Origin: an uncultured Rhodopila sp.
GTDB lineage: Bacteria; Pseudomonadota; Alphaproteobacteria; Acetobacterales; Acetobacteraceae
Assembly (NCBI RefSeq): GCF_903915725.1
Contig: NZ_CAIWTY010000007.1
Coordinates: 26,193 to 90,192 of the forward strand
Reading direction: 5' to 3'
DNA length: 64,000 nt
Shown: positions 1 through 64,000 of the stretch, one piece after another
Layout of the letters: each line of letters begins with the position of its first letter
How positions within the stretch are numbered: position 1 is the first letter of the stretch
Program-made: the position numbers and the translations under genes
Notes under the pieces: generated by a model
Seen by the model: the letters and a program-made list of their open reading frames with translations, nothing else
What the model was told of the DNA's origin: nothing
The model's database searches: none

Positions 1-641
1 TCGGCGAGGCCGGGCTGGTCGGATTTGAACAGGCGGACCGGGCCGCCGGCGGCGACCTCATCGTGCTTGACCTTCACGACCGAGATCATCTTGCCTTTAT
101 GGTATTCGTTCGGCCCGTAAACGTTGAAGAATTTCAGCCCGGCCCATTGCGGCGGCTGGTCCTTCCGCTGCGTCAGCACCTTCGCCACCAGCAGGTCGAA
201 GGCGTGCTTGGTCCAGCCATACAGGTTGAGCGGGCGCAGCCGCTCCAGCGCGGCCGGGGTGAAATCGTCATCGAAGCCCCGGGTGCCGTCGCCGTATGTC
301 GCCGCGGAGGAGGCGTATACCAGCGGCACCCCGCGCGCCGAGCACCATTCCCAGAGGTAACGGCTGAGTTCGACATTGGTCGCCCAGGTGTGATCCCCGT
401 CCACTGCCGTGGTCTCGCTGACGGCGCCGAGATGGAACACCATTTCGAGCGGCGGACGGGTTTCCAGGAAGGTATGCAGATCGTCCGGGTGGACGACCCG
501 GGCAGGTGGATGTTTGGCGAGGTTGCGCCATTTGCCATCGGACCCGAGGGTATCGACGACGACGGTTTCGTGCCCGCGGCGCACCAGCGCCGCCTGCAGG
601 TTGGAGCCGATGAATCCGGCGCCGCCAGTTATCAGGATCAT
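1..641 (-). CDS. hldD: ADP-L-glycero-D-manno-heptose 6-epimerase, C-terminus cut by window edge
   Basis: This extended short-chain dehydrogenase epimerises ADP-D-glycero-D-manno-heptose at C6, the last step in making the heptose donor of the LPS inner core. The translated part (about 213 residues) opens with MILITGGAGFIGSN, a Rossmann NAD(P)-binding glycine motif. It also has the family-specific ASSAATYG segment, the catalytic YGWTK (YxxxK) and the FFNVYGPNEYHKGKM block typical of HldD/RfaD. The ATG lies at the high-coordinate end and the gene runs off the left edge, so roughly the last third is missing. The bifunctional partner hldE is about 24 kb away in this window. Confidence is high because several HldD-specific blocks match in order. 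Confidence 0.93.
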   Translation of the reverse strand, partial: MILITGGAGFIGSNLQAALVRRGHETVVVDTLGSDGKWRNLAKHPPARVVHPDDLHTFLETRPPLEMVFHLGAVSETTAVDGDHTWATNVELSRYLWEWCSARGVPLVYASSAATYGDGTRGFDDDFTPAALERLRPLNLYGWTKHAFDLLVAKVLTQRKDQPPQWAGLKFFNVYGPNEYHKGKMISVVKVKHDEVAAGGPVRLFKSDQPGLA

Positions 642-706
642 GGTTGCGCTATATACGGGTGGCGGCGCGGCCGGGAAAGCCGTTTCACAAACAGGAGCAC
701 ACGACC

Positions 707-1018
707 ATGGCCGATCGGCCGAGATTTTTCGATGACATCGCCGGCGTGGCCGGTGGTGCGATCTCCGCTTTGGCGGGGCTGCGCGACGAAGCCGAGTCGG
801 TGCTGCGCGCCCGGGTGGATGACATCCTTCAGCGTATGGACCTGGTTCGGCGGGAGGAGTTCGAGGCGGTGCAGGAACTCGCCGCCAATGCCAGGAACGC
901 CCAGGAAACCGCCGAAGCGCATGCGGCCGCGCTGGAAGCCCGGCTGTCGGCGCTGGAAGCGCGGGTCGCGGTACTGGAGATCACCGATACCGATGCCGTC
1001 GGCTCGCAGGAGATATGA
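707..1018 (+). CDS. UbiK-family accessory factor (BMFP domain protein)
   Basis: A 103-residue protein of the membrane-fusogenic BMFP/UbiK family. In E. coli UbiK is an accessory factor for aerobic ubiquinone biosynthesis. The N-terminus (MADRPRFFDDIAGVAGGAI) is an amphipathic segment. The C-terminal half is a coiled coil with the sequence RREEFEAVQELAANAR and a run of Ala/Glu/Leu heptads ending ALEARVAVLE, as in the family. The frame is open further upstream, but this ATG has a Shine-Dalgarno-like CAGGAG at the right distance and gives the usual family start. It is divergent from hldD across about 65 bases. Confidence 0.85.
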   Translation: MADRPRFFDDIAGVAGGAISALAGLRDEAESVLRARVDDILQRMDLVRREEFEAVQELAANARNAQETAEAHAAALEARLSALEARVAVLEITDTDAVGSQEI

Positions 1019-1202
1019 TACCGCAATGAGGTAATCCGCGGGGCTGGCCGATCATGGAAAAAAAGACACCCGAAGTTTCATGAAAAAAGAAGTCATCGCT
1101 CTTGCGGCGCGGGGTGACACGTGAATAGGCTCTTGCAGTGGCCAACTCCGGGAGACTCGACGCGCCGGCCATGTGTTCCGGTTGCAACACTATCCTGGGG
1201 GT

Positions 1203-1227
1203 GAAGGCCACGCTCGGCCTTCCTTTT
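1203..1227 (+). terminator. Short hairpin with T-tract just upstream of ybjN-like gene
   Basis: Seven-base arms GAAGGCC and GGCCTTC enclose a 6-base loop and are followed at once by CTTTTG. This resembles a small intrinsic terminator. It ends only about 15 bases before the next start codon, so it could end transcription from ubiK or act as an attenuator for the downstream gene. The T-tract is short, so the call is tentative. Confidence 0.4.
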
Positions 1228-1242
1228 GACGGGAGACCCCGC

Positions 1243-1746
1243 ATGTCAGTCTCGCTTTCCTCGGCCGTGGAGAACGCTGCCAACCCCCTCGACATCATGG
1301 AGCAAATTGTCGCCGCGAACGACTGGGTGTTCGACCGCCGGAGCGAATCCGAAATGGCCGCCGAGGCCCCGGGCCATTGGTGCGACTATGGGTTGTATTT
1401 CAACTGGTCGCACGATATCAGCGTGATGCATTTCACCTGCGCCTTCGACCTGAAGGTGCCTGAGAAGCAGCGCGGCGCGCTGTATGAATTGCTGGCGCTG
1501 GCCAACGAAAAGCTCTGGCTGGGGCATTTCGGCCTTGAAACGGAGGACGGGATGCCGGTGTTCCGCCATGCGGTGCTGCTGCGCGGCGCGCCGGGGGCAT
1601 CGGCCGAAAGTCTTGAGGACATGGTCGATATTGCGCTGACCGAGTGCGAGCGGTTTTTCCCGGCCTTCCAGTTCGTGCTCTGGGGCGGCAAAGCGCCGGC
1701 CGAGGCACTGGCCGCCGCAATGCTGGACTGCGTCGGAGAGGCGTGA
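1243..1746 (+). CDS. YbjN domain-containing protein
   Basis: A 167-residue soluble protein of the YbjN type (an alphaproteobacterial sensory-transduction-regulator-like family of unclear biochemistry). Recognisable features are the N-terminal NPLDIMEQIVAANDWVFDR, then the aromatic strand pairs GLYFNWSHDISVMHFTCAFD, and later the helix MVDIALTECERFFPAFQFVL with an Ala-rich C-terminus. No membrane segment or signal peptide is seen. The start MSVSLSS follows GGGAGACC, a good ribosome site; the frame is open for another 35 codons upstream but that part is not family-like and contains the hairpin at 1203-1227. Function is not known from sequence. Confidence 0.8.
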   Translation: MSVSLSSAVENAANPLDIMEQIVAANDWVFDRRSESEMAAEAPGHWCDYGLYFNWSHDISVMHFTCAFDLKVPEKQRGALYELLALANEKLWLGHFGLETEDGMPVFRHAVLLRGAPGASAESLEDMVDIALTECERFFPAFQFVLWGGKAPAEALAAAMLDCVGEA

Positions 1747-1820
1747 CGATCGGGGGCAACCGCCATCGCTGACGGAATCGCGCAATGGCTCCTACCGTCG
1801 CCGCTTGGCGTGCCGTCACC

Positions 1821-1896
1821 GTCATGGCCGGGCGTGTCCCGGCCATCCCCGCACCGCCGTTGAAGCGCAGATGGCCGGGACACGCCCGGCCATGAC
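1821..1896. repeat. Perfect 27-bp inverted repeat (dispersed palindromic element)
   Basis: Arms 1821-1847 and 1870-1896 are exact reverse complements, with a 22-base spacer. Each arm is itself nearly palindromic around ATGGCCGGG...CCCGGCCAT. A related single arm lies at 15082-15108, and a cousin with a longer core at 40916-40993. The position between a stop codon and the proC start is typical of REP-like intergenic elements. Confidence 0.85.
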
Positions 1897-1990
1897 AGTG
1901 AGGGCGGAGATGGTTCAGCCAATTCCTGCTCCGCTCGACCGCTTATCCTGATAGCTACGGGGATCGGCCCGCCCTGACGATGAGACAGAC

Positions 1991-2809
1991 ATGACCAGCA
2001 CAGCCGGCTCCATCCCACCTATCCTGCTCGTCGGCTGCGGCCGTATGGGCAGCGCCATGCTCGCTGGCTGGCGGGAGGAGAGGCTCGCACCCTCCATCGC
2101 TATCGACCCGTCGCCATCCGCCGCGGGTTTTGCTGCCCCGGACCTGACCGTTCTGGCCGATGCCGCGATCATCCCCGCCGATTTCACGCCGGCTGCCGTC
2201 GTGCTCGCGGTCAAGCCGCAGAACGCCGCGGCGACCCTGCCCGCATACCAGCGCTTCGCCGGTAATGCCGTCTTCCTCTCGATCATGGCAGGACGCACTG
2301 TGTCAGGCATTTCCGCCTTGCTCGGGCCTGAGGCTGCCGTCGTCCGTGCCATGCCCAACACGCCGGCCGCCGTGCGCCAGGGCGTCACCGTCTATTGCCC
2401 CGGACCCGGCGTCTCCAACGCTCAGGCCGCCCTGTGCGACCGTCTGCTCCGCGCCATCGGCGCGGTCGCCAGGATCGACGACGAAGCACTGCTTGACCCG
2501 GTCACCGCGGTTTCCGGCAGCGGTCCCGCCTACGTCTTCCTGCTCGCCGAACTGATGGAGCAGGCGGCGATCGAGCAGGGCATCCCGCCCGACCTCGCCC
2601 GGCTGCTTGCCCGCCAGACCGTCGCCGGCTCCGGCGCGCTGCTGGCGGCCAGCCCGGACGACGCAGCCGCGCTTCGTAAGGCTGTCACCAGCCCGGGCGG
2701 CACCACGGCCGAGGCGCTGTCCGTTCTGATGGACCCCGACGCCTGGCCGATCGCCGTGTCGCAGGCCATTGCGGCGGCGACCCGTCGTTCTCGCGAACTC
2801 GCTGGTTGA
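1991..2809 (+). CDS. proC: Pyrroline-5-carboxylate reductase
   Basis: ProC reduces 1-pyrroline-5-carboxylate to L-proline with NAD(P)H, the last step of proline synthesis, in the cytoplasm. The 272-residue protein has an N-terminal dinucleotide-binding motif (VGCGRMGSAMLAGW, residues about 14-27), the conserved VRAMPNTPAAVRQG stretch, and the C-terminal family signature SGSGPAYVF followed by VTSPGGTTAEAL. Length is normal. The ATG is followed by an ordinary N-terminus and the gene continues 31 bases before the next start, a TetR-type regulator; the two may share a transcript. Confidence 0.95.
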   Translation: MTSTAGSIPPILLVGCGRMGSAMLAGWREERLAPSIAIDPSPSAAGFAAPDLTVLADAAIIPADFTPAAVVLAVKPQNAAATLPAYQRFAGNAVFLSIMAGRTVSGISALLGPEAAVVRAMPNTPAAVRQGVTVYCPGPGVSNAQAALCDRLLRAIGAVARIDDEALLDPVTAVSGSGPAYVFLLAELMEQAAIEQGIPPDLARLLARQTVAGSGALLAASPDDAAALRKAVTSPGGTTAEALSVLMDPDAWPIAVSQAIAAATRRSRELAG

Positions 2810-2840
2810 GCCGGATGACTGCGCAGCCTATTTTGACTGC

Positions 2841-3551
2841 ATGACCGACACAGAATTCGACTCCGCCCTGATCGCCGCCGCTTTCCGCATCGCCGGGGAG
2901 GATGGCTGGCACAAGGCCAATGCCGCCGCCGCCGCCCGCGCTGCCGGGCTTTCCTTGCAGGAGGCGCGGGCACGGTTTCCCTCCCGCGCGTCGATCCTGC
3001 TTCGCTTCGGGCGGCTGGCCGATCAGACGGCGCTGCAGGATGCGCCGACGGAAGGGTCCGTTCGCGACAAGCTGTTCGACCTGCTAATGCGGCGTTTCGA
3101 CCTGTTCCAGGCGCATCGCGATGGCGTGAGAGCGATACTGCGCTCGCTGCCGGTTGACCCGCCGATGGCACTGCTGCTGGGTTGCGCCACCCGGGCCAGC
3201 ATGCGGTGGATGTTGCAGGCGGCAGGTGTCGAAGCCACCGGCCTGAAGGGTGCGATCCAGGTCCGCGGCCTGTTCGGAGTCTGGCTGCTGGCGGTTCGCG
3301 CCTGGGAGAAGGACGACTCGGAAGACCTGTCCGGCACCATGGCCGCGGTGGATTCCGGCTTGCAGCGCGCTGAAAACCTCGCGGCCTGGCTGAACGTCCG
3401 CAGCGCGGCACCGCCGCCGCCGCCGGTCAACTACGGGGCCGGGGAGGTCGATCCGTCCGACCTGCCTCCGGACGACGAGCCGTTTGACACGCCGCCGGAG
3501 CCGGAGCCGCCGCCTTCCACCGGGCCGGTCATATCCGATCCGTCCGTGTGA
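2841..3551 (+). CDS. TetR-family-like transcriptional regulator
   Basis: A 236-residue protein. Residues 1-50 form a TetR-type helix-turn-helix (FRIAGEDGWHKANAAAAARAAGLSLQEARARF), where the usual recognition-helix Tyr/Phe region is RFPSRASILLRFG. The middle is helical and would bind a ligand or dimerise. The last 35 residues are a low-complexity Pro/Asp/Glu tail (for example PPPPPVNYG and PEPEPPP), which is unusual for TetR proteins. I chose MTDTEFDSAL as the start; the frame extends upstream into proC but without TetR similarity. The stop overlaps the next start as GTGA, so the downstream phosphatase-family gene is translationally coupled. Confidence 0.72.
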   Translation: MTDTEFDSALIAAAFRIAGEDGWHKANAAAAARAAGLSLQEARARFPSRASILLRFGRLADQTALQDAPTEGSVRDKLFDLLMRRFDLFQAHRDGVRAILRSLPVDPPMALLLGCATRASMRWMLQAAGVEATGLKGAIQVRGLFGVWLLAVRAWEKDDSEDLSGTMAAVDSGLQRAENLAAWLNVRSAAPPPPPVNYGAGEVDPSDLPPDDEPFDTPPEPEPPPSTGPVISDPSV

Positions 3552-4339
3552 CGGAATCGCTGCAACACCGGCTGGATACCGCGCTGCGCCTGGCGCATGA
3601 GGCCGCGTCGATGGCCATGGCGATGCGCCCGGCTCCGGGGTCCGGACGCGGTGTGCTGAAGGGGTGGCAGGACTGGGTCACCGAGGCGGATCGCGCGATC
3701 GAACGCTTCCTGTCCGACGCGCTTGCCGCCGCGTTTCCCGCGGATGGGTTCCAGGGCGAGGAAGGCGGCGTCTCGCGCGGCGGCAGCCTGCGTTGGGTGA
3801 TCGATCCGATCGACGGGACCTCCAACTACGCCCGCGGCGCCACGAGGTTCTGCATCTCGATCGCCTGTCTCGAGAGCGACACGCCGCTGATTGGCGTGAT
3901 CGCCGCGCCGACGGTGGGGGAGACGATCAGCGCGCGCCGCGGGCAGGGCGCGTTCCTGAACGGCCAGCCGATCCGGGCGGCGGAGACCAGCGATCCGAAA
4001 GAGGCGATCATGGAGGTGGGCTGGTCCCGGCGCCGTCCTGCCTCCGAGTATCTGAATGTCTGCGAACGGGTTCTCGCCGGCGGGTCCAGTTTGCGGCACG
4101 GCGGGTCCGGCGCGCTCGGTCTGGTCGATGTGGCGATCGGGCGGCTGGACGGCTACGCAGAATTGCACATCAATCTGTGGGATGTCGCCGCCGCGCTGGC
4201 GATACTGCCTGAAGCCGGCGCCAAGGTCAGCGATTTCATGGCCGCGAACGGCGGCGCGGACGGAAACGCGATTCTGGCGTGTGCCCCGGGAATGGCGCAG
4301 ACATGGTCGGATTTGCCGGGGCTGCCCGCGGCGCTGTAA
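3548..4339 (+). CDS. Inositol monophosphatase-family protein (SuhB/CysQ-like)
   Basis: A 263-residue Mg-dependent phosphomonoesterase of the FIG superfamily. Metal-site motifs are visible in order: WVTEADRAIE, GEEGG, WVIDPIDGTSNYARG (the DPIDGT signature) and LWDVAAALAIL near the C-terminus. The start is GTG and overlaps the TGA of the TetR-like gene (GTGA), indicating coupling. The substrate cannot be fixed from sequence: inositol-1-phosphate, histidinol phosphate and PAP phosphatases share these motifs, and the strain would normally have another suhB. Confidence 0.85.
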   Translation: MTESLQHRLDTALRLAHEAASMAMAMRPAPGSGRGVLKGWQDWVTEADRAIERFLSDALAAAFPADGFQGEEGGVSRGGSLRWVIDPIDGTSNYARGATRFCISIACLESDTPLIGVIAAPTVGETISARRGQGAFLNGQPIRAAETSDPKEAIMEVGWSRRRPASEYLNVCERVLAGGSSLRHGGSGALGLVDVAIGRLDGYAELHINLWDVAAALAILPEAGAKVSDFMAANGGADGNAILACAPGMAQTWSDLPGLPAAL

Positions 4340-4479
4340 TTCGCACCTGCCGCTACCGGCGGCCTGACTTGCCGAACAAGACCATAAGACGACGACGTGC
4401 CGGATGATGTTTCCGCGTTGTCTACCTCTGCTACCGCGACGTCCCGACTGATGATATAATTGCACGTTGGAGGCCGCCC

Positions 4480-5388
4480 ATGCCCGCCTATGATTTCGTC
4501 ACGGTTAACGTCTTTACCGCCGAACGTTTCGGAGGGAACCCGTTGGCTGTCTTCCCCGACGCCAGCGGACTGACCGACGCGCAGATGCAGGACATCGCCG
4601 CCGAGTTCAACCTCTCGGAGACGACCTTCGTCCTGCCGCCAGCCGATGCGCGTCACCACGCCCGGGTGCGCATCTTTACGCCGAAGACGGAGATGCCGTT
4701 TGCCGGGCATCCGAATGTCGGCACCGGCTTCGTCCTTGCCCGCCTCGCCGGCGACCCGCCGGAGCACTACGTGTTCGAGGAACTCGCCGGCCTGGTGCGC
4801 GTCCACATCCTGCGCGATCGGGCCGGGGCGATCTCGGGGGCGCGGATTTCGGCGCCGCGGTCTTTGTCGCTCGACATTGCCGTGCCGGCGGAGATCGTCG
4901 CCGCCTGCACGGGGCTGGCGGAGGCCGACATCACCAGCGAAACCCATGCGCCGATTGTCGCGTCGGTGGGCACTCCGTTCGTGATCGCGGAGGTGGCGTC
5001 GGTGGAGGCCCTGTCCCGGGCGCGCCCGGTCACCGCGGCGTTCGAGGATGCCGCGCCGCGGTTCCCGTCGCTGTCCGGCCGGTTCAACGTGCTATTGTAT
5101 GCGCGGCGCGGCGAGAGCCTGATCCAGTTGCGGACCCGGATGTTCGCGCCGCTGGCGGGTGTGCCGGAAGATCCCGCCACCGGCAGCGCCGCGGCGGCCC
5201 TGGCGGCGCTGCTGACCTCGCTGGCGCCCGGCGACAATGTCGATTTGCACTACGAGATCGAGCAGGGCGCCGAAATCGGCCGCCCCAGCCAGATCATCGC
5301 CTCGGCCAGCAAGACCGGCGAGGGACCGGTGATGGCGACGGTATCGGGAAGCTGCGTGCCGGTCGGGCGCGGCACGCTGGAGGTCTGA
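4480..5388 (+). CDS. PhzF-family isomerase/epimerase
   Basis: A 302-residue protein of the PhzF fold (diaminopimelate-epimerase-like two-lobed barrel). The signature N-terminus VNVFTAERFGGNPLAVF, the conserved acid in FNLSETTFV (equivalent to the catalytic Glu of PhzF), FTPKTEMPFAGHPNVGTG and the second-lobe EDPATGSAAAAL are all present. Most chromosomal members are not in phenazine clusters and have unknown substrates; no phenazine genes are near. GGAGG sits just before the start, and a TATAAT lies about 20 bases upstream of the ATG but has no convincing -35 partner. Confidence 0.88.
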   Translation: MPAYDFVTVNVFTAERFGGNPLAVFPDASGLTDAQMQDIAAEFNLSETTFVLPPADARHHARVRIFTPKTEMPFAGHPNVGTGFVLARLAGDPPEHYVFEELAGLVRVHILRDRAGAISGARISAPRSLSLDIAVPAEIVAACTGLAEADITSETHAPIVASVGTPFVIAEVASVEALSRARPVTAAFEDAAPRFPSLSGRFNVLLYARRGESLIQLRTRMFAPLAGVPEDPATGSAAAALAALLTSLAPGDNVDLHYEIEQGAEIGRPSQIIASASKTGEGPVMATVSGSCVPVGRGTLEV

Positions 5389-5390
5389 GG

Positions 5391-5851
5391 TCAGTCCTCG
5401 GCCAGCACTGCCATCGCCTCGGGGTTCAGCACTCTGCCGGCGAACGGGTTCAGGATTCGTACGCCGTGCAGGACGCTGCCATCGGCCAGATCCTCCGTGA
5501 GGACGGTTGTGCAGCCCGCCTCGGCCGCGGCGGCGACCAGCAGGGCGTCCCAGTAGGATGCCCGGCCCGTGCTTGCGGAATCGAAGGCGCTTCGAACCGC
5601 GTCGGCGGAGGCCGGGATGGTGCCAAAATGTCGAGCCAGTCGCGCGCCTGCGCAACCGCCTCATCTCGGGAGACCAGGCGCTTGCGGGTCACAACGGCAA
5701 AGAACTCCGACACCGATTGCAGTGTCAGCCGGCAATCGCAGCGGACAGCCATTTCCACGATGCGGGCCGACAGGACGTGGCGGTCACCGGCACCGGCATC
5801 TAACGCATAAACCAGGATGTTCGTGTCGAGACTGAACCGCTCAACGCTCAT
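5391..5851 (-). pseudogene. PIN-domain (VapC-like) toxin with internal frameshift
   Basis: Type II toxin of the PIN RNase family, paired with the antitoxin that overlaps its start by 11 bases. The N-terminal frame reads MSVERFSLDTNILVYALD (first metal Asp) and LTLQSVSEFFAVV (second acid), then fails after RDWLDIL. A different frame continues with the expected C-terminus: SYWDALLVAAAAEAG (third acid), TVLTEDLADG (fourth acid) and a normal stop. The switch lies at the AAAA run near 5625-5628, consistent with one missing base. The uninterrupted frame would add nonsense after about residue 75. Either a real inactivating mutation or a sequencing error in a short homopolymer. Confidence 0.8.
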
Positions 5852-6089
5852 GCAGTGCGTCGCGGTCAAGCGGGCCGGCACCGATGTCCCAGCCCTTCTC
5901 CATTCGCGCCCGGGTGCGCTCCCAGGCTGCCTGTTGCACTGGCGTCAGCAAGCGCCGCGTGTTCACCGGCGACAGGCGCGCCACCGGCGTGCCGTTGCGG
6001 GTGATGACGAAGTCCTCGCCGGCCTCCACCTCCCGGATGCAGCGGGCAAACGACTGGTTGGCGTCGCGCAGGGTCAGGGTCTTGGTCAT
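5841..6089 (-). CDS. Type II antitoxin (Phd/YefM-like), partner of the frameshifted PIN toxin
   Basis: An 82-residue antitoxin. The N-terminal half (LRDANQSFARCIREVEAGEDFVITRNGTPVARLSP) follows the Phd/YefM DNA-binding pattern, with the typical F-x-I-T-R-N-G-T-P-V turn. The C-terminal part (QQAAWERTRARMEKGWDIGAGPLDRDALHER) would wrap the toxin. It precedes and overlaps the PIN gene by 11 bases, the normal antitoxin-first order. A promoter-like sequence lies directly upstream. Confidence 0.82.
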   Translation of the reverse strand: MTKTLTLRDANQSFARCIREVEAGEDFVITRNGTPVARLSPVNTRRLLTPVQQAAWERTRARMEKGWDIGAGPLDRDALHER

Positions 6090-6095
6090 GTCCGC

Positions 6096-6124
6096 AATGT
6101 AGCACGTGGCGCTCTACGTTTCAA
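6096..6124 (-). promoter_or_regulatory. Candidate promoter of the first TA module
   Basis: On the minus strand TTGAAA (6119-6124) and TACATT (6096-6101) are separated by 17 bases. The spacer carries an imperfect inverted repeat with GTAG and CTAC ends around CACGTG, a plausible autorepression site. The -10 element ends only six bases from the antitoxin ATG, so the transcript would be nearly leaderless. Confidence 0.45.
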
Positions 6125-6500
6125 CGCCGAGCACCGAAACCTCGTAGCGCATCATCGCGCGATCTGTCGAAACCAGGGTCAGGCCCTCAGACTGCGCCTG
6201 GGCGATCAGCATCCGGTCGAACGGGTCGTCGTGATGCCGCGGCAGCCGGCCGGCCGCGACGGCATGGCCAAGGCCGATGGGCAGGGCGTCGAAGCCCATC
6301 CGCTGCAGGATTTCCTCGAACCGGTCCACCGGAAACGTCAGCCGCCCGAGCGCGTGCTTGATCGCGATCTCCCACGCGCTCGCGGCACTGACGAACACCT
6401 GGTTCGCCGGCGAGGCCACCGCCGCTTGTGTGCGCTGATCCAGTCTGGACGGCTGAGAGATCGCCCAGATCAGGATATGCGTATCCAGCAGCAGCTTCAG
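6114..6500 (-). CDS. PIN-domain toxin (type II), apparent CTG start
   Basis: A complete 128-residue PIN toxin of the group that begins KLLLDTHILIW. All four acidic positions are visible: LLLDTH, SAASAWEIAIKHALG, HHDDPFDRMLIAQA and LVSTDRAMMRY. Homology begins at LKLLLDT, but no ATG, GTG or TTG exists in frame between that point and the upstream stop. The first codon is CTG, overlapping the antitoxin stop as CTGA where ATGA would be expected. A start at the next in-frame GTG (6419) would remove the first metal-binding Asp. It is therefore either a CTG-initiated toxin or one silenced by start-codon mutation. Confidence 0.82.
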   Translation of the reverse strand: MKLLLDTHILIWAISQPSRLDQRTQAAVASPANQVFVSAASAWEIAIKHALGRLTFPVDRFEEILQRMGFDALPIGLGHAVAAGRLPRHHDDPFDRMLIAQAQSEGLTLVSTDRAMMRYEVSVLGVET

Positions 6501-6739
6501 GGCGCGCGTCCTTCGAACGCCAGGCGCATGCCATCGGGCAGCGGATCGTCGAAATCCGCACCGAGTTCGGCCTGACCGGCAAACAGGCCCAACGGGCGTT
6601 CCGCGGTGCGCTGCGCCAAGGCGACGAGCCGGGCGAGTGGGCGGCCTGCCTTGGCGATGACGATTTCCTCGCCCGCGGCTGCGCGTTCGACCAGTTGCGA
6701 CAGGTTGGTCTTCGCTTCGTAAAGATTGATCGTATCCAT
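6497..6739 (-). CDS. Type II antitoxin (Phd/YefM family), partner of the CTG-start PIN toxin
   Basis: An 80-residue antitoxin whose N-terminus MDTINLYEAKTNLSQLVERA followed by AGEEIVIAKAGRPLARLV is textbook Phd/YefM. The C-terminal region (LGLFAGQAELGADFDDPLPDGMRLAFEG) is the usual toxin-neutralising tail; the DDPLP motif is common in partners of this PIN group. The ATG at 6739 follows AAGGATC. The open frame upstream is rejected because it contains the operator and promoter. Translationally coupled to the toxin. Confidence 0.88.
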   Translation of the reverse strand: MDTINLYEAKTNLSQLVERAAAGEEIVIAKAGRPLARLVALAQRTAERPLGLFAGQAELGADFDDPLPDGMRLAFEGRAP

Positions 6740-6748
6740 TGCCGATCC

Positions 6749-6795
6749 TTGACCAACGTTGGTCAAGTTATGCGCTGGAGCATTGTCCGCGTCAA
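6749..6795 (-). promoter_or_regulatory. TA promoter with an 18-bp perfect palindromic operator
   Basis: Minus-strand TTGACG (6790-6795), a 17-base spacer and CATAAC (6767-6772) form a sigma70-like promoter. Directly downstream, 6749-6766 is the perfect palindrome TTGACCAACGTTGGTCAA, covering the predicted transcription start and ending against the AAGGATC ribosome site. This is the geometry expected for antitoxin or TA-complex autorepression. Confidence 0.7.
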
Positions 6796-6889
6796 GAACC
6801 TGAATAGATCCGTCCATCTTTGCACCTCCGGGGGGAGACGCGGTCCAATGGTGACGAGATTTCGTTAAGAAGTGGTTAAAATTTCACGG

Positions 6890-6906
6890 AAAATGCGCCG
6901 CATTTT
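6890..6906 (-). terminator. Hairpin with A/T-rich arms downstream of the hybrid kinase gene
   Basis: AAAATGC and GCATTTT flank a 3-base loop. The element lies about 105 bases beyond the stop of the kinase gene, and its arms supply a T-run on either strand, so it could end that transcript. No gene fills 6796-7011. Confidence 0.35.
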
Positions 6907-7011
6907 GCAGATTTCCGACCATACGGATGCGACAGGCGCGGAGGTTGCCGAAGGCCTCAAATCATCGGCATCGCTTACCGCCCTCGCCCCGGCGCGATCG
7001 AAACCGCCGGG

Positions 7012-9237
7012 TCACTCCCGCCGGGCTTCCCGGATATCCACCACATTCGCCGCCGCGTCGGCCTTCGTCACCCCCAGCACCTCCGCCACCTTGCGCGCCA
7101 ACTGCTCGCGCTTGAACGGCTTGCCCAGAAGCTGCACGCCATCATCCAGCCGCCCGTGGTGCACGATCGAATTTTCCGTATACCCCGACATGTACAGGAC
7201 CTTCACCTGCGGCCGGACGGCGGTGATGCGCTCCCCCAGTTCCCGACCGCGCACTTTCCCGGGCAGCACCACGTCGGTCAGCAGCAGCTCTACCTCCGCC
7301 GCATGGGCGCCGAACACGCGCAATGCCTCGTCGCCGTCCTGCGCCTCCAGCACGCGGTAGCCGAGGTTGCGCAGGATCGCGACCGCGATCTCCCGCACCG
7401 CGGCCTCGTCCTCGACCAGCAGGATGGTCGCCGAACCGCGCGGCAGCTCCGCCGGCGTGCCGCTGCGCTGCATGTTCGGAACCTGGCCGCCGATGGCGCG
7501 CGGCAGATAGATTTTCACCGATGTGCCCTGACCCGGCTCCGAGTAGACCTTCACATGGCCGCCCGACTGCTTGACGAACCCGAACACCATCGCCAGCCCC
7601 AGCCCGGTGCCGCGACCTTCGGTCTTCGTTGTGAAGAACGGCTCGAACACCCGGGCAGCGACTTCCGGCGTCATGCCGTGGCCGGTATCGGACACCGCCA
7701 CCATCACGTAGTCGCCCGCGGCGACATCTGCGTGGTAGCGGGCGTAGTCCTCATCCAGCACCTTGTTGGCCAGCTCGATCGTCAGCCGCCCGCCACCCGG
7801 CATCGCATCGCGCGCATTCAGCGCCAAATTCAGCACCGCGCTCTCCAATTGCGCCGGATCGGCCATCGCCGGCCACAGCCCGGCCGAATCGACGAAGCGC
7901 ACCTCGATCGTCTCGCCCAGCGTGCGCCGCAGCAGCGGCACCAGTTCCGGTAGCGAGGAGGACAGGTCTATCGGCGCCGGCGCGAGCGGCTGCTTGCGCG
8001 CGAAGGCCAGCAACTGGCTGGTCAGCGTGCCGCCGCGCTGTGCCGCCCACAGCGAGCGGTCAATCTGCGCCACGATCGGGTCCTGCGGCTGCAACCTGGC
8101 CCGGGCGAGTTCCAGGTTGCCCATGATGACCGTCAGCAGATTGTTGAAGTCGTGCGCGATGCCGCCGGTGAGCTGCCCGATGGCCTGCATCTTCTGCGAT
8201 TCCCGCAGCACCGCCTCGGACTGCGCCCGCTTGGTCATGTCGCTGATGGTCAGCACGAAGCCGTCATCCGGCGTCGGCGTGCGGCGGATTTCCAGCAGCC
8301 TGCCATCCGCATGGACCCGTTCATAGACGATCGGCTCGTTGGTCTTCTGCTGGCCGTGACGGAGCTGGTCCTCGGTTTCGAGGAAGTCCCCACGATCGCC
8401 GCCGCCGGTGAATTCCACGAAGGCGGCGTACGGCGTCTCCACCCGCACCAGCGCCGGCGGCAGGCCGAGCAGGATCTGGAAGCACTCGTTCCAATGTCGC
8501 AGCCTGAATGCCGGACCGAACACCGCCACGCCCTGGCTGAGGCTGTCGAGCGAGGTGCGCAGCCGCCCGGCCAGTGCGCGCTGGTTCGCCTCCGCGTCGT
8601 TGGACCGCGCCCATGCCTGATTGAGCAGGCGCGCCGCCCAGATCAGGGCCAGGATGGCGCACGCGGCACCGCCGAACGCCAGTTGGCGGACCCGGTCGCT
8701 GCGGTTCTCGGCCGCATCCTGCCGCCGCGCCAGCAGCGACTGCTCCTCCGCCGTCATGGTGGCAAGGGTGCTCTCAATCTGCTGCATCGTCGCACGGCCG
8801 GCATTGGATCCCAGCAGCCCGGTGGCGGCCTCCAGCCCTGAATCCCGGCGGAGCTGGATGGTTTGAGCGAGTTGCTGCAGCCGGCGCTGTACGACAGGTG
8901 CCAACCCCAGCAGCCGATCCTGCTGCGCCGGATTGTCGGCGGTGAGGCGCTGCAGCTCGCCCTGAAGGACGGAGATGCCACCGAGAGCCGCCTCGTATGG
9001 CGCCAGGTAGGCGTCGTCCCCGGTCAGCAGGAAGCCACGCTCGCCGGTTTCGGCGTCGCGCACGGTCATGCCGAGTTCACGCAGGTTCGAGAGCACCTGA
9101 TAGGTGTGCTCGGTCCATTGCCGGGCGTCGCGGGCGGCGCTGAAACCGTCCCAGGTCAAAGCGCCCATGAGCACCAGGAACCCGATCAGGACCCCGAAGA
9201 CCAGAAGATTGGCGCGGGCGACAAGCTGCTTGGACAT
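7012..9237 (-). CDS. Membrane CHASE3 hybrid sensor histidine kinase with C-terminal receiver
   Basis: A 741-residue sensor. Transmembrane helix 1 is at about residues 8-30. A CHASE3 periplasmic domain (about 35-180, with ERGFLLTGDDAYLAPYE) and transmembrane helix 2 (about 184-205) follow. Then come a PAS-like domain, HisKA with the phospho-acceptor in GGIAHDFNNLLT (His about 362), and HATPase_c with NARDAMPGGG, DTGHGM and GTGLGLAMVFG. A receiver domain starts near residue 603 with ILLVEDEA, LLTDVVLP (Asp about 655) and GKPFKREQL. The start MSKQLVARANLL puts the first helix at the N-terminus; the frame is open 33 codons further. No cognate regulator is adjacent. Ligand unknown. Confidence 0.9.
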   Translation of the reverse strand: MSKQLVARANLLVFGVLIGFLVLMGALTWDGFSAARDARQWTEHTYQVLSNLRELGMTVRDAETGERGFLLTGDDAYLAPYEAALGGISVLQGELQRLTADNPAQQDRLLGLAPVVQRRLQQLAQTIQLRRDSGLEAATGLLGSNAGRATMQQIESTLATMTAEEQSLLARRQDAAENRSDRVRQLAFGGAACAILALIWAARLLNQAWARSNDAEANQRALAGRLRTSLDSLSQGVAVFGPAFRLRHWNECFQILLGLPPALVRVETPYAAFVEFTGGGDRGDFLETEDQLRHGQQKTNEPIVYERVHADGRLLEIRRTPTPDDGFVLTISDMTKRAQSEAVLRESQKMQAIGQLTGGIAHDFNNLLTVIMGNLELARARLQPQDPIVAQIDRSLWAAQRGGTLTSQLLAFARKQPLAPAPIDLSSSLPELVPLLRRTLGETIEVRFVDSAGLWPAMADPAQLESAVLNLALNARDAMPGGGRLTIELANKVLDEDYARYHADVAAGDYVMVAVSDTGHGMTPEVAARVFEPFFTTKTEGRGTGLGLAMVFGFVKQSGGHVKVYSEPGQGTSVKIYLPRAIGGQVPNMQRSGTPAELPRGSATILLVEDEAAVREIAVAILRNLGYRVLEAQDGDEALRVFGAHAAEVELLLTDVVLPGKVRGRELGERITAVRPQVKVLYMSGYTENSIVHHGRLDDGVQLLGKPFKREQLARKVAEVLGVTKADAAANVVDIREARRE

Positions 9238-9430
9238 GGTGACGGATCCGGACTGAACTGCGCGATCTGCGGCCGCACCACGGAGCGGTTCCGGATGGAC
9301 GGCCTGTATCTTTGGGCTGAACCGGGATGTGTCCATTCAACACCTTCGGCGCGCCGAACCGGTATCGTTGCTTTACGAACGCCCGGGCCATGCGTTGAGT
9401 TGCCCGGCGATCCGCGCTAGAAGGCGCCGC

Positions 9431-10174
9431 ATGGCCCGTCTTAGTGTCAATCTCAACAAAATCGCCCTACTGCGGAATACCCGCCACACCGGCGTGCCCG
9501 ATATGCGGCGCTTCGCGACCCTCGCGCTGAAGGCCGGCGCGCTCGGGCTGACCGTGCATCCCCGGCCGGATGAGCGTCACATTCGCGGCAGCGACGTCCC
9601 TATGCTGGCCGAGCTGATGCGGCCGGTGCGTCCGGGGATCGAATTCAATATCGAGGGCTATCCCGACGCGCGCCTGATGGCGATCGTGCGCACAGTTCGG
9701 CCGGAGCAGGTGACGCTGGTGCCGGACGCGCCGGGAGCGTTCACCTCCGACGAGGGCTGGAAGCTCGACCCGGCGCAGGCGGCGATCGCGGGTCAGGCGA
9801 TTGCCCAGATCAAGGCGCTGGGCGGCCGGGCGATCCTGTTTATCGACGCCGAACCGGAGGTGATCGATCGCGTGCGCGATGCCGGCGCCGACGGGGTTGA
9901 GATCTACACCGGGCCGTATGCCCACGCGTTCCGCGACGGCTCGCACCAGCGGATACTGGACTTGATCGCCGCGACCGCCGAGCGAGCGCGTGAGGCCGGG
10001 CTGGTGGTGAATGCCGGGCACGACCTGAACCTGCACAACATCCCGCCCTTGGTCGCCGCCGTGCCGTTCCTGGCGGAGGCATCGATCGGTCACGAACTGA
10101 CCGCCGACGCGCTGGAGAATGGCTGGAGCGCAACAATTGCCGCTTACGTCGAGGCGCTGCGCCCGCCGCACTGA
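9431..10174 (+). CDS. pdxJ: Pyridoxine 5'-phosphate synthase
   Basis: PdxJ condenses 1-deoxy-D-xylulose 5-phosphate with 3-amino-2-oxopropyl phosphate to give pyridoxine 5'-phosphate (vitamin B6 pathway, cytoplasm). The 247-residue protein has LSVNLNKIALLRNTR, LGLTVHPRPDERHI, FNIEGYPD, VTLVPDAPGAFTSDEGW, GVEIYTGPYA and VNAGHDLNLHN in the family order; these carry the active-site His, Arg and Glu residues. GAAGGCGCC precedes the chosen ATG. The gene is divergent from the kinase across about 190 bases. Confidence 0.95.
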   Translation: MARLSVNLNKIALLRNTRHTGVPDMRRFATLALKAGALGLTVHPRPDERHIRGSDVPMLAELMRPVRPGIEFNIEGYPDARLMAIVRTVRPEQVTLVPDAPGAFTSDEGWKLDPAQAAIAGQAIAQIKALGGRAILFIDAEPEVIDRVRDAGADGVEIYTGPYAHAFRDGSHQRILDLIAATAERAREAGLVVNAGHDLNLHNIPPLVAAVPFLAEASIGHELTADALENGWSATIAAYVEALRPPH

Positions 10175-10342
10175 CCTGCCGGCAACCTGTTCCGCAGGCC
10201 GTTCACTTACGTCATAGCAACGTGATTTGCTTTGCGGCGTCCCCGTTCGCCATTGTGCGCGCAACGCGGAAACCGAGATTTTCGCCTTATCGATCCGGGG
10301 AAGACCGGGCTTTATCATCTCCGTTTGCGAGGTTGGTCATCC

Positions 10343-11809
10343 GTGTACCGGCAGATCATCGGATATATACCATCCGTTATCATTCCGGCTTTGATCTCCA
10401 TGGTGATGATCTATGTCTATACGCGCCTGCTGACGCCGGCTGCGTTCGGCAGCTATACTTATGTATTCTCCGCGGTCCTGGTGTTGGAAAGCTCGTTGTT
10501 CTATGCCGTTCCGACCGCGGTGTTGCGGTTCTATCCGCGCGCCGAGATCAAGCGGCGGCGGGCGGGCCTGCTAAAGGAGGCGTATGGCCTGTTCTACGCC
10601 TTGTCCGCCGCAGTCGTCCTGGTTAGCGTCTGCACCGGCCTAGTGGTGGACCTGCCGGAGGAGTACCGTCTTGCGGCATGGCTGGCGTTGCCGCTGCTGC
10701 TGCTCAGGGCGGCGGTGCAACTGAATCAGTCGGTGAACCGCTCGGCCAACCGTATGCAGCGTCACAACGCCATCAACTGCGTCCACGCGGTGCTGGGCTT
10801 TGGCCTGGGGCTGGCGGGATTGTATCTGCTGGGCCGCGGGCCCCAGTCCATCATCCTGGGTCTGCTGCTGGCGGCGACGGTCTGCGCCTGCATCGATCTG
10901 CCGCTGCTGGCATCGCCGTTCCGTCCGGCCGCGGGATCCTTTGACCGCCGCGAACTTGTGAAGCTTGTCGATTATGCGTGGCCCCTGGTCGCGGCGGCCG
11001 CGACCGAGGTGATCATGCAGAACAGCGACCGGTTTATGCTGGGTTCGCTCGGCGGTACCGAGATGCTGGGTATTTTCGCTGTTGCCTACAGCCTGGTGGA
11101 GCGGCCGACATCACTGATCTGCCTGTCGATCACCACAGCGACATTCTCCCTGGTCCTCCAGGTGATGGAGCAGCAGGGCAGGGAGGCTGCGCGGATCCAG
11201 TTCGGTCGCAACGGTATCGCATTGTTGGCGGTGGCGCTGCCCGCCTGCACCGGTCTGGCGCTGACCGCCGACTATGTCGCCGCCTCCCTGGTCGGACCGG
11301 CGTTCCGGCCGGGTGTGGCGGCGCTGATCCCGATCATGAGCCTCGCCGCGCTGTTGCGCGGAGTGCGCGCGCATTTCGTCGATCACGCTTTCCATCTGTC
11401 CGGCCGGCCGCTGACGATGCTCTGGAGCTACGGGCCGGCGACGGTGCTGAACATCGGGCTGAACCTTTGGGCGATTCCGCGTTACGGCATGTTCGGCGCG
11501 GCCTGGACCGCGGTGGCGTCCCAGTCGGCGACGGTGATTGGCGGCTGGATACTGGGATCGCGACAGTTCCCGGTATGGCTTCCGCCGGGGCAGGTCACGC
11601 GGTGTGTCCTGGCGATCGTGCCGATGGCGGCTGCGTTGCTGCTTATCCGGTTTCCGCTGGATTGGTTCGGGCTGTTCGCCGCGGTCGTCATGGGAGCGGC
11701 GGTCTATATCGCCAGCGCCATAGCCCTGGATGCGGGCGAAATCCGGTCGCTTGGCCTTGTGGTGGTACGCAAACGCATGCGGGGCAGGATCTCGGTGCTG
11801 GCGAGTTAG
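10343..11809 (+). CDS. Polysaccharide flippase-like membrane protein (MOP/Wzx-type)
   Basis: A roughly 488-residue polytopic membrane protein of the MOP exporter superfamily, with about 12-14 hydrophobic helices. The N-terminus YRQIIGYIPSVIIPALISMV and the TRLLTPAAFGSYTYVFS loop are typical of Wzx/RfbX flippases, which move lipid-linked sugar units across the inner membrane. I chose GTG at 10343, preceded by GAGGTTGG, because the 37 upstream codons are polar and not family-like. It opens the polysaccharide region and lies next to no polymerase. A second flippase occurs at 21.1 kb. Confidence 0.85.
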   Translation: MYRQIIGYIPSVIIPALISMVMIYVYTRLLTPAAFGSYTYVFSAVLVLESSLFYAVPTAVLRFYPRAEIKRRRAGLLKEAYGLFYALSAAVVLVSVCTGLVVDLPEEYRLAAWLALPLLLLRAAVQLNQSVNRSANRMQRHNAINCVHAVLGFGLGLAGLYLLGRGPQSIILGLLLAATVCACIDLPLLASPFRPAAGSFDRRELVKLVDYAWPLVAAAATEVIMQNSDRFMLGSLGGTEMLGIFAVAYSLVERPTSLICLSITTATFSLVLQVMEQQGREAARIQFGRNGIALLAVALPACTGLALTADYVAASLVGPAFRPGVAALIPIMSLAALLRGVRAHFVDHAFHLSGRPLTMLWSYGPATVLNIGLNLWAIPRYGMFGAAWTAVASQSATVIGGWILGSRQFPVWLPPGQVTRCVLAIVPMAAALLLIRFPLDWFGLFAAVVMGAAVYIASAIALDAGEIRSLGLVVVRKRMRGRISVLAS

Positions 11810-11944
11810 GCCGATCGGCCCGCGTTGCGCTGACCCCGGGGGCGGAGCCGTCGAGGCAGACCGGTCCTGATTTGCCCCCCTGCATTCGCAGGCGGCGGGT
11901 GAAACCGCCAGCCTGCAACTGCTCAGTCTATTGGCGCTGTGGTC

Positions 11945-12094
11945 CTACAGGCCGGGCTTCGGTCCCTCGGGAGGCTCAACCTTCGATTGGCTCTTTCCGT
12001 ACTGTGGCAGTTTCGGGTAGCTGCCGTCGAACGGCCAATAGCCAAAGCGCCAAAGCAACGCGACGACAACGACGATGATGATGAGAGTGGTCAT
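11945..12094 (-). CDS. Small membrane protein, 49 residues
   Basis: A short open frame encodes an N-terminal hydrophobic helix (MTTLIIIVVVVALLWRFGYW) and a polar Pro/Lys/Ser tail ending EGPKPGL. AAGGAAG lies eight bases before the ATG, a strong ribosome site, which is the main support for it being real. One predicted inner-membrane segment with a short soluble tail; function unknown. Confidence 0.6.
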   Translation of the reverse strand: MTTLIIIVVVVALLWRFGYWPFDGSYPKLPQYGKSQSKVEPPEGPKPGL

Positions 12095-12495
12095 TTTGGG
12101 CTTCCTTTATAGTTCAGCCTGCAACGGTTGCGTGCAGCGCCGAAACGTCCTGATCGAGTTGCAGCGGAGCTGTAGCTTCGATCGAAAAGAGTGACGGACA
12201 GCCTCGGTGCCGCTCTACTGCTATCCATTCACGCGCAGCCGCTCTCGTGGCCCGGGTTGACTTAAACACTTTCGAGAACGCGGTTGGCGGTTGGTGCTCT
12301 CTCCATGTGGGCCGCCGCATTATATCGCGTCTGTGGGGGAAGGATAGCGGGGGACGCTGATTCAGCCGGCCGGGCCAAAAGATTCGCTTACGGTCGCATT
12401 AAGCGCGAGAAAACCCGGATGGATCGCTCAAATGATCCGTATAGTTTTTTTCTCGTCACGGATAGCCGCGCAAAGCCATTCTTTCGACGGCCCGC
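12095..12495. other. Intergenic region, no supported gene
   Basis: A 68-codon minus-strand frame (12114-12320) is the only open frame of note. It has no recognisable family, no clear ribosome site and ordinary composition, so I do not call it. Just upstream of the small membrane gene this stretch must hold its promoter; I see no clear consensus. Confidence 0.5.
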
Positions 12496-13116
12496 TCAGT
12501 ATCCCGGCGCCTCGTTGACGCAGACCACCCGCCAAGCCTGCGGCGTCTTCTCCAGCCGGCTGAGCGACAAATTTTGCACGGCCATGTGCAGCGCGTTGTC
12601 GGGGCCGATCTGTAGAGCGTGGGCGATCGCGCCGCGGATCGCGCCGCCGTGACTGATGATCACAACGTCCCGGCCGGCATGTGTCTGCGCCAATCGCTCC
12701 ATTGTGACGCCGACACGGACAATCACCTCGGCCATGCTTTCCCCGCCCGGCGGTTTTTCGTGCCCGCCCAGCGGCCAGAACGCGTGCGCCGGCAGCACCA
12801 GCCGCGCCGGCAGGTCGGCGTGGGGCAGACCCTGCCATTCACCCAGCGATTGCTCCGTCAGCCCCGGCTCCTCGGTTAATTCCGCCGCCGGATAGCCGTG
12901 CGCGAAGATCGTCTCGGCGGTGCGGCGGGTACGCGACAACGGAGTCACCAGCCAATCGGCCGGACGCGGCAGCCGTGCCGCCAGCGAGCGATACATCGGC
13001 GCCTGTTCCAGTAGCGTCGTCTCGCACAGCGGCACGTCCATCACGCCGTACAAAACCGCGCGCGCATTCTCCGACACCAGGGCGTGGCGAATCAGCCAAA
13101 ACCGGGTTGGCATCAT
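12496..13116 (-). CDS. Histidine phosphatase family protein (phosphoglycerate-mutase fold)
   Basis: A 206-residue member of the histidine phosphatase superfamily. The N-terminal catalytic motif reads FWLIRHALVSEN, the usual RHGE/RHA box, with a second arginine region in TPLSRTRRTAETIF and the second catalytic His in VVIISHGGAIRG. The partner residues EQSLGEWQG are also typical (alpha-ribazole-phosphatase/CobC-like branch), but the substrate is not determined. The start overlaps the stop of the ABC permease gene as ATGA, so it is the last gene of that operon. Confidence 0.85.
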   Translation of the reverse strand: MMPTRFWLIRHALVSENARAVLYGVMDVPLCETTLLEQAPMYRSLAARLPRPADWLVTPLSRTRRTAETIFAHGYPAAELTEEPGLTEQSLGEWQGLPHADLPARLVLPAHAFWPLGGHEKPPGGESMAEVIVRVGVTMERLAQTHAGRDVVIISHGGAIRGAIAHALQIGPDNALHMAVQNLSLSRLEKTPQAWRVVCVNEAPGY

Positions 13117-13919
13117 TCGCCGATGCTCAGCAATGCGCCGCGCACCCTGGCCTGGTGGAACTGCCGGGCGAACAGCAGCAGGGCGGCGGATAGCCAGACG
13201 CAGTTCAGCGCGAACGCGGCGGCGAGGTGATCCCAGCGGATGTCGTTCTGCAAGACGATCGCGCGCATGCCCTCGAACACATGCGTCGTGGGCAGCATCA
13301 GGGAGATGGGCTGGAGCCAGGCCGGCAGCACGGTGACCGGGTAGAACACGGCGGAGAGCGGTGCGATGCCGAACATGACGCCCCAGGCCAGCGCCTCCGC
13401 CCCCATGCCGTGCCGCAGGATCAGGGAGATCACCGCCAGCGCCACCATCCAGCCGAAGATCATCAGGTTGATGAAGAACAGCACAAGCACCGGGCCGAAG
13501 GTGAACAGGTTGAAGGCGTAGAACGCCCAGGCCAGCAGGATGGCTGGTATCACGCCCACCAGCATGCGGATGATCGACATGGCGACCAGCGCGGCGAGCA
13601 TCTCGGACGGCCGCAGCGGGGAGACGAAGACGTGGCCGAGGTTGCGCGACCACATCTCCTCCATGAAGGAGATCGACATGCCCATCTGGCTGCGCAGGGT
13701 GACTTCCCAGAGCAGCACGCCGCCGAGCAGGGTGGCGCCGGCCATGATGGCGGGGTTGTAGCCGGTGCGCATGGCGAGGAAGCGCGCGGTGAAGCCCCAG
13801 ATGCACATTTGCAGGATCGGCCAGTAGGCGAGTTCGAGCAGGCGCGGCCAGGAGCGGCGGTACAGCGCGAGGTGCCGGTACATCAGGCCCCAGATGCGGC
13901 GGAGTGCGGCGGAATTCAT
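13113..13919 (-). CDS. ABC-2 type transporter permease
   Basis: A 268-residue permease with six hydrophobic segments (for example YWPILQMCIWGFTARFL, VGVIPAILLAWAFYAFNLF and FGWMVALAVISLIL). The signature near the C-terminal half, SAVFYPVTVLPAWLQPISLMLPTTHVFEG, is that of NodJ/YadH-like ABC-2 exporters. Its likely ATPase is encoded on the same strand at 15184-15924, but 1.26 kb with an oppositely oriented gene lies in between. Downstream the histidine phosphatase is translationally coupled. Cargo unknown; the position in a polysaccharide region suggests a glycolipid or similar, by inference only. Confidence 0.88.
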   Translation of the reverse strand: MNSAALRRIWGLMYRHLALYRRSWPRLLELAYWPILQMCIWGFTARFLAMRTGYNPAIMAGATLLGGVLLWEVTLRSQMGMSISFMEEMWSRNLGHVFVSPLRPSEMLAALVAMSIIRMLVGVIPAILLAWAFYAFNLFTFGPVLVLFFINLMIFGWMVALAVISLILRHGMGAEALAWGVMFGIAPLSAVFYPVTVLPAWLQPISLMLPTTHVFEGMRAIVLQNDIRWDHLAAAFALNCVWLSAALLLFARQFHQARVRGALLSIGE

Positions 13920-14533
13920 GCGGGGAGGGATGGCATGCGGTGGCAGGGGATGTCCAGGGAGGCGTTGGCCAAACCGTCCACGCTTTAGATGGACACTAAC
14001 GGCGGAGCGGGGCAGGCTTTGGAAAGTCTCGCCTGGTCAACGGCGATCTGCTGTCGCCACCCGGCCGGTCAGCCGGAGCGGATGGACCGCGGACCATCAC
14101 GACAGCAAATAGGTCCGAATTGGCACCTATGTATAATCTGCCATGTTTGAGTTAGGTTTCTTTGGAAGCGCGCGTTTGCGGTCTCGACCAAAGTCCCGGT
14201 GGGGTACCTTGCCAGCGCAGCGATGGTAGCCTCCTGACCGGGAAGAAGACGGATTTCCATGGTGAAAGCCTAGCGCAACGATGAAAAAAACCAACTATAC
14301 AATGATTCCAGCCGGAGACTGACGGCAATCGGCAGACGTCGCGACCGGTCTCGGCCACCGCTGACGGCAACGCTGCCGATATGCCACGGTCGCCGTTGAC
14401 CTGAATCATTGACCCGCCGGCCAACAACCGCTGTACCACGCTGCATCTTGCCACCGGAGAGCCGAACGGCCCCGGCGGCATCGGTGGTCCGGATTATCAT
14501 TCCGACACCGCCATAACTGCGGGAGTTCGAGCC
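13920..14533. other. Intergenic stretch with a possible antitoxin fragment
   Basis: About 610 bases without a supported full-length gene. The only protein-like signal is on the minus strand around 14170-14260 (see the separate entry). The rest shows no family and has uneven base composition. This stretch, with the lipocalin-like gene, separates the two halves of an ABC transporter operon. Confidence 0.5.
14069..14260 (-). pseudogene. Possible fragment of a ribbon-helix-helix antitoxin
   Basis: The frame begins MEIRLLPGQEATIAALAR, close to the common N-terminus of ParD-like antitoxins (pattern MEIRLxPxQEAxxAALA). It then diverges into unrelated sequence and stops after 63 codons, with no toxin gene next to it. 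This suggests a truncated TA gene. The match is short and by eye, so chance similarity is possible. Confidence 0.35.
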
Positions 14534-15022
14534 GTGATCAAGCTGAAACCGTTCATCGGTTTGGCCGTGTTGTGTCTTGTCGCAAGACCAGTCCTCGCCA
14601 ATGACCAGGCCAGACTTGCCGGTGCCTGGACCTTGCTTTCCTACGAAGTGGAGCAGCAATCGACCGGCGCGCGTGAGCCGGTCCTCGGACAGCATCCAAC
14701 CGGCAGCATCATCTTCACGCCGGAAGGGCGCATGATGGTGGTCCTGACGGCCGAGGGGCGGAAGCCGCCGACCAGCGACGAGGACCGCGCCGAGTTGCTG
14801 AAAACGATGGTCGCGTACACCGGCCTGTATCGTCTCGAAGGCCAGAAATGGGTCACGACTGTCGATGTTTCCGCAAATCCGGCCTGGGTCGGCGGCGAAC
14901 AGACGCGCTTTTTCAAATTCACTGGCGATCGGTTGCAGGAATCGACCGGCTGGATGGCGTGGGCCGGCCATCCGGACAAGGGCGCGGTGCGATTTATTTT
15001 GAACTGGGAATGCGCTCAGTAG
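14534..15022 (+). CDS. Secreted lipocalin-like domain protein
   Basis: A 162-residue protein with a cleavable signal peptide (IKLKPFIGLAVLCLVARPVLAND). The mature part reads LAGAWTLLSYEVE, TGSIIFTPEGRMMVVLTAEGRKPP and YTGLYRLEGQKWVTTVDVS, the pattern of the bacterial lipocalin-like family often found as single genes of unknown ligand. The start is GTG. It is transcribed against both flanking ABC transporter genes, so it looks inserted into that operon. No ligand can be inferred. Confidence 0.78.
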   Translation: MIKLKPFIGLAVLCLVARPVLANDQARLAGAWTLLSYEVEQQSTGAREPVLGQHPTGSIIFTPEGRMMVVLTAEGRKPPTSDEDRAELLKTMVAYTGLYRLEGQKWVTTVDVSANPAWVGGEQTRFFKFTGDRLQESTGWMAWAGHPDKGAVRFILNWECAQ

Positions 15023-15081
15023 GTCCGCTGCCGGGCTTGGCCTGCCGCATTCTGCCGGAAACCGGTCGAGGCAAGGTCTTG

Positions 15082-15108
15082 GATGGCCGGACCAAGTCCG
15101 GCCATGAC
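15082..15108. repeat. Single arm of the dispersed palindromic element
   Basis: A 27-base sequence resembling the arms at 1821-1896; it folds as GGCCGGAC-CAA-GTCCGGCC flanked by AT and TGAC. It lies between the lipocalin-like gene and the convergent ABC ATPase gene and could also serve as a bidirectional terminator stem. Confidence 0.75.
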
Positions 15109-15183
15109 ACAGAGACCGGCGGCCCGCCCCGGACCTGTTAAGTCAGCGCATGAGCGGTCACACCGATCCATGACGGAAAACCG

Positions 15184-15924
15184 CTACACCGGCACCGACT
15201 GCCGCCGATCGCGCGCGATGTCGAGGAACACGGCCTCCAGGTCGTGCCGCCCGTAGCGTGCCAACAAATCCGCCGGGCTGCCGCGATCGACGATGCGGCC
15301 CTGCTTCAGCATCGCCACGTCGGTGCATAACCGCTCCACCTCCGCCATGTTGTGGCTCGCCAGCAGGATGGTGCAGCCGCTATCCGCCCGGTACTGCTCC
15401 AGCCAGGTGCGCACCATATCGCCGGTATCCGGGTCCAAACTCGCCGTCGGCTCGTCCAGCAACAGCACCTCCGGCTTGTTGATCAGCGCCTTGGCCAGCG
15501 CTACCCGGGTCTTTTGCCCTGCCGACAGCTCGCCCGCCGGACGGTGCAGGATCGCCCCGAGATCAAGCTCCCGCGCCAGCGTCGCGATCCGCGCGTCGAC
15601 TTTCCGGACGTTGTACAGATGCCCGTAGACCCGCAGGTTCTGCATCACCGACAGCCGGTGGGGCAGGGCGACATACGGTGACGAGAAGTTCATCCGCGCC
15701 AGCGCGGCATACCGGTCCGTTGCCATGTCGTGCCCCAGCACGGTGATGCGCCCGGATGTCGGAACGATCAGCGCCAGCAGCATCGCTATCGTCGTGGTCT
15801 TGCCCGCGCCGTTGCCGCCGAGCAGGCCGAACGTCGCGCCCGGCCGGACAGTGAAATCGATGTTGTCAACTGCCAACACAGCGTCATAGCGTTTGCTGAG
15901 ACTTTCGACCTGGATTGCGTTCAT
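15184..15924 (-). CDS. ABC transporter ATP-binding protein (ABC-2 exporter)
   Basis: A 246-residue ATPase with Walker A GGNGAGKTTT, Q-loop region, signature ELSAGQKTRVALAKAL, Walker B EVLLLDEPTASLD and the switch HNMAEVERL. LSAGQ in place of LSGGQ is a common variant. It fits the ABC-2 permease encoded further along the same strand. I chose MNAIQVESLSKRYD as the start; the 12 codons before it are not family-like. The operon is interrupted between this gene and the permease. Confidence 0.9.
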   Translation of the reverse strand: MNAIQVESLSKRYDAVLAVDNIDFTVRPGATFGLLGGNGAGKTTTIAMLLALIVPTSGRITVLGHDMATDRYAALARMNFSSPYVALPHRLSVMQNLRVYGHLYNVRKVDARIATLARELDLGAILHRPAGELSAGQKTRVALAKALINKPEVLLLDEPTASLDPDTGDMVRTWLEQYRADSGCTILLASHNMAEVERLCTDVAMLKQGRIVDRGSPADLLARYGRHDLEAVFLDIARDRRQSVPV

Positions 15925-16023
15925 GAGGTTTCGGATAGGATGCCCCCGGCAATCCGCCAAGGGGGCAGTTCACGAACACGCCGTGATTGGCCAAAACCGC
16001 GGGCGGGATTACACTGGCCGGTC

Positions 16024-16740
16024 ATGATCGAATTTGCCGCCGCCCCCGCCACTCTGCCCCCCGGCCAGCGTGTCTACGCCGTCGGCGATATCCATGGCTG
16101 CATGGACCGCCTGATGGCCCTGCATGAGCTGATCGCCGAGGATATCGCCAACCGCCCGGCCGAGCACACCGTCCTCGTGCATCTCGGCGACTACGTCGAT
16201 CGCGGCAGCGACAGCGCCCAGGTGGTCGATTGGCTGACCAATGGCCCGCCGGTGGCCGCCGACGATATCGTCAACCTGATGGGCAACCATGAGCACATGA
16301 TGCTCTCGGCCCTGGCGGCCGCCGACAATGAGGCGTCGTCGCTCTGGATGACCAATGGCGGCGCCGACTCCTTGCTGAGCTGGGGCATCTCCCGGCTGGT
16401 GCCGCGGGCGGAATGGGCGGCCAAGATCCCGTGGCAGCACCTGATCTTCCTGCGCGACCTGACGATCAGCCATCGCGTCGGGCCGTATCTGTTCGTGCAT
16501 GCCGGAGTCATGCCAGGCGTCCCGCTGGAGCGGCAGACGCGGCACGATATGATCTGGATCCGCGAGCCGTTCCTGTCGTCCCGTCTAGATCACGGTGCGG
16601 TGATCGTGCACGGGCATACGCCGAAGCGGCAACCGGTGATCCAGCCCAACCGCATCGCTATCGATACCGGCGCGGTGCTCGGGGGCGCCCTGACCTGCGT
16701 GGTGCTGGAAGAGGACAAGCTGGCGTTTTTGCAGACGTAG
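16024..16740 (+). CDS. Metallophosphoesterase, serine/threonine protein phosphatase-like
   Basis: A 238-residue calcineurin-like phosphatase close to the bacterial PrpA/ApaH-related group. Metal motifs occur in order: YAVGDIHGCMDRL, VHLGDYVDRGSDS, NLMGNHEHMM, LFVHAGVMPG and VIVHGHTPK, the full two-metal set. Length fits a single-domain enzyme. It is divergent from the ABC ATPase gene. The substrate could be phosphoprotein or a dinucleotide; the sequence does not decide. Confidence 0.88.
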   Translation: MIEFAAAPATLPPGQRVYAVGDIHGCMDRLMALHELIAEDIANRPAEHTVLVHLGDYVDRGSDSAQVVDWLTNGPPVAADDIVNLMGNHEHMMLSALAAADNEASSLWMTNGGADSLLSWGISRLVPRAEWAAKIPWQHLIFLRDLTISHRVGPYLFVHAGVMPGVPLERQTRHDMIWIREPFLSSRLDHGAVIVHGHTPKRQPVIQPNRIAIDTGAVLGGALTCVVLEEDKLAFLQT

Positions 16741-16957
16741 AAGCGCGTGCGGCCGGCCGGAGGCGTCGCCGTCCCGCGGCGCGGCGCCTTTATCGGTTGA
16801 GATATTTCTTCGAACATGCAATTGCTTCGGCAAGGAACTCAGTCTGTTGTCGCGGTCTATTCGTCGTTCCACGCCGTCATCAGCATCTCAGCATACCATT
16901 TCGATGACAGGAGCCGGCTAACCGAACGTTACCCTATATTTCCGAGGACACCACGCC

Positions 16958-18190
16958 TTGTCCAAACTGTTGCTGCTGACGCAGCGCATTCCCTACCCCC
17001 CTACCAAGGGGGAAAAAATCCGGCAGTTGCAGGTCCTGAGGCATTTAGGCGAATCTCACGACGTTCATCTCGGATGTCTGGTCGATGACCCGCGCGACCT
17101 GGAGCATATACCCGTCGTTCAGGCGATGTGCGCGGACTCGTACTTCGCGGTGATCGACCGGCGGATGGCCGGGATTGCCTGCCTGCGCGGCCTGCTGTCC
17201 GGCGAACCGCTGAGCGTCACCTTCTATCGTCACCGCGGGTTGTTCGCTTGGGTCCGCCGCACGCTGCGCGATGTCAGGCCCGAGGTCATCGTCGTCTGCT
17301 CCTCCAACATGGCGCCGTATGTGCTGGACCTGCGCGGACGCGAGTGCGTCTGCCTGGTCGATCTGGCTGACGTCGACTCGGAAAAATGGCGCGCCTATGC
17401 GCAATCCGGAACCTTTCCGATGAACCGGGTCCACGCCCGGGAATGGCGCCGCGTCGCGGCGCTGGAAGCCCGCATCGCCCGGGAATGCGATTGGAGCACC
17501 TTCGTTTCAACAGACGAAGCCGATCTCTTCGCAAGCCAGCATCCGGCTGAGGCAGGCAGGATTCGCGCCGTCAGCAACGGTGTCGATCATGCCTATTTTG
17601 ATCCGGCGCTGCATTTCATCCAACCGTTCGCAGCCGATCGGCTTAACTTCGTGTTCACCGGCACCATGGACTATCCGCCGAACATCGACGCGGTCGTCTG
17701 GTTTGCCGAGGCGATCCTGCCCATTATCCGGCAAACCCGGCCCGATGCGGCGTTCTACATCGCCGGTTCCAATCCCGCCCCGCTCGTGCAGGCGCTGACC
17801 GCAACCCAAGGCGTCTTCGTCACCGGCCGGGTGCCAGACATGCGTCCCTACATCGCCAATGCCAGCGCCGCCGTGGCGCCCGTGCGCATTGGCCGCGGGA
17901 TCCAGAACAAGGTGCTTGAAGCGATGGCCATGGCCCGGCCAACCGTGGTCACGAGCGACGCATTGAGCGGCATTCGCGCCATCCCGGGCCGGGAGGTGCT
18001 GCTCGCCGATACGGCCGAAGCCTTCGCCGCAGCCTGCCTGGCGGCGGCCGGACCGGAGGGCAAGGCCATCGGCGAGGCCGCGCGCCGGCGTGTATTGCAG
18101 GATTACACCTGGTCCGAGTGCCTGCGCGGCTTCGACGCGTTGCTGGATCGCGCGCCGCTCACCGAACCGGCGCAGGCGGCCCTGTCATGA
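16958..18190 (+). CDS. Glycosyltransferase of the PEP-CTERM/exosortase-associated type
   Basis: A 410-residue GT-B glycosyltransferase. The N-terminus LLLTQRIPYPPTKGEKIR, then VHLGCLVDDPRD and LSGEPLSVTFYR, closely match the sugar-transferase family that accompanies the PEP-CTERM/EpsH1 (XrtA) exopolysaccharide system. The C-terminal donor domain has GTMDYPPNIDAV and PVRIGRGIQNKVLEAMAMARPTV. The start is TTG. A PEP-CTERM protein is encoded in the window at 46.7-47.4 kb, which fits; no exosortase gene is seen here. Confidence 0.85.
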   Translation: MSKLLLLTQRIPYPPTKGEKIRQLQVLRHLGESHDVHLGCLVDDPRDLEHIPVVQAMCADSYFAVIDRRMAGIACLRGLLSGEPLSVTFYRHRGLFAWVRRTLRDVRPEVIVVCSSNMAPYVLDLRGRECVCLVDLADVDSEKWRAYAQSGTFPMNRVHAREWRRVAALEARIARECDWSTFVSTDEADLFASQHPAEAGRIRAVSNGVDHAYFDPALHFIQPFAADRLNFVFTGTMDYPPNIDAVVWFAEAILPIIRQTRPDAAFYIAGSNPAPLVQALTATQGVFVTGRVPDMRPYIANASAAVAPVRIGRGIQNKVLEAMAMARPTVVTSDALSGIRAIPGREVLLADTAEAFAAACLAAAGPEGKAIGEAARRRVLQDYTWSECLRGFDALLDRAPLTEPAQAALS

Positions 18191-18252
18191 TCGTACGCTC
18201 TGCGCACCGTTGCGTATCGGGCTGGCGGTGAGGTCTCGCCGAGTTCCGTTTA

Positions 18253-19449
18253 TCAGGCTGCTGTCGCGGCGGCGCCGGTCCGGCGCGGACCCTTGGCAAG
18301 GCTGATCGCGGCGGCGGCGATTTCCACGACCCGCTCGGCGTTGCGATCCCAGGTCAGCGATTTGGCGGCAATGGTCCGGTGGGCGGCCTGCCCCAGCCGG
18401 GCGCGCAACGCGGCATCGCAGCATAGCCGCACAAGCGCAGCCTCCAACGCGCCGTTCCGCTCGGGATCGAACAGCAGCGCGTCTTCTCCGTCGCTCAGTA
18501 TCTCGCGGATGTTTTCGCTGTCCGGCGCGGCGATGGGGCGGCCGAGTTGCATGTATTCGAACAGCTTCAACGGCGACGAATACGGCGTCAGCGCCGGCAC
18601 CACGGCGACATCGAAGGCGCCGATGAAGTCCGCCATCGCATCGCGCGCAACAATCCCGGTGATCGTCAGCCGATCGGCGACGCCGCGCTCGCGGGCATAG
18701 TCCTGGAGCGACTCGCGGGCGGGTCCGTCGCCGACGACAAGGATTTGCGGATCGAACCGCTCCCGATGCAGCGCCACGAAGTCGATCAGCCGGTGGACGG
18801 CATTCCAGCCGCGGATGAAGCCGGCGAAGCCAAGCACCAGGCGCGGCGGGAGGCCGAGCGCCGCTTTGGCGGCCTCGGTATCGGCGATGCCTCCGAAGCG
18901 TTCGGCATTGATGCCGTTCGGGACGACGGTGATGTGCGACCGCTTCACGCCGTATTCTTCGACGGTGCGCGCCAAAACGCCGGTGACCGGCAGCACATGA
19001 TCCGCCCGGTTCCACAGCCAGCGTTGGGCCATCCGGCCGAGCCGGTGCAGGCGAAGCCCGTCGTTCTTCGCCCGCTCCTCATACAGCGGCGCGTTGACCT
19101 CCAGCAGCAGAGGCATTCCGGACAGGCGGCGCACCCAGATCCCGGCGAACAGGAACAGGCTGAAGCGCTCATAAATCACGTCGGGGCGGTGCAGGCGGAC
19201 AGCCTTGCGAAGGCGCAGGAAGGCCTTGACGTTGTAGGCGATCTCCAGGATCTCATAGAGCGATCCCGGGATCGCCCGTTTGATCCGGTCCACGACCGCA
19301 CTCGAACCGCCGAACCCGGTCGCCGTGAAACCGGCGGGTCCAACCAGGATGGTTTCGTGCCCTTGCCGCTGTAGCGCGGCGATCAGTTCTTCGATGTGGA
19401 CGGATTGGCCGTCGCGCGACGCGATCCGGTGGTGGAACAGGATACGCAT
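18253..19449 (-). CDS. Glycosyltransferase family 4-like protein
   Basis: A 398-residue GT-B enzyme. The acceptor lobe begins MRILFHHRIASRDGQSVHIEEL and the donor lobe carries GFAGFIRGWNAVHRL, VVGDGPARESL and the nucleotide-sugar motif SPLKLFEYMQLGRPIAAPDSENIREIL (conserved Glu). It is convergent with the PEP-CTERM-type glycosyltransferase. I set the start at MRILFHH; seven upstream codons are possible but not needed. Sugar specificity unknown. Confidence 0.87.
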   Translation of the reverse strand: MRILFHHRIASRDGQSVHIEELIAALQRQGHETILVGPAGFTATGFGGSSAVVDRIKRAIPGSLYEILEIAYNVKAFLRLRKAVRLHRPDVIYERFSLFLFAGIWVRRLSGMPLLLEVNAPLYEERAKNDGLRLHRLGRMAQRWLWNRADHVLPVTGVLARTVEEYGVKRSHITVVPNGINAERFGGIADTEAAKAALGLPPRLVLGFAGFIRGWNAVHRLIDFVALHRERFDPQILVVGDGPARESLQDYARERGVADRLTITGIVARDAMADFIGAFDVAVVPALTPYSSPLKLFEYMQLGRPIAAPDSENIREILSDGEDALLFDPERNGALEAALVRLCCDAALRARLGQAAHRTIAAKSLTWDRNAERVVEIAAAAISLAKGPRRTGAAATAA

Positions 19450-19642
19450 CGGCCGAGGCGCCCTCCGCATTGTCGATGCCCTGCCGTCAAGGCGTTACGT
19501 TCCGGCCGTGTGGTCCGAAGCGGCGCCCCGGCCGGATGCGGGAAATAAACCCCGGACCGTCGCCAGGCCAGACTTGTTTCGTGACTCGACGAACAAACCG
19601 TTTCGCGACACGGCCGTGCTGTCCGCCTGCCGGCCGCCCGCC

Positions 19643-20755
19643 TCAGGCCTGCCCATCGGCCCGGCCGGGCACGAGCAGCCGAACCGGCGGAATAAGACGT
19701 TCGCTCAAGGCCTGGATCACGCGGCGCCACGATTGCTTGCGGCGCTCGGTCAACGCGGCAAACAGGAACACGGCTGCAAGGCTTAGAATTGGCAGCAGAA
19801 GGCGCGATACCGCGCTGTCACGCGGCCAGGGAAGCGTCGCAATGAGGCACTGCATGATCGGGTAGTGCATCAGGTAAAGCGTGAAAGTGGCGCCCGCCAG
19901 CCAGCGTATCGCCCGGGCAAATCGGCTGAGCAGCCACCCGAACGGATCGGACAGGTGGCAGATCCCGATCAGATGGAGTGCGAACAGCGCTCCGACGACA
20001 TAGTCCTGCGCCAGTTCCCGGCGTCCGAACCAATCGGGGCCGAGACCGAGCAGGCGACCGTGGTGCAATGCCCAGACCTCGTAGCCAATCCAGCCCGCGA
20101 CCGAAGCGGCGGCGCAGGCGGCGCCTGCCCGCGTCGATGGGCGCAGGTCCCTGGCCAGGCGGGCACAGGCGAGACCCGCCAGCCATAACGGAAACAGGGC
20201 GATCACCTTGGGGCCGGCAATACCGGCGGCAACCAGCGCCGCGGCAATCCGGACCTTGCCGGGGGCGAACATCGCGACGCCAAAGATGACGTAGTACCAG
20301 GGTTCGTATCCAAGCGACCAATACGGCCAGTCGGTTCCCGGTGTGATGTCCAGATACCAGGTCTGGTTAAGGAACACCGCCGAAAGCAGGTAGCGCCAAA
20401 GCGAGCCGTCCGGATGGTAGTGCGGCACCTCCGCAGCCGTGTAAAGCTCCGGCCGAGCCGAACTGCCGGCGGCATCCAGCATCAAGGTCAGCAGCAGCGC
20501 GGGAAGCGCAACCGACCAGAGCCGAGCCGCCCGGTTCACTGCGTAGCTGCGCGGGCCTGCTTCGCGGCCATCGGTCGCGCAGCCGATGACGAAGCCGGAC
20601 AGGACGAAAAAGATGTCCACCGCCTCGGCACCATAGGGTTGCAACTGCCAGAACAGGCCGCCGGTAAAATGCTGCGTTGCGTAATGCGACACGAACACCG
20701 CGAACGCCGCCATGAAGCGAACGCAGTCGAGATAGAGCGACGTCCCTTGTCTCAT
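19643..20755 (-). CDS. Acyltransferase family 3 membrane protein (ExoZ/OafA-like)
   Basis: A 370-residue integral membrane acyltransferase with about ten hydrophobic helices. The N-terminal core reads LYLDCVRFMAAFAVFVSHYATQ (the active-site His lies in VSHY) and EAVDIFFVLSGFVIG, the signature of family 3 enzymes that add acetyl or similar groups to polysaccharides. The start MRQGTSLYLD was preferred over the longer frame, which adds a polar non-family stretch. Probably decorates the product of this cluster. Confidence 0.88.
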   Translation of the reverse strand: MRQGTSLYLDCVRFMAAFAVFVSHYATQHFTGGLFWQLQPYGAEAVDIFFVLSGFVIGCATDGREAGPRSYAVNRAARLWSVALPALLLTLMLDAAGSSARPELYTAAEVPHYHPDGSLWRYLLSAVFLNQTWYLDITPGTDWPYWSLGYEPWYYVIFGVAMFAPGKVRIAAALVAAGIAGPKVIALFPLWLAGLACARLARDLRPSTRAGAACAAASVAGWIGYEVWALHHGRLLGLGPDWFGRRELAQDYVVGALFALHLIGICHLSDPFGWLLSRFARAIRWLAGATFTLYLMHYPIMQCLIATLPWPRDSAVSRLLLPILSLAAVFLFAALTERRKQSWRRVIQALSERLIPPVRLLVPGRADGQA

Positions 20756-21112
20756 CGCGCGTTCACCCAGTCCCCGGCGTCCTGTAGACTCGTTGCGGTT
20801 TGCTGCTTCGGTGAGGATCGCCCGTCCCGGTCCGGCATCCGCGCTGACAGGTGCGGGTGTTATAGACAATCCTTATGCGTAGTGAATGAATTTCGGCAGC
20901 AACACGTCCATCGCCGCGCCGACCGGTCTCGTGCGATGCCAGTCCGCGCCGGCATGACGAGGCGGCGCGGCCGGAGAGTCGCTCTCATCGCGGACCGGTA
21001 TAATATTGCAAGCGAGGCTGTCCGGCATCTATACGCGCCCGGCATCTGGTCCACGGGTCATGAGGATAGAGCCGCCGAAATGATCGCGATCAACCATGGC
21101 TGAAGGCGGGGC
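20756..21112. other. Divergent intergenic region of the polysaccharide cluster
   Basis: About 360 bases between the acyltransferase and the second flippase, which are transcribed away from each other. It must contain both promoters. A TATAAT occurs at 20999-21004 in the flippase direction, but the -35 position does not match consensus. No gene seen. Confidence 0.5.
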
Positions 21113-22567
21113 ATGAGCCTCGGGCGGACGGTCGTCTCGGCGGTCAGTTGGTCGGCCGCCATCAAGATCGGCTTCCAGCTCGTCACCTGGGCGATGACCC
21201 TGGCGGTCATCCGGATACTTACGCCCGGCGACTATGGCCTGGTCGCCATCACCCAGGTCTTCGTCAATATCATGTCCGGATTCGCCGACTTTGGCCTCGG
21301 CGACGCATTGGTGCAGCGGGAGGACACCCCCAAGCCGGTCGCCGCCGCCGTGTTCGGAACGATCCTGCTGCTCTCCGCGACGCTGACGGTTCTGCTTGCC
21401 ATGGCAGCGTATCCAATCGCGGAATGGTATCATGATCCCCGCCTGGTGCTGCTCACGCAGGTCGCAAGCCTGGGATTCCTGCTCAACGGCCTGATGAGCC
21501 TGCCGCGCATCCACCTGACCAAAAGTCTGCGCATCCGGCCGATGTTCGTCATGGAACTGTCGGCTGGACTGCTCGGATCAGTCGCGGTCATCATCCTGGC
21601 CTACGCGGGTTACGGCGCCTGGTCGCTGATGCTCGGCAACCTGGCCGGCAATGCCGTCCGCCTGGTTGGCTTCGCGGTCCTGACCCGGGAGTATTATGTC
21701 TGGCCGAGCCTGGACCTGAAGCTCGTCCGGCCATTCTTCTCCTTCGGCGCCTACCGCACGCTCTCCTTCCTTGCCTGGGTCTGCTACTCGTCCGCCGACA
21801 CGCTGATCCTCGGCCGCTGGCTCGGCGCCGCGGAGCTGGGACTGTATACCGTCGCGATGAACTTTGCCTGCATCCCGCTGGCCAAGATCGCACCGGTCAT
21901 CAACGCGGTGGCGTTTCCGGCTTTCGCCATGGTGCAGAGCCGGCCGGCGGAGGGGCGCTATTACGCCATGAAGGCGATGCGGCTGGCGGCGGTCGTCTCG
22001 GTGCCCGTGTTCTTCGGCATCTCCGCCGTCGCGCCCGAAGTCGTCGATCTGGTGTTCGGGCCAAGTTGGCAAGCGGCCAAGCCCATTCTCGCCGTGCTGT
22101 CGCTGGCGATGACATTTCGCGCGCTGCTGCTGATCGTGCCGAACTACCTGGAAGGCATCGGCAATGCCCGGGCCAGCTTCCGGTGCACCGCTTTCGGTGC
22201 CGTGCTGTTCCCGCCGGCTTTCCTGATTGGCTGCCATTGGGGGGTCGAAGGGGTCTGCTACGCCTGGCTGTTCGGCTATCCCGTCATGTTCGCCGTCAAT
22301 GCACTGATCGCCGCACGCAGCGGCAGGCTGGACCTCACGTCGCTGCTGGCGACACCACTGCGACCCATCGGCGCGGGACTTGTGATGCTGGCAGCCGTTG
22401 CGGCCTTGCGGACCTGCCTCCCGTCCGGCCAGCCGGAGGTCCTGCGCGCCGCAATCCTGGTGGCGGCCGGGGCGGCGAGCTACGGCGCCGTGATGATCGT
22501 CGTGTTCCGGAGGTTGGCGCTGGAGGTCGCGGCGCTGTTCTACCGGGTCCGCTCCGAGGCCGCCTGA
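21113..22567 (+). CDS. Lipopolysaccharide/exopolysaccharide flippase (WzxC-like, MOP superfamily)
   Basis: A 484-residue membrane protein with about 12-14 helices. The N-terminal VSAVSWSAAIKIGFQLVTWA, ILTPGDYGLVAITQVFVNIM and later YSSADTLILGRWLGAAELGLY are characteristic of PST/WzxC exporters. It is a different branch from the flippase at 10.3 kb. GGCGGGGC precedes the ATG. Its 3' end overlaps the convergent glycosyltransferase gene by 28 bases. Confidence 0.88.
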   Translation: MSLGRTVVSAVSWSAAIKIGFQLVTWAMTLAVIRILTPGDYGLVAITQVFVNIMSGFADFGLGDALVQREDTPKPVAAAVFGTILLLSATLTVLLAMAAYPIAEWYHDPRLVLLTQVASLGFLLNGLMSLPRIHLTKSLRIRPMFVMELSAGLLGSVAVIILAYAGYGAWSLMLGNLAGNAVRLVGFAVLTREYYVWPSLDLKLVRPFFSFGAYRTLSFLAWVCYSSADTLILGRWLGAAELGLYTVAMNFACIPLAKIAPVINAVAFPAFAMVQSRPAEGRYYAMKAMRLAAVVSVPVFFGISAVAPEVVDLVFGPSWQAAKPILAVLSLAMTFRALLLIVPNYLEGIGNARASFRCTAFGAVLFPPAFLIGCHWGVEGVCYAWLFGYPVMFAVNALIAARSGRLDLTSLLATPLRPIGAGLVMLAAVAALRTCLPSGQPEVLRAAILVAAGAASYGAVMIVVFRRLALEVAALFYRVRSEAA

Positions 22568-23625
22568 AGCGAGTCGAACGCCGCCGCAAGCTGTGCCGCC
22601 TCGGCCCGGGGCGAACAGGACGCAACCACGAAGCGCCGGGAAGCGGCGCCGAGACGCCGGCGCACGGCGGCGTCGGTCAGCAGCAGGTCGATCGCCTCTC
22701 TCAGCCTGGCCGGGTCGCCAGGGGGCACTACAAGGCACGTTGTGCCATCCTGCAGATAGTCACGCAATCCCGGCGAGTCGCTGACGATCACCGCCTTTCC
22801 CGACGCCATCGCTTCCAGCAAAGTCGAGATGCCTCCAGCGTGGATGGAAGGGTGCAGCGGGATGACCACCAGGGCTGCGCCGGCGACGAGGTCCCGATAC
22901 AAGCGCGTTGTCAGCGGCTCGGTCAGCACCGTCACGCCGGGAAGGGCCAGACGATCCTCCATCAGGTTGCGGCTGCGGATGACCACCTTGCGCGTCAGGC
23001 CCGCGACCGCGCGGAGCAGCGTCGGATAGTCGCGCGAGACATCATCGCCGACGGCCAGGACATAACCGTCCGGGACATCGTCCGTGTCCGGATAAAAATC
23101 CGGCGCGGTGGGCTGGCGGATGGGCCGGACGGTTGCGCTGCGCGCGCCCAGCGCGAGCAGACCGGCGACCTGGGCGTGTCCGAGGGGCATGATCATGTCG
23201 GCCCGCGGCAGCACAAGCCGCAGGATTGCGTCGCGCAGCCGCCAGGTGCCCGCCACGCCGACGTCGTAGAGCACGACCTTGCCGCGGAACAGAAACAGCC
23301 GGCGCAGCAGCAGGATGATCAACGCGCTGGATTCGAAATTGCACAGCACCACCTGCGTATGCCGGTGGAACAGCAGCACGCGCAGCGCGCGGAGCGGATC
23401 GATCGCGCCCAGCGCCGCATGGGCGCGGGCAAACGGGTTCCACGGCCAGCGGCAGGGGTCCAGACGGCTGTAGCTGTAGCCCCGAGCCGCCAGCAACCGA
23501 AACACCTCCGCCCGGTCGGGTTCGTCGGGATCGGGCGGGTCGGTCCAGGGCGCCCATAAGCGGTGCGGCGGAAGAATCAGGATGTGGCGCCGTGCCGTGT
23601 CACGGCTATGCCGTCGATCTTTCAT
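22540..23625 (-). CDS. Glycosyltransferase (GT-B, family 4-like)
   Basis: A 361-residue protein. The C-terminal donor lobe has the clear sugar-nucleotide motif HAGGISTLLEAMASGKAVIVSDSPG followed by GTTCLVVPPGDPARLREAI. The N-terminal lobe is less conserved. I set the start at MKDRRHSRDTARRHILIL; the upstream frame overlaps other sequence and is Arg/Ser rich. It lies 40 bases after the FkbM methyltransferase gene on the same strand, so the two are probably co-transcribed. Confidence 0.85.
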   Translation of the reverse strand: MKDRRHSRDTARRHILILPPHRLWAPWTDPPDPDEPDRAEVFRLLAARGYSYSRLDPCRWPWNPFARAHAALGAIDPLRALRVLLFHRHTQVVLCNFESSALIILLLRRLFLFRGKVVLYDVGVAGTWRLRDAILRLVLPRADMIMPLGHAQVAGLLALGARSATVRPIRQPTAPDFYPDTDDVPDGYVLAVGDDVSRDYPTLLRAVAGLTRKVVIRSRNLMEDRLALPGVTVLTEPLTTRLYRDLVAGAALVVIPLHPSIHAGGISTLLEAMASGKAVIVSDSPGLRDYLQDGTTCLVVPPGDPARLREAIDLLLTDAAVRRRLGAASRRFVVASCSPRAEAAQLAAAFDSLQAASERTR

Positions 23626-23665
23626 GCTTCTCCGGTCCCGGCGGCCGCTCGCACAAGCGGTCTCG

Positions 23666-24667
23666 CTAGAGCCGCAGCGGAGCCATCGACAGGACCACGT
23701 CCTTGGACCGGTGCCGCCCCGGCACACTGGCGTTGAAGGATTTCGACGGAACGGTGACGATCTCGTCCGAGCCGTATTCCGGAATGACCGAAATCGTGTA
23801 GCCGGTATCCCGAGCGAGCGTTGCGAGGAATGTTCCCAGCCGCTCCGCTTCCGGCAGAACCTCGACCACCAGGGTCGGGCGGTCCGCGACGATCAGGTGC
23901 CGCACCGACTGCAGCAGTTCCATCTCGATGCCTTCGGCGTCGATTTTGATCAGGTCGCAGCCCTGCATCAGCGCGCGAAACGGCACCCCGACGACGGTCT
24001 GCAGGCGAAGGCTGCTGCGTTCGGCGATTTCCACGCCCTCGACGAGATGGGCGCCGACGGGCGAGTCCCGCCCCTCGTCGGGAATGTTGAGAATGACTTC
24101 GCCGACGGTGTCGCCGGGAATGGCGGCGGCCTCCAGCACGTCGACGTTGGCGACGCGGTTATGCAGCAGGTTGTTGCGCAGCGCGGCCGCGACCTCGGGA
24201 ACCGGCTCAACCACCGTATAGCGGCCCTGCGTGGCGCGCCCGCCGACAACGGTGAACAGCCCGACATTGCCGCCGACTTCGAGCACGCGGGATGCTTTGG
24301 CGCAGAGCGATTGCCAGACAGCGGCAACCTGGCCCTCATAGCCTTGCACCCCGAACCAATACACGGCGTCCAGGACCATGGATCCGGTGGCGATGAACGC
24401 CAGATCAGGACGATCGAGCGGCTTGATTTCGCGCAGTATTTCCGACGGGCGGCGCCCGCGCGCGGCCCATTTCAGCACGGCGATGCAGGCGGAGCGCGGC
24501 AGGCTGCCGCGCCGCCAGGTGACGGCGCCAAGGCGGAACGGGTACAGCAGGCTGAGAGGAATGGCCGGGAATCGCACGGCGAATCTGCTACTTTCAAAAA
24601 CGGGGAGGGGAGGCGAAGGCAGCGGGACGGCGCCCGCTGCCGGGGGTTCGCACAGCTTGTGCCGCAC
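23666..24667 (-). CDS. FkbM family methyltransferase
   Basis: A SAM-dependent O-methyltransferase of the FkbM type, up to 333 residues. The SAM site is SRVLEVGGNVGLFTVVGG, followed by the acidic loop YTVVEPVPE, and the family-typical DLIKIDAEGIEMELLQ near the C-terminal third. Such enzymes often methylate sugars in surface polysaccharides, which agrees with the next-door glycosyltransferase. The true start is uncertain: the first 25 residues are Pro-rich, and a later GTG is possible. Confidence 0.85.
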   Translation of the reverse strand: MRHKLCEPPAAGAVPLPSPPLPVFESSRFAVRFPAIPLSLLYPFRLGAVTWRRGSLPRSACIAVLKWAARGRRPSEILREIKPLDRPDLAFIATGSMVLDAVYWFGVQGYEGQVAAVWQSLCAKASRVLEVGGNVGLFTVVGGRATQGRYTVVEPVPEVAAALRNNLLHNRVANVDVLEAAAIPGDTVGEVILNIPDEGRDSPVGAHLVEGVEIAERSSLRLQTVVGVPFRALMQGCDLIKIDAEGIEMELLQSVRHLIVADRPTLVVEVLPEAERLGTFLATLARDTGYTISVIPEYGSDEIVTVPSKSFNASVPGRHRSKDVVLSMAPLRL

Positions 24668-24900
24668 ATCAACCGCGCAGCCGTCTTGTTAACGAGTTTG
24701 GATGAGGAAACACCTACGCCGCGTCCCGGCGTTGAAGCAACAGGAATTGTCTCGATAGATATATGAAATGGCGCGCCCCGCCTCGACTCGGAAAGCCATG
24801 CCGAAAGTTGTGCCGAACCTGTGATCGTGGCTTGCTTGTTTTCCTTGCGCTGCGCGAAGATGGGTTGCACGGATGCGACAGTCCCGTTACGGCAGGGTCA

Positions 24901-26391
24901 ATGAACCAGATAATGCCAGGATCCGCATCACGCGGGGACGAACCACAGCCGGACCTCGCGGCAGCCGTTCGCCGGCTGGTCCACACCAACGTATTGGTGG
25001 TGGGCGATGTGATGCTCGACCGCTACACCTATGGCGAGGTGTCGCGGATCAGCCAGGAAGCGCCGGTGCCGATCCTGTCGATCGACCGGGAGGTTGCGCT
25101 GCCGGGCGGCGCCGGCAACGTGGTGCGCAATCTGACCGCTCTCGGTTCCGCCACCGCGTTCATCTCCGTCGTCGGCGACGACCAGGCGGGATCGGACCTG
25201 ACCGGGCTTATCGGCGGCCAGCCGAATGTCGAGCCATGGCTGCTGGTGCAGGGCGGCCGCACCACGACTCTGAAGACCCGGTTGCTCGCTTCCGGGCAGC
25301 AATTGCTGCGCGCCGACCGCGAGCAGACGGACCCGATCCAGCCGCGCCTGGCCGAGCGCATGCTGCGCATCGCCATGGATGCGATGGCCGCGACCAGCGT
25401 CACGGTGCTGTCGGATTACGGCAAGGGCGTGCTGGCCGGGGACATTCCGGCGCGGCTGATCGCGGCGGCGCGCAAGGCTGGCCGCAAGCTGATCGTCGAT
25501 CCGCGCGGCAGCGATTTCGCCCGTTATGCCGGTGCCGACGTGGTGATGCCGAATCGCGGCGAACTCGGTGCCGCGGCGCGCATGCCGGTGAACACCGAGG
25601 CCGCGATCGTGGCCGCCGCGCAGACCATCCGCACGCAATATGGCTTTGGCGCCGTCGTGGTGACCCGCGGCAATGACGGCATGACCCTGGTCGAGGCTGG
25701 CGGGGTGTATCATTTCCCCGCTGAAGCCGCCGAGGTCTACGACACGTCCGGGGCAGGGGACAACGCGCTGGCGATGCTTGGCGCGGCGCTGGCGGCGAAA
25801 CTGGACCTGCCGGTCGCGGTGCGGCTCGCCAATCTCGCCGCCGGCATCTCGGTCGGGAAAGTCGGCGCCTCGGTCGTGCGGGAGGCGGACCTGATGGCCG
25901 CATTGACCCCGCAGCGCAGTGCCCTGCGCAAGATCGTCAGCCGCGAGGAAGCGGTCGAGCAGGCCGAGCGCTGGCGCCATCGCGGCTGGCGGGTCGGCTT
26001 CACCAACGGCTATTTCGACCTGCTGCACCAGGGGCATATCCATTTACTGGAACAGGCCCGGGCAGCCTGTGATCGCCTGATCGTCGGGGTGAACAACGAC
26101 ATCAGCGTTCGCCGCGGCAAGGGGGCTCCGCATCCGGTGCAGCCGGAAGCGGCCCGCGCGGCGGTGCTGGCCAGCTTCGCCTGCGTCGATGAGGTCTGTC
26201 TGTTCGAGGAGGACTCGCCTGAAGCGCTGATCGAGGCGCTGCGGCCGGATGTGCTGATCAAGGGCGCCAATCATCCGCGTGAGGATATCGCCGGTGCCGA
26301 TTTGCTGCGCACCTGGGGCGGGCGGCTGATGCAGATCGATCTGCTGGCGGAAGACCCGCCGCACCCCGGGCTGGCGTCGCTGAATCATTGA
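24901..26391 (+). CDS. hldE: Bifunctional heptose-7-phosphate kinase / heptose-1-phosphate adenylyltransferase
   Basis: A 496-residue two-domain enzyme of ADP-heptose synthesis. The N-terminal PfkB-type kinase has VVGDVMLDRYTYGEVSRIS, LPGGAGNVVRN and the catalytic Asp region YDTSGAGDNALAM (usually DTTGAGDT, so slightly variant). The C-terminal adenylyltransferase has FTNGYFDLLHQGHIHLL with the HxGH motif, and later VDEVCLFEEDSPE and LIKGANHP. I chose MNQIMPGSAS as the start; MPGSAS four codons later is equally possible. hldD lies at the left edge of the window, so the two pathway genes are unlinked by 24 kb. Confidence 0.94.
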   Translation: MNQIMPGSASRGDEPQPDLAAAVRRLVHTNVLVVGDVMLDRYTYGEVSRISQEAPVPILSIDREVALPGGAGNVVRNLTALGSATAFISVVGDDQAGSDLTGLIGGQPNVEPWLLVQGGRTTTLKTRLLASGQQLLRADREQTDPIQPRLAERMLRIAMDAMAATSVTVLSDYGKGVLAGDIPARLIAAARKAGRKLIVDPRGSDFARYAGADVVMPNRGELGAAARMPVNTEAAIVAAAQTIRTQYGFGAVVVTRGNDGMTLVEAGGVYHFPAEAAEVYDTSGAGDNALAMLGAALAAKLDLPVAVRLANLAAGISVGKVGASVVREADLMAALTPQRSALRKIVSREEAVEQAERWRHRGWRVGFTNGYFDLLHQGHIHLLEQARAACDRLIVGVNNDISVRRGKGAPHPVQPEAARAAVLASFACVDEVCLFEEDSPEALIEALRPDVLIKGANHPREDIAGADLLRTWGGRLMQIDLLAEDPPHPGLASLNH

Positions 26392-26529
26392 GGTGGCACG
26401 GCCGGGCCCGGCTGGTCCGGCCCGGAACCGTCCATAACGGCAAAACAACGGTGACCGGTGCCCCCCGCTCTGGCCCTTCGCTTCCGCCTGCGGCAAAGTC
26501 CGTGGGCGTTGCAAGGGAGGCAAACGGCC

Positions 26530-27456
26530 ATGGCCAAGGTCATTATCAGTTGCGCGGTCACCGGGGCGATCCATACGCCCAGCATGTCGGATTACCTGCC
26601 GATAACCCCGGAGGAGATCGCGCGCTCCTCGATCGAGGCGGCCGAGGCGGGGGCGGCCATCATCCACCTGCATGCGCGCAATCCGGTAGACGGCTCGCCG
26701 ACGCCCGATCCGGCGGTGTTCATGCAGTTTCTGCCGGTGATCAAGCAAAGCACCGACGCGGTGATCAACATCACCACCGGGGGCGGCCTCACCATGACCC
26801 TGGACGAGCGCCTCGCCGCGCCGCTGGTGGCGAAACCGGAGATGTGCAGCCTGAACATGGGCAGCATGAACTTCAACATCGCCCGCGCCGGCGACAAGAT
26901 CACGCAATGGAAGTTCCCGTGGGAGAAGAAATACCTCGACGCCACCGATAATTTCATCTTTCGCAATACATTTAAGGACATCGAAGGGATCGTCGAGAAG
27001 CTGGGCAAGGGTCACGGCACGCGGTTCGAGTTCGAGTGCTACGACATCGGCCATCTCTACAATCTGGCCTACTGCCTGGACCGCAAGATCGTGGAACCCC
27101 CGCTGTTCGTGCAGTCGATCTTCGGCATCACCGGCGGCATCGGCGCCGAGCCGCGAAATCTGCTGTTCGCCAAGGAAACGGCGGATCGTTTGTTCGGTGA
27201 CCAGTATGTCTGGTCGGTTCTGGCGGCCGGGCGGCACCAGATGGCGTTCACCACCATGGCCGGGATCAACGGCGGCAACGTGCGGGTCGGGTTGGAGGAC
27301 AGCCTGTATATCGGCAAGGGCCAGCTTGCGAAGTCCAACGCCGAGCAGGTGGCGAAGATCCGGCGGATACTGGAGGATCTGAGCCTGGAGATCGCGACGC
27401 CGAAGGAGGCGCGGGAGATCCTGGCGTTGAAGGGTGGGGACCGGGTCGGGTTCTGA
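26530..27456 (+). CDS. BKACE-family beta-keto acid cleavage enzyme (Kce-like)
   Basis: A 308-residue Zn-dependent enzyme of the 3-keto-5-aminohexanoate cleavage family. It has the N-terminal VIISCAVTGAIHTPSMS, the metal-binding AAIIHLHARNPVDG, FEFECYDIGHLYN and the substrate-binding VRVGLEDSLYIGKG. Family members cleave various beta-keto acids with acetyl-CoA; lysine fermentation is only one role and is not implied by any neighbour. GGGAGG precedes the ATG. A small conserved hypothetical gene follows 25 bases later, perhaps co-transcribed. Confidence 0.9.
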   Translation: MAKVIISCAVTGAIHTPSMSDYLPITPEEIARSSIEAAEAGAAIIHLHARNPVDGSPTPDPAVFMQFLPVIKQSTDAVINITTGGGLTMTLDERLAAPLVAKPEMCSLNMGSMNFNIARAGDKITQWKFPWEKKYLDATDNFIFRNTFKDIEGIVEKLGKGHGTRFEFECYDIGHLYNLAYCLDRKIVEPPLFVQSIFGITGGIGAEPRNLLFAKETADRLFGDQYVWSVLAAGRHQMAFTTMAGINGGNVRVGLEDSLYIGKGQLAKSNAEQVAKIRRILEDLSLEIATPKEAREILALKGGDRVGF

Positions 27457-27481
27457 AACGCGGTGTTACCGGGAGGCAGGC

Positions 27482-27712
27482 ATGTCAGAGACGGCTGCAT
27501 CACTGACGACAGACTTCCTCGCGTGGCTCGCCGCTGAGCCGCGCGCCTATACCGACGTCATGGAAGCGTGGCGCACCTCCTGTCCGCGCCTGACGGTTTG
27601 GGAGGACGCCATCGACGCCGGTTTCATCATCCGCACGCATGCGCCCGGTCAGCCGACGCGCGTCGAACTGACCGCCGACGGGCGCAGCTTCCTGCGGCGG
27701 CATTCGAAGTGA
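27482..27712 (+). CDS. Conserved small protein, winged-helix-like
   Basis: A 76-residue protein. The middle (YTDVMEAWRTSCPRLTVWEDAIDAGFI) and the end (VELTADGRSFLRR) resemble small wHTH proteins in which a helix-helix unit is followed by a beta hairpin; this is by eye. GGGAGG sits before the ATG. It follows the BKACE gene closely, but no functional link is known. Confidence 0.62.
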   Translation: MSETAASLTTDFLAWLAAEPRAYTDVMEAWRTSCPRLTVWEDAIDAGFIIRTHAPGQPTRVELTADGRSFLRRHSK

Positions 27713-27742
27713 ACAGGCGCGGGCCGATCGGCGGGGCAACGG

Positions 27743-28021
27743 TCAGTGCGGCAGCACCGGCAGCACGATGTGGATGGCGATCAGGATCAGCACCAGAATC
27801 ACGATCGCACGGATCAGGCCGCCGAACAGCCGCAGCGCGGCCAGGATCAGCAGCGCCGCCAGCGACACCATGACGACGGTTTGCAGCGATGGCGCCATGC
27901 CGGCCGCCGCAAGCTGACCACGCACCCACAGTTCGACGGCGACAAGGCCGGCGACGATCAGGTTGCCGATTTGCACCAGCAACTGGAGCACGGTGTTGAT
28001 GGCATTGGTGAAGGCGTCCAT
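27743..28021 (-). CDS. Small membrane protein, two hydrophobic segments
   Basis: A 92-residue protein with an amphipathic N-terminus (MDAFTNAINTVLQLLVQIGN), a hydrophobic stretch (LIVAGLVAVELWV) and a second long hydrophobic region (VVMVSLAALLILAALRLFGG through IVILVLILIAIHIVLPV). No enzymatic motif. Probably an inner membrane protein of unknown function. Open frame, hydrophobic pattern and codon use support it as real. Confidence 0.65.
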   Translation of the reverse strand: MDAFTNAINTVLQLLVQIGNLIVAGLVAVELWVRGQLAAAGMAPSLQTVVMVSLAALLILAALRLFGGLIRAIVILVLILIAIHIVLPVLPH

Positions 28022-28104
28022 TCGGGTCTCCCGCGGAACAACCGCCGACGGTAAGGTCGGGCGGAACCGCTGTGATTGAAATTGTCATCACCGCAAGGTG
28101 ACGC

Positions 28105-28476
28105 TCAGGGCGCGATCGGTGCCGCAACGGACATCCGCGTCGCCATTGTGTGCAAACGCCTGTCGCGGGTGAAAAGCAAGGCCCCGGGAGTCAGCCGGAC
28201 CGACGCCAGCAGATGGATGTCGATGTAACCGAGGCCGCTGCCGAACAGCGTCTCGCGCTCGATAAAGTCCAGGACCTCCGCGTCCTGCGCGACGATCGCC
28301 CGGGGCAGGCCGCCAAGGGCGTGCAGTATAACCTCCCGCTGGCGGAGGTTCCCGGTCGCCAGTTCGCCGATGACGAATGGATGGGTGATGACCCGCGCAT
28401 GCTCCAGCATGTCGGCCAGGATCGCATCGCCTTGCCGGAGGTGATCAATCCAGACCGATGTATCGACCAGGATCAA
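28105..28476 (-). CDS. vapC: VapC-type PIN-domain toxin
   Basis: An intact 123-residue PIN RNase. The four acids are in place: MILVDTSVWIDHLR, HPFVIGELATGNL, LGYIDIHLLASVRL and LLFTRDRRLHTMA. VapC toxins typically cut tRNA or rRNA and are kept inactive by VapB. The start overlaps the antitoxin stop as ATGA. This is the only TA pair of the window that appears fully intact with a normal start. Confidence 0.9.
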   Translation of the reverse strand: MILVDTSVWIDHLRQGDAILADMLEHARVITHPFVIGELATGNLRQREVILHALGGLPRAIVAQDAEVLDFIERETLFGSGLGYIDIHLLASVRLTPGALLFTRDRRLHTMATRMSVAAPIAP

Positions 28477-28670
28477 GCCGGGTCGGACTGCCGCCGGGGC
28501 ACCGCGGCCAGGCCGGGTTCGCTGCCGCCAAGGCGGGCGAGGCGGCGGGCGCTTTCCCGTTCGATCAATGCCTTAAGCGCTTCCCGCACCAAGGCGGACT
28601 TCTCCTGCAAGCCGGTCAACCGTTGGGCGTCCTTCACGAGATCCTCGTCCAAAGCCAATGTGGTGCGCAT
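28473..28670 (-). CDS. vapB: VapB-type ribbon-helix-helix antitoxin
   Basis: A 65-residue antitoxin starting MRTTLALDEDLVKDAQRLTG, the ribbon and first helix, followed by KSALVREALKALIERESARRL. The C-terminal tail (GGSEPGLAAVPRRQSDPA) would bind VapC. GGGGAG precedes the chosen ATG; the 12 codons upstream are rejected because the first five overlap the candidate -10 region and none is family-like. Coupled to vapC. Confidence 0.9.
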   Translation of the reverse strand: MRTTLALDEDLVKDAQRLTGLQEKSALVREALKALIERESARRLARLGGSEPGLAAVPRRQSDPA

Positions 28671-28693
28671 TTTGCTCCCCCTGGTTGGCACGA

Positions 28694-28722
28694 GATATAG
28701 CATCATATGATGCGAAAATCCA
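28694..28722 (-). promoter_or_regulatory. vapBC promoter region with 14-bp palindromic operator
   Basis: The perfect palindrome GCATCATATGATGC (28700-28713) abuts a minus-strand -10-like TATATC (28694-28699). The -35 position (28717-28722) is TGGATT, a weak match. A further GCATCAT half-site follows nearby. The operator thus lies between -35 and -10, as expected for VapB autorepression. Confidence 0.6.
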
Positions 28723-29028
28723 TGCCTTTTGGCGCATCATCGCGACGCATGCCGGCGGCCGCGCCGAGTTTGAGGCGCTGAAACCGGGATCTGGCGGTGC
28801 CGGCACCGGGTGCGTTCGGGATCGACGAGGCGACCTGTAACCGGAAGCCGGCTCCGATGGCAAAGCAGGCTGCGGCGTCGGGAAGGCCGGGACTATTCCG
28901 CTTGTGCCGACGGCGCAGGAGATTGAGGGGCCATACCGGTAGGTCTGGAGCGGGCGGCTGCCGGTAGCAAGGGACAGGCGGCGCGCGATATGCTAATTGT
29001 CAGTTCGATACAGCCAGGGAGCATCGGC

Positions 29029-29309
29029 ATGGACATCACCCTGACCGAAGACCAGGAAGCTTTCATCCGCCAGGCCATGGAAGCCGGGCGTCGCGAGCGC
29101 GCCGAGGATGCCGTCAAGGAAGCCATGCTGCTGTGGGAAGAGCGTGAACGTCGCCGCGCCGAATTGTTACTGGCGCTCGATGAGGCGGAAGCGTCGATAT
29201 CCCGTGGCGAGGCCGGCCGATCACGCGGGAGTCGATGACCGCCCTGGCCGCTGAGGTGAAGCAGCGCGGCCGCGCCCGTCTGCTGGCGGAGCAGACGCTG
29301 CCGCGCTGA
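29029..29309 (+). pseudogene. ParD-like antitoxin with a single-base frameshift
   Basis: The N-terminal frame MDITLTEDQEAFIRQAMEAG, then EDAVKEAMLLWEERERRRAELL is a typical ParD ribbon-helix-helix protein. At about 29209-29213 the frame breaks; the adjacent frame continues GRPITRESMTALAAEVKQRG and ends in a normal stop that overlaps the next gene. The expected sequence would need one more G in GGCGAGGCCGG. Without it the protein ends ASISRGEAGRSRGSR and lacks the end of its toxin-binding region. Confidence 0.78.
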
Positions 29310-29604
29310 CGGTTCATCGCCTTGCACCCGAAGCCGAGGCGGATCCGGACGACATCTGGCTATATCTCGCCCGCGAGAGCGGCAGAATCGATCTGGCAGA
29401 CCGGGTGGTCGACACTATTACGGACAGGTTTTACCTGCTGGCCGACCACCCGCATCTTGGCCGCGCGCGAGAAGACTTGCGCGCCGGGTTGCGCGGCTTT
29501 CTGACAGGACAATACGTGATCCTGTACGGGTCGAGCCGCCCGATGTCGTTATTCTCCGCGTTCTGCACGGCAGCCGGGACCTCGGCTCGGCGCTGCGTAT
29601 TTGA
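29306..29604 (+). pseudogene. ParE-like toxin with a frameshift and an apparent CTG start
   Basis: The reading frame LTVHRLAPEAEADPDDIWLYLARESG, continuing ADRVVDTITDRFYLLADHPHLGR, is a RelE/ParE-superfamily toxin (gyrase-poison type by family). After GQYVILY the frame slips near 29527-29530, and the proper ending VEPPDVVILRVLHGSRDLG is found in the neighbouring frame before a TGA. No ATG, GTG or TTG opens the N-terminal frame: it begins at CTG overlapping the antitoxin stop (CTGA). Length is one base short of an intact gene. Confidence 0.75.
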
Positions 29605-29697
29605 GCCGTCAGGATGCCGTGACCGGCGTTGTTTATACGAAGTAACGCATCGCGTTCATCGGCTTCCAGCAGTAGCTTTACGCCTGCCCGCACCGCT

Positions 29698-29898
29698 CTA
29701 CTGCGCGATCGGCATCACCACATAAACCGGCAGCAGCACCGCCGTCAGGATGAACCCCAGGCGGAACATCGGGCCGACCAGCCGTACAACCGAGGGCATG
29801 AACACAAGCGCGATCAGCAGCAGAAAAAGCGTCTGCGTCGTCGGCGGAGCATCGAGCCGGGCCAGCTCGCTCCATCCCATATCGTCAATGAACAACAT
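29698..29898 (-). CDS. Small membrane protein, 66 residues
   Basis: MLFIDDMGWSELARLDAPPT is followed by two hydrophobic segments (TLFLLLIALVFMPSVVRLVG and LGFILTAVLLPVYVVMPIA). GGAGG lies seven bases before the ATG. No known domain. Supported by ribosome site and hydrophobic pattern only. Confidence 0.6.
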   Translation of the reverse strand: MLFIDDMGWSELARLDAPPTTQTLFLLLIALVFMPSVVRLVGPMFRLGFILTAVLLPVYVVMPIAQ

Positions 29899-30103
29899 GC
29901 GACCTCCGGTCATGCGGCATTCCGCCGCGCAGGGTGGAGCACAGGGCCGATGGCGTTCGGTTCGGCGGCGCTTCGCCTGGCTGGCAAGGACCGCCGGGGG
30001 GGGCTATCGTTCCGGTGCGACAGAAGTTCCGATAAAGCCCTTATTGCGTATCATCTAATAGTATACTTACAAAATAACATTGCGGCGACGATCCCGCCAC
30101 AGG

Positions 30104-30961
30104 TCAGTCCCGGAATACCACGGTACGCGTCCCGTTGATCAGCACACGCCCGGCCAAATGCCACCGCAGCGCACGCGCCAGCACACGCCGTTCGATGTCG
30201 CGCCCCTGCCGCACCAGGTCCTCCGGCGAGTTCGCATGGCTGATCCGCTCCACGTCCTGCTCGATGATCGGACCCTCGTCCAGCGCCGCCGTCACAAAAT
30301 GCGCCGTTGCGCCGATCAGCTTCACCCCGCGCTGATGCGCCTGGTGATACGGCTTCGCACCCTTGAACCCGGGCAGGAACGAATGATGGATATTGATGCA
30401 GCGCCCCGCCAGCTTCGCCGCCAGGTCGTCCGACAGCACCTGCATATAGCGCGCGAGGATCACGAAATCCGTGCCGGTTTCCTGCACCAGCTTCCAGATC
30501 GCCGCCTCCTGCGCGGCCTTGGTCTCCCGGGTCACCGGAAGGTGGTGGAACGGGATGCCGTCGAAATCGACATGCTGGTAGATCTCGCGCGGGTGGTTCG
30601 ACACCACGGCGGAGATCTCCATCGGCAGTTCCTTGATGCGCCAGCGATACAGGATATCCGTCAGGCAGTGATCGGATTTGGAAACCAGCAGCATCACCCG
30701 GTGCAGCCTGGCGATGTCCCGCAGCGACCAGGTCATGCCGAACCGCTCGGCGATCACCCCCAGCGCCGTGCGCAGGCGATTCACATCGAGCCGGTTCTTC
30801 GGGTGATCGAGCACGATGCGGGCGAAGAACCGGCCGCTTTCGATGTCATCGAACTGCTGCGATTCCCGCACGTTGCCGCCATGCTCAAAGATGCAGGTGG
30901 CAACAGCGGCGACAATGCCGGGGCGGTTGTCGCATGCAAGTGTGTAGACGTACTGGATCAC
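30104..30961 (-). CDS. purU: Formyltetrahydrofolate deformylase
   Basis: A 285-residue enzyme that hydrolyses 10-formyl-THF to THF and formate, balancing one-carbon units. The N-terminal ACT domain ([20 protein letters not shown]) and the C-terminal formyl-transferase fold with [19 protein letters not shown] and [19 protein letters not shown] are both present with active-site His and Asp. The start GTG at 30961 gives the usual length; the longer frame adds a 21-residue non-family leader. It is divergent from tRNA-Val. Confidence 0.95.
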
Positions 30962-31139
30962 GGGTCGGCGGGCTCCTGATGGGCCGATCGCAGCCGGCCG
31001 GATGGTTGGAAACCTATGCACCAATCACCGGCGTGCTGCCAGCCGGGCGTGACGGCCGAACGACTGCCATGCGGGCATCAACGATACCCTTGCGCCCGGG
31101 AATGGCTGGCTGTAGGAAGCGCGCTCCGTGCCGACGGAT

Positions 31140-31214
31140 GGGCGCGTAGCTCAGCGGTAGAGCATTCGCTTCACACGCGAGGGGTCACAGGTTCAATCCC
31201 TGTCGCGCCCACCA
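31140..31214 (+). tRNA. tRNA-Val (anticodon CAC), CCA encoded
   Basis: The acceptor stem GGGCGCG pairs with CGCGCCC and is followed by ACCA. The D arm is GCTCAGCGGTAGAGC, the anticodon arm is TTCGC-TTCACAC-GCGAG with anticodon CAC in the centre, and the T arm is ACAGG-TTCAATC-CCTGT. All arms pair with only a G-T wobble at the top of the anticodon stem. Confidence 0.95.
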
Positions 31215-31223
31215 TCCGGTCCA

Positions 31224-34200
31224 TCACACCAAATGATCGGCATCCTCGGCAGCCAGGGCCATCCGCGCCAGGGCAGGCAATGATTTCGTATCCGTCTTCG
31301 CCATGATCGACGCCCGGTGATTCTCCACCGTGCGCTGACTGATGCCCAGGTCCGCGGCAATGTTCTTGCTGGGGTGACCGGCGAGAACCATGTCCATGAT
31401 CTGGCGCTGCCGCGGTGTCAGCCGGGCGACGTGGCTCGCCGCATCGTTGCGCCACGCCGATAGTTTCCCCGAATCCCGTGATCGCTCCAGCGCAAGGTCC
31501 ACGCTGGCAAGCAGTTCGGTGCGGCCGATCGGCTTTTCGATGAAATCGGAGGCGCCCGCCTTCATCGCCTCCACTGCGATGGTAACGTCGCCGTTGCCCG
31601 TGATCATGACCGCCGGCAGCGCGTGGCCTGCCTCACGCATGCGCCGGAGCAACGCGATCCCGTTCATGCCGGGAAGGTAGGCGTCCAGCACCAGACAGCC
31701 CGGCCGTCCGGGATGAAACGCAGCCAGGAACGCTTCGCAGGTGGCGAAATCCTCCACCTCCCGGTCGTCATCTTCCAGCACGGCGCGGATCGCCCCGCGA
31801 ATGCTGTCATCATCGTCAACGACGAAGATCACCGGCGGTCCGCCGCCATTGCGGACACCGTCCCGGCGCGGCGGGTGCGCTGCCTCCGGCGAGAGCGGCA
31901 ACAGGTGTTGGATCGCCTGCGTCAGCTCCTTCAGCTTCACCGGCTTGTTGAGTTGCATGCAGTGCTGCAGGGCGACCGTGTTGGTGATCGAGATCGATAT
32001 GTCGCCCGTGAGGATGATGGCCGGAACCGGGCAGCCGAGCATGTCCCGTATCATGCCCGCGACCTCCGCGCCGTTCATGCCGTTCGGCAGATTGTAATCC
32101 GCAAGGATAAGGTCCGGTTTCACCATCCCTCCGGCGACGAGCTCCCGGGCCCCGACGCCGTCATACGCGGTTACGACCTCGTGCCCTTCCTCGGTGAGAA
32201 AGACCTCCACCAGTTCGCGGACGTCGGGATCGTCCTCGATCACGAGGATCGATCCCGGATGGCGGTCGTCTGCTTCGCTTTGGCCAACGGAAAGTGCCTG
32301 CGGCGCCGCTGCCGTTGCGGTGAACGGCACCTTGATCTCGATGGAGAACACCGATCCCCTGCCGGGAACAGACCGCACATGAACCTCATGCCCGAGCAAT
32401 GTCGCAAGCCGGTGCACGATGGACAGGCCGAGGCCGAGGCCGCGGCTTCGCTCCCGCGCCGGATTGTCGAGCTGGAGGTACTCATCGAAGATCGACTGAA
32501 GCTGGTGATCGGGAATGCCGATGCCGGTGTCCCAGACCTCGACGGCCAGGGTATGCGCGTGCCGGCGGCAGCCCAGCAGGATCTTGCCGCGGCGGGTATA
32601 TTTCAGCGCGTTCGACATCAGATTGCGGATCATCTGCTCCAGCAGGCGGGGATCGCTGCTGATCGTCACGCTGCATGGAACGACCCGCAGGGCCAGTCCC
32701 CGCGCCTGTGCGTGATAGGCGAATTCGTCGCGCAACTGCTCCAGCATCGTCTCGATCGGGAAATCGACGATCTCGGCATGCACGGTGCCGGCGTCGATTT
32801 CGTTGATATCGAGCATCGTGTTCAGCATTCCGGTCATTGCGCCCAGCGTCTCATCCAGGCGCATGACCAGCTTCCGCGCCTTTTCGGAATCGACGTGTTT
32901 CGCCAGCAGGCCCTGAACCAGGGCGAGAGTTTGCAATGGCTGCCGCAGATCATGACTTGCCGCCGCAAGGAACCGCGACTTTGCCGCATTCGCCTGATCG
33001 GCCTGTTTCTTCGCAATACCAAGTTCGTCGGCGACGCGCTGCCGATCGGTGATGTCCGCGAAAGTGATGACGACGCCTTCGATGCCGTCGTTTTGGGTCC
33101 GATACGGAAGAATGCGCCGGATGAAGCAGGACCCGTTCCGGGTCTGAATCTCCCGCTCCATCGGCGTCAAGGTTCGCAACACCGTCGTGGCGTCGGTCAC
33201 GAGATTGCCGTCCACGGCCAACGAATTGAGATCCGAGAGCGGGCGGCCAAGATCGCCCGGGATGATCGCGAACAGCGCCCGGGTCGCCGGGGTGAAAAAG
33301 CGGATATTGAGCTTCCTGTCCAGGAACAGGGTCGCCACGTCGGTGCTGTACAGGACGTTCTGCAAATCATCGGATGTTGTCCGCTGCCGCTCCAGCGTTT
33401 CCTGCAACTGGCTGTTCAGCGCGGTCAGTTCCTCGTTCAAAGACTGCAACTCCTCTTTCGAGGTCAGCAGCTCCTCATTTGTGGACTGATATTCCTCCTG
33501 AACTGAGAGGGCTTCCTCGTTGATCGCCTTCTGCTCTTCGGCGGAGACTTCCAGGTTATGGATGGCGCCTTGCAGCTCCGTCCGGGTTGTTTCCAGCTCC
33601 CGCTCCAGTTCGGCGACGCGAGGCGCATCGTTGGAAGCGCCCGCCGGGAGACGGGCCGGTTCCGGCTTCGGGTCATCAACGAAACAGACCAGCAGCAGAT
33701 CTTCGCCTTCGCTGCGCGCCGGCTGCACCGCGATGCTGAAGGTGCCGGGACGGCCGCCGGCGATCGAGATCGGCGCGTTGGTCTCGCTTGCCTGCTGGAT
33801 CGCCGAGCGAAGCTTGGTTCGCATGCCCTGCCTGGCCATGGCGAGCAGATCGTTTGACGGCTCGCCCGGCACGACGCGCAGGTAGCGGTCCGTCGGGCCG
33901 AGGGAGTAGAGGCATTCATTCTTACGGTTGATGAGCACCGCCGCCGGGGCGTAGGTTTCCATCACCATGCGGCGGCATAGCTCCGCCAGGGCCGCCTGGC
34001 GCGACGGTGCCGCGGCCTGCCCGGTCCGGCTGGGTGTTCGGATGCCCTCGCCGCCACGAATGAAGCCGAACTCCCCGGGGCGGATGCGGCCGACATGCCG
34101 GTATAGACGCTCCGCCTTGGAGATCACCTCGAACCGGTCGTCGTCGGCTCCGGCGGTCTCCGACGTTCCCAGCAGCAGGACGCCGCCTTCGCGCAGGGCG

Positions 34201-35552
34201 AAATGGAACAGCGCCAGAACCTTCGCCTGTGCTTCGGGCCGCAAATAAATCAGCAAATTCCTGCATGAAACAAAATCAAGCCGCGAAAACGGCGGATCGG
34301 CCAGCACATCCTGAACCGTAAAGACCACTGCTGCCCGCAGTTCCGGGGTGACACGATAGTGCTGTTCTTCCTTGTTAAAGAAGCGGGCGAGACGCGGCGG
34401 CGAAACCTCGGCCTCGATGTTGCCCGGATAGAGCCCGTCGCGAGCGGTGGCGATCACGTCCGGATCGACGTCGGACGCGAAAACCTGCAACTTGATGCTG
34501 AGCTTCGCCGCGGAAATCGCTTCCTGGAACAGTATGGCAAGCGAGTAGGTTTCCTCGCCCGTGCTGCACCCGGCGATCCAGATCCTGATCGGCTTGTCCG
34601 GGGCGTGGCTTGCCACGATATCCGGAATGGTCGAGGCGGCCAGCAGATCAAAGACGTGCTGGTCGCGGAAGAAGCTTGTTACGTTGATGAGAAGATCCTT
34701 GGCCAGAAGCGCAAGTTCGGCTTGGTCGCTGCGCAGGATCTCGACATAGCGGTCCATGTCGGCGACGTCGATGGCCGCCATGACCATGCGCCGCTCGATG
34801 CGCCGCTGCAGCGTTCCCGGCTTGTAGAACGTGAAATCATGGGCGGTCCTGCTGCGCAGAAGATCGATGATTTCCGGCAGGCGGCCTCGGGTCGCGTCCT
34901 CCGCTTGCGGTTCATTTCCTGAACCCGGGACCTGAAGACCATGGTGCATGAGCATGCCGGCAATTCCGGCGGCCGGCAGCACGGCATCAACACAGCCCGT
35001 CAGGATGGCGCTGCGCGGCATGCCGCCATAGCCGGCCTCCTCGGGGTCCTGCGCGATCACGAAACCGCCCTTGTCCTTCACCGCCTTCAGGCCAAGGCAG
35101 CCATCGGCGCCGGTCCCCGACAGGATGACGCAAATGGCGCGTGGGCCGTAGCCGACGGCCAGCGACTGCAACAGGAAGTCGAAGGGCAGGCGGGCGCCAT
35201 GGCGGGCGCGCGGTTGCGACAGATGCAGCCGATCGCCGGCCACCGAAAGATAGGCGCCTGGCGGAATGATGTAGAGATGGTCCTGCTCGATCCGCGTGCC
35301 CTCGGTCGCCTGCAGGACGGTCATCGATGTGTGGCTGGCGAGCAGATCCACCATCATGCTCTCATGGTCGGGATCGAGATGCTGGATCAGAATAAACGCC
35401 ATGCCGTTAGCGGCTGGCAACGCGGTCAGAAGCTTTCTGCATGAATCAAGGCCGCCGGCAGAAGCCCCGATTCCGACAACAGGAAAGTCAGCGCTGCACG
35501 ACGGAGGCGCGCGGGCGGCAACTTTGACCCGGTCCGGGCGGCTGTCTGACAT
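31224..35552 (-). CDS. CheB-CheR-PAS-histidine kinase-REC-REC-LuxR fusion protein
   Basis: A 1442-residue soluble signalling protein. Domains by residue: CheB methylesterase (about 22-205; GIGASAGGL Ser31, His58, Asp150), CheR methyltransferase (225-490; IWIAGCSTGEETYSL), a coiled coil (645-725), PAS (725-840), HisKA (ASHDLRQPLQ, His867), HATPase (965-1076), REC1 (1101-1218; Asp1152, Lys1203), REC2 (1240-1355; Asp1290, Lys1340) and a LuxR HTH (1375-1435; LTPRQRQIMDMVLAG, TVENHRASI). CheB-CheR-kinase fusions are known in alphaproteobacteria; the added FixJ-like REC-HTH end gives a complete sensor-to-DNA chain. The stop is 9 bases past the tRNA, transcribed toward it. No chemotaxis genes are near. 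Confidence 0.9.
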   Translation of the reverse strand: MSDSRPDRVKVAARAPPSCSADFPVVGIGASAGGLDSCRKLLTALPAANGMAFILIQHLDPDHESMMVDLLASHTSMTVLQATEGTRIEQDHLYIIPPGAYLSVAGDRLHLSQPRARHGARLPFDFLLQSLAVGYGPRAICVILSGTGADGCLGLKAVKDKGGFVIAQDPEEAGYGGMPRSAILTGCVDAVLPAAGIAGMLMHHGLQVPGSGNEPQAEDATRGRLPEIIDLLRSRTAHDFTFYKPGTLQRRIERRMVMAAIDVADMDRYVEILRSDQAELALLAKDLLINVTSFFRDQHVFDLLAASTIPDIVASHAPDKPIRIWIAGCSTGEETYSLAILFQEAISAAKLSIKLQVFASDVDPDVIATARDGLYPGNIEAEVSPPRLARFFNKEEQHYRVTPELRAAVVFTVQDVLADPPFSRLDFVSCRNLLIYLRPEAQAKVLALFHFALREGGVLLLGTSETAGADDDRFEVISKAERLYRHVGRIRPGEFGFIRGGEGIRTPSRTGQAAAPSRQAALAELCRRMVMETYAPAAVLINRKNECLYSLGPTDRYLRVVPGEPSNDLLAMARQGMRTKLRSAIQQASETNAPISIAGGRPGTFSIAVQPARSEGEDLLLVCFVDDPKPEPARLPAGASNDAPRVAELERELETTRTELQGAIHNLEVSAEEQKAINEEALSVQEEYQSTNEELLTSKEELQSLNEELTALNSQLQETLERQRTTSDDLQNVLYSTDVATLFLDRKLNIRFFTPATRALFAIIPGDLGRPLSDLNSLAVDGNLVTDATTVLRTLTPMEREIQTRNGSCFIRRILPYRTQNDGIEGVVITFADITDRQRVADELGIAKKQADQANAAKSRFLAAASHDLRQPLQTLALVQGLLAKHVDSEKARKLVMRLDETLGAMTGMLNTMLDINEIDAGTVHAEIVDFPIETMLEQLRDEFAYHAQARGLALRVVPCSVTISSDPRLLEQMIRNLMSNALKYTRRGKILLGCRRHAHTLAVEVWDTGIGIPDHQLQSIFDEYLQLDNPARERSRGLGLGLSIVHRLATLLGHEVHVRSVPGRGSVFSIEIKVPFTATAAAPQALSVGQSEADDRHPGSILVIEDDPDVRELVEVFLTEEGHEVVTAYDGVGARELVAGGMVKPDLILADYNLPNGMNGAEVAGMIRDMLGCPVPAIILTGDISISITNTVALQHCMQLNKPVKLKELTQAIQHLLPLSPEAAHPPRRDGVRNGGGPPVIFVVDDDDSIRGAIRAVLEDDDREVEDFATCEAFLAAFHPGRPGCLVLDAYLPGMNGIALLRRMREAGHALPAVMITGNGDVTIAVEAMKAGASDFIEKPIGRTELLASVDLALERSRDSGKLSAWRNDAASHVARLTPRQRQIMDMVLAGHPSKNIAADLGISQRTVENHRASIMAKTDTKSLPALARMALAAEDADHLV

Positions 35553-35762
35553 GGCTGCTGCTTTCCCAAAATGGCCGCCGGCCGACGGCCAGGAAATTCA
35601 ACGTTATCACAGCTTCAATAAAATCGCGATCCACCGCCTGCATTGATTTGCCGCAATGGCTCTCTGAGTAGTTTCCGAGGATGCACGAGCCGGCCACTTG
35701 ATGCTTAAAGGCACCGGCGCCGGTATTCGCGGTGAACGAGTTGAAATCATTGAATCAAAAAA

Positions 35763-36065
35763 ATGTCTTTAGACAAGCAATTGCAGCAGAGCGCGCCGGC
35801 GGAACCAGGATCGGAGCCGAGCGTCATCCCAGCCCGCTTAGGGGGAGCAACCGATGCCGGTGTTGTGACGCTGACCGGACATGTCGTGACATTTGCCGAG
35901 AAGCATGCAGCCGAACTCCCCGCGCACCTCGTCAGCACAAGAGCGGTCCGGACACCGTATGATCGCGAAATAGCCGGGCGATGGCCCGGGCTGGTCCCGG
36001 GGCGACCAGCTTCAGGAATGACCTCGCCATCCTGTGAGAGGGCGGAAAACCAATGGCACATCTGA
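35763..36065 (+). pseudogene. Decayed BON-domain protein (N-terminal remnant)
   Basis: The frame opens MSLDKQLQQ...EPSV and then reads DAGVVTLTGHVVTFAEKHAAE, the strand-turn core of a BON (transport-associated) domain, whose usual members begin MKSDxQLQQ and read DGVVTLxGHV. After about 60 residues it turns into unrelated sequence running into the next gene's start. Substitutions such as QQSAPAEPG where a helix is expected suggest decay or heavy divergence rather than a functional protein. Confidence 0.5.
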
Positions 36066-36478
36066 AGGTCCTGGTCGTCGAAGACGACGCCATGATTGGC
36101 ATGCTCCTGGCCGAGATGCTGGAAGCCATGGGCTTTAGCGTGTGTGCGATCGCCGCCACCGAGGACGATGCGGTAGCGGACGCGCGCCGCTGCAAACCCG
36201 GCCTGATGATCGTTGATGAGCAATTACGGGAGGGGAGCGGCTCATCCGCCGTGCGGCGCATCCTGTCGGCAGGATCGGTCCCCTGCGTTTTCATCAGCGG
36301 GGCGCTCTTGCATTCCGGCCGATCGGCGAGGAAGGTGCTGCGGAAACCCTTCGCCGAACGCGATCTGATGAGTGCTATCCAGGAGGTTGTTGCCGCCGCG
36401 GATGATGGGGCCGGGCTGGCGCCCGGGAAAGCGAGTGCCAGGCCGTTGCTACTTCAGACCATACATAGCCCGGACTAG
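36053..36478 (+). CDS. Single-domain response regulator receiver
   Basis: A 141-residue receiver: KVLVVEDDAMIGMLLAEML (acidic pair), LMIVDEQLREGSG (phospho-acceptor Asp about 55), a Ser switch in CVFISGALLH and RKPFAERDL (Lys). No output domain follows; the C-terminal 25 residues are disordered-looking. It is transcribed away from the large CheB-CheR fusion protein gene, suggesting it is one of that protein's targets or a phosphate sink, by inference. Confidence 0.88.
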   Translation: MAHLKVLVVEDDAMIGMLLAEMLEAMGFSVCAIAATEDDAVADARRCKPGLMIVDEQLREGSGSSAVRRILSAGSVPCVFISGALLHSGRSARKVLRKPFAERDLMSAIQEVVAAADDGAGLAPGKASARPLLLQTIHSPD

Positions 36479-36546
36479 GTATTTTCCGACCCTGGCGCCG
36501 TTCCGCTTTCTTCTTCTTACTGTGACATCGCCAAGGGGAGGCAGCG

Positions 36547-36642
36547 ATGACTGACAGCAAATGGGAACTGGCGATCGTGTTGGTCATGTCATCGATGGTT
36601 TTCTTTTCGGCCTGGCACTTCGCACTGCGGCTTGTCAGTTAA
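36547..36642 (+). CDS. Very small membrane protein, 31 residues
   Basis: MTDSKWELAIVLVMSSMVFF then SAWHFALRLVS: a short polar N-terminus and one hydrophobic helix. AAGGGGAGG precedes the ATG at good spacing. Below normal annotation length, but the ribosome site and the neighbouring series of small envelope genes make it credible. Confidence 0.5.
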   Translation: MTDSKWELAIVLVMSSMVFFSAWHFALRLVS

Positions 36643-36681
36643 GCGGCGTGTCCTGGTTCGGCCAAAATGCGGAGGAGAATC

Positions 36682-36918
36682 ATGCATAGCATTGAACCGG
36701 AGGAAATCCCAAACGAGGTGACCGCTCTGTTTGCCGGAAGTGCGATCTCATTCGACCTGTCACCCGGCGCCACCTTCGCCGAGCTCGCCGATCGGCTGGA
36801 CAACCTTGGCGACCGGCACCCGGGGACACCCAAGGCGGTTTACCTGAAGCTGGCGTGGCCCGGTACGGCGACGTGCCTCGAAACGTTGTTGTTATCTGAA
36901 AATGAAAGGAATTTCTAA
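36682..36918 (+). CDS. Small hypothetical protein, 78 residues
   Basis: MHSIEPEEIPNEVTALFAGS, then ISFDLSPGATFAELADRLDN: a soluble alpha/beta small protein with no family I can name. GGAGG precedes the chosen ATG (a more upstream ATG overlaps that site). Its stop overlaps the next start as TAATG, so it is coupled to the entericidin-like gene. Confidence 0.6.
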   Translation: MHSIEPEEIPNEVTALFAGSAISFDLSPGATFAELADRLDNLGDRHPGTPKAVYLKLAWPGTATCLETLLLSENERNF

Positions 36919-37079
36919 TGCGCAAGACTTTCGCTATTCTGCTTATGAATCTCGTTCTGCTCTCAGGCGCGAGCGTTCTGTTGGGGGCCTGCAACACGAC
37001 AGCGGGCGCCGGCCAGGACGTGAGCGCTGCCGGCCACGCCGTCACAAATTCTGCTGAGAAGGTGAAGTCGGGGCTGTAG
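36918..37079 (+). CDS. Entericidin-like small lipoprotein
   Basis: A 53-residue precursor. The signal peptide RKTFAILLMNLVLLSGASV leads to a lipobox LLGAC, then the mature part NTTAGAGQDVSAAGHAVTNS ends with AEKVKSGL, the entericidin A/B pattern. Entericidins are stress- and stationary-phase-associated outer-envelope lipoproteins. Coupled to the preceding gene. Confidence 0.85.
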   Translation: MRKTFAILLMNLVLLSGASVLLGACNTTAGAGQDVSAAGHAVTNSAEKVKSGL

Positions 37080-37133
37080 GCCCGTTCGCGTCCGGCGCAA
37101 GCCGGAACCGATCGTCACAGAAGGAATGGAGTG

Positions 37134-37313
37134 ATGAGTACGATTCTTATTGTCGTCCTGCTGGTTTTGCTGTTCGGCGGGGGCGGCGGCTACTATGGTT
37201 ACAATCGCTATGGTACGGCCGGGCTCGGCGGTATACTTGGCCTTGTATTGGTTGTTCTCGTGGTCGTCTGGCTTCTGGGTGGTCTTGGCGTCGGCTATGC
37301 CTACCACCCTTAA
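37134..37313 (+). CDS. DUF3309-like small Gly-rich membrane protein
   Basis: A 59-residue protein MSTILIVVLLVLLFGGGGGY followed by YGYNRYGTAGLGGILGLVLV and a second hydrophobic stretch. The Gly-Gly-Gly-Tyr-Tyr turn between two membrane segments is typical of the DUF3309 group, common in alphaproteobacteria, of unknown function. AAGGAATGG lies upstream. GTG three bases earlier is an alternative start. Confidence 0.75.
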   Translation: MSTILIVVLLVLLFGGGGGYYGYNRYGTAGLGGILGLVLVVLVVVWLLGGLGVGYAYHP

Positions 37314-37335
37314 AGCCGGCGTGAAGAGGTTCGCC

Positions 37336-37722
37336 ATGCGGACGGCCGCCGCGAGCCTGACCGCGGTCGCGATGCTGTTTTGCCTGTCTCCCGCAGCGCT
37401 CGCACAGCCTGCTCCGCCCGACACGCACATCGCGGTGTTGGCCGCCGGCCAAAGGGAGAGCTATATAGTGAAGTCGGAGGCTGAACTGGAAGAGTGGCAG
37501 GTCAGGCTTCTGCGTTTCTGTGACGAAGCGAAAGCGCAGGCGCGGGCGGACACCGCGGCCACCAGGAATGAACTGCTCACGGCGTTGGAGAAAGCCGAGG
37601 CCGGGGCTTCCAGGTTGCAAAGCGCCGGAGCGGAAAGCTGGGACGATGCCAGAACTTCTTACGAAAAGGCAACCAGCGAACTGGAAGTCGCGTGGGGCAA
37701 GGTCCAGGCGGACCGCCGTTAG
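37336..37722 (+). CDS. Secreted coiled-coil protein of unknown function
   Basis: A 128-residue protein with a signal peptide (RTAAASLTAVAMLFCLSPAALAQ) and a helical mature domain rich in Glu/Ala/Lys (EAELEEWQVRLLRFCDEAKA, then TRNELLTALEKAEAGASRLQ). It is probably periplasmic, helical and dimeric or membrane-associated; no domain is recognised. The frame is open further upstream through the DUF3309 gene but in another reading frame; MRTAAASL is the clear start. Confidence 0.65.
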   Translation: MRTAAASLTAVAMLFCLSPAALAQPAPPDTHIAVLAAGQRESYIVKSEAELEEWQVRLLRFCDEAKAQARADTAATRNELLTALEKAEAGASRLQSAGAESWDDARTSYEKATSELEVAWGKVQADRR

Positions 37723-37767
37723 CTCCACCTGCGCCTCGATAGAATCAACGTATCAATGGAGAGAATC

Positions 37768-38142
37768 ATGGAAACCAATCGACTCGAAGGAATTGGCTAT
37801 CAGGTCAAAGGCGGCCTGAAGGAAGGCCTTGGTAAAATCATCGGCGATGCGAAGCTGACCGCCGATGGAGCCGCCGAGCGCGCGGCCGGCGAGGCGCAAA
37901 ATGCGGCCGGGCCGGAAGGCGAGAACGTGACCGGCATCGACACGGACCGCATCGCGGGCGTTGGCCATCAGCTTAAGGGCGCCGTCAAGGAAGGTCTGGG
38001 TCACATCGCGGGCAAGCCGCACCTCGAGGCTGAGGGTGTGGCGGAGCGAGAGGCCGGCAAGATCCAGAACGCTGTCGGCAGCGCCAGGGACGAAGCGCGC
38101 GAGGCCATAAAGGCCCCTGATTCGTCAGACGCGAAGCACTAA
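37768..38142 (+). CDS. CsbD-family stress protein with two tandem CsbD repeats
   Basis: A 124-residue protein built of two related units: NRLEGIGYQVKGGLKEGLGK (residues about 3-22) and DRIAGVGHQLKGAVKEGLGH (about 55-74), each followed by an AE-rich helix (ERAAGEAQNAAG; EREAGKIQNAVG). CsbD proteins are small hydrophilic general-stress proteins; most have one unit. GGAGA precedes the ATG. A likely member of the stress-gene run here, though no ECF promoter was recognised. Confidence 0.85.
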   Translation: METNRLEGIGYQVKGGLKEGLGKIIGDAKLTADGAAERAAGEAQNAAGPEGENVTGIDTDRIAGVGHQLKGAVKEGLGHIAGKPHLEAEGVAEREAGKIQNAVGSARDEAREAIKAPDSSDAKH

Positions 38143-38229
38143 CTCAAGACAACTCCGGCCGGGGCAGCCGAAGATGGCCGCCCCGGCCGACCCTTGTGCG
38201 GTTCGCAGCGGCGCGGACCGACGGCCCCG

Positions 38230-38667
38230 TTACTCCGCCGTCAGCAGCGTCAGCTTCGCCCGCGCCTCATCCGGGATCGGCACCGGCGTTTGCGCGCCGC
38301 GCTGCACGAACACATGGATGAAGTGCCCTTCGGCCGCCGCCAGGTCGTCATCGTTGCGGAATACGCCGATCTCGTAACGGACTGAGGAACGGCCGATATG
38401 GGTGACGCGGATGCCGACATGGACGCGGTCCGGAAACGCCAGCGAGGCGTGGTAACGGCAGGTCACCTCGGCCACCACGCAATGCACGGGCCCATCCAAC
38501 AGGCCGACGACCTTCTCCGTCATCTCGTAATAAGTCACCGCGGTGTCGAAGTACGAGAAATAGTTGACGTTGTTCACATGCGCGAAGGCGTCGTTATCCA
38601 TCCATCGCGTTGTGATGGTGTGGAACCAGCGGTAGTCGGCGCGTTTGCCCGGCGGGTGGCGAGTCAT
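38230..38667 (-). CDS. Acyl-CoA thioesterase (4-hydroxybenzoyl-CoA-thioesterase hotdog fold)
   Basis: A 145-residue hotdog thioesterase. The active-site region TRWMDNDAFAHVNNVNYFSYFDTA carries the conserved Asp and HVNN, followed by CRYHASLAFPDRVHVGIRVTHIG and the typical ending strand. It hydrolyses short or medium acyl-CoA; the exact substrate is unknown. Convergent with the CsbD gene. Confidence 0.88.
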   Translation of the reverse strand: MTRHPPGKRADYRWFHTITTRWMDNDAFAHVNNVNYFSYFDTAVTYYEMTEKVVGLLDGPVHCVVAEVTCRYHASLAFPDRVHVGIRVTHIGRSSVRYEIGVFRNDDDLAAAEGHFIHVFVQRGAQTPVPIPDEARAKLTLLTAE

Positions 38668-38783
38668 CGGTTCGGCGATCCTGCGGCAGTGGCGTATCCA
38701 TCCGCTTTACCCGACGGTCGCTGCATTGGACAGCAACCGCAGTGCACGCTACACGCCCGCCGCTCCGCGATGAAGGAAGTGTC

Positions 38784-39146
38784 GTGCCGAACCGTCTGCT
38801 TATCCGGGTCCTGACCCTGCTAACCGCCCTGCTGCTGCCCGGACTGGCCGGCGCCCATGCGATCCTGGAGGAGAGTGCGCCGCCCTCGGGCGCCTCGGTC
38901 AAGGCCGGAGCGCTGGAGCTGCGGTTCCGCTACAACAGCCGGATCGACCGGGCGCGGTCACGCCTGACGCTGATCCGCGCGGACCATAGCCGGGACACGG
39001 TCGCCATCGCGCCGGACGGGCCGCCCGACATCCTGGCGGCCCATCTGGAGCTGACTCCCGGGGCCTATGTCGTGCGCTGGCAGGTGCTGGCGGTGGACGG
39101 GCATATTACCCGCGGCGACGTCCCGTTCACCGTGACGGCGCCCTGA
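38784..39146 (+). CDS. copC: CopC-domain periplasmic copper-binding protein
   Basis: A 120-residue protein with signal peptide (LLIRVLTLLTALLLPGLAGA) ending just before the copper-binding His of HAILEESAPPSGASV. VLAVDGHITRGDVPFTV is the second CopC signature. I chose GTG at 38784 with GAAGGAAG upstream; the longer frame has no signal peptide. Four bases separate it from the copD-like gene: one operon for copper uptake or tolerance. Confidence 0.88.
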   Translation: MPNRLLIRVLTLLTALLLPGLAGAHAILEESAPPSGASVKAGALELRFRYNSRIDRARSRLTLIRADHSRDTVAIAPDGPPDILAAHLELTPGAYVVRWQVLAVDGHITRGDVPFTVTAP

Positions 39147-39149
39147 GCC

Positions 39150-40796
39150 ATGGAACTGCTGGTCGATCTGTTCGGCTACCTGTCGATCGTCATCCACGGG
39201 CTGACGATCCTGTCGCAATCGGCTGCACTGGGCGGCGTGCTGTTTCTGGTGCTGCTGGCGAGGCCGCTGAATTCGCCCGAGATCGCTGCCGGCACTGCCC
39301 GCATCGCCGGCTACGCCGCGATCGGTCTGCTGGTTTCTCAGGCGGCGGGGGTTGCGCTACAGACCGCTGTGCTGACCGATACGGTCGATCTTGACGTCTG
39401 GAACGTGCTGACCGCGGAATTCGCCGTCGCCGGAGCGGTGAAGGTCGTGGCGGCCCTGCTGCTGGCGGCGCTGCTGCTGGTCCGCCGCGGCGCGGCTCCG
39501 GCCATGCCGCTGCTGGCGCTGACGGCGATCGAACTCGCCGCCGCGACTTTGACCACGCACGCCGCCGCGCGGCTGGATGATCGCGGCTGGCTGCTGCTTG
39601 TCGAGGGCCTCCACCAGCTCGGCGCCGCCATCTGGATCGGCGGCATCCCCTGCTTCCTGCTGGCGCTGAGCCGGATACGCGACGGCAAGCAATGGCGGGC
39701 GGTCAGCGCCCGGTTCTCCCGCATGTCGATGCTGGGCGTCGCCTGCATCCTGGTCAGCGGCCTGGCCATGAGCCTGTCGTATATCGGCGACTGGCAGGGC
39801 GTGTACGGCACCGCCTTCGGCGTCATGGTGAGCGCCAAGGTCGTCATGTTCCTGATGCTGCTCGGGCTGGGCGGGATGAACTTCGTGATGGTCGAGCGGC
39901 AGCGGGCCAAACCGGACGCCTCCGCCGAACGGCTGCGGCGATTCGCGGAGGTGGAGTTCGGGATCGGCATTGCGATTTTCTTCGCTGCGGCGTCGCTGAC
40001 GTCGGTGCCTCCGGCGGTGGATTTGACCCAAGGTCGCGTCAGTTGGGCGGAGATCGTCGAGCGCAACACGCCGGAATGGCCGCGGCTGAGCAGTCCGGAC
40101 CACGACGCGCTGGCGCTGCCGGCGTTGCAGGCGAAGCTGGATGAGCAGGCGGCGAAGCAGAAAGCCGCGCCTCAGGTGGCGTTCACGCCGGGGGCAGGGG
40201 AGCTGCCGCCGCGCAATGCCGACGACATTGCGTGGTCGGAATACAACCACCATTGGGCGGGGGTCGTTGTCTGTATCGTGGGTCTGCTGGCGCTGCTGAA
40301 CCGGGCCGGGCTGCGCTGGGCGCGGCACTGGCCGTTGGCGTTCCTGGGTCTGGCGGTGTTCCTGTTCTTCCGGGCGGATCCCGAGGTCTGGCCGATGGGC
40401 AAGGTCGGGTTTTTCGATAGTTTGCGGGATGTGGAGGTGCTGCAGCACAAGTCCTTCGTCGTGCTGATCGTGGCGTTCGCGTTCTTCGAGTGGCGGGTGC
40501 GGGCGACGGGCTGGGCGAACAAGACGGCTCGGCTGGTGTTTCCGTTATTGTGCGCTGTGGGCGGGACGCTTCTGCTGACGCATAGCCACGCCATTGCGAA
40601 CATCAAGGATCAGTTGCTGATCGAGCTGACTCATACGCCGCTGGCTTTGGCGGGGATTGTGGCCGGGTGGGCGCGGTGGCTGGAGATCAGGCTGAATCCG
40701 CGGGCTAATCCGGTGGTGTGGCAGATTGCGGGATGGGTCTGGCCGGCTTGTATTCTGTTCGCGGGGCTGCTGTTACTGAGTTACCGGGAGGCTTGA
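39150..40796 (+). CDS. copD: CopD-domain membrane protein
   Basis: A 548-residue inner-membrane protein with about 12-14 hydrophobic segments. The CopD-type core is LQTAVLTDTVDLDVWNVL through EGLHQLGAAIWIGGIPCFLLAL and YIGDWQGVYGTAFGVMVSAK. The C-terminal third (from about HHWAGVVVCIVGLLALL) is an additional six-helix membrane domain seen in long CopD proteins. Likely partner of CopC in copper transport. No regulator adjacent. Confidence 0.85.
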   Translation: MELLVDLFGYLSIVIHGLTILSQSAALGGVLFLVLLARPLNSPEIAAGTARIAGYAAIGLLVSQAAGVALQTAVLTDTVDLDVWNVLTAEFAVAGAVKVVAALLLAALLLVRRGAAPAMPLLALTAIELAAATLTTHAAARLDDRGWLLLVEGLHQLGAAIWIGGIPCFLLALSRIRDGKQWRAVSARFSRMSMLGVACILVSGLAMSLSYIGDWQGVYGTAFGVMVSAKVVMFLMLLGLGGMNFVMVERQRAKPDASAERLRRFAEVEFGIGIAIFFAAASLTSVPPAVDLTQGRVSWAEIVERNTPEWPRLSSPDHDALALPALQAKLDEQAAKQKAAPQVAFTPGAGELPPRNADDIAWSEYNHHWAGVVVCIVGLLALLNRAGLRWARHWPLAFLGLAVFLFFRADPEVWPMGKVGFFDSLRDVEVLQHKSFVVLIVAFAFFEWRVRATGWANKTARLVFPLLCAVGGTLLLTHSHAIANIKDQLLIELTHTPLALAGIVAGWARWLEIRLNPRANPVVWQIAGWVWPACILFAGLLLLSYREA

Positions 40797-40817
40797 GCGG
40801 GGCGCTGGCGGCCGAGG

Positions 40818-40993
40818 TAAAGGCGTGGATGGGCAGTATCGGCACCGATCACGAGTTGCCGCCGCCCTTTAGCAACCGCTGGAGAAATTGATCCCGCGAG
40901 CACGGGCTTCCCAACGTCATGGCGGGCGCAGGCCCGCCATCCACGCCTTTGGTTTGCGCGAGTAAAGGCGTGGATGCGCCCTCGCCGGCATGA
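40818..40993. repeat. Intergenic palindromic repeats (dispersed element family)
   Basis: 40941-40950 (CCACGCCTTT) and 40964-40973 (AAAGGCGTGG) form a perfect hairpin, flanked by GTCATGGCGGGC at about 40916 and a CGGCATGAC copy ending at 40993. A further half-copy AAAGGCGTGGAT lies at 40819-40830, and a variant hairpin at 50789-50821. These share the GTCATGG ends with the element at 1821-1896. No gene in 40797-41063. Confidence 0.8.
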
Positions 40994-41063
40994 CCGGGCG
41001 TGGGACCCGGCGAGACCGCCAGGGAGCGGCATTGATTGATTCAATGTTGGCCCCCGGATACCG

Positions 41064-42431
41064 CTAAAGCGCATCCTCCAGCATGTCCTCGATCGCCCGT
41101 TCGAGGTGCCGCAGCGTGTTGCACACCGTCACCAGGCCGCAGAAGGGTGCGTAACGATACATGTCGGAGTCGCCGGTTCCCCAGGCGGAGCGGTATTCCG
41201 GGTTCAGCCAGATGATCCGTTTCGCTCGCAAGGAAATCCGGCCGACGACATCCGTTCTTGGGTCGGATCGGTTGCCGCGGGCGTCGCCGAGGATGATGAC
41301 GGTGGTTTTGTTGGTAACGTGCTGCATCCAGCCGTCCTCGAAATCGGCAAATGCGTTCCCGTAGTTGGAAGATCCAAAGCCGATCGTTGACATGATTTGG
41401 GCGATGGCGGGTTCGATGGGGTGTTTTTCGAGGATTTCGGAAATTTCCATTAATGATCCGGCGAAGGCGAACGACCGGATGTCGGCCAGTGCCTCGTTCA
41501 GCGCGTACATAAACATCAGCAGGAACTGCGACATTGCGGCGACGGAGCCGGAGACGTCGCACAACACCATCACCCTCGGCTTTTCGATGCGCCGCTGCTT
41601 CCAGACAGTAATGAACGGGATGCCGCCCCAGCCCATGTTCCGCCGCAGCGTCCGCCGCGCATCGAGTTGCCCGCGCAACCGCCGCCGCCGGGTTTTTGCG
41701 TAGCGCGCGGCGAGTTTCTTCGCCATCTGGCGGACCAGCACGCGCATCCGGTCCAGATCCCGGCGCTCGATGTTCGACAGGCGGGTGGTTTTCAGCAGGT
41801 CCTCACGGAACTTTTCAGTCTCGCCGCGGGCGAACAGCAGCAGGCTGCGTTCGACGAAATCGCGCACTGCATCCCGTAGGGATTCGATTTTGCCGCTGAG
41901 GAACTTTGCCCGGCCCAGATTTTCGGGCGCGCCGGACTGGCGCATCGCTTCGATGTCGCGTTCCAGGGCGCGCAGGCCCATGCGCTCCATGATGCGGCGG
42001 GCGTAGAGGTTTTTCTGAGTGAAGAAGCGGATGTTTTCGATGCCGGCTTCCTGCGCCGCCTGCTCCATCGCGGTGGCCAGCGCGGCGCGGTCGCCGCCCG
42101 CAAGCAACGATCCGAGCGATTGGCCGCCCATCCCGTCGCTGACAGTCGGTCCGGGTGCACCCGCTGGCTCCACCGCCGGATCGTCCGCCTTGCCGTCGAA
42201 TTCGCCGCGCTTGAAGTAAAGCTCGAACACCTCATCGTATCGCGTCTTTTCGTCAAGCGTCTTCGCTAGCACCAGGCCAAGCGTGTCCTTCAGCGCCGTC
42301 CGGTCATCAAACCCGACCAGATCGACCGCACGCGCCGCGTCGATCCCTTCCGCCGCCGAGACAAGCAGCCCGGCGCCGCGCGCAACCTGCAGGAACCGGC
42401 GCAGCGGCTCACTGGCGGGGACGTCCGCCAC
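41064..42431 (-). CDS. VWA-domain protein (CoxE-like), partner of MoxR ATPase
   Basis: A 455-residue protein with a charged helical N-terminal half and a C-terminal von Willebrand A domain. The MIDAS motif is VMVLCDVSGSVAAMS, with TIGFGSSNYGNAFADF and VIILGDARGNRSDPR further along. MoxR/VWA pairs act as chaperone-like maturation complexes for metal or membrane enzymes; the client is not seen here. The start GTG overlaps the MoxR stop by one base (TAGTG). Confidence 0.9.
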   Translation of the reverse strand: MADVPASEPLRRFLQVARGAGLLVSAAEGIDAARAVDLVGFDDRTALKDTLGLVLAKTLDEKTRYDEVFELYFKRGEFDGKADDPAVEPAGAPGPTVSDGMGGQSLGSLLAGGDRAALATAMEQAAQEAGIENIRFFTQKNLYARRIMERMGLRALERDIEAMRQSGAPENLGRAKFLSGKIESLRDAVRDFVERSLLLFARGETEKFREDLLKTTRLSNIERRDLDRMRVLVRQMAKKLAARYAKTRRRRLRGQLDARRTLRRNMGWGGIPFITVWKQRRIEKPRVMVLCDVSGSVAAMSQFLLMFMYALNEALADIRSFAFAGSLMEISEILEKHPIEPAIAQIMSTIGFGSSNYGNAFADFEDGWMQHVTNKTTVIILGDARGNRSDPRTDVVGRISLRAKRIIWLNPEYRSAWGTGDSDMYRYAPFCGLVTVCNTLRHLERAIEDMLEDAL

Positions 42432-43384
42432 TAAACGACCTGCCGCGCTTTCTGCGTGATCCCGGCAAGCTGCTTTCCGGCAGCCTCGATATCCGCTTCG
42501 AACTTCAGCAGCACATTCAGCGTCTCCCGCACCAGATCGACATCCAGCACCGAGGTGTGCAGCAGCAGCATCACCTTCGCCCAGTCGATCGTTTCACTCA
42601 CCGATGGCACTTTCTTCAGATCCAGCCCCCGCAATTGCTGCACGAAACTGACCAGTTGCCGCAACAGCCGCGCATCGATCCCCGGCACGCGAGACGCAAT
42701 GATCTTCGCCTCCAGCTTTTCGTCCGGAAAGCCGATATGCAGATGCAAACAGCGCCGTTTCAGCGCATCCCCCAAATCCCGCGTGCTGTTCGACGTCAGC
42801 AGCACAATCGGCGGCACCATCGCCGCCACCGTGCCGATCTCCGGTATCGTCACCTGGTAGTCCGACAGAATCTCCAGCAGGAAAGCCTCGAATTCCTGGT
42901 CCGACTTGTCGATCTCATCGATCAGCAGCACCGCCCCGCCCGGCTCCTGCAACGATCGCAGCAGCGGCCGGGGCTCGAGAAACTGATGCGAAAAGAAAAC
43001 ATCCCCGAACGCATGCAGCTTGTCCAGCGCCGCCGCCAAAGTATCCGCCTCGCCAATAACAGAATTGATCTTGTCCTTCAAAATCTGAGTATACAAAAGC
43101 TGCTTGCCGTATTTCCACTCATACAGCGCCTTGGACTCGTCCAGCCCCTCATAGCACTGCATCCGGATAAGCGGCAGCTTCAGCCACGCCGCCACCGACT
43201 TCGCCAGTTCCGTCTTGCCGACCCCCGCCGGACCCTCCACCAAAATCGGCTTTTGCAAATGATGCGACAGGTAAACCGCGGTCGAGATCTGCCGGTTGGC
43301 GATATACCCGGCGCCACCCAAACCCCGCTCCACCGCATCAATCGATGCCAGAGGCGAAGCCCCGGCCCGCGCCGCATCATCCAC
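42431..43384 (-). CDS. MoxR-type AAA+ ATPase (CoxD-like)
   Basis: A 317-residue AAA+ protein with Walker A LVEGPAGVGKTELAK, Walker B AVLLIDEIDKSDQEFE, sensor 1 VLLTSNSTRDLGDALKRRCLHLHIGFP (sensor and arginine finger) and a helical lid. This is the MoxR group that works with the VWA protein encoded next. The usual CO-dehydrogenase genes of CoxD/E are absent here, so the client is unknown. Confidence 0.92.
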   Translation of the reverse strand: MDDAARAGASPLASIDAVERGLGGAGYIANRQISTAVYLSHHLQKPILVEGPAGVGKTELAKSVAAWLKLPLIRMQCYEGLDESKALYEWKYGKQLLYTQILKDKINSVIGEADTLAAALDKLHAFGDVFFSHQFLEPRPLLRSLQEPGGAVLLIDEIDKSDQEFEAFLLEILSDYQVTIPEIGTVAAMVPPIVLLTSNSTRDLGDALKRRCLHLHIGFPDEKLEAKIIASRVPGIDARLLRQLVSFVQQLRGLDLKKVPSVSETIDWAKVMLLLHTSVLDVDLVRETLNVLLKFEADIEAAGKQLAGITQKARQVV

Positions 43385-43439
43385 ATCGAACTCCAGCTAC
43401 CGTTCGGTAACCCGATCGCATTGCCTCGGGGGGTTGTCA

Positions 43440-43640
43440 AATTTGAAGGAAGGCGGGAGCTCCGCCCCTCGACCCCGCAAAGGGGCACAGCCCCTTTGAT
43501 CCCATTGAATGGGTTTGTGCCCGGGAGGGGGCGACTGTGCCGGTTGCAACGACCGTGTCGCCCCCTCCCGGGCACAAACCCAATGATCGGGTTCCAAGGG
43601 CCGCCGGCCCTTGGCGGGTCCAGGGCGGAGCCCTGGCCTT
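43440..43640. repeat. Repeat-rich intergenic stretch with 26-bp inverted repeat
   Basis: Arms 43510-43535 and 43557-43582 are exact reverse complements with a 21-base spacer: a stem of 26 pairs. On both sides are further GC-rich palindromes (for example GGGCCGCCGGCCC at 43599-43611, and CCAGGGCGGAGCCCTGG at 43620-43636). This lies between the LuxR-type gene and moxR, both on the minus strand. No gene. Confidence 0.85.
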
Positions 43641-43641
43641 C

Positions 43642-44181
43642 CTACAATTCGATCACACCCCCCCGCAGGCCTTTCGTCAGGGCTTCCGCGCGGCTGGTGG
43701 CGTCGAGTTTGGTGAACAGGGCTTCCATGTGGAACTTGATCGTGTGCACCGAGATTCCCAGCCGGCGGGCCATGGCTTTGTTGCTCAGGCCCTCGCCGAT
43801 GAGGCCGAGGATTTCGCGTTCCCGCGGGGTCAGCAGGGGGGCGTCGTCGGCGGGGGCAAAGCTGCGCGGTTCGGGCAGGCCGGGCGGGCGCACCAGCAGT
43901 CCGGCGGCGACGGCGCGCAGGGCGGCGTCCAACTGCTCGGCCGATGCGTCGGGGTGCAAAACACCGGCGGGGCCGGTCCAGGACGACGCCCCGGCGGTCA
44001 GTGCGACCACCGGGGCTTCGGACTCGCGCGGCAGGGATGCGCCGCCGGTGTCGCACAGCTCAACGTCGGGGGTGTCGCCGGTGATCGCGTGGCCGGCGGC
44101 TTCCAGCATGGCAACCAGCCCGCGCCGCCGCACCGGGTCCGTGGCGTGGACCCGTATACGCAGGGGCGCGGACAGGCTCAT
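43642..44181 (-). CDS. LuxR-type regulator with a shortened, degenerate receiver-like domain
   Basis: A 179-residue protein. The first 100 residues are receiver-like (LRIRVHATDPVRRRGLVAML; DVELCDTGG; VVALTAG), but the acidic pocket is reduced (TDP in place of the double acid) and the conserved Lys is missing (VLHPDAS). The HTH is intact: LTPREREILGLIGEGLSNKA, then VHTIKFHMEALFTKL. It is the second gene of an operon with the catalytically dead HtrA-like protein, overlapping it by four bases (ATGA). Confidence 0.85.
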   Translation of the reverse strand: MSLSAPLRIRVHATDPVRRRGLVAMLEAAGHAITGDTPDVELCDTGGASLPRESEAPVVALTAGASSWTGPAGVLHPDASAEQLDAALRAVAAGLLVRPPGLPEPRSFAPADDAPLLTPREREILGLIGEGLSNKAMARRLGISVHTIKFHMEALFTKLDATSRAEALTKGLRGGVIEL

Positions 44182-45068
44182 GCTGCCGGCCGGGCGGCGA
44201 CGGTGACGGCGATGGTCTGTACCGCCCCGGCGCGCAGCACCCGCAGCACCACCGGCTGGCCGATACGATCAGGCCCGAGCGACGCCGTCAGCGCCCGCGG
44301 CCGGCTGACCGGCGCGCCGTCGATCTCCAGCACGATGTCGCCCGGCAGGATGCCGGCGGTTGCCGCCGGTGCGCCATCCGCCAGGCTGACCACCATCAGC
44401 CCGCTGTCCCGGCCGGTGGACTGACGGAAACTGTCAGGGATCATCACCGGCTGCAGACCAATCCCGAGCCAGCCGCGGGCAATCCGGCCGTCCGCCAGCA
44501 GCGGATCGACCACCCGCTCCAGCGTCGCGGCGGGGATGACAATGGTCCGGCGCCGCGGCCCCGATGTGGACATGCCAATCAGACCGCCTGCCAGGGAGAT
44601 CACGGGGCCGCCCTCGTCGGCGGCGAGGCGGGAGTCCAGCCGGATCAGCGCGTCGATCCGTCCGCCGGCCATGCTGTGCCATGCCGAACCGACTTCATGC
44701 ACCATCGCCAGCCGCGCTGTCGGCGCACCGGACGCATCGGCGCCCACCAACAGTGCGAGGCTGCCAACGCGGGGCGGCTCGGTTTCGGCGGCGGGCAGGG
44801 CGCCGTCGAGGGGGGATTCCAGCTTCAGCACCGCCACGTTGGTGCCCGGATCTCGGCCCGCCAGGGTCGCGGCGACGCGGGTGCCGCCGCGGATGACGGA
44901 CAGTTCAGTCGCGTCCTCCGGCAGCACCTGCTCCGATGCGACGACCACGTCCGGGCGCCAGAGGATGCCGCTTCTCGGCCGCTGCCCGGTGTGAATACCG
45001 ACCGTGAACGGTGCCGCCTGCGCGGTCCGATCGGCCAGTTCGGTGGAGAGAGAGTCTACGATGCCCAT
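44178..45068 (-). CDS. HtrA-like S1C-fold PDZ protein with all three catalytic residues lost
   Basis: A 296-residue protein with a trypsin-like double barrel and C-terminal PDZ domain (SGLMVVSLADGAPAATAGIL, then PGDIVLEIDGAPVSRP). Aligning by eye with the neighbouring active protease, the catalytic positions are His to Glu46 (VVVASEQVL), Asp to Asn77 (DPGTNVAVLKL) and Ser to Glu152 (ADEGGPVIS). It should be enzymatically inactive. There is no signal peptide or membrane segment, so it is probably cytoplasmic. Start MGIVDSLSTE has AAGGAGA upstream. It is divergent from the protease, with a GxxExxY gene in between. Confidence 0.85.
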   Translation of the reverse strand: MGIVDSLSTELADRTAQAAPFTVGIHTGQRPRSGILWRPDVVVASEQVLPEDATELSVIRGGTRVAATLAGRDPGTNVAVLKLESPLDGALPAAETEPPRVGSLALLVGADASGAPTARLAMVHEVGSAWHSMAGGRIDALIRLDSRLAADEGGPVISLAGGLIGMSTSGPRRRTIVIPAATLERVVDPLLADGRIARGWLGIGLQPVMIPDSFRQSTGRDSGLMVVSLADGAPAATAGILPGDIVLEIDGAPVSRPRALTASLGPDRIGQPVVLRVLRAGAVQTIAVTVAARPAA

Positions 45069-45186
45069 GCGATGAGGTCTCCTTGCATGGGTTGTATCCT
45101 GCTTGGTTCGTGGTGGGGACGGTATCGGGCGGATGGCCGGTTGGGGGCCTGCCCGAATGGCCGGGTGGGGTTCCAGCACCGCGTTC

Positions 45187-45670
45187 AACACAGAGAAAAC
45201 AGACGAGGGCCACAGAGCACACAGAGCAAAGCCGCCCGTTTAGACGGCGTAGCGGCTGACGCCATCCACCATTCGGCGTTCGTGGAAGTTCATCAACAGG
45301 CCAACGGGCAGCCGGCTCATACGCAGGTAGGTCAGGATCTGTGCGATATGAGCCGGGGCGATAGCAGCGACCGCCTTGATTTCCAAAAGCACGGCGTTCG
45401 AAACGACAATGTCGGCCCGAAACCCCAACGGAATCGTCTCGCCCCGATACACGACCGGGATCGGCACCTCGCGCCGGAACTCCAACCCCGCGCGTTCCAG
45501 GTCGCGGCAAAGACACGCAGTATACACAGACTCAAGCAACCCGGGCCCCAGCGTCCGATGGACTCCAATACCCAACCCAATGATACGCTCGGTCAGCACC
45601 TTATGCTTGTACATGGTCATGGTAAAACTCTGTGTCCTCTGTGGCCCTCTGCTTACTTTCTCTGTGTTAA
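45187..45670. repeat. Inverted repeats flanking the GxxExxY gene
   Basis: Left arm about 45187-45228 (AACACAGAGA...GGGCCACAGAG..CACAGAG) and right arm about 45628-45670 read as near-reverse complements over roughly 42 bases with a few mismatches and small gaps. They enclose the GxxExxY gene closely (12 bases inside on the left, 7 on the right). This looks like a mobile or repeat-borne unit. Confidence 0.7.
45240..45620 (-). CDS. GxxExxY family protein (PD-(D/E)XK-like fold)
   Basis: A 126-residue protein with the name-giving motif GLLESVY (LGPGLLESVYTACL), then FRREVPIPVVYRGETIPLGF, and FRADIVVSNAVLLEIKAV, where Asp..Glu-x-Lys resembles a nuclease active site. The C-terminal MNFHERRMVDGVSRY is also typical. 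The biological role of the family is not established. The gene sits between two inverted repeats inside the divergent region of the protease pair, suggesting late insertion. Confidence 0.88.
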   Translation of the reverse strand: MTMYKHKVLTERIIGLGIGVHRTLGPGLLESVYTACLCRDLERAGLEFRREVPIPVVYRGETIPLGFRADIVVSNAVLLEIKAVAAIAPAHIAQILTYLRMSRLPVGLLMNFHERRMVDGVSRYAV

Positions 45671-45791
45671 ACCTTAAGAAATCGTAAACGCGCGCAATCC
45701 CGCGAACAAACCCAAGAACCTCCCCACCCGAATGGCCGGGTGCCTAAAAACCCAAACCCTCCCCATCTCGCCCCGGGAAAGGATACCTCCC

Positions 45792-46730
45792 ATGCCGCTC
45801 GACTCCCTCAACCAGGAACTCGATCCCTATTCCGCACAGGTGGTTCACGCCTTCGACCGAGTCGGCCCCGCCGTCGTGCATGTCACCGCATTCACCAAGG
45901 ACGGCCGCGCCGCCGGCCAAGGCTCGGGCGTCATCTTCACCCCGGACGGCTACGTCCTGACCAATAGCCACGTCGTCGCCAGAGCCGCCCGGCTGCAGGC
46001 CAGCCTCACCGACGGCCAGACCTTCGACGCCGCGCTGGTGGGCGACGACCCCGCCACCGACATCGCCGTCCTGCGCCTGTCGGGCGCCGGCCACCCGCAC
46101 GCCGAACTCGGAGCCTCCGCCGCGCTGCGCGTCGGCCAGCTCGTCGTCGCCATCGGCAATCCGCTCGGCTTCACCTGCACCGTCACCGCCGGGATCGTCA
46201 GCGCCCTCGGCCGCACCCTGCGCACCCGGGGCGGCGGGCTGCTGGACAGCGTGATCCAGACCGACGCGCCGCTGAACCCGGGCAATTCCGGAGGCCCCCT
46301 GGTATCTGGCGCCGGCCGTGTCGTCGGCATCAACACCGCGATGATCGCCCCGGCGCAGGGCATCTGCTTCGCTATCGGCATCGACACCGCAATATGGGTG
46401 GCGACGCGGCTGATGCGCGACGGACGGGTGCGGCGCTCGCGCCTCGGCCTATCCGCCCAGACGGTACCCATCGCCACGCGCACCCGGCGGTTCCACGGCT
46501 TGCAGCAGGCGTCCGGCGTTATGGTGTCCGAACTCCTGCCCGACGGCCCCGGCAAACTGGCCGGCCTGCAGGCGGGCGACGTCCTGCTGGCGTTCGACGG
46601 CATCCCGCTGACCGGCGTGGACGACCTGCACCGCGCCCTGACCGCCGAACGGGCGGGCGCGTCCGTGCCGCTCGACCTGCTGCGCCGGACCGAAAAACTG
46701 ACGCTTCAGGTCACGCCGACGGAAACCTGA
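45792..46730 (+). CDS. HtrA/DegP-like S1C serine protease with PDZ domain, no signal peptide
   Basis: A 312-residue S1C protease with the complete triad: VLTNSHVVARA (His60), DDPATDIAVLRL (Asp90) and LNPGNSGGPLVS (Ser166). A single PDZ follows (GVMVSELLPDGPGKLAGLQA, GDVLLAFDGIP). There is neither a signal peptide nor a membrane anchor at MPLDSLNQELDPYS, so it is likely cytosolic, which is unusual for the family. It is divergent from the dead paralog and its regulator. Its stop overlaps the PEP-CTERM gene, on the opposite strand, by 20 bases. Confidence 0.88.
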   Translation: MPLDSLNQELDPYSAQVVHAFDRVGPAVVHVTAFTKDGRAAGQGSGVIFTPDGYVLTNSHVVARAARLQASLTDGQTFDAALVGDDPATDIAVLRLSGAGHPHAELGASAALRVGQLVVAIGNPLGFTCTVTAGIVSALGRTLRTRGGGLLDSVIQTDAPLNPGNSGGPLVSGAGRVVGINTAMIAPAQGICFAIGIDTAIWVATRLMRDGRVRRSRLGLSAQTVPIATRTRRFHGLQQASGVMVSELLPDGPGKLAGLQAGDVLLAFDGIPLTGVDDLHRALTAERAGASVPLDLLRRTEKLTLQVTPTET

Positions 46731-47385
46731 GCCACCGCCGCGCCGCAGCCACCATCGCCAGCGCCGCCGCCATCAGGCCCAGCGAACCCGGCTCCGGCGC
46801 GGCCTGGCTGAACACGTAGACCCCGTCCGCCTGGCTCATGGCGAAGGCGTTGCCGCTGTCGAAGCCCCAGAGGTCGCCGCCTTGCAGCACGAAGCTGTCC
46901 GAGGTCAGCCCGTACGAATCCGTCCGCCATACGCCGGAATGGATGTCCCTGTCGGCCGCCTGCAGATCGACCGCCTCCGAGCCGACCCCGTCCGACAGCG
47001 TGCCGTCCAGGTAGATCTCGACGCCTGGCCGGTAATCATACGCCGCACCGTTGAACCCGCCGACGGAGGCGGAGTTATCCGGCATGGCGATCGACACCGC
47101 CGCGCCCGGCGCCAGCACCAGGGGCCCGGACGCAAACGACAGGTCGCCGGCAAAAGCCGACACCGCGACCGTGCCGACAACCCCGGAGAACACGGTTGCA
47201 CCGGTATTGGCGATCTCGATAAAGCCGGTGTCAGGCTCCGAGAAGACGTCATCGATCTGGTTCGGGAACGGGTCGCCGTTGGCATAGGCCGTGGTGACGG
47301 TAATGGAGTAGCCTACCGGAGCGCCGTAGCCGAACCCCGGCCAAACCACCCCGACGACAAATACCATTGCGAGCAACATTATCAT
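46711..47385 (-). CDS. PEP-CTERM sorting-signal protein
   Basis: A 224-residue exported protein. It has an N-terminal signal segment (MLLAMVFVVGVVWPGFGYGA), a beta-rich middle (YSITVTTAYANGDPFPNQID, and similar strands) and a C-terminal PEP-CTERM signal: PEPGSLGLMAAALAMVAAAR followed by Arg-rich RWLRFPSA. Such proteins are processed by exosortase and are tied to exopolysaccharide export. This agrees with the glycosyltransferase at 17 kb. No exosortase gene is in this window. Confidence 0.85.
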   Translation of the reverse strand: MIMLLAMVFVVGVVWPGFGYGAPVGYSITVTTAYANGDPFPNQIDDVFSEPDTGFIEIANTGATVFSGVVGTVAVSAFAGDLSFASGPLVLAPGAAVSIAMPDNSASVGGFNGAAYDYRPGVEIYLDGTLSDGVGSEAVDLQAADRDIHSGVWRTDSYGLTSDSFVLQGGDLWGFDSGNAFAMSQADGVYVFSQAAPEPGSLGLMAAALAMVAAARRWLRFPSA

Positions 47386-47392
47386 GAATGCA

Positions 47393-47421
47393 ACTATAGG
47401 TATACATATCGCGAATGTCTA
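47393..47421 (-). promoter_or_regulatory. Sigma70-like promoter of the PEP-CTERM gene
   Basis: TAGACA (47416-47421) and TATAGT (47393-47398) are separated by 17 bases on the minus strand, each one mismatch from consensus. The predicted start of transcription would be only 1-2 bases before the ATG, so the message may be leaderless, in line with the absence of a ribosome site. Confidence 0.5.
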
Positions 47422-47445
47422 CTCCAAATTGAGCGGAGACGCGGC

Positions 47446-48078
47446 GTGACCGCGGCCGACCCGATCATCCTGTTTCACGCCCCGCAATCGCGCTCCACCG
47501 GCACCTTGGTCCTGCTGGAGGAACTCGGCGCACCCTATGAACTGCGGCTACTGAACATGAAGGCCGGCGAGAACCGCCAGCCGGCGTACCTCGCGGTCAA
47601 CCCGATGGGGAAGGTGCCGGCCATCCTGCATAACGGCGCCCTGGTCACCGAGCAGATCGCGATCTCGATCTATCTGGCCGACCTGTTTCCCGCCGCCGCC
47701 CTGGCGCCGGGCCTGGATGACCCGCGCCGCGGCCCGTATCTGCGCTGGATGGCGTTCTACGCCGGCAGTTTCGAGCCGGCCGCCGTAGACCGGGCGATGA
47801 AACGCGAGCCGGGGCCGCAGGCGATGTCGCCATACGGCAGTTTCGACGCGGTACTGGCCACGCTGGCCGCGGAATTGCAGGCCGGGCCGTACATAATTGG
47901 CGAGCAATTCTCCGCCGCCGACGTGCTGTGGGGCGGCGCCTTGCAGTGGATGACGATGTTCGGGATCGTCCCCGCAACCCCGGAGATCCAAGCCTATATC
48001 GAGCGCACAACGACCCGGCCCGCGGCAGTGCGCGCGCGGCAGCGGGATGCGGAACTGGCAGCAGCACAGAGCGCCTGA
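47446..48078 (+). CDS. Glutathione S-transferase family protein
   Basis: A 210-residue GST. The thioredoxin-like domain has [21 protein letters not shown] and [26 protein letters not shown], the usual cis-Pro-Val and Glu/Ser glutathione site. The C-terminal helical domain has [18 protein letters not shown]. The start is GTG at 47446 after GAGCGGAG. Substrate unknown; no obvious neighbour function. Confidence 0.88.
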
Positions 48079-48190
48079 TCGCCGCCACGCATTGACACAT
48101 GCCATACCTGCCGCTCATCTGGCGCCGTACCTGAACACAGCCCGGTCTTCACGAAGCGATGCCCATGAACCAGCCCGAAGCCGTCTAGCC

Positions 48191-49000
48191 ATGCTGCTCG
48201 TCGTGGACGCCGGCAACACCAATATCGTGTTTGCCGTGCACGATCCCTCCGGCTGGCGCGGCGTCTGGCGCATCCGCACCGATGCTCAGCGCACCTCCGA
48301 CGAATACGCCGTCTGGCTCAACAGCCTGCTGACTCTATCGGACCTCAAGCGGGAGCAGATCGACACCGCTGTCATCGGCACCGTCGTCCCCGCCGCGCTG
48401 TACCACCTGCGGCGCCTATGCCGCGACTGGTTCGATGTCGAGCCGCTGATCGCCCGCGCCGCCCTCGACTGGGGCTTCGACATCAAGGTCGACCAGCCCG
48501 CCGAAGTCGGCGCCGATCGGCTGTTGAATGCGATGGCGGGGCATCGGACGTTCGGCGGGCCGCTGATCGTCGTCGATTTCGGTACCGCTACCACATTTGA
48601 TGTGGTAGATGCGACGGGTGCTTATCTCGGCGGCGTCATCTGCCCCGGCATAAACCTCTCCATCGAGGCCCTTCACCAGGCCGCAGCCCGCCTGCCGCGC
48701 ATCGGCATCGGCCGGCCGCAGTCGGTTATCGGCCGTGCCACCGTCCCGGCGATGCAGTCGGGAATCTACTGGGGCTATGTCGGCCTGATCGAAGGCCTGC
48801 TGGCTCGCATCAAGACCGAATTCGGCGGCCCTATGAAGGTCATCGCCACCGGCGGCTTAGCCCCTTTGTTCGCCGAAGGCACCCTGATGATCGACCATAT
48901 CGAGCCCGACCTGACATTGGATGGCCTGCGGATGTTGGCGGAGCGCAACCCAGCGCCCACATTGCCCCGGGAGAGAACGCGACTGATTGAAAACGATTAA
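48191..49000 (+). CDS. coaX: Type III pantothenate kinase
   Basis: CoaX phosphorylates pantothenate, the first step of CoA synthesis. The 269-residue protein has [18 protein letters not shown] (phosphate loop), [19 protein letters not shown] and [23 protein letters not shown]. The ATG gives the canonical N-terminus; the longer frame overlaps the GST end. In alphaproteobacteria coaX precedes rnj, as here, 18 bases apart: the first gene of the conserved block. Confidence 0.95.
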
Positions 49001-49018
49001 CGGAACGAACCCTTAAAT

Positions 49019-50677
49019 ATGGACTCAGAAACAGGCGACCTTGCCTTCCTGCCGCTCGGCGGGACGGGCGAAATCGGTATGAATCTCAACCTCTACCGCT
49101 GGCGGGAAAACGGACGCGAAAAATGGCTCGCCGTCGATTGCGGCATCGGCTTCGGCGGCAGCGAACTCCCGGAAGTCGAGGTGATGATGGCCGATCCCGG
49201 GTTTATCGCCGATCGGCGGAAGGATTTGGTTGGGTTGGTGATCACCCATGCGCATGAGGACCACATCGGCGCGGTGGCTTGGCTGTGGCCGCAACTGCAA
49301 TGCCCGGTCTACGCAACGCCCTTCGCCGCTGCGGTGCTGCGGCGCAAGCTGAATGAGGCCGGGTTGGTCAACCAGGTCAAGGTGAATGTCGTCCCGCCGG
49401 GCGGCAAGATCGACCTGAAGCCCTTCGCGCTGCGCTTCATCCGCCTGTCGCATTCGATCCCCGAGGCGCAGGCGCTGGCGATCGAAACGCCAGCCGGCAT
49501 TGTGCTGCACACTGGCGACTGGAAGCTCGACCCCAATCCGCTGATCGGCCCGCCAACGGATGAGGCGGCACTGGCCGCCCTGGGCGACAAGGGCGTGCTG
49601 GCGATTATTGGCGATTCGACCAACGCCATGGTGGAGGGCCACTCCGGCAGCGAACTCGACGTGCGCAACACGCTGACTGCGCTGATCCGCGACCTGACCG
49701 GACGCGTGGCGGTGACCTGCTTCGCCAGCAATGTCGCGCGCATGGAATCGATCGCACTGGCGGCGCAGGATGCCGGCCGCAGCGTGGCGCTGGTTGGCCG
49801 ATCGCTGCGAAACATGGACGCCGCGGCGCGGGAATGCGGGTATTTCAAGTCACTGCCGCCGTTCCTCACGGAAGACGACATTGATGACGTGTCCGACGAC
49901 AACATTCTGATGATCGTCACCGGCAGCCAGGGCGAGCCGCGCAGCGCGCTGTCGCGCATCGCGCGCGACGACCATCCGCGTGTGTCGCTGGGCGAAGGCG
50001 ACACGGTGATCTTCTCTTCCCGCATGATTCCCGGCAACGAACGCGCCATCGGCACGGTGCAGGACCAGTTGGTGCGGGCCGGCGTGCGGCTGATGACCGA
50101 CGACGACCATCTGGTGCATGTCTCCGGCCATCCGGCGCGCGATGAACTGCGGCGGATGTATCGCCTGGTTAAGCCGCGCTACGCGGTTCCGGTGCATGGT
50201 GAGTGGCGACATCTGTCCGCCCACGCTGAACTGGCGCGCGAGGCCGGATCGGAAGCCTTCATGATGGAGGACGGCGACATCCTGACGTTGTTCCCCGGCC
50301 GCCCGGCGATCACCGACAGCGCGCCCATCGGCAGGCTGGTGGTGGACGGCACCCGGCTGGTGCCGCTGAAGGGTGAGGTGATGTCGGCCCGTCGCCGCAT
50401 GCTGTTCAACGGCATCGTCGTCGCCAGCCTGGCGGTGGACCAGTCCGGCCGCGTGCTCGGGCGGCCAAAGGTGAGCGCGCCCGGGCTGCTGGATCCGGAG
50501 GACGGCGAGGCCGATCGGGTGGCGGACGATTTCGCGGTGACTTTGCGGGATCTGCCGCATGACTTGCGCCGCGACGATTCCGCTCTGGCCGATGCGGCGC
50601 GGGCGGCGTTGCGCCGGACGCTGGGGCGGCGGCTGGGCAAGCGTCCGATGGTCGATGTTCACCTGATCCGGGTGTGA
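49019..50677 (+). CDS. rnj: Ribonuclease J
   Basis: A 552-residue metallo-beta-lactamase-type RNase with endo- and 5'-exonuclease activity in its family. Metal motifs include VITHAHEDHIGAVAWLW, IRLSHSIPEAQALAIE, VLHTGDWKLDP and VHGEWRHLSAHAELA. It has the beta-CASP region GDSTNAMVEGHSGSELDV and a C-terminal domain. It follows coaX and precedes the DUF1467 gene as usual in alphaproteobacteria. Confidence 0.95.
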   Translation: MDSETGDLAFLPLGGTGEIGMNLNLYRWRENGREKWLAVDCGIGFGGSELPEVEVMMADPGFIADRRKDLVGLVITHAHEDHIGAVAWLWPQLQCPVYATPFAAAVLRRKLNEAGLVNQVKVNVVPPGGKIDLKPFALRFIRLSHSIPEAQALAIETPAGIVLHTGDWKLDPNPLIGPPTDEAALAALGDKGVLAIIGDSTNAMVEGHSGSELDVRNTLTALIRDLTGRVAVTCFASNVARMESIALAAQDAGRSVALVGRSLRNMDAAARECGYFKSLPPFLTEDDIDDVSDDNILMIVTGSQGEPRSALSRIARDDHPRVSLGEGDTVIFSSRMIPGNERAIGTVQDQLVRAGVRLMTDDDHLVHVSGHPARDELRRMYRLVKPRYAVPVHGEWRHLSAHAELAREAGSEAFMMEDGDILTLFPGRPAITDSAPIGRLVVDGTRLVPLKGEVMSARRRMLFNGIVVASLAVDQSGRVLGRPKVSAPGLLDPEDGEADRVADDFAVTLRDLPHDLRRDDSALADAARAALRRTLGRRLGKRPMVDVHLIRV

Positions 50678-50788
50678 AGCCGATAGCCGGCGGAGGGACG
50701 GAGTCACTAATGTGTCATAGCAACCAGCCTGGACATTGACCGATGCTGAACCCCGCCCGCATCGTCATCGTGGCCCCGGGGACACATT

Positions 50789-50821
50789 CCACGCCTTTGT
50801 TTTTCCAAGCAAAAGGCATGG
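50789..50821. repeat. Variant copy of the CCACGCCTTT palindromic element
   Basis: CCACGCCTTT (50789-50798) faces AAAGGCATGG (50812-50821), with one G-T pair. It is preceded by CGTCATCGTGGCCCCGGG, so the outer ends resemble other copies. It lies between rnj and the DUF1467 gene. Confidence 0.65.
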
Positions 50822-50873
50822 ATGTTCGCCTCCGTCGGCATATCGAGGAGGGACGGCGGGACGCTGATCAGCC

Positions 50874-51137
50874 ATGAACTGGTTCACCGGCATCGTGCTG
50901 TTCGTGATCATTTGGTGGACCGCGTTGTTCGCGGTGCTACCCATCGGCACGCGGCCGGTGGAGAAGGCGGATCAGTCAAGCGGCTGGCGGGGCGCGCCGG
51001 AGCGTCCCCGCATACTGATGAAGGTTATCGTTACCACGATAGTGACGTGTTTTTTGTGGACTGGATCGTATTTTTTGATCCGCAGTGATTTCATCAGTTT
51101 CCGGCACGGCGTTTTCGCCGCGCCGGATGATGATTGA
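50874..51137 (+). CDS. DUF1467 family small membrane protein
   Basis: An 87-residue protein with two hydrophobic segments (FTGIVLFVIIWWTALFAVLP and VIVTTIVTCFLWTGSYFLI) separated by a polar loop RPVEKADQSSGWRGAPERPR, typical of DUF1467. It is conserved between rnj and proS in this order; function unknown. The family is usually predicted as an inner membrane protein. Confidence 0.88.
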   Translation: MNWFTGIVLFVIIWWTALFAVLPIGTRPVEKADQSSGWRGAPERPRILMKVIVTTIVTCFLWTGSYFLIRSDFISFRHGVFAAPDDD

Positions 51138-51555
51138 TTTTGTTGATTATATAGGACGTTTGACCGGTTTACAGACGCACGGTCAGGCTGCGGACGGATA
51201 TCCTTCACCTGCCGTGAGATTGGCGTTTCCTCCCCAAACCTGGCCCGCATACTCGCCGGTAAGCGGCCCGCAGCTTGATTAGCCAAGTTCTTCGGCGCTG
51301 TCACGCCTTATTGTTGCCATTTAAGGGAATCGCGGGAAGTTTATTGCGCGAAAGGGTTGTGCAACGCACAAAACTTACCCGAGCAAGCGATTGAGTGTAA
51401 AAAAACTGCTCGCAATGTTTTTATATCGCGTCGTCGTATTTTTTTTGGCGTGGCGGCGGTTGCTCGGCTCATGGGCCGACAGACCAACACTGTAGCGGCC
51501 CGGACGTAAACACGATAGGACGGCGCCCTGTTCTCAAGACCGGAAGTCCATCCTG
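51138..51555. other. Intergenic region before proS, partly AT-rich
   Basis: About 420 bases without a gene. A perfect inverted repeat TTGTGC-AAC-GCACAA lies at 51357-51371, followed by an unusually AT-rich stretch (about 51390-51450, with A7 and T8 runs) in an otherwise GC-rich setting. This may be the proS promoter or a bend/terminator; I cannot assign it. Confidence 0.5.
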
Positions 51556-52872
51556 ATGCGCCTGTCCCACGCCTTCATACCCACGCTCAAGGAAACGCCC
51601 GCCGAGGCGCAGATCGCCTCCCATAGGCTGATGCTGCGGGCCGGGCTGGTGCGGCAGACCTCGGCCGGCATTTACGCCTGGCTGCCGCTCGGCCTGCGGG
51701 TGCTGCGCAACATCGAGCGCATCGTGCGGGAGGAGCAGGACGCGGCCGGCGCGCAGGAGATCCTGATGCCGACGATCCAGCCGGCCGAGCTGTGGAAGGA
51801 AAGCGGCCGGTATGAGGATTACGGCAAGGAGATGCTGCGCATCCGCGACCGCCACGACCGCGACATGCTGTACGGCCCCACGAATGAGGAGATGGTGACC
51901 GACCTGTTCCGCCAGTCGGTCAGAAGCTACAAGGAACTGCCGCAGATCCTTTATCATATACAGTGGAAATTCCGCGACGAGGTGCGCCCGCGGTTCGGCG
52001 TGATGCGCGGGCGGGAATTCCTGATGAAGGACGCCTATTCCTTCGACATCGACCACGCCGGCGCGGTGGCCAGCTATCGCAAGATGATGCTGGCTTATAT
52101 GCGGACCTTCCAGCGCCTGGGCCTGAAGGCGATCCCGATGGAGGCCGATACCGGCCCTATCGGTGGCGATCTTTCCCATGAATTCATCATCCTGGCGCCG
52201 ACCGGTGAGAGCCAGGTGTATTACGATGCCGCGTTCGAGGAGATCGACTACGGCGCGGGCGGCGGCTTCAGCCACGAAAAGCCCGAGGATCTGGCGCGGT
52301 TCTTCGAGGTGATGACCGGCCACTACGCCGCCACCGACGAAAAGCACGACACCGCCCGCTGGGACCAGGTCGCCGCCAACCGCAAGCGCGAAGGACGCGG
52401 CATCGAAGTCGGCCACATCTTCTACTTCGGCACGAAGTATACCAAATCGATGGGTGCGACCGTCGCCGGGCCGGACGGCAAGCAGGTGCATCCGGAGATG
52501 GGCAGCTACGGTGTCGGCGTCTCCCGCCTTGTCGGCGCGGTAATCGAGGCCAGCCACGACGACAACGGCATCATCTGGCCCGACAGCATCGCTCCGTTCA
52601 AAGCCGTGATCCTTAATCTGAAGGTTGGCGATGCGGGGTGCGACGCGCTGTGTGCGCGGCTTTACGCGGCGCTGGGCGGCAACGCGTTGTACGACGACCG
52701 TACGGACCGCGCGGGGGCGAAGTTCGCGGACGCTGATTTGATGGGGCACCCCTGGCAGATCATCGTCGGCCCGCGCGGCGCGGCGGCCGGGACGGTGGAG
52801 CTGAAGCGGCGCGCTACCGGCGAGCGGGTGGAGGTTACGCCCGAGGCGGCGCTGGCGCGGATCGGGGGTTAG
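51556..52872 (+). CDS. proS: Prolyl-tRNA synthetase
   Basis: ProS charges tRNA-Pro. The 438-residue class II enzyme has motif 1 [19 protein letters not shown], motif 2 [18 protein letters not shown] and motif 3 [16 protein letters not shown], with a C-terminal anticodon-binding domain. It is the short alphaproteobacterial form lacking the inserted editing domain, which explains the length. Start [13 protein letters not shown] is the normal N-terminus. Confidence 0.95.
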
Positions 52873-53219
52873 AGGCGGCCGGGCCGGTGGGGTCGCGGGG
52901 GGTTGGCGCGGGCTCGGCGCGACAGGTCGGGGTCAGTGCTGTGCATCAACGCCGCTATTTTAACACAGAGATAGCAAGAGCTGCACTGAGAACCACAGCG
53001 CAGAATTCCGGGATTGAAGGCCCGTCCGCCGATCGGCTCTCGGGCTCGGGAAGGCACACCGGCCGCGACCGCGCCGCGCGAAGCGTCATTCCGGCCTTCT
53101 CTGTATCCTCTTTGGCCCTGATTTCTGCCTCTCAACCTTCCGGACGGCAGGCATTTGGCATCACCACCCGCCCATCTCCGGCCCAACCCGCACCCCTATC
53201 CTCCTGGAACCCATCCTGA
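52873..53219. other. Intergenic region with decayed CACAGAG-type repeat ends
   Basis: About 350 bases, no gene. TTAACACAGAGA at 52963 and TTCTCTGTATCCTCTTTGGCCCTG around 53097 resemble, in opposite orientation, the arms that surround the GxxExxY gene at 45.2-45.7 kb, but here only about 110 bases of unrelated sequence lie between. This may be a scar of the same kind of unit. Confidence 0.4.
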
Positions 53220-54465
53220 ATGTTCGGCCCCTTCGAACGCATGGTCGCCGGCCGCTATCTGCGCGCCCGCAAAGGCGAGCGCTTTGTCTCGATCATCGCC
53301 ATCTTCTCCCTGGTTGGCATCGCCCTCGGCGTCGCCACCCTGATCGTCGTCACCTCCGTCATGAGCGGCTTCCAGGTCGAACTGGTCTCTCGCATCCTCG
53401 GCGTGAACGGCCACATCACCGTCGAGGCCTATGCCGGCCAGAAGCTGGACGGCTACCAGGAACTGGTGTCGCAAGTGCGCGGTCTGCCGGACGTCGCCTC
53501 CGCCACGCCCGTGCTCGACGGTCAGGCGCTGCTGAGCACCGAGGGCGGCGGCGCCCGCGGCGGGTTGGTTCGCGGCATCAGCCTGGATGATCTGCGCGCG
53601 CTGCACCCGATCAGCGACCACATCATCGCCGGAAGCCTGGCCAACTTCACCGGCGATGACGCGATCGTCGTCGGCGTCGGGTTGGCGAACGCCTACCGGC
53701 TGCGTGTCGGCGGCTCATTGACGGTGATCTCGCCGGAGGGCGCGGCGACCGCCTTCGGCACCATCCCGCGGGTGCGGGCATATCGCGTCGTGGCGATCTT
53801 CGATGCCGGCCTGAACGACTACAACAGCAGCGTCGTGTTCCTGCCGCTACCGGCGGCGCAGATATTCTTTCAGAAGCCCAACGCCGTCACCGGTGTGGAA
53901 ATCAGGCTGAAAGACGCCGATGAGGTCAGCGCTGTCGGTCGGGAACTGGCGCCGCTTCTGCAGGGGCGGCAAGTTTATGCCCGCGACTGGCGGCATGCCA
54001 ACGACACCATCATCGGCGTGCTGCAGGTGCAGAAGGACACCATGTTCATTGTCCTCGGCATGATTGTCCTGGTGGCGGCGTTCAACGTGGTGTCGTCGCT
54101 GATCATGCTGGTGAAGGACAAGCGCTCGGACATCGCCGTATTGCGCACCATCGGCGCCTCCGGTGCGTCGATCATGCGAATCTTCCTGATGTGCGGCGCC
54201 TTCGTCGGCGTCAGCGGCACCCTTATCGGCACCCTTATCGGCGTGGTGTTCTGCCGCAACATCGTCGCCGTGCAGCATTTCGTCGAGACCGTCACCGGCG
54301 GGCGGGTGTTCGACGCTTCGGTGTTCATGCTGACGGAGCTGCCCGACAAGGTGGATTGGTCCGACGTGGTCCGCGTGGTGGCGCTGGGCCTGCTCCTGTC
54401 GCTGCTGGCGACGCTGTATCCGAGTTGGCGGGCGGCGAAAACCGATCCGGTGGAGGCGCTGCGGC

Positions 54466-54473
<8 letters not shown>
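53220..54473 (+). CDS. lolC: Lipoprotein-releasing system transmembrane protein LolC/LolE
   Basis: A 417-residue inner-membrane permease of the FtsX/MacB type. It has an N-terminal cytoplasmic start ([20 protein letters not shown]), TM1 ([20 protein letters not shown]), a large periplasmic domain and three C-terminal helices (for example [40 protein letters not shown]). With LolD it extracts outer-membrane lipoproteins from the inner membrane. Overlaps lolD by 8 bases. Only one LolC/E-type gene is present, as in other alphaproteobacteria. Confidence 0.92.
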
Positions 54474-55137
<664 letters not shown>

Positions 55138-55250
55138 GGTGAGCGGTAGTATGTATCACAAAGTCCCATATCAATCGGCGAGGGTGTTCCCCCGCCCTGA
55201 GCGAAGCGGGAACGCCGTCCAAGGGCCTAAGCAAACGCGGGGGAGGGACA

Positions 55251-55664
55251 CTGGTCGATCGCCTGACGCCGGAGCACCGCTCGTGGCTAATGTCGCGGGT
55301 GAAAAGCAAGAACACATTGCCCGAGATGCGCGTCCGCCAAGTCGCCCATGCCATCGGCCTTCGGTTCCGGATACACCGCAATATGTTGCCGGGGCGGCCG
55401 GATCTCGTATTTCGGAGGCACAGGACAGCCATATTTGTGCATGGCTGCTTCTGGCATAGGCACCCGGGTTGTCCAAAAGTCTCGATGCCAAGTACCAATA
55501 TCGAATACTGGCGAAAGAAGTTCGATGCTAACGTGGCACGGGATTCTATGGCGGAAAAAGAGCTCCTGCGACTCGGTTGGCAAGTGCTAAAGATCTGGGA
55601 GTGTCAGACTCGTGACCTGACAGCCCTTAACGTATTGCTACGCCAACATTTCCGCCTCGATTGA
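55251..55664 (+). CDS. vsr: Very short patch repair (Vsr) mismatch endonuclease, apparent CTG start
   Basis: Vsr nicks at T:G mismatches made by deamination of 5-methylcytosine. The 137-residue protein reads VDRLTPEHRSWLMSRVKSKN, LPGRPDLVFRRHRTAIFVHG and CFWHRHPGCPK, with catalytic Asp and Zn-binding Cys/His. The homology begins before the first ATG (55290), at LVDRLTPEH. A GGGAGGG site lies three bases before CTG at 55251, and no ATG/GTG/TTG is in frame. With this start the catalytic Asp is residue 51, as in E. coli Vsr. First gene of the island. Confidence 0.88.
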   Translation: MVDRLTPEHRSWLMSRVKSKNTLPEMRVRQVAHAIGLRFRIHRNMLPGRPDLVFRRHRTAIFVHGCFWHRHPGCPKVSMPSTNIEYWRKKFDANVARDSMAEKELLRLGWQVLKIWECQTRDLTALNVLLRQHFRLD

Positions 55665-55787
55665 TTGTTGTGCCCTGGCGCACATGGTCGCCGGTGGCCC
55701 GACGCGCGCATCCGGCCAGAGTATGAAAATTGATGCGCTTCCCTGTTTTCAGTTTGTTCCGATGATTCGGTATGGTAAAAGACGCGC

Positions 55788-56723
55788 ATGAGCCACGAAA
55801 CCGACCCGGACGCCTCATTACCCAAGCGTCGCCGTGCGGTAAAGTCCGACGAGGTCTCGGCCGTTGCGAGGCCAAAGGGCAAGAGCCTTCAAACCCACGG
55901 GCACAATTCAATCGTGTACGTGCCCGTAATCTTAAAGCTGTTTCGGGATCGCTGGCGGCCAGGCGCTGCGACGATCGTCTTTTCGCTCGACGACGTGCGT
56001 ACTGCCGTGGAAGCGGTGCGCGCCACGTCTGACAACCCGGATCGGATTTCGTCGCGTAACCCCGCCGACGTGGTCTATCGTATGCGCTCGCGGACAAAGC
56101 TGCCCGAGGAAATCCTGGACAAGGGATTTCACGTCCTGCGGGCTGTTGGGCGCGGGCGCTATCAGTTCGAAAAGGCGTCGAGCGGCATCATCGAAGTGCC
56201 TGTTAAGGAGCTTACGCCGGCGATCGACCAAACGCCGATGCCGGTGCGCCGTTTGCTCCCGGAGACCATGGCGGAGATGGACGAACAGGCCTTGTTGTCC
56301 GTCGTCGGCTATTGCCAACTCCTCGATCACTTCACGGGTATGAAGATCTACAGGCTGCGCTCGCACGTTCGAAAAAGCGTGCCAGGAATCGGACAGGCAG
56401 AACTGGACGCAATTGACGTCGGCATAGCCTCTGGGGATGATGATCTCCCGGTTGTATTTCCAATCGAAGCCAAGGCCGTGTCAGACGAACTCAATCGCGT
56501 GCAAATTTTCAATATGATCCAGTATGCAGCACACTACTTTCCCGGGCTGAGGGTTCGGCCGCTGGCGTTGAAGGTCGATTATCAATCAGCCGTGCATCTT
56601 ATGGAATTCAATGTCGCCTCGCGGCCGGGCGAGCTTCGGATTGTCCACTCCGCCAGTTATGCCATCAACACATCGGAGGCTCAAATCGCGATGATCCGCG
56701 CAACGAATGTGCCGATGCAATGA
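55788..56723 (+). CDS. Candidate type II restriction endonuclease (PD-(D/E)XK-like)
   Basis: A 311-residue protein with no family I can name, but with a nuclease-like core: QAELDAIDVGIAS (Glu205, Asp207, Asp210) and then VVFPIEAKAVSDELNR (Glu227, Lys229), the acid..E-x-K pattern, followed by FNMIQYAAHYFPGL. It is located between vsr and a cytosine methyltransferase and overlaps the methyltransferase start (ATGA), which supports its being the cognate restriction enzyme. Its base composition is lower in GC than the flanks. Alternative: a non-catalytic accessory protein. Confidence 0.68.
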   Translation: MSHETDPDASLPKRRRAVKSDEVSAVARPKGKSLQTHGHNSIVYVPVILKLFRDRWRPGAATIVFSLDDVRTAVEAVRATSDNPDRISSRNPADVVYRMRSRTKLPEEILDKGFHVLRAVGRGRYQFEKASSGIIEVPVKELTPAIDQTPMPVRRLLPETMAEMDEQALLSVVGYCQLLDHFTGMKIYRLRSHVRKSVPGIGQAELDAIDVGIASGDDDLPVVFPIEAKAVSDELNRVQIFNMIQYAAHYFPGLRVRPLALKVDYQSAVHLMEFNVASRPGELRIVHSASYAINTSEAQIAMIRATNVPMQ

Positions 56724-57850
56724 CGACAAGAGTGCCCGTAGGTATCGAGCTGTTCTCCGGATGCGGGGGGCTATCGACTGGCTTTCTTGACGCGGGACTC
56801 AATGTGGCAGCCGGCTTCGAGCTGGATGCCCGCGCGGTCGACGCATACAATTACAATCATAAGTATCGCGGATGCCCAGGCTTCATCGAGGACCTTGGCA
56901 CTGCGACCGGATCCGATTTGCTGGAACGCGCCCAAATCAAGCAGGTTGACTTTGTGATTGGAGGGCCTCCGTGCCAGCCATTTTCGATCGTTGGCAAGCG
57001 GCAAGGCAAGCTTGACGTTCGAGCCAACCTTATCGGCCACTTCATCCGTATCGTCAGCGATCTTAAACCATTGGCGGTTATGCTGGAAAACGTGCCGAAC
57101 CTCGCAGCCATTTCAGGCGGTGAGTTTCTTGCCGGAATAAAGGCTGAACTGCGGTTGCTTGGTTATTCAGTGGATCATTGCGTTGTGTCCGCCGCAGATT
57201 ACGGCGTGCCACAGAACCGCAAACGATTGGTCGTCCTTGGCGTAAAAGGAAAAAAGTCCATTCGCTTCCCTCTCCCAACGCACGGCACGGCTGACCAGCC
57301 CTCGATATCGGCGTCGAGCGCGATCGACGATTTGCCCGACGCTGGCGAATTTGGGGAAACCGGCATCTACAACCACGAGCCCACGGTTCATTCCGCCGAT
57401 ATGGTTTCGCGCCTGAGCGATTTGGAGCCCGGCAAGCGCGAACGCGGATCGTTCCACGATCGGCTGCACCCCGAACGTCCAGCCTATACGCTGCGCGCGG
57501 GATCAGGTAACTTCAGTCCCCTGCGTCCGATTCACTATAAGTATCATCGCGTCATCACTGTGCGTGAAAGCGCGCGCCTACAGGGGTTTTCGGACGATTT
57601 TCGCTGGCCGGATCGCATTCCCCGTTTACAGCAATATCGCCAGGTAGGAAATGCTGTGCCCCCGCCGATGGCACGCGCGTTTGCCGAATGTCTCGCCCAT
57701 CAAATGGACTGGCGGCTTGATCCGGCTGCCTACGTTGGCGACCCCTCGACGCGGGAGCCTGCCAATGTGCTCACGGACGCCGAACGGAAGGCGCTGCGGA
57801 TGGTCAGGATGCGCGGGGCGTCGCTCGGCAAGGCAGCGTCAGTATCTTGA
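56720..57850 (+). CDS. DNA (cytosine-5-)-methyltransferase
   Basis: A 376-residue C5 methyltransferase. Motif I is IELFSGCGGLSTGF, motif IV GGPPCQPFSI (catalytic Cys about 85), motif VI MLENVPN, motif VIII VPQNRKRLVVLG and motif X QVGNAVPPPMARAF, with a target-recognition domain between VIII and IX. It is coupled to the candidate nuclease. The recognition sequence is not predictable by eye. Part of a transferred island, with vsr protecting against deamination of its product. Confidence 0.94.
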   Translation: MTTRVPVGIELFSGCGGLSTGFLDAGLNVAAGFELDARAVDAYNYNHKYRGCPGFIEDLGTATGSDLLERAQIKQVDFVIGGPPCQPFSIVGKRQGKLDVRANLIGHFIRIVSDLKPLAVMLENVPNLAAISGGEFLAGIKAELRLLGYSVDHCVVSAADYGVPQNRKRLVVLGVKGKKSIRFPLPTHGTADQPSISASSAIDDLPDAGEFGETGIYNHEPTVHSADMVSRLSDLEPGKRERGSFHDRLHPERPAYTLRAGSGNFSPLRPIHYKYHRVITVRESARLQGFSDDFRWPDRIPRLQQYRQVGNAVPPPMARAFAECLAHQMDWRLDPAAYVGDPSTREPANVLTDAERKALRMVRMRGASLGKAASVS

Positions 57851-57890
57851 TATCCTGTATGTGAATGGCGGTCCGGTACAGGCGGTCGAA

Positions 57891-58000
57891 ACCGCGGGGC
57901 GGTGTTTGCCGAGCTTTCGGCGATCACCCGGGATCACGGCGTCGACGCACTGATCGCGACTCACCCGGAGCTGACGTTGCAGGCCAGGCGACTGGTCTGA
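57891..58000 (+). pseudogene. Duplicated, diverged 3'-end fragment of lolD
   Basis: The frame AVFAELSAITRDHGVDALIA, then THPELTLQARRLV and TGA, aligns with the end of LolD ([20 protein letters not shown] then [14 protein letters not shown] and on). By eye about 12 mismatches occur over some 77 aligned bases, with one three-base deletion and a shortened tail. There is no start codon or ATPase motif. It stands just beyond the methyltransferase, so the island lies between an intact lolD and this fragment. Confidence 0.8.
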
Positions 58001-58172
58001 GGGCATCGCCGCGCAGCCGTCGACATCTGTCAACTTCCCGACACCGGACCGTTGACACCGCAGCGCAGAACGAACAGAATCCGATTCAAGGGACCTATCA
58101 TCAAAAGGTGAGTGGCTGTTCCGTCGGCACGTTGATTACAAAGTGCCAAAGTTGCCGAGGGAAGCTGATATC

Positions 58173-59018
58173 ATGCTCAAACGGGCCGAGGTGAAGCTCA
58201 CCGACCGGGTGCACGATCAATGCGCGTTTGAAACGGCCATCGCGCACAAGTTGCGGGTGGCGGCGCAAAACGACCGGATGCAGCTCTACGGCGAGGTGTA
58301 CAACGAGTACGGGGAAAAATTTCCGGAAAGCCTGCCGAAAGACAGCACCGACGCCGAACGGAACGCCCGGTATGAAGCCGCGTTTCTGCGCCGGTTCGTC
58401 ACACCTGAAACCGTCGTCGCCGAGATCGGCCCCGGGCGGTGCCATCTCTCCGTCGCCATTGCACCACTCGTTGCCAAGATTTACGGCGTCGACGTCTCCG
58501 ATGTCGGGGCCGGAGCCGACAAAGCCGTGCCGAATTTTGAGCTGCGGCAGACCGATGGCATCCACATGCCGTTCGACAGCGACAGCGTCGATCTGGTGAT
58601 CAGCAATCAGCTCATGGAGCATCTGCATCCCGACGATGCCTATGACCAGCTGCGGGAGATTTATCGGGTCCTGCGGGAGGGCGGCAACTATATTTGCGTC
58701 ACGCCGAGCCGCCTGAACGGTCCGCACGACTGCTCGGCGTATTTCGAGGATCTGCCGTGTCCGGTTCAGGCCGGAGACTATATGGCGAACGGACTGCATT
58801 TGAAGGAATACAGCACCCGAGAACTGCTGGTTCTGTTCAATGCGGCTGGTTTTAAGCGTATGCAAACCTTCATCGGCGCCCGCGCGCGTTACGTCAGCGT
58901 GCCCCCTTCGGCAATGAACTGGATCGAAACAGCCGTACGCCTGATCCCGGCCCGTCGGCGTAAGCGATCGAGCCTCTTGGGAGCTATCCTTGGCAACCGG
59001 GTGTGCGCGACGAAGTAA
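58173..59018 (+). CDS. SAM-dependent methyltransferase (class I, type 11)
   Basis: A 281-residue methyltransferase. The SAM site is TVVAEIGPGRCHLSVAIAPL; the acidic loop is IYGVDVSDVG, and DSVDLVISNQLMEHLHPDDA with YRVLREGGNYICVTPSRLNG are the post-motif blocks. Substrate unknown. The start MLKRAEVKL is preferred; a GTG ten codons upstream (58143) is possible. It stands alone between the lolD fragment and a 570-base gap. Confidence 0.82.
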   Translation: MLKRAEVKLTDRVHDQCAFETAIAHKLRVAAQNDRMQLYGEVYNEYGEKFPESLPKDSTDAERNARYEAAFLRRFVTPETVVAEIGPGRCHLSVAIAPLVAKIYGVDVSDVGAGADKAVPNFELRQTDGIHMPFDSDSVDLVISNQLMEHLHPDDAYDQLREIYRVLREGGNYICVTPSRLNGPHDCSAYFEDLPCPVQAGDYMANGLHLKEYSTRELLVLFNAAGFKRMQTFIGARARYVSVPPSAMNWIETAVRLIPARRRKRSSLLGAILGNRVCATK

Positions 59019-59590
59019 AGCGCTCCACCGCGAAGGTCTGTTGTAACTGCTCCGCAGGGAGCGCGCCTGAACGCGTGCCGCACTGATTCCCGCGGGGATT
59101 CGTTTCGGTGATCTTGCGCGTCTGCACGGGTTCCGACAGCGGATACGTCCTCATCGGATAGAGCGAAAGGACGCGGAAGACGCGTGTCGCCTGTTGGTCC
59201 ATTTAGTACACGTGACGACCGCAACCTGTTCCCGGGTTGTGGGATGCCCTGTTCCAAGCTTCGGGTTCTCCCGCATGGCGCCGGCAACAATGTCCCAAAG
59301 GTGGGGCTGACCCCGCACTGGATTGGCAAACTTTCTGTCTCCGGCGCCTTCAAGTCCGCAGGGATCGGAACGCGGTCACAGCCAGCCCTCGTCACGGTCC
59401 TCGGCTCGATAAAGCCGAGGACCGTGACGGGAAAGCCCGTCGGCGCTCGATCATGGTTTTTTCCATCGTGCGTTGCATAGCGACAAACGCTGCGATCGGC
59501 AGCGGGAATCGAACAGCCGCGAATCTCTGTCCATTTCCGGGCGGCTCTGCCAAACTGACCGCCAGTTAACCCCGGCGGAACCCCCTCTTC
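59019..59590. other. Intergenic region before the RND operon
   Basis: About 570 bases. It holds a strong hairpin (59390-59429, separate entry). A 168-codon minus-strand frame reaches into the methyltransferase gene and has no family; I do not call it. No clear regulator gene or -10/-35 pair found. Confidence 0.5.
59390..59429. other. Perfect 17-bp stem hairpin with 6-base loop
   Basis: Arms 59390-59406 and 59413-59429 are exact reverse complements around CGATAA. No T-tract follows on either strand, so it is not a classic intrinsic terminator. It could protect the end of the methyltransferase transcript, be a protein site, or be a repeat element. Confidence 0.8.
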
Positions 59591-60697
59591 ATGAACCTAA
59601 AGCCCGCGTTCGGCACCGTCCTCCTGCTGCTCTCGGCCGGGGCGCTCGCCCAGCCCGCCCCGCCGAAAGCCATCCCCGTCGGGGTCGTCCAGGCCGCCAA
59701 ACAGCCGATAACCCGCGGCAGCTCCTTCGTCGGCCGCATCGAGGCGACCGAGAAAGTGGACATCCGCGCCCGCGTCACCGGCTACCTCGACGCCGTGCTG
59801 TTCAAGGAAGGCGACACGGTTGCCGCCGGCGCGCCGCTGTATCGCATCGAGAAAGCCCCGTTCGAGGCCGCCTTGCAGGAGGCCCGCGGCGCCCTGGTGC
59901 AGGCGCAGGGCAACTACGCCAACGCCAGCGTCCAGCGCCAGCGTGCCGATGAACTGGTCAAGACCAGCGCCACCTCCGTCGCCGTCCGCGACGAACGCCG
60001 CGCCGCCGAGACCAACGCCCAGGGCGCCGTGATCCGCGCCGACGCCAACGTCAGCACCGCCCAGATCAACCTGTCCTACACCGACATCACCGCCCCGATC
60101 GCCGGCCGCATCGGCCGATCGGCTGTGACCAAGGGGAATGTTGTGTCGCCGGATTCCGGCGTGCTGACGGTGATCCTCAGCGAGGACCCGATCTACGCCG
60201 TCTTCCCGGTCAGCCAGCGCGAGTTCCTGCGCGTCAAGAAAGCCGAGGACAAGCTGAACACCGACTCGCTGCTGGTGAAACTGCGCTTCGCCGACGGAAC
60301 GCAGTATCCGGAGGACGGCAAAATCAATTTCGTCGACGTCAGGGTCGATCGCGGCACCGACACCGTCACCGTTCGCGCCGTCGTGCCCAACCCGCACGGC
60401 GCACTGGTCGATGGCGAGTTCGTCACCGTCGCCGTCCAGGGCGACACCCCGGATGAGAAAGTCGTCGTGCCGCAGGCTGCTTTGATCGCCGATCAGGGGG
60501 GCACGTACGTGTTCGTCGCCGAGAACGGCAAGGCGGCCGTCAAACGCGTCAAGCTCGGTCCGGAGGTCGGATCGAACATCGCCGTCGAATCGGGGCTGCA
60601 AGGCGGCGAACAGGTGATCGTCGAGGGTCTGCAAGGTTTGCGCCCGGACGCCCCGGTCGCACCGGCGCCCGTCGCTGTCGCGATTCCGGGCGGCTGA
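59591..60697 (+). CDS. RND efflux periplasmic adaptor (membrane fusion protein)
   Basis: A 368-residue adaptor. It has a signal peptide ([19 protein letters not shown]), a barrel-sandwich motif ([40 protein letters not shown]), a coiled-coil hairpin ([20 protein letters not shown]), a beta-barrel and a C-terminal membrane-proximal domain with [20 protein letters not shown]. No lipobox is seen. One base separates its stop from the pump ATG: one operon. A TolC-type outer channel is not in the window. Confidence 0.93.
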
Positions 60698-60698
60698 G

Positions 60699-63600
60699 AT
60701 GATTTCATCCGTTTTCGTCGATCGCCCCCGCCTGGCGATCGTTATTTCGCTGCTCATCACCATCGCGGGCCTGATCTCGCTGATGGTCATTCCGGTGGCG
60801 CAGTATCCGGACGTGGTGCCCCCGCAGGTCTCCGTCACCACGGTCTATCCGGGCGCCTCCGCCGCGGTCGTGGAAGCCACGGTGGCGCAGCCGATCGAGG
60901 CGCAGATCGTCGGCGTCGACAAGCTGCTGTATATGAAGAGCGTCAGCGGCGACGACGGCAGCTACTCGCTGAAACTGTCGTTCGAGCTGGGCACCAACCC
61001 CGATATCAACACCGTCAACGTCAACAACCGGGTGCAGGTGGCGCTGTCGAAACTGCCGGCGGAGGTGCGGCAGCAGGGCATCAACGTCAAGAAACAGTCG
61101 GCCGCCATGCTCGGCGTGATCGCGGTGTATTCGCCGAAGCAGACGCATGACGGGCTGTTCGTGTCGAACTATGTGGCGATCAACCTGCTGGACCAGATCA
61201 AGGCCAGTCCGGGTGTCGGCGACGCCTTCCCGTTCGGGGCGCAGGACTATGCCATGCGGGTCTGGCTGCAAACCGATCGCATGACCGGCCTCGGGCTGAC
61301 CGCGGCCGACGTGATCGACGCGATCAAGGCACAAAACGCCCAGGCCGCCGCCGGCCGCATCGGTGCGCGGCCGATCAGTAACGATCAGCAATTGCAGTTG
61401 AATATCCAGTTGAAGGGGCGGCTGACGACGGTTGCGGAGTTCGAGAACATCGTTATTCGCGCCAACCAGGACGGCTCGGTCTTGCGGCTGCGCGACATCG
61501 CCCGGGTCCAGCTCGGCGCCGTCTCGATGGATCAGGAGACCAAGCTGAACGGCGGCAGTTCGGCGCTGGTCGCGCTGTACCAGACTCCCGGCGCCAACGC
61601 GGTGGCGACCCTGGCCGGCGTGAAGAAACAGTTGGAGGCGTTGTCGAAGGATTTTCCTCAAGACCTGGAATGGAAGATCACTTACGACACCACGACCTTC
61701 GTCACCGACACGATCCATGAGGTCGTCAAGACCCTGGTCGAAGCCTTCGTGCTGGTCGTCCTGGTCGTCTACCTGTTCCTCGGCAGCTTCCGCGCGACCC
61801 TGATCCCGACCCTGGCCGTCCCGGTCAGCCTGGTTGGCGCCTTCATCGTGCTGAACGCCATCGGCTATTCGGCGAACTCCGTCAGTCTGTTGGCCGTCGT
61901 GCTGGCCATCGGCATTGTCGTCGACGACGCCATCGTCGTGGTCGAGGCGGTCGAGCATGAGATGGAGGTGCATCCCGAACGATCGGTCGCGGACTCGACG
62001 AAAAACGCGATGAAGCTGATCACCGCGCCGGTGATCGCCATCACCCTCGTGCTGCTGTCGGTGTTCGTGCCCATCGGCTTCATCTCCGGCATCTCGGGCG
62101 AGTTGTTCCGCCAGTTCGCGGTCACCGTTGCGGTGTCGATGCTGCTGTCGGCGATCAACGCGCTGACCCTGTCGCCGGCTTTGTGCGCGCTGCTGCTGAA
62201 GCCGCATCACGGCCCTCGCCGCGGCCCCATCGGCTATGTGATGCGGGCGATCGACCGGGTGCGTGACGCTTACGGAGCAGTTGTGGCGCGGCTGGTGCGC
62301 ATTGCGATCATCAGCATCCCGATCGTCCTGGTGGCTGCATTCGGCGTGTTCGGCCTGAGCAAGATCACCCCCACCGGCTTCCTGCCGCAGGACGACCAGG
62401 GTGCGTTCTTCGTGCTGGTGCAGCTTCCCGACGGCGCCTCCGTCGGCCGCACCGAGGCGGTGATCGACAAGGTCAACGCCGTGCTGAAGGATGAACACGC
62501 AATCGCCGACGTGTCGTCGATCGTCGGCTTCAACTTCCTCGACGGCATCTCGCAGTCCAACGCCGCGTTCCTGATCGTCACGTTGAAGCCGTTCGAGGAT
62601 CGCAAGGACCCGGCGCAGTCCGCCGATGCGATCATCGGCCGCCTGAGCGGCACCCTGCGCGGCGTGCGCGGCGCCACGGTGGTGCCGCTGGCGCCCCCGC
62701 CGATCATCGGGCTGGGGAGCGGGGGCGGGTTTTCGTATGTGATGCAGGATACCCGCGGCGGCGATGCCAAGGCGATGGCGCAGGCGCTGCGCGGGCTGCT
62801 GGTGGCGGCGAACCAGGACCCTGAGTTGACGCGCGTGTTCAGCACCTTCTCGGCCACCAACCCTTCGGTGTACCTCGATATCGATCGCGACAAGGCGCAG
62901 ATCCTCGGGGTGCCGCTGACCAGCGTGTTCCAGACCCTGCAGGCGAATCTCGGCGGGGCGTATGTCAACGACTTCAACCTGTTCGGGCGCACCTGGCAGG
63001 TGCAGGTGCAGGCGGAGGCGCCGGATCGCGGCTCGATCGACGACATCTACCGGCTGAATGTGAAGGGCGGGTCGGGTGAAATGGTGCCGCTGCGCAGCCT
63101 GGTGGAGGTGCGGGTGGTGCAGGGGCCGCAGTCGCTGATCCGCTACAACAACCGCCGCGCCGTGGTGATCCAGGGTTCGGGCGCGCCGGGGGTGTCGTCG
63201 GGGGCGGCGCTGGCAGCGATGGATGCGGTGGCGGCGCGGACGCTGCCGTCAGGCTATCGCGGCGACTGGACCGATACGTCGTTCCAGGAGAAGCGGGCGG
63301 AGGGGCAGACCGGGATCATCCTGGGGTTCGCACTGCTGTTCGCCTACCTGTTCCTGGTGGCGCTGTATGAGAGCATCACCATCCCGGTGCCGGTGCTGCT
63401 GTCGGTGATCGTCGGGGTGCTGGGGTCCTTCGCCGCCATCTATTTCGGCGGCCTGACCTTGGACCTTTACGGCCAGATCGGCATGGTCGTCCTGATCGGA
63501 CTGGCGGCTAAAAACGGCATCCTGATCGTGGAGTTCTCCAAGGAGGAACGCGAGAAGGGCGTCCCGCTGCTGCGCGCCGCGGCCGAGGGGGCACGGTTGC

Positions 63601-63836
63601 GGTTCCGCCCGGTGATGATGACAAGCTTCGCGTTCATCCTGGGGCTGTATCCGCTGGTGGTGGCGGTGGGGCCGAGCCAGTTGGCGCGGCGCAACGTTGG
63701 CACGCCGGTGTTCGGCGGGATGATCGCGGCGAGCTTCCTGGGGATATTCGTGATCCCGATCCTGTACGTGGTGTTCCAATCGGTGCGGGAGCGGTTGAAG
63801 GGGCAGGGGCGGAAGGAGGAGGCGGCGGCGGAGTGA
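60699..63836 (+). CDS. RND multidrug efflux permease (HAE1/MexB-like)
   Basis: A 1045-residue inner-membrane pump: [20 protein letters not shown] (TM1), [20 protein letters not shown], the TM4 proton-relay acids in [20 protein letters not shown], and the conserved Lys in [19 protein letters not shown] (TM10). Two large periplasmic loops follow TM1 and TM7, as in AcrB/MexB. Length is normal. With the adaptor it forms a proton-driven tripartite exporter of drugs or other small molecules; no regulator is adjacent. Confidence 0.94.
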
Positions 63837-63915
63837 TGCCAATCGGCGTAGACACTGATCTGTAGAAGTCTCGACTAAACCTGACAGTTGGGGTTCAATC
63901 GGTGGGGCAAAGGTT

Positions 63916-63972
63916 GCCCGGTGTGTCGGCTCGCAGGGAGGCGGAGCCGACCGAAGAGCCGACACACCGGGC
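63916..63972. repeat. 17-bp inverted repeat after the RND pump
   Basis: Arms 63916-63932 (GCCCGGTGTGTCGGCTC) and 63956-63972 are perfect reverse complements around a 23-base spacer. The pump gene ends 80 bases earlier. It may be a terminator or an intergenic palindromic element; no T-tract. Confidence 0.75.
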
Positions 63973-64000
63973 GGGCAAAATCGGAGCGCCCGCTATGACA

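Follow-up and report, generated by a model that had tools for sequence, protein, structure and literature searches.

Among HtrA proteins, DegS is a membrane-anchored active protease in which peptide binding changes the active-site loops, and DegS and AlgW have a signalling role in the known cases. In magnetotactic bacteria, the HtrA-fold pseudoprotease MamO is required for MamE-dependent proteolysis. According to the available text of the MamO study (PMC4794232), this role was shown to be non-catalytic, the TauE domain of MamO is needed to activate MamE, and the protein carries a di-His metal site. For pseudo-receiver regulators, the on/off mechanism is named as the central unanswered question in the available text of a 2025 review (PMC12632262), and the words HtrA, protease, pseudoprotease and proteolysis are absent from its main text. 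Searches of the CC0, CC BY and CC BY-SA literature of PMC turned up no description of an HtrA pseudoprotease that is coupled to a regulator of the LuxR type.

The window analysed here is a stretch of 64,000 nucleotides from an uncultured Rhodopila sp. (contig NZ_CAIWTY010000007.1), in which the following features were assigned:

43642..44181, minus strand: LUX, a NarL/FixJ-type regulator of 179 aa with a shortened pseudo-receiver and a LuxR-type HTH (Pfam, model, Foldseek, column counts)
44178..44181, minus strand: overlap of the PSE stop and the LUX start, ATGA (sequence)
44178..45068, minus strand: PSE, an HtrA-fold pseudoprotease of 296 aa, protease domain plus PDZ (Pfam, alignments, AlphaFold2, Foldseek)
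45123..45135, minus strand: candidate operator dyad CATCCGCCCGATA, its first base 67 bp upstream of the PSE start
45152..45164, minus strand: weaker second copy of the dyad, CCGGCCATTCGGG, 29 bp further upstream (read from the sequence)
45188..45667, no strand: insertion between PSE and HTR, outside the conserved unit
45240-45620, minus strand: GxxExxY/PD-(D/E)XK gene inside the insertion, bounded by inverted ACACAGAGAA/TTCTCTGTGT
45792..46730, plus strand: HTR, an HtrA-type serine protease of 312 aa without a visible signal peptide, best read as an optional third gene

The first-pass annotation had described two divergently encoded HtrA-type PDZ proteins within 44178..46730. PSE and HTR both match Trypsin_2 and PDZ in Pfam and lie on opposite strands, and the interval covers both genes; LUX (43642-44181) falls outside it. 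The start of PSE was set at ATG 45068 and not at GTG 45191 because the ATG is conserved in relatives and the longer form would cross the conserved dyad. A search of 43000-47500 against Rfam gave no match at the gathering threshold. The GxxExxY gene was full-length only in L002 and partial in L001 among 15 loci compared. The MadB/MadC-like AAA/VWA genes at 41064-43384 were rejected as partners: both adjoin LUX only in L001, L004, L011 and L012 of the 15 loci, and they are intact in L012 despite the broken PSE and LUX there. In L005, the start of the MadB-like gene lies at the contig end. Literature searches on MadR/MadB/MoxR/VWA and on MadR/MadS returned nothing evidently about these genes.

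PSE has the chymotrypsin-like domain followed by a PDZ domain that is characteristic of HtrA/S1C proteins (Pfam Trypsin_2 and PDZ_2). Only Trypsin_2 and PDZ models were matched, and the TauE domain of MamO-type pseudoproteases was not among the matches. The AlphaFold2 model had a mean pLDDT of 90.6, and its best Foldseek matches were DegS, MucD and Deg1. In place of the His-Asp-Ser triad of an active peptidase, PSE carries Gln47/Asn77/Glu152. Asn77 and Glu152 agree with the residues first read at these positions; Glu46 was replaced by Gln47, since the latter occupies the His column in the MAFFT and profile alignments. An ungapped phmmer alignment sets the catalytic-His column one residue further on. 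No His is present at PSE residues 42-50 in any of 70 PSE rows, two of which are empty in that stretch.

The locus set comprised 70 PSE loci, the window itself not being one of them; L019 and L021-L029 did not enter these counts, since they are fragments, duplicates or repeated views of loci that go by other names. Among the 61 loci scoring at least 200 bits, 34 have Gln-Asn-Glu and 24 have Glu-Asp-Glu in the triad columns, together 58/61. Loss of the triad is conserved among the homologues, one of the two conditions of the check set out in the first-pass annotation: the catalytic His occurs in none of the 68 readable rows and the catalytic Ser in 2/67, both of these being distant paralogues. 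The 20 readable rows among 22 HTR/HtrA rows read H-D-S. Among the matches listed, the source-database names for PSE members are mostly S1C (S1-C subfamily) serine protease; the sequence speaks against the activity that these names imply. The reported lack of a signal peptide was also seen for both PSE and HTR by Kyte-Doolittle hydrophobicity of the N-terminus, where the most hydrophobic 15-residue stretch had a mean of 0.51 in PSE and 1.01 in HTR. N-terminal values of up to 1.99 (L056) were found in PSE relatives, in Ala-rich stretches, and three ordinary HtrAs of the same genome showed hydrophobic leaders by eye when the upstream sequence was inspected.

Of the 58 loci with at least 600 bp of downstream sequence, 49 have LUX after PSE in the same orientation, and the count is 49/51 when a score of at least 200 bits is also required; LUX is present in a further 6 of the 12 loci with shorter downstream sequence. 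Based on the gene caller's starts, the 4-bp overlap is found in 26 of the 55 LUX-paired loci and a gap of at most 3 bp in 41/55. In the window, the coupling suggested by the first reading is seen at the gene level, with the stop and start sharing ATGA at 44178-44181. PSE and LUX are thus supported as a conserved unit in which an inactive HtrA is tied to a regulator. PSE is retained in three or four congeneric genomes that have no LUX, and may therefore have a job of its own. Genome-wide searches did not find LUX in G156, G463 or G416, and yielded only a weak regulator match in G462 (67.8 bits).

The HTH of LUX, the LuxR-type output domain of NarL/FixJ regulators, matched Pfam GerE at 61.2 bits, and Foldseek matched the model (mean pLDDT 81.9) to ChrA, LiaR and FixJ. 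A phosphorylatable receiver carries an acidic pair, an Asp, a Thr/Ser and a Lys. LUX keeps Asp44 at the phospho-acceptor column. The Lys and one residue of the acidic pair are gone, and helix alpha2 is missing from the model, consistent with the degraded pocket noted at first. The first acidic column holds Asp in only 2/54 filled rows and the Lys column holds no Lys in 47. By these counts LUX falls outside the phosphorylatable receivers of NarL/FixJ regulators and belongs with the pseudo-receivers (atypical response regulators), which have a receiver-like domain without key phosphotransfer residues. A phosphorylation input to LUX may be possible, since the phospho-Asp is kept in 34/52 filled rows and Arg is found in 11 rows of the Lys column. 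A divergent histidine kinase adjoins PSE in 9 loci, and kinase input could matter in that lineage.

Within 110 bp upstream and with at most one mismatch, the 13-bp dyad was found for 42 of the 54 LUX-paired PSE genes; the loci used for this count had also supplied the pattern. The same search gave 8/418 for the other genes of these loci and 0/11 for PSE genes without LUX; the counts with and without LUX are not independent, because the cases without LUX either come from a single genus, perhaps through one loss, or are distant paralogues. Even the loose form was missing from 12/54 LUX-paired PSE genes, and the PSE genes of G156, G463, G416 and G462 had no dyad at one mismatch or fewer. In the congeneric genomes examined, the dyad is present with LUX and absent without it. 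Not counted were L009, L012 and L015, which are cut or broken, and L082, for which no start was called. L003, L042, L043, L050 and L085, with a loose dyad and a contig end at the place of LUX, were counted neither with nor without LUX. L188 was placed in the group without LUX: its contig stops within PSE, and a genome-wide search did not find LUX.

Outside clade 1, the strict form was found at two mismatches or fewer in only 4/33 loci. The PSE promoter is the sole exact match to the extended pattern in its own 6.7-Mb genome, and on this exact pattern a general regulon was rejected; 11 one-mismatch sites were also listed. At two mismatches or fewer there were 111 matches compared to 38 for the reversed control, so the weaker sites are not confined to the PSE locus. 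A role of the dyad as HTR operator was also rejected, as HTR genes away from PSE are without the strict form at two mismatches or fewer, except in L092. The L092 contig may be broken next to PSE.

What the data show for the pair is conserved triad loss, purifying selection, a steady order of PSE and LUX, a degraded receiver and an upstream dyad. The pair would likely work as a switch in signalling that dispenses with both proteolysis and phosphorylation. The favoured reading, judged to stand an even chance, is that PSE is the partner that switches LUX and that LUX is predicted to autoregulate by binding the dyad in the promoter of the pair. The joint truncation of PSE and LUX in L012, where HTR was not found, speaks for this reading. 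In the cytosol, the PDZ domain of PSE would bind a small ligand or the exposed ends of peptides, and binding would shift the former active-site loops, by analogy with DegS. The changed PSE would then free or engage LUX through the pseudo-receiver, and LUX would set the expression of the pair and possibly, at loci with a divergent HTR, that of the cytosolic protease. A bolder and distinctly more tentative form casts the two as a signalling pair of dead enzymes, in which the ex-active site (Gln-Asn-Glu/Glu-Asp-Glu) would serve as a PDZ-coupled pocket that senses peptide ends or metal ions and toggles the pseudo-receiver factor. If true, the pair would give a wired input to a class of regulators for which few switches are known. 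As LUX has a linked candidate partner and a candidate operator, two small proteins and a single DNA site would be enough to test how pseudo-receivers switch.

Alternatively, PSE could be its own effector, a cytosolic peptide- or metal-binding protein, with LUX regulating its expression only, without contact. PSE persists in some congeneric genomes that have no LUX, and also in the form of PSE2 paralogues, which is consistent with this. So are the position of the genome's sole exact match of the extended dyad pattern at the PSE promoter and the presence, in another lineage, of nearby GrpE (10 loci), DnaK (8 loci) and DnaJ (5 loci). However, near-constant linkage to a regulator without a full phosphorylation pocket would be more usual for interacting pairs, and this alternative is considered doubtful.

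HTR retains the full triad first read in it, His60, Asp90 and Ser166, given a start at ATG 45792 (312 aa). PSE could in principle be a non-catalytic subunit or activator of HTR, by analogy with the need for MamO in MamE-dependent proteolysis (PMC4794232, available text), with LUX merely regulating the set. In keeping with this, PSE is present in 28 of 40 HTR genomes versus 53 of 299 genomes overall (p about 9e-16, ignoring kinship), and among the 54 loci of at least 200 bits and with at least 1200 bp upstream, HTR is divergent in 12 and tandem in 1. Against it, HTR is absent nearby in the other 41, and 25 of the 53 PSE-holding genomes gave no HTR match at E<=1e-60 (about 7 candidates scored per genome). 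G143 carries both genes on a single contig of 6.5 Mb, at a distance of 4.5 Mb in contig coordinates. The sampled tree places all 33 PSE-type rows in a single clade with an SH-aLRT of 100, separate from the 17 HTR rows. A subunit or activator of HTR is therefore an unlikely role for PSE. The three-gene synteny set beforehand as the test of the first-pass proposal held for PSE-LUX (49/58) and only in part for the active protease, which adjoins in 13/54, and a strict three-gene system was rejected as the core. Because HTR adjoins PSE only in part of the loci, tethering of an active protease is not a constant feature of the PSE-LUX unit. The constant partner of PSE is LUX, not HTR, and HTR is best read as an optional accessory rather than a core partner.

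PSE is under purifying selection and not decaying, with dN/dS values of 0.080-0.199 in 8 pairs; those of LUX were 0.079-0.114 in 5 pairs. Although the lost triad, the truncated PSE and LUX of L012 (where HTR was not found) and an HTR split over two frames in L030 might suggest a functionless, decaying copy of an active HtrA, the low dN/dS, the single clade and the conservation of the replacement residues across genera rule this out as a serious candidate, leaving it a very small probability. Acetic-acid family bacteria often carry this tightly linked pair of pseudoprotease and degraded-receiver regulator, kept by selection.

PSE resembles DegS, its best structural match, and AlgW in having one protease domain and one PDZ domain; it differs from DegS in being without the triad and without a visible membrane anchor. 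Like BldM/WhiI, NblR and CmrT (PMC12632262), LUX joins a receiver-like domain without phosphorylation residues to a DNA-binding domain, but its model also has no helix alpha2, and a presumed partner gene is tightly linked to it. With MamO of the MamO/MamE system, PSE shares the HtrA fold, a degenerate triad and an active HtrA encoded with it. MamO has a TauE domain and a di-His site, and a paired regulator is not described for it in the available text of PMC4794232, whereas PSE has a PDZ domain, reads Gln-Asn-Glu or Glu-Asp-Glu in the triad columns and, at most loci, comes with a LuxR-type partner. PSE thereby adds a family of HtrA pseudoproteases beside MamO.

In the window (G000:C7:26193-90192, part of a 6.7-Mb genome), the genes concerned are arranged as listed below. 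The closest named relatives among the matches returned by a scan of genome contigs were Rhodopila and Acidisphaera.

43642-44181, minus strand: LUX, LuxR/NarL-type regulator with a degraded receiver; its ATG start overlaps the PSE stop in ATGA
44178-45068, minus strand: PSE, HtrA-fold pseudoprotease of 296 aa, divergent from HTR and sharing its two-domain make-up
45240-45620: GxxExxY/PD-(D/E)XK gene, between PSE and HTR
45792-46730, plus strand: HTR, HtrA-type protease, 312 aa

The full catalytic triad that the first-pass annotation ascribed to one protease was confirmed in HTR as His60, Asp90 and Ser166 (in most comparisons HTR was taken from 45795, without the first Met). For the dead paralogue, the alignment placed Gln47, Asn77 and Glu152 in the triad columns; the earlier assignment of Asn77 and Glu152 was retained, while Glu46 was found to adjoin the true column residue, Gln47. 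The AlphaFold2 model of PSE had a mean pLDDT of 90.6, and its top solved-structure matches were DegS, MucD and Deg1.

PSE is a member of a family, not a wreck. The contig scan gave 15 loci, 14 of which carried at least a piece of PSE, and a protein search returned 2656 matches at E≤1e-30, ordinary HtrAs included. E46, Q47, N77 and E152 were present in 132/132 rows, comprising the best 120 of these matches and 12 locus rows, some duplicating each other. At 61 loci scoring ≥200 bits, the triad columns read Gln-Asn-Glu (34), Glu-Asp-Glu (24) or Gly-Asp-Glu (1), with two incomplete, and no His was seen at residues 42-50 in any readable row among the 70 PSE rows examined. In a 59-row tree built by a quick method, the 33 PSE-type rows, three of which come from other families of Alphaproteobacteria, formed one clade (SH-aLRT 100) separate from the 17 HTR rows. 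Pairwise dN/dS was 0.080-0.199 in eight PSE pairs, 0.075-0.130 in seven HTR pairs and 0.079-0.114 in five LUX pairs.

Three score groups were apparent among 299 genomes from the window's taxonomic family, with about eight candidates scored per genome: the PSE class, weaker dead paralogues and ordinary HtrAs. The PSE class, read from the top of the score list, was present in 53. A sample of 385 genomes from the window's taxonomic class gave matches at E≤1e-52 in five, the window's own included. In two of the other four, LUX lies downstream of a PSE-type gene, which in one case has Gln instead of Glu in the Ser column; in a third, LUX precedes an odd dead gene of HtrA type, and the remaining match was an ordinary HtrA. 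Locus L180, from another alphaproteobacterial family, has the order LUX, dead HtrA-like gene, two HtrA-type genes, the last two with intact triad residues where readable. The window's genome also encodes another dead paralogue of HtrA fold, more distantly related (L082 4223-5113; G000:C86:118222-119115), which has no adjoining LUX and belongs to the separate PSE2 subclade.

The steady partner of PSE is LUX. Sufficient downstream sequence (≥600 bp) was available for 58 of the 70 PSE-type loci, and LUX followed on the same strand in 49; the nine without it were L007, L054 and seven distant paralogues. Counting only scores ≥200 bits with ≥600 bp downstream, the figure was 49/51. HTR was divergent from PSE in 12 loci, in tandem in one and not nearby in 41 (54 loci with ≥200 bits and ≥1200 bp upstream), or 13, 1 and 49 without the score limit (63 loci). 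The conserved three-gene synteny proposed in the first-pass annotation as a check on a single small system thus held for PSE and LUX but only in part for HTR. Across the 299 genomes, HTR (E≤1e-60, about seven candidates scored per genome) was found in 40, of which 28 were among the 53 with PSE, a strong co-occurrence (p ~9e-16, uncorrected for kinship).

The remaining neighbours vary by lineage. MoxR-type AAA (MadB-like) and VWA/CoxE (MadC-like) genes, both under the NCBIfam cut-offs, lie downstream of LUX at 41064-43384 and also occur in near relatives; both are intact in L012, where PSE and LUX are truncated and HTR was not found. A histidine kinase-type gene (cluster c3) is divergent to PSE in nine loci of one lineage (L037, L039, L041, L043, L045-L047, L049 and L085). 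GrpE, DnaK and DnaJ were encoded near PSE in 10, 8 and 5 loci, respectively, one representative of each, and of the kinase, being checked by Pfam. In one lineage (L058, L061, L064, L069, L072 and others), the genes downstream of PSE-LUX include grpE and dnaK, joined at some loci by dnaJ, which hints at a connection to protein quality control in the cytosol.

LUX belongs to the pseudo-receiver regulators. The structure predicted for it (mean pLDDT 81.9, pTM 0.50, weak linker) matched NarL/FixJ-type regulators and lacked a helix at the alpha2 position. In 55 aligned LUX rows, with columns named after the general receiver fold, Asp occupied the first acidic-pair column in 2/54 and the phospho-Asp column in 34/52 filled positions, and the Lys column held no Lys in 47 filled (Pro 29, Arg 11). 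Given these counts, canonical phosphorylation is unlikely, most clearly for the rows without the phospho-Asp.

A candidate operator dyad, CATCCGNCCGATRC, was found upstream of PSE in many loci, including some that lack HTR. In clade 1 it occurred with ≤1 mismatch in 18/32 loci and ≤2 in 26/32, compared to 1 and 4 of 33 loci outside the clade and 0 and 1 of 418 control genes of the same loci. The looser form CATNYGNSCNATR, at ≤1 mismatch, preceded 42/54 LUX-paired PSE genes, 8/418 control genes and 0/11 PSE genes without LUX; five loci with this dyad whose contig ended before LUX were left out. Of 40 looser sites with printed positions, 38 started 46-84 bp upstream of PSE, the others at 25 and 106 bp. 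Within the window's genus, the dyad was present in all seven LUX-bearing genomes examined. LUX was absent genome-wide from G156, G463 and G416 and only weakly matched in G462, and the PSE genes of these four had no dyad at ≤1 mismatch (Fisher p 0.003, though these losses may go back to a single event). An extended pattern matched the window's genome exactly once, at PSE; 11 further sites differed at one position, and allowing up to two mismatches gave a total of 111 sites versus 38 for a reversed control. Since the pattern was derived from the same loci, its precise form is a fit to them, and the weight rests on the control genes and on the joint absence of dyad and LUX.

The GxxExxY gene of the window is flanked by inverted ACACAGAGAA/TTCTCTGTGT (45155-45742 region) and bounded by repeated GAATGGCCGGGTG at 45155 and 45730, which suggests insertion of a small mobile element. 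The gene is also present at full length in L002 and in part in L001. In the window, the putative insertion now stands between HTR and the dyad.

The dead HtrA-fold protein and the pseudo-receiver regulator form a conserved, tightly linked pair under purifying selection, and the upstream dyad goes with the presence of LUX. PSE may control LUX through contact in response to a ligand such as a peptide end, and LUX would bind the dyad and autoregulate. At HTR-divergent loci the dyad lies between both genes and could serve PSE and HTR.

Of the HtrA pseudoproteases studied by experiment in the literature consulted, MamO comes closest (PMC4794232). Partner proteins exist for some pseudo-receivers, according to a 2025 review (PMC12632262), the main text of which contains none of the terms HtrA, protease, pseudoprotease or proteolysis. 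As no report of an HtrA pseudoprotease paired with a LuxR-type regulator was seen among the papers listed by literature searches, PSE-LUX is filed as a new combination of known parts.
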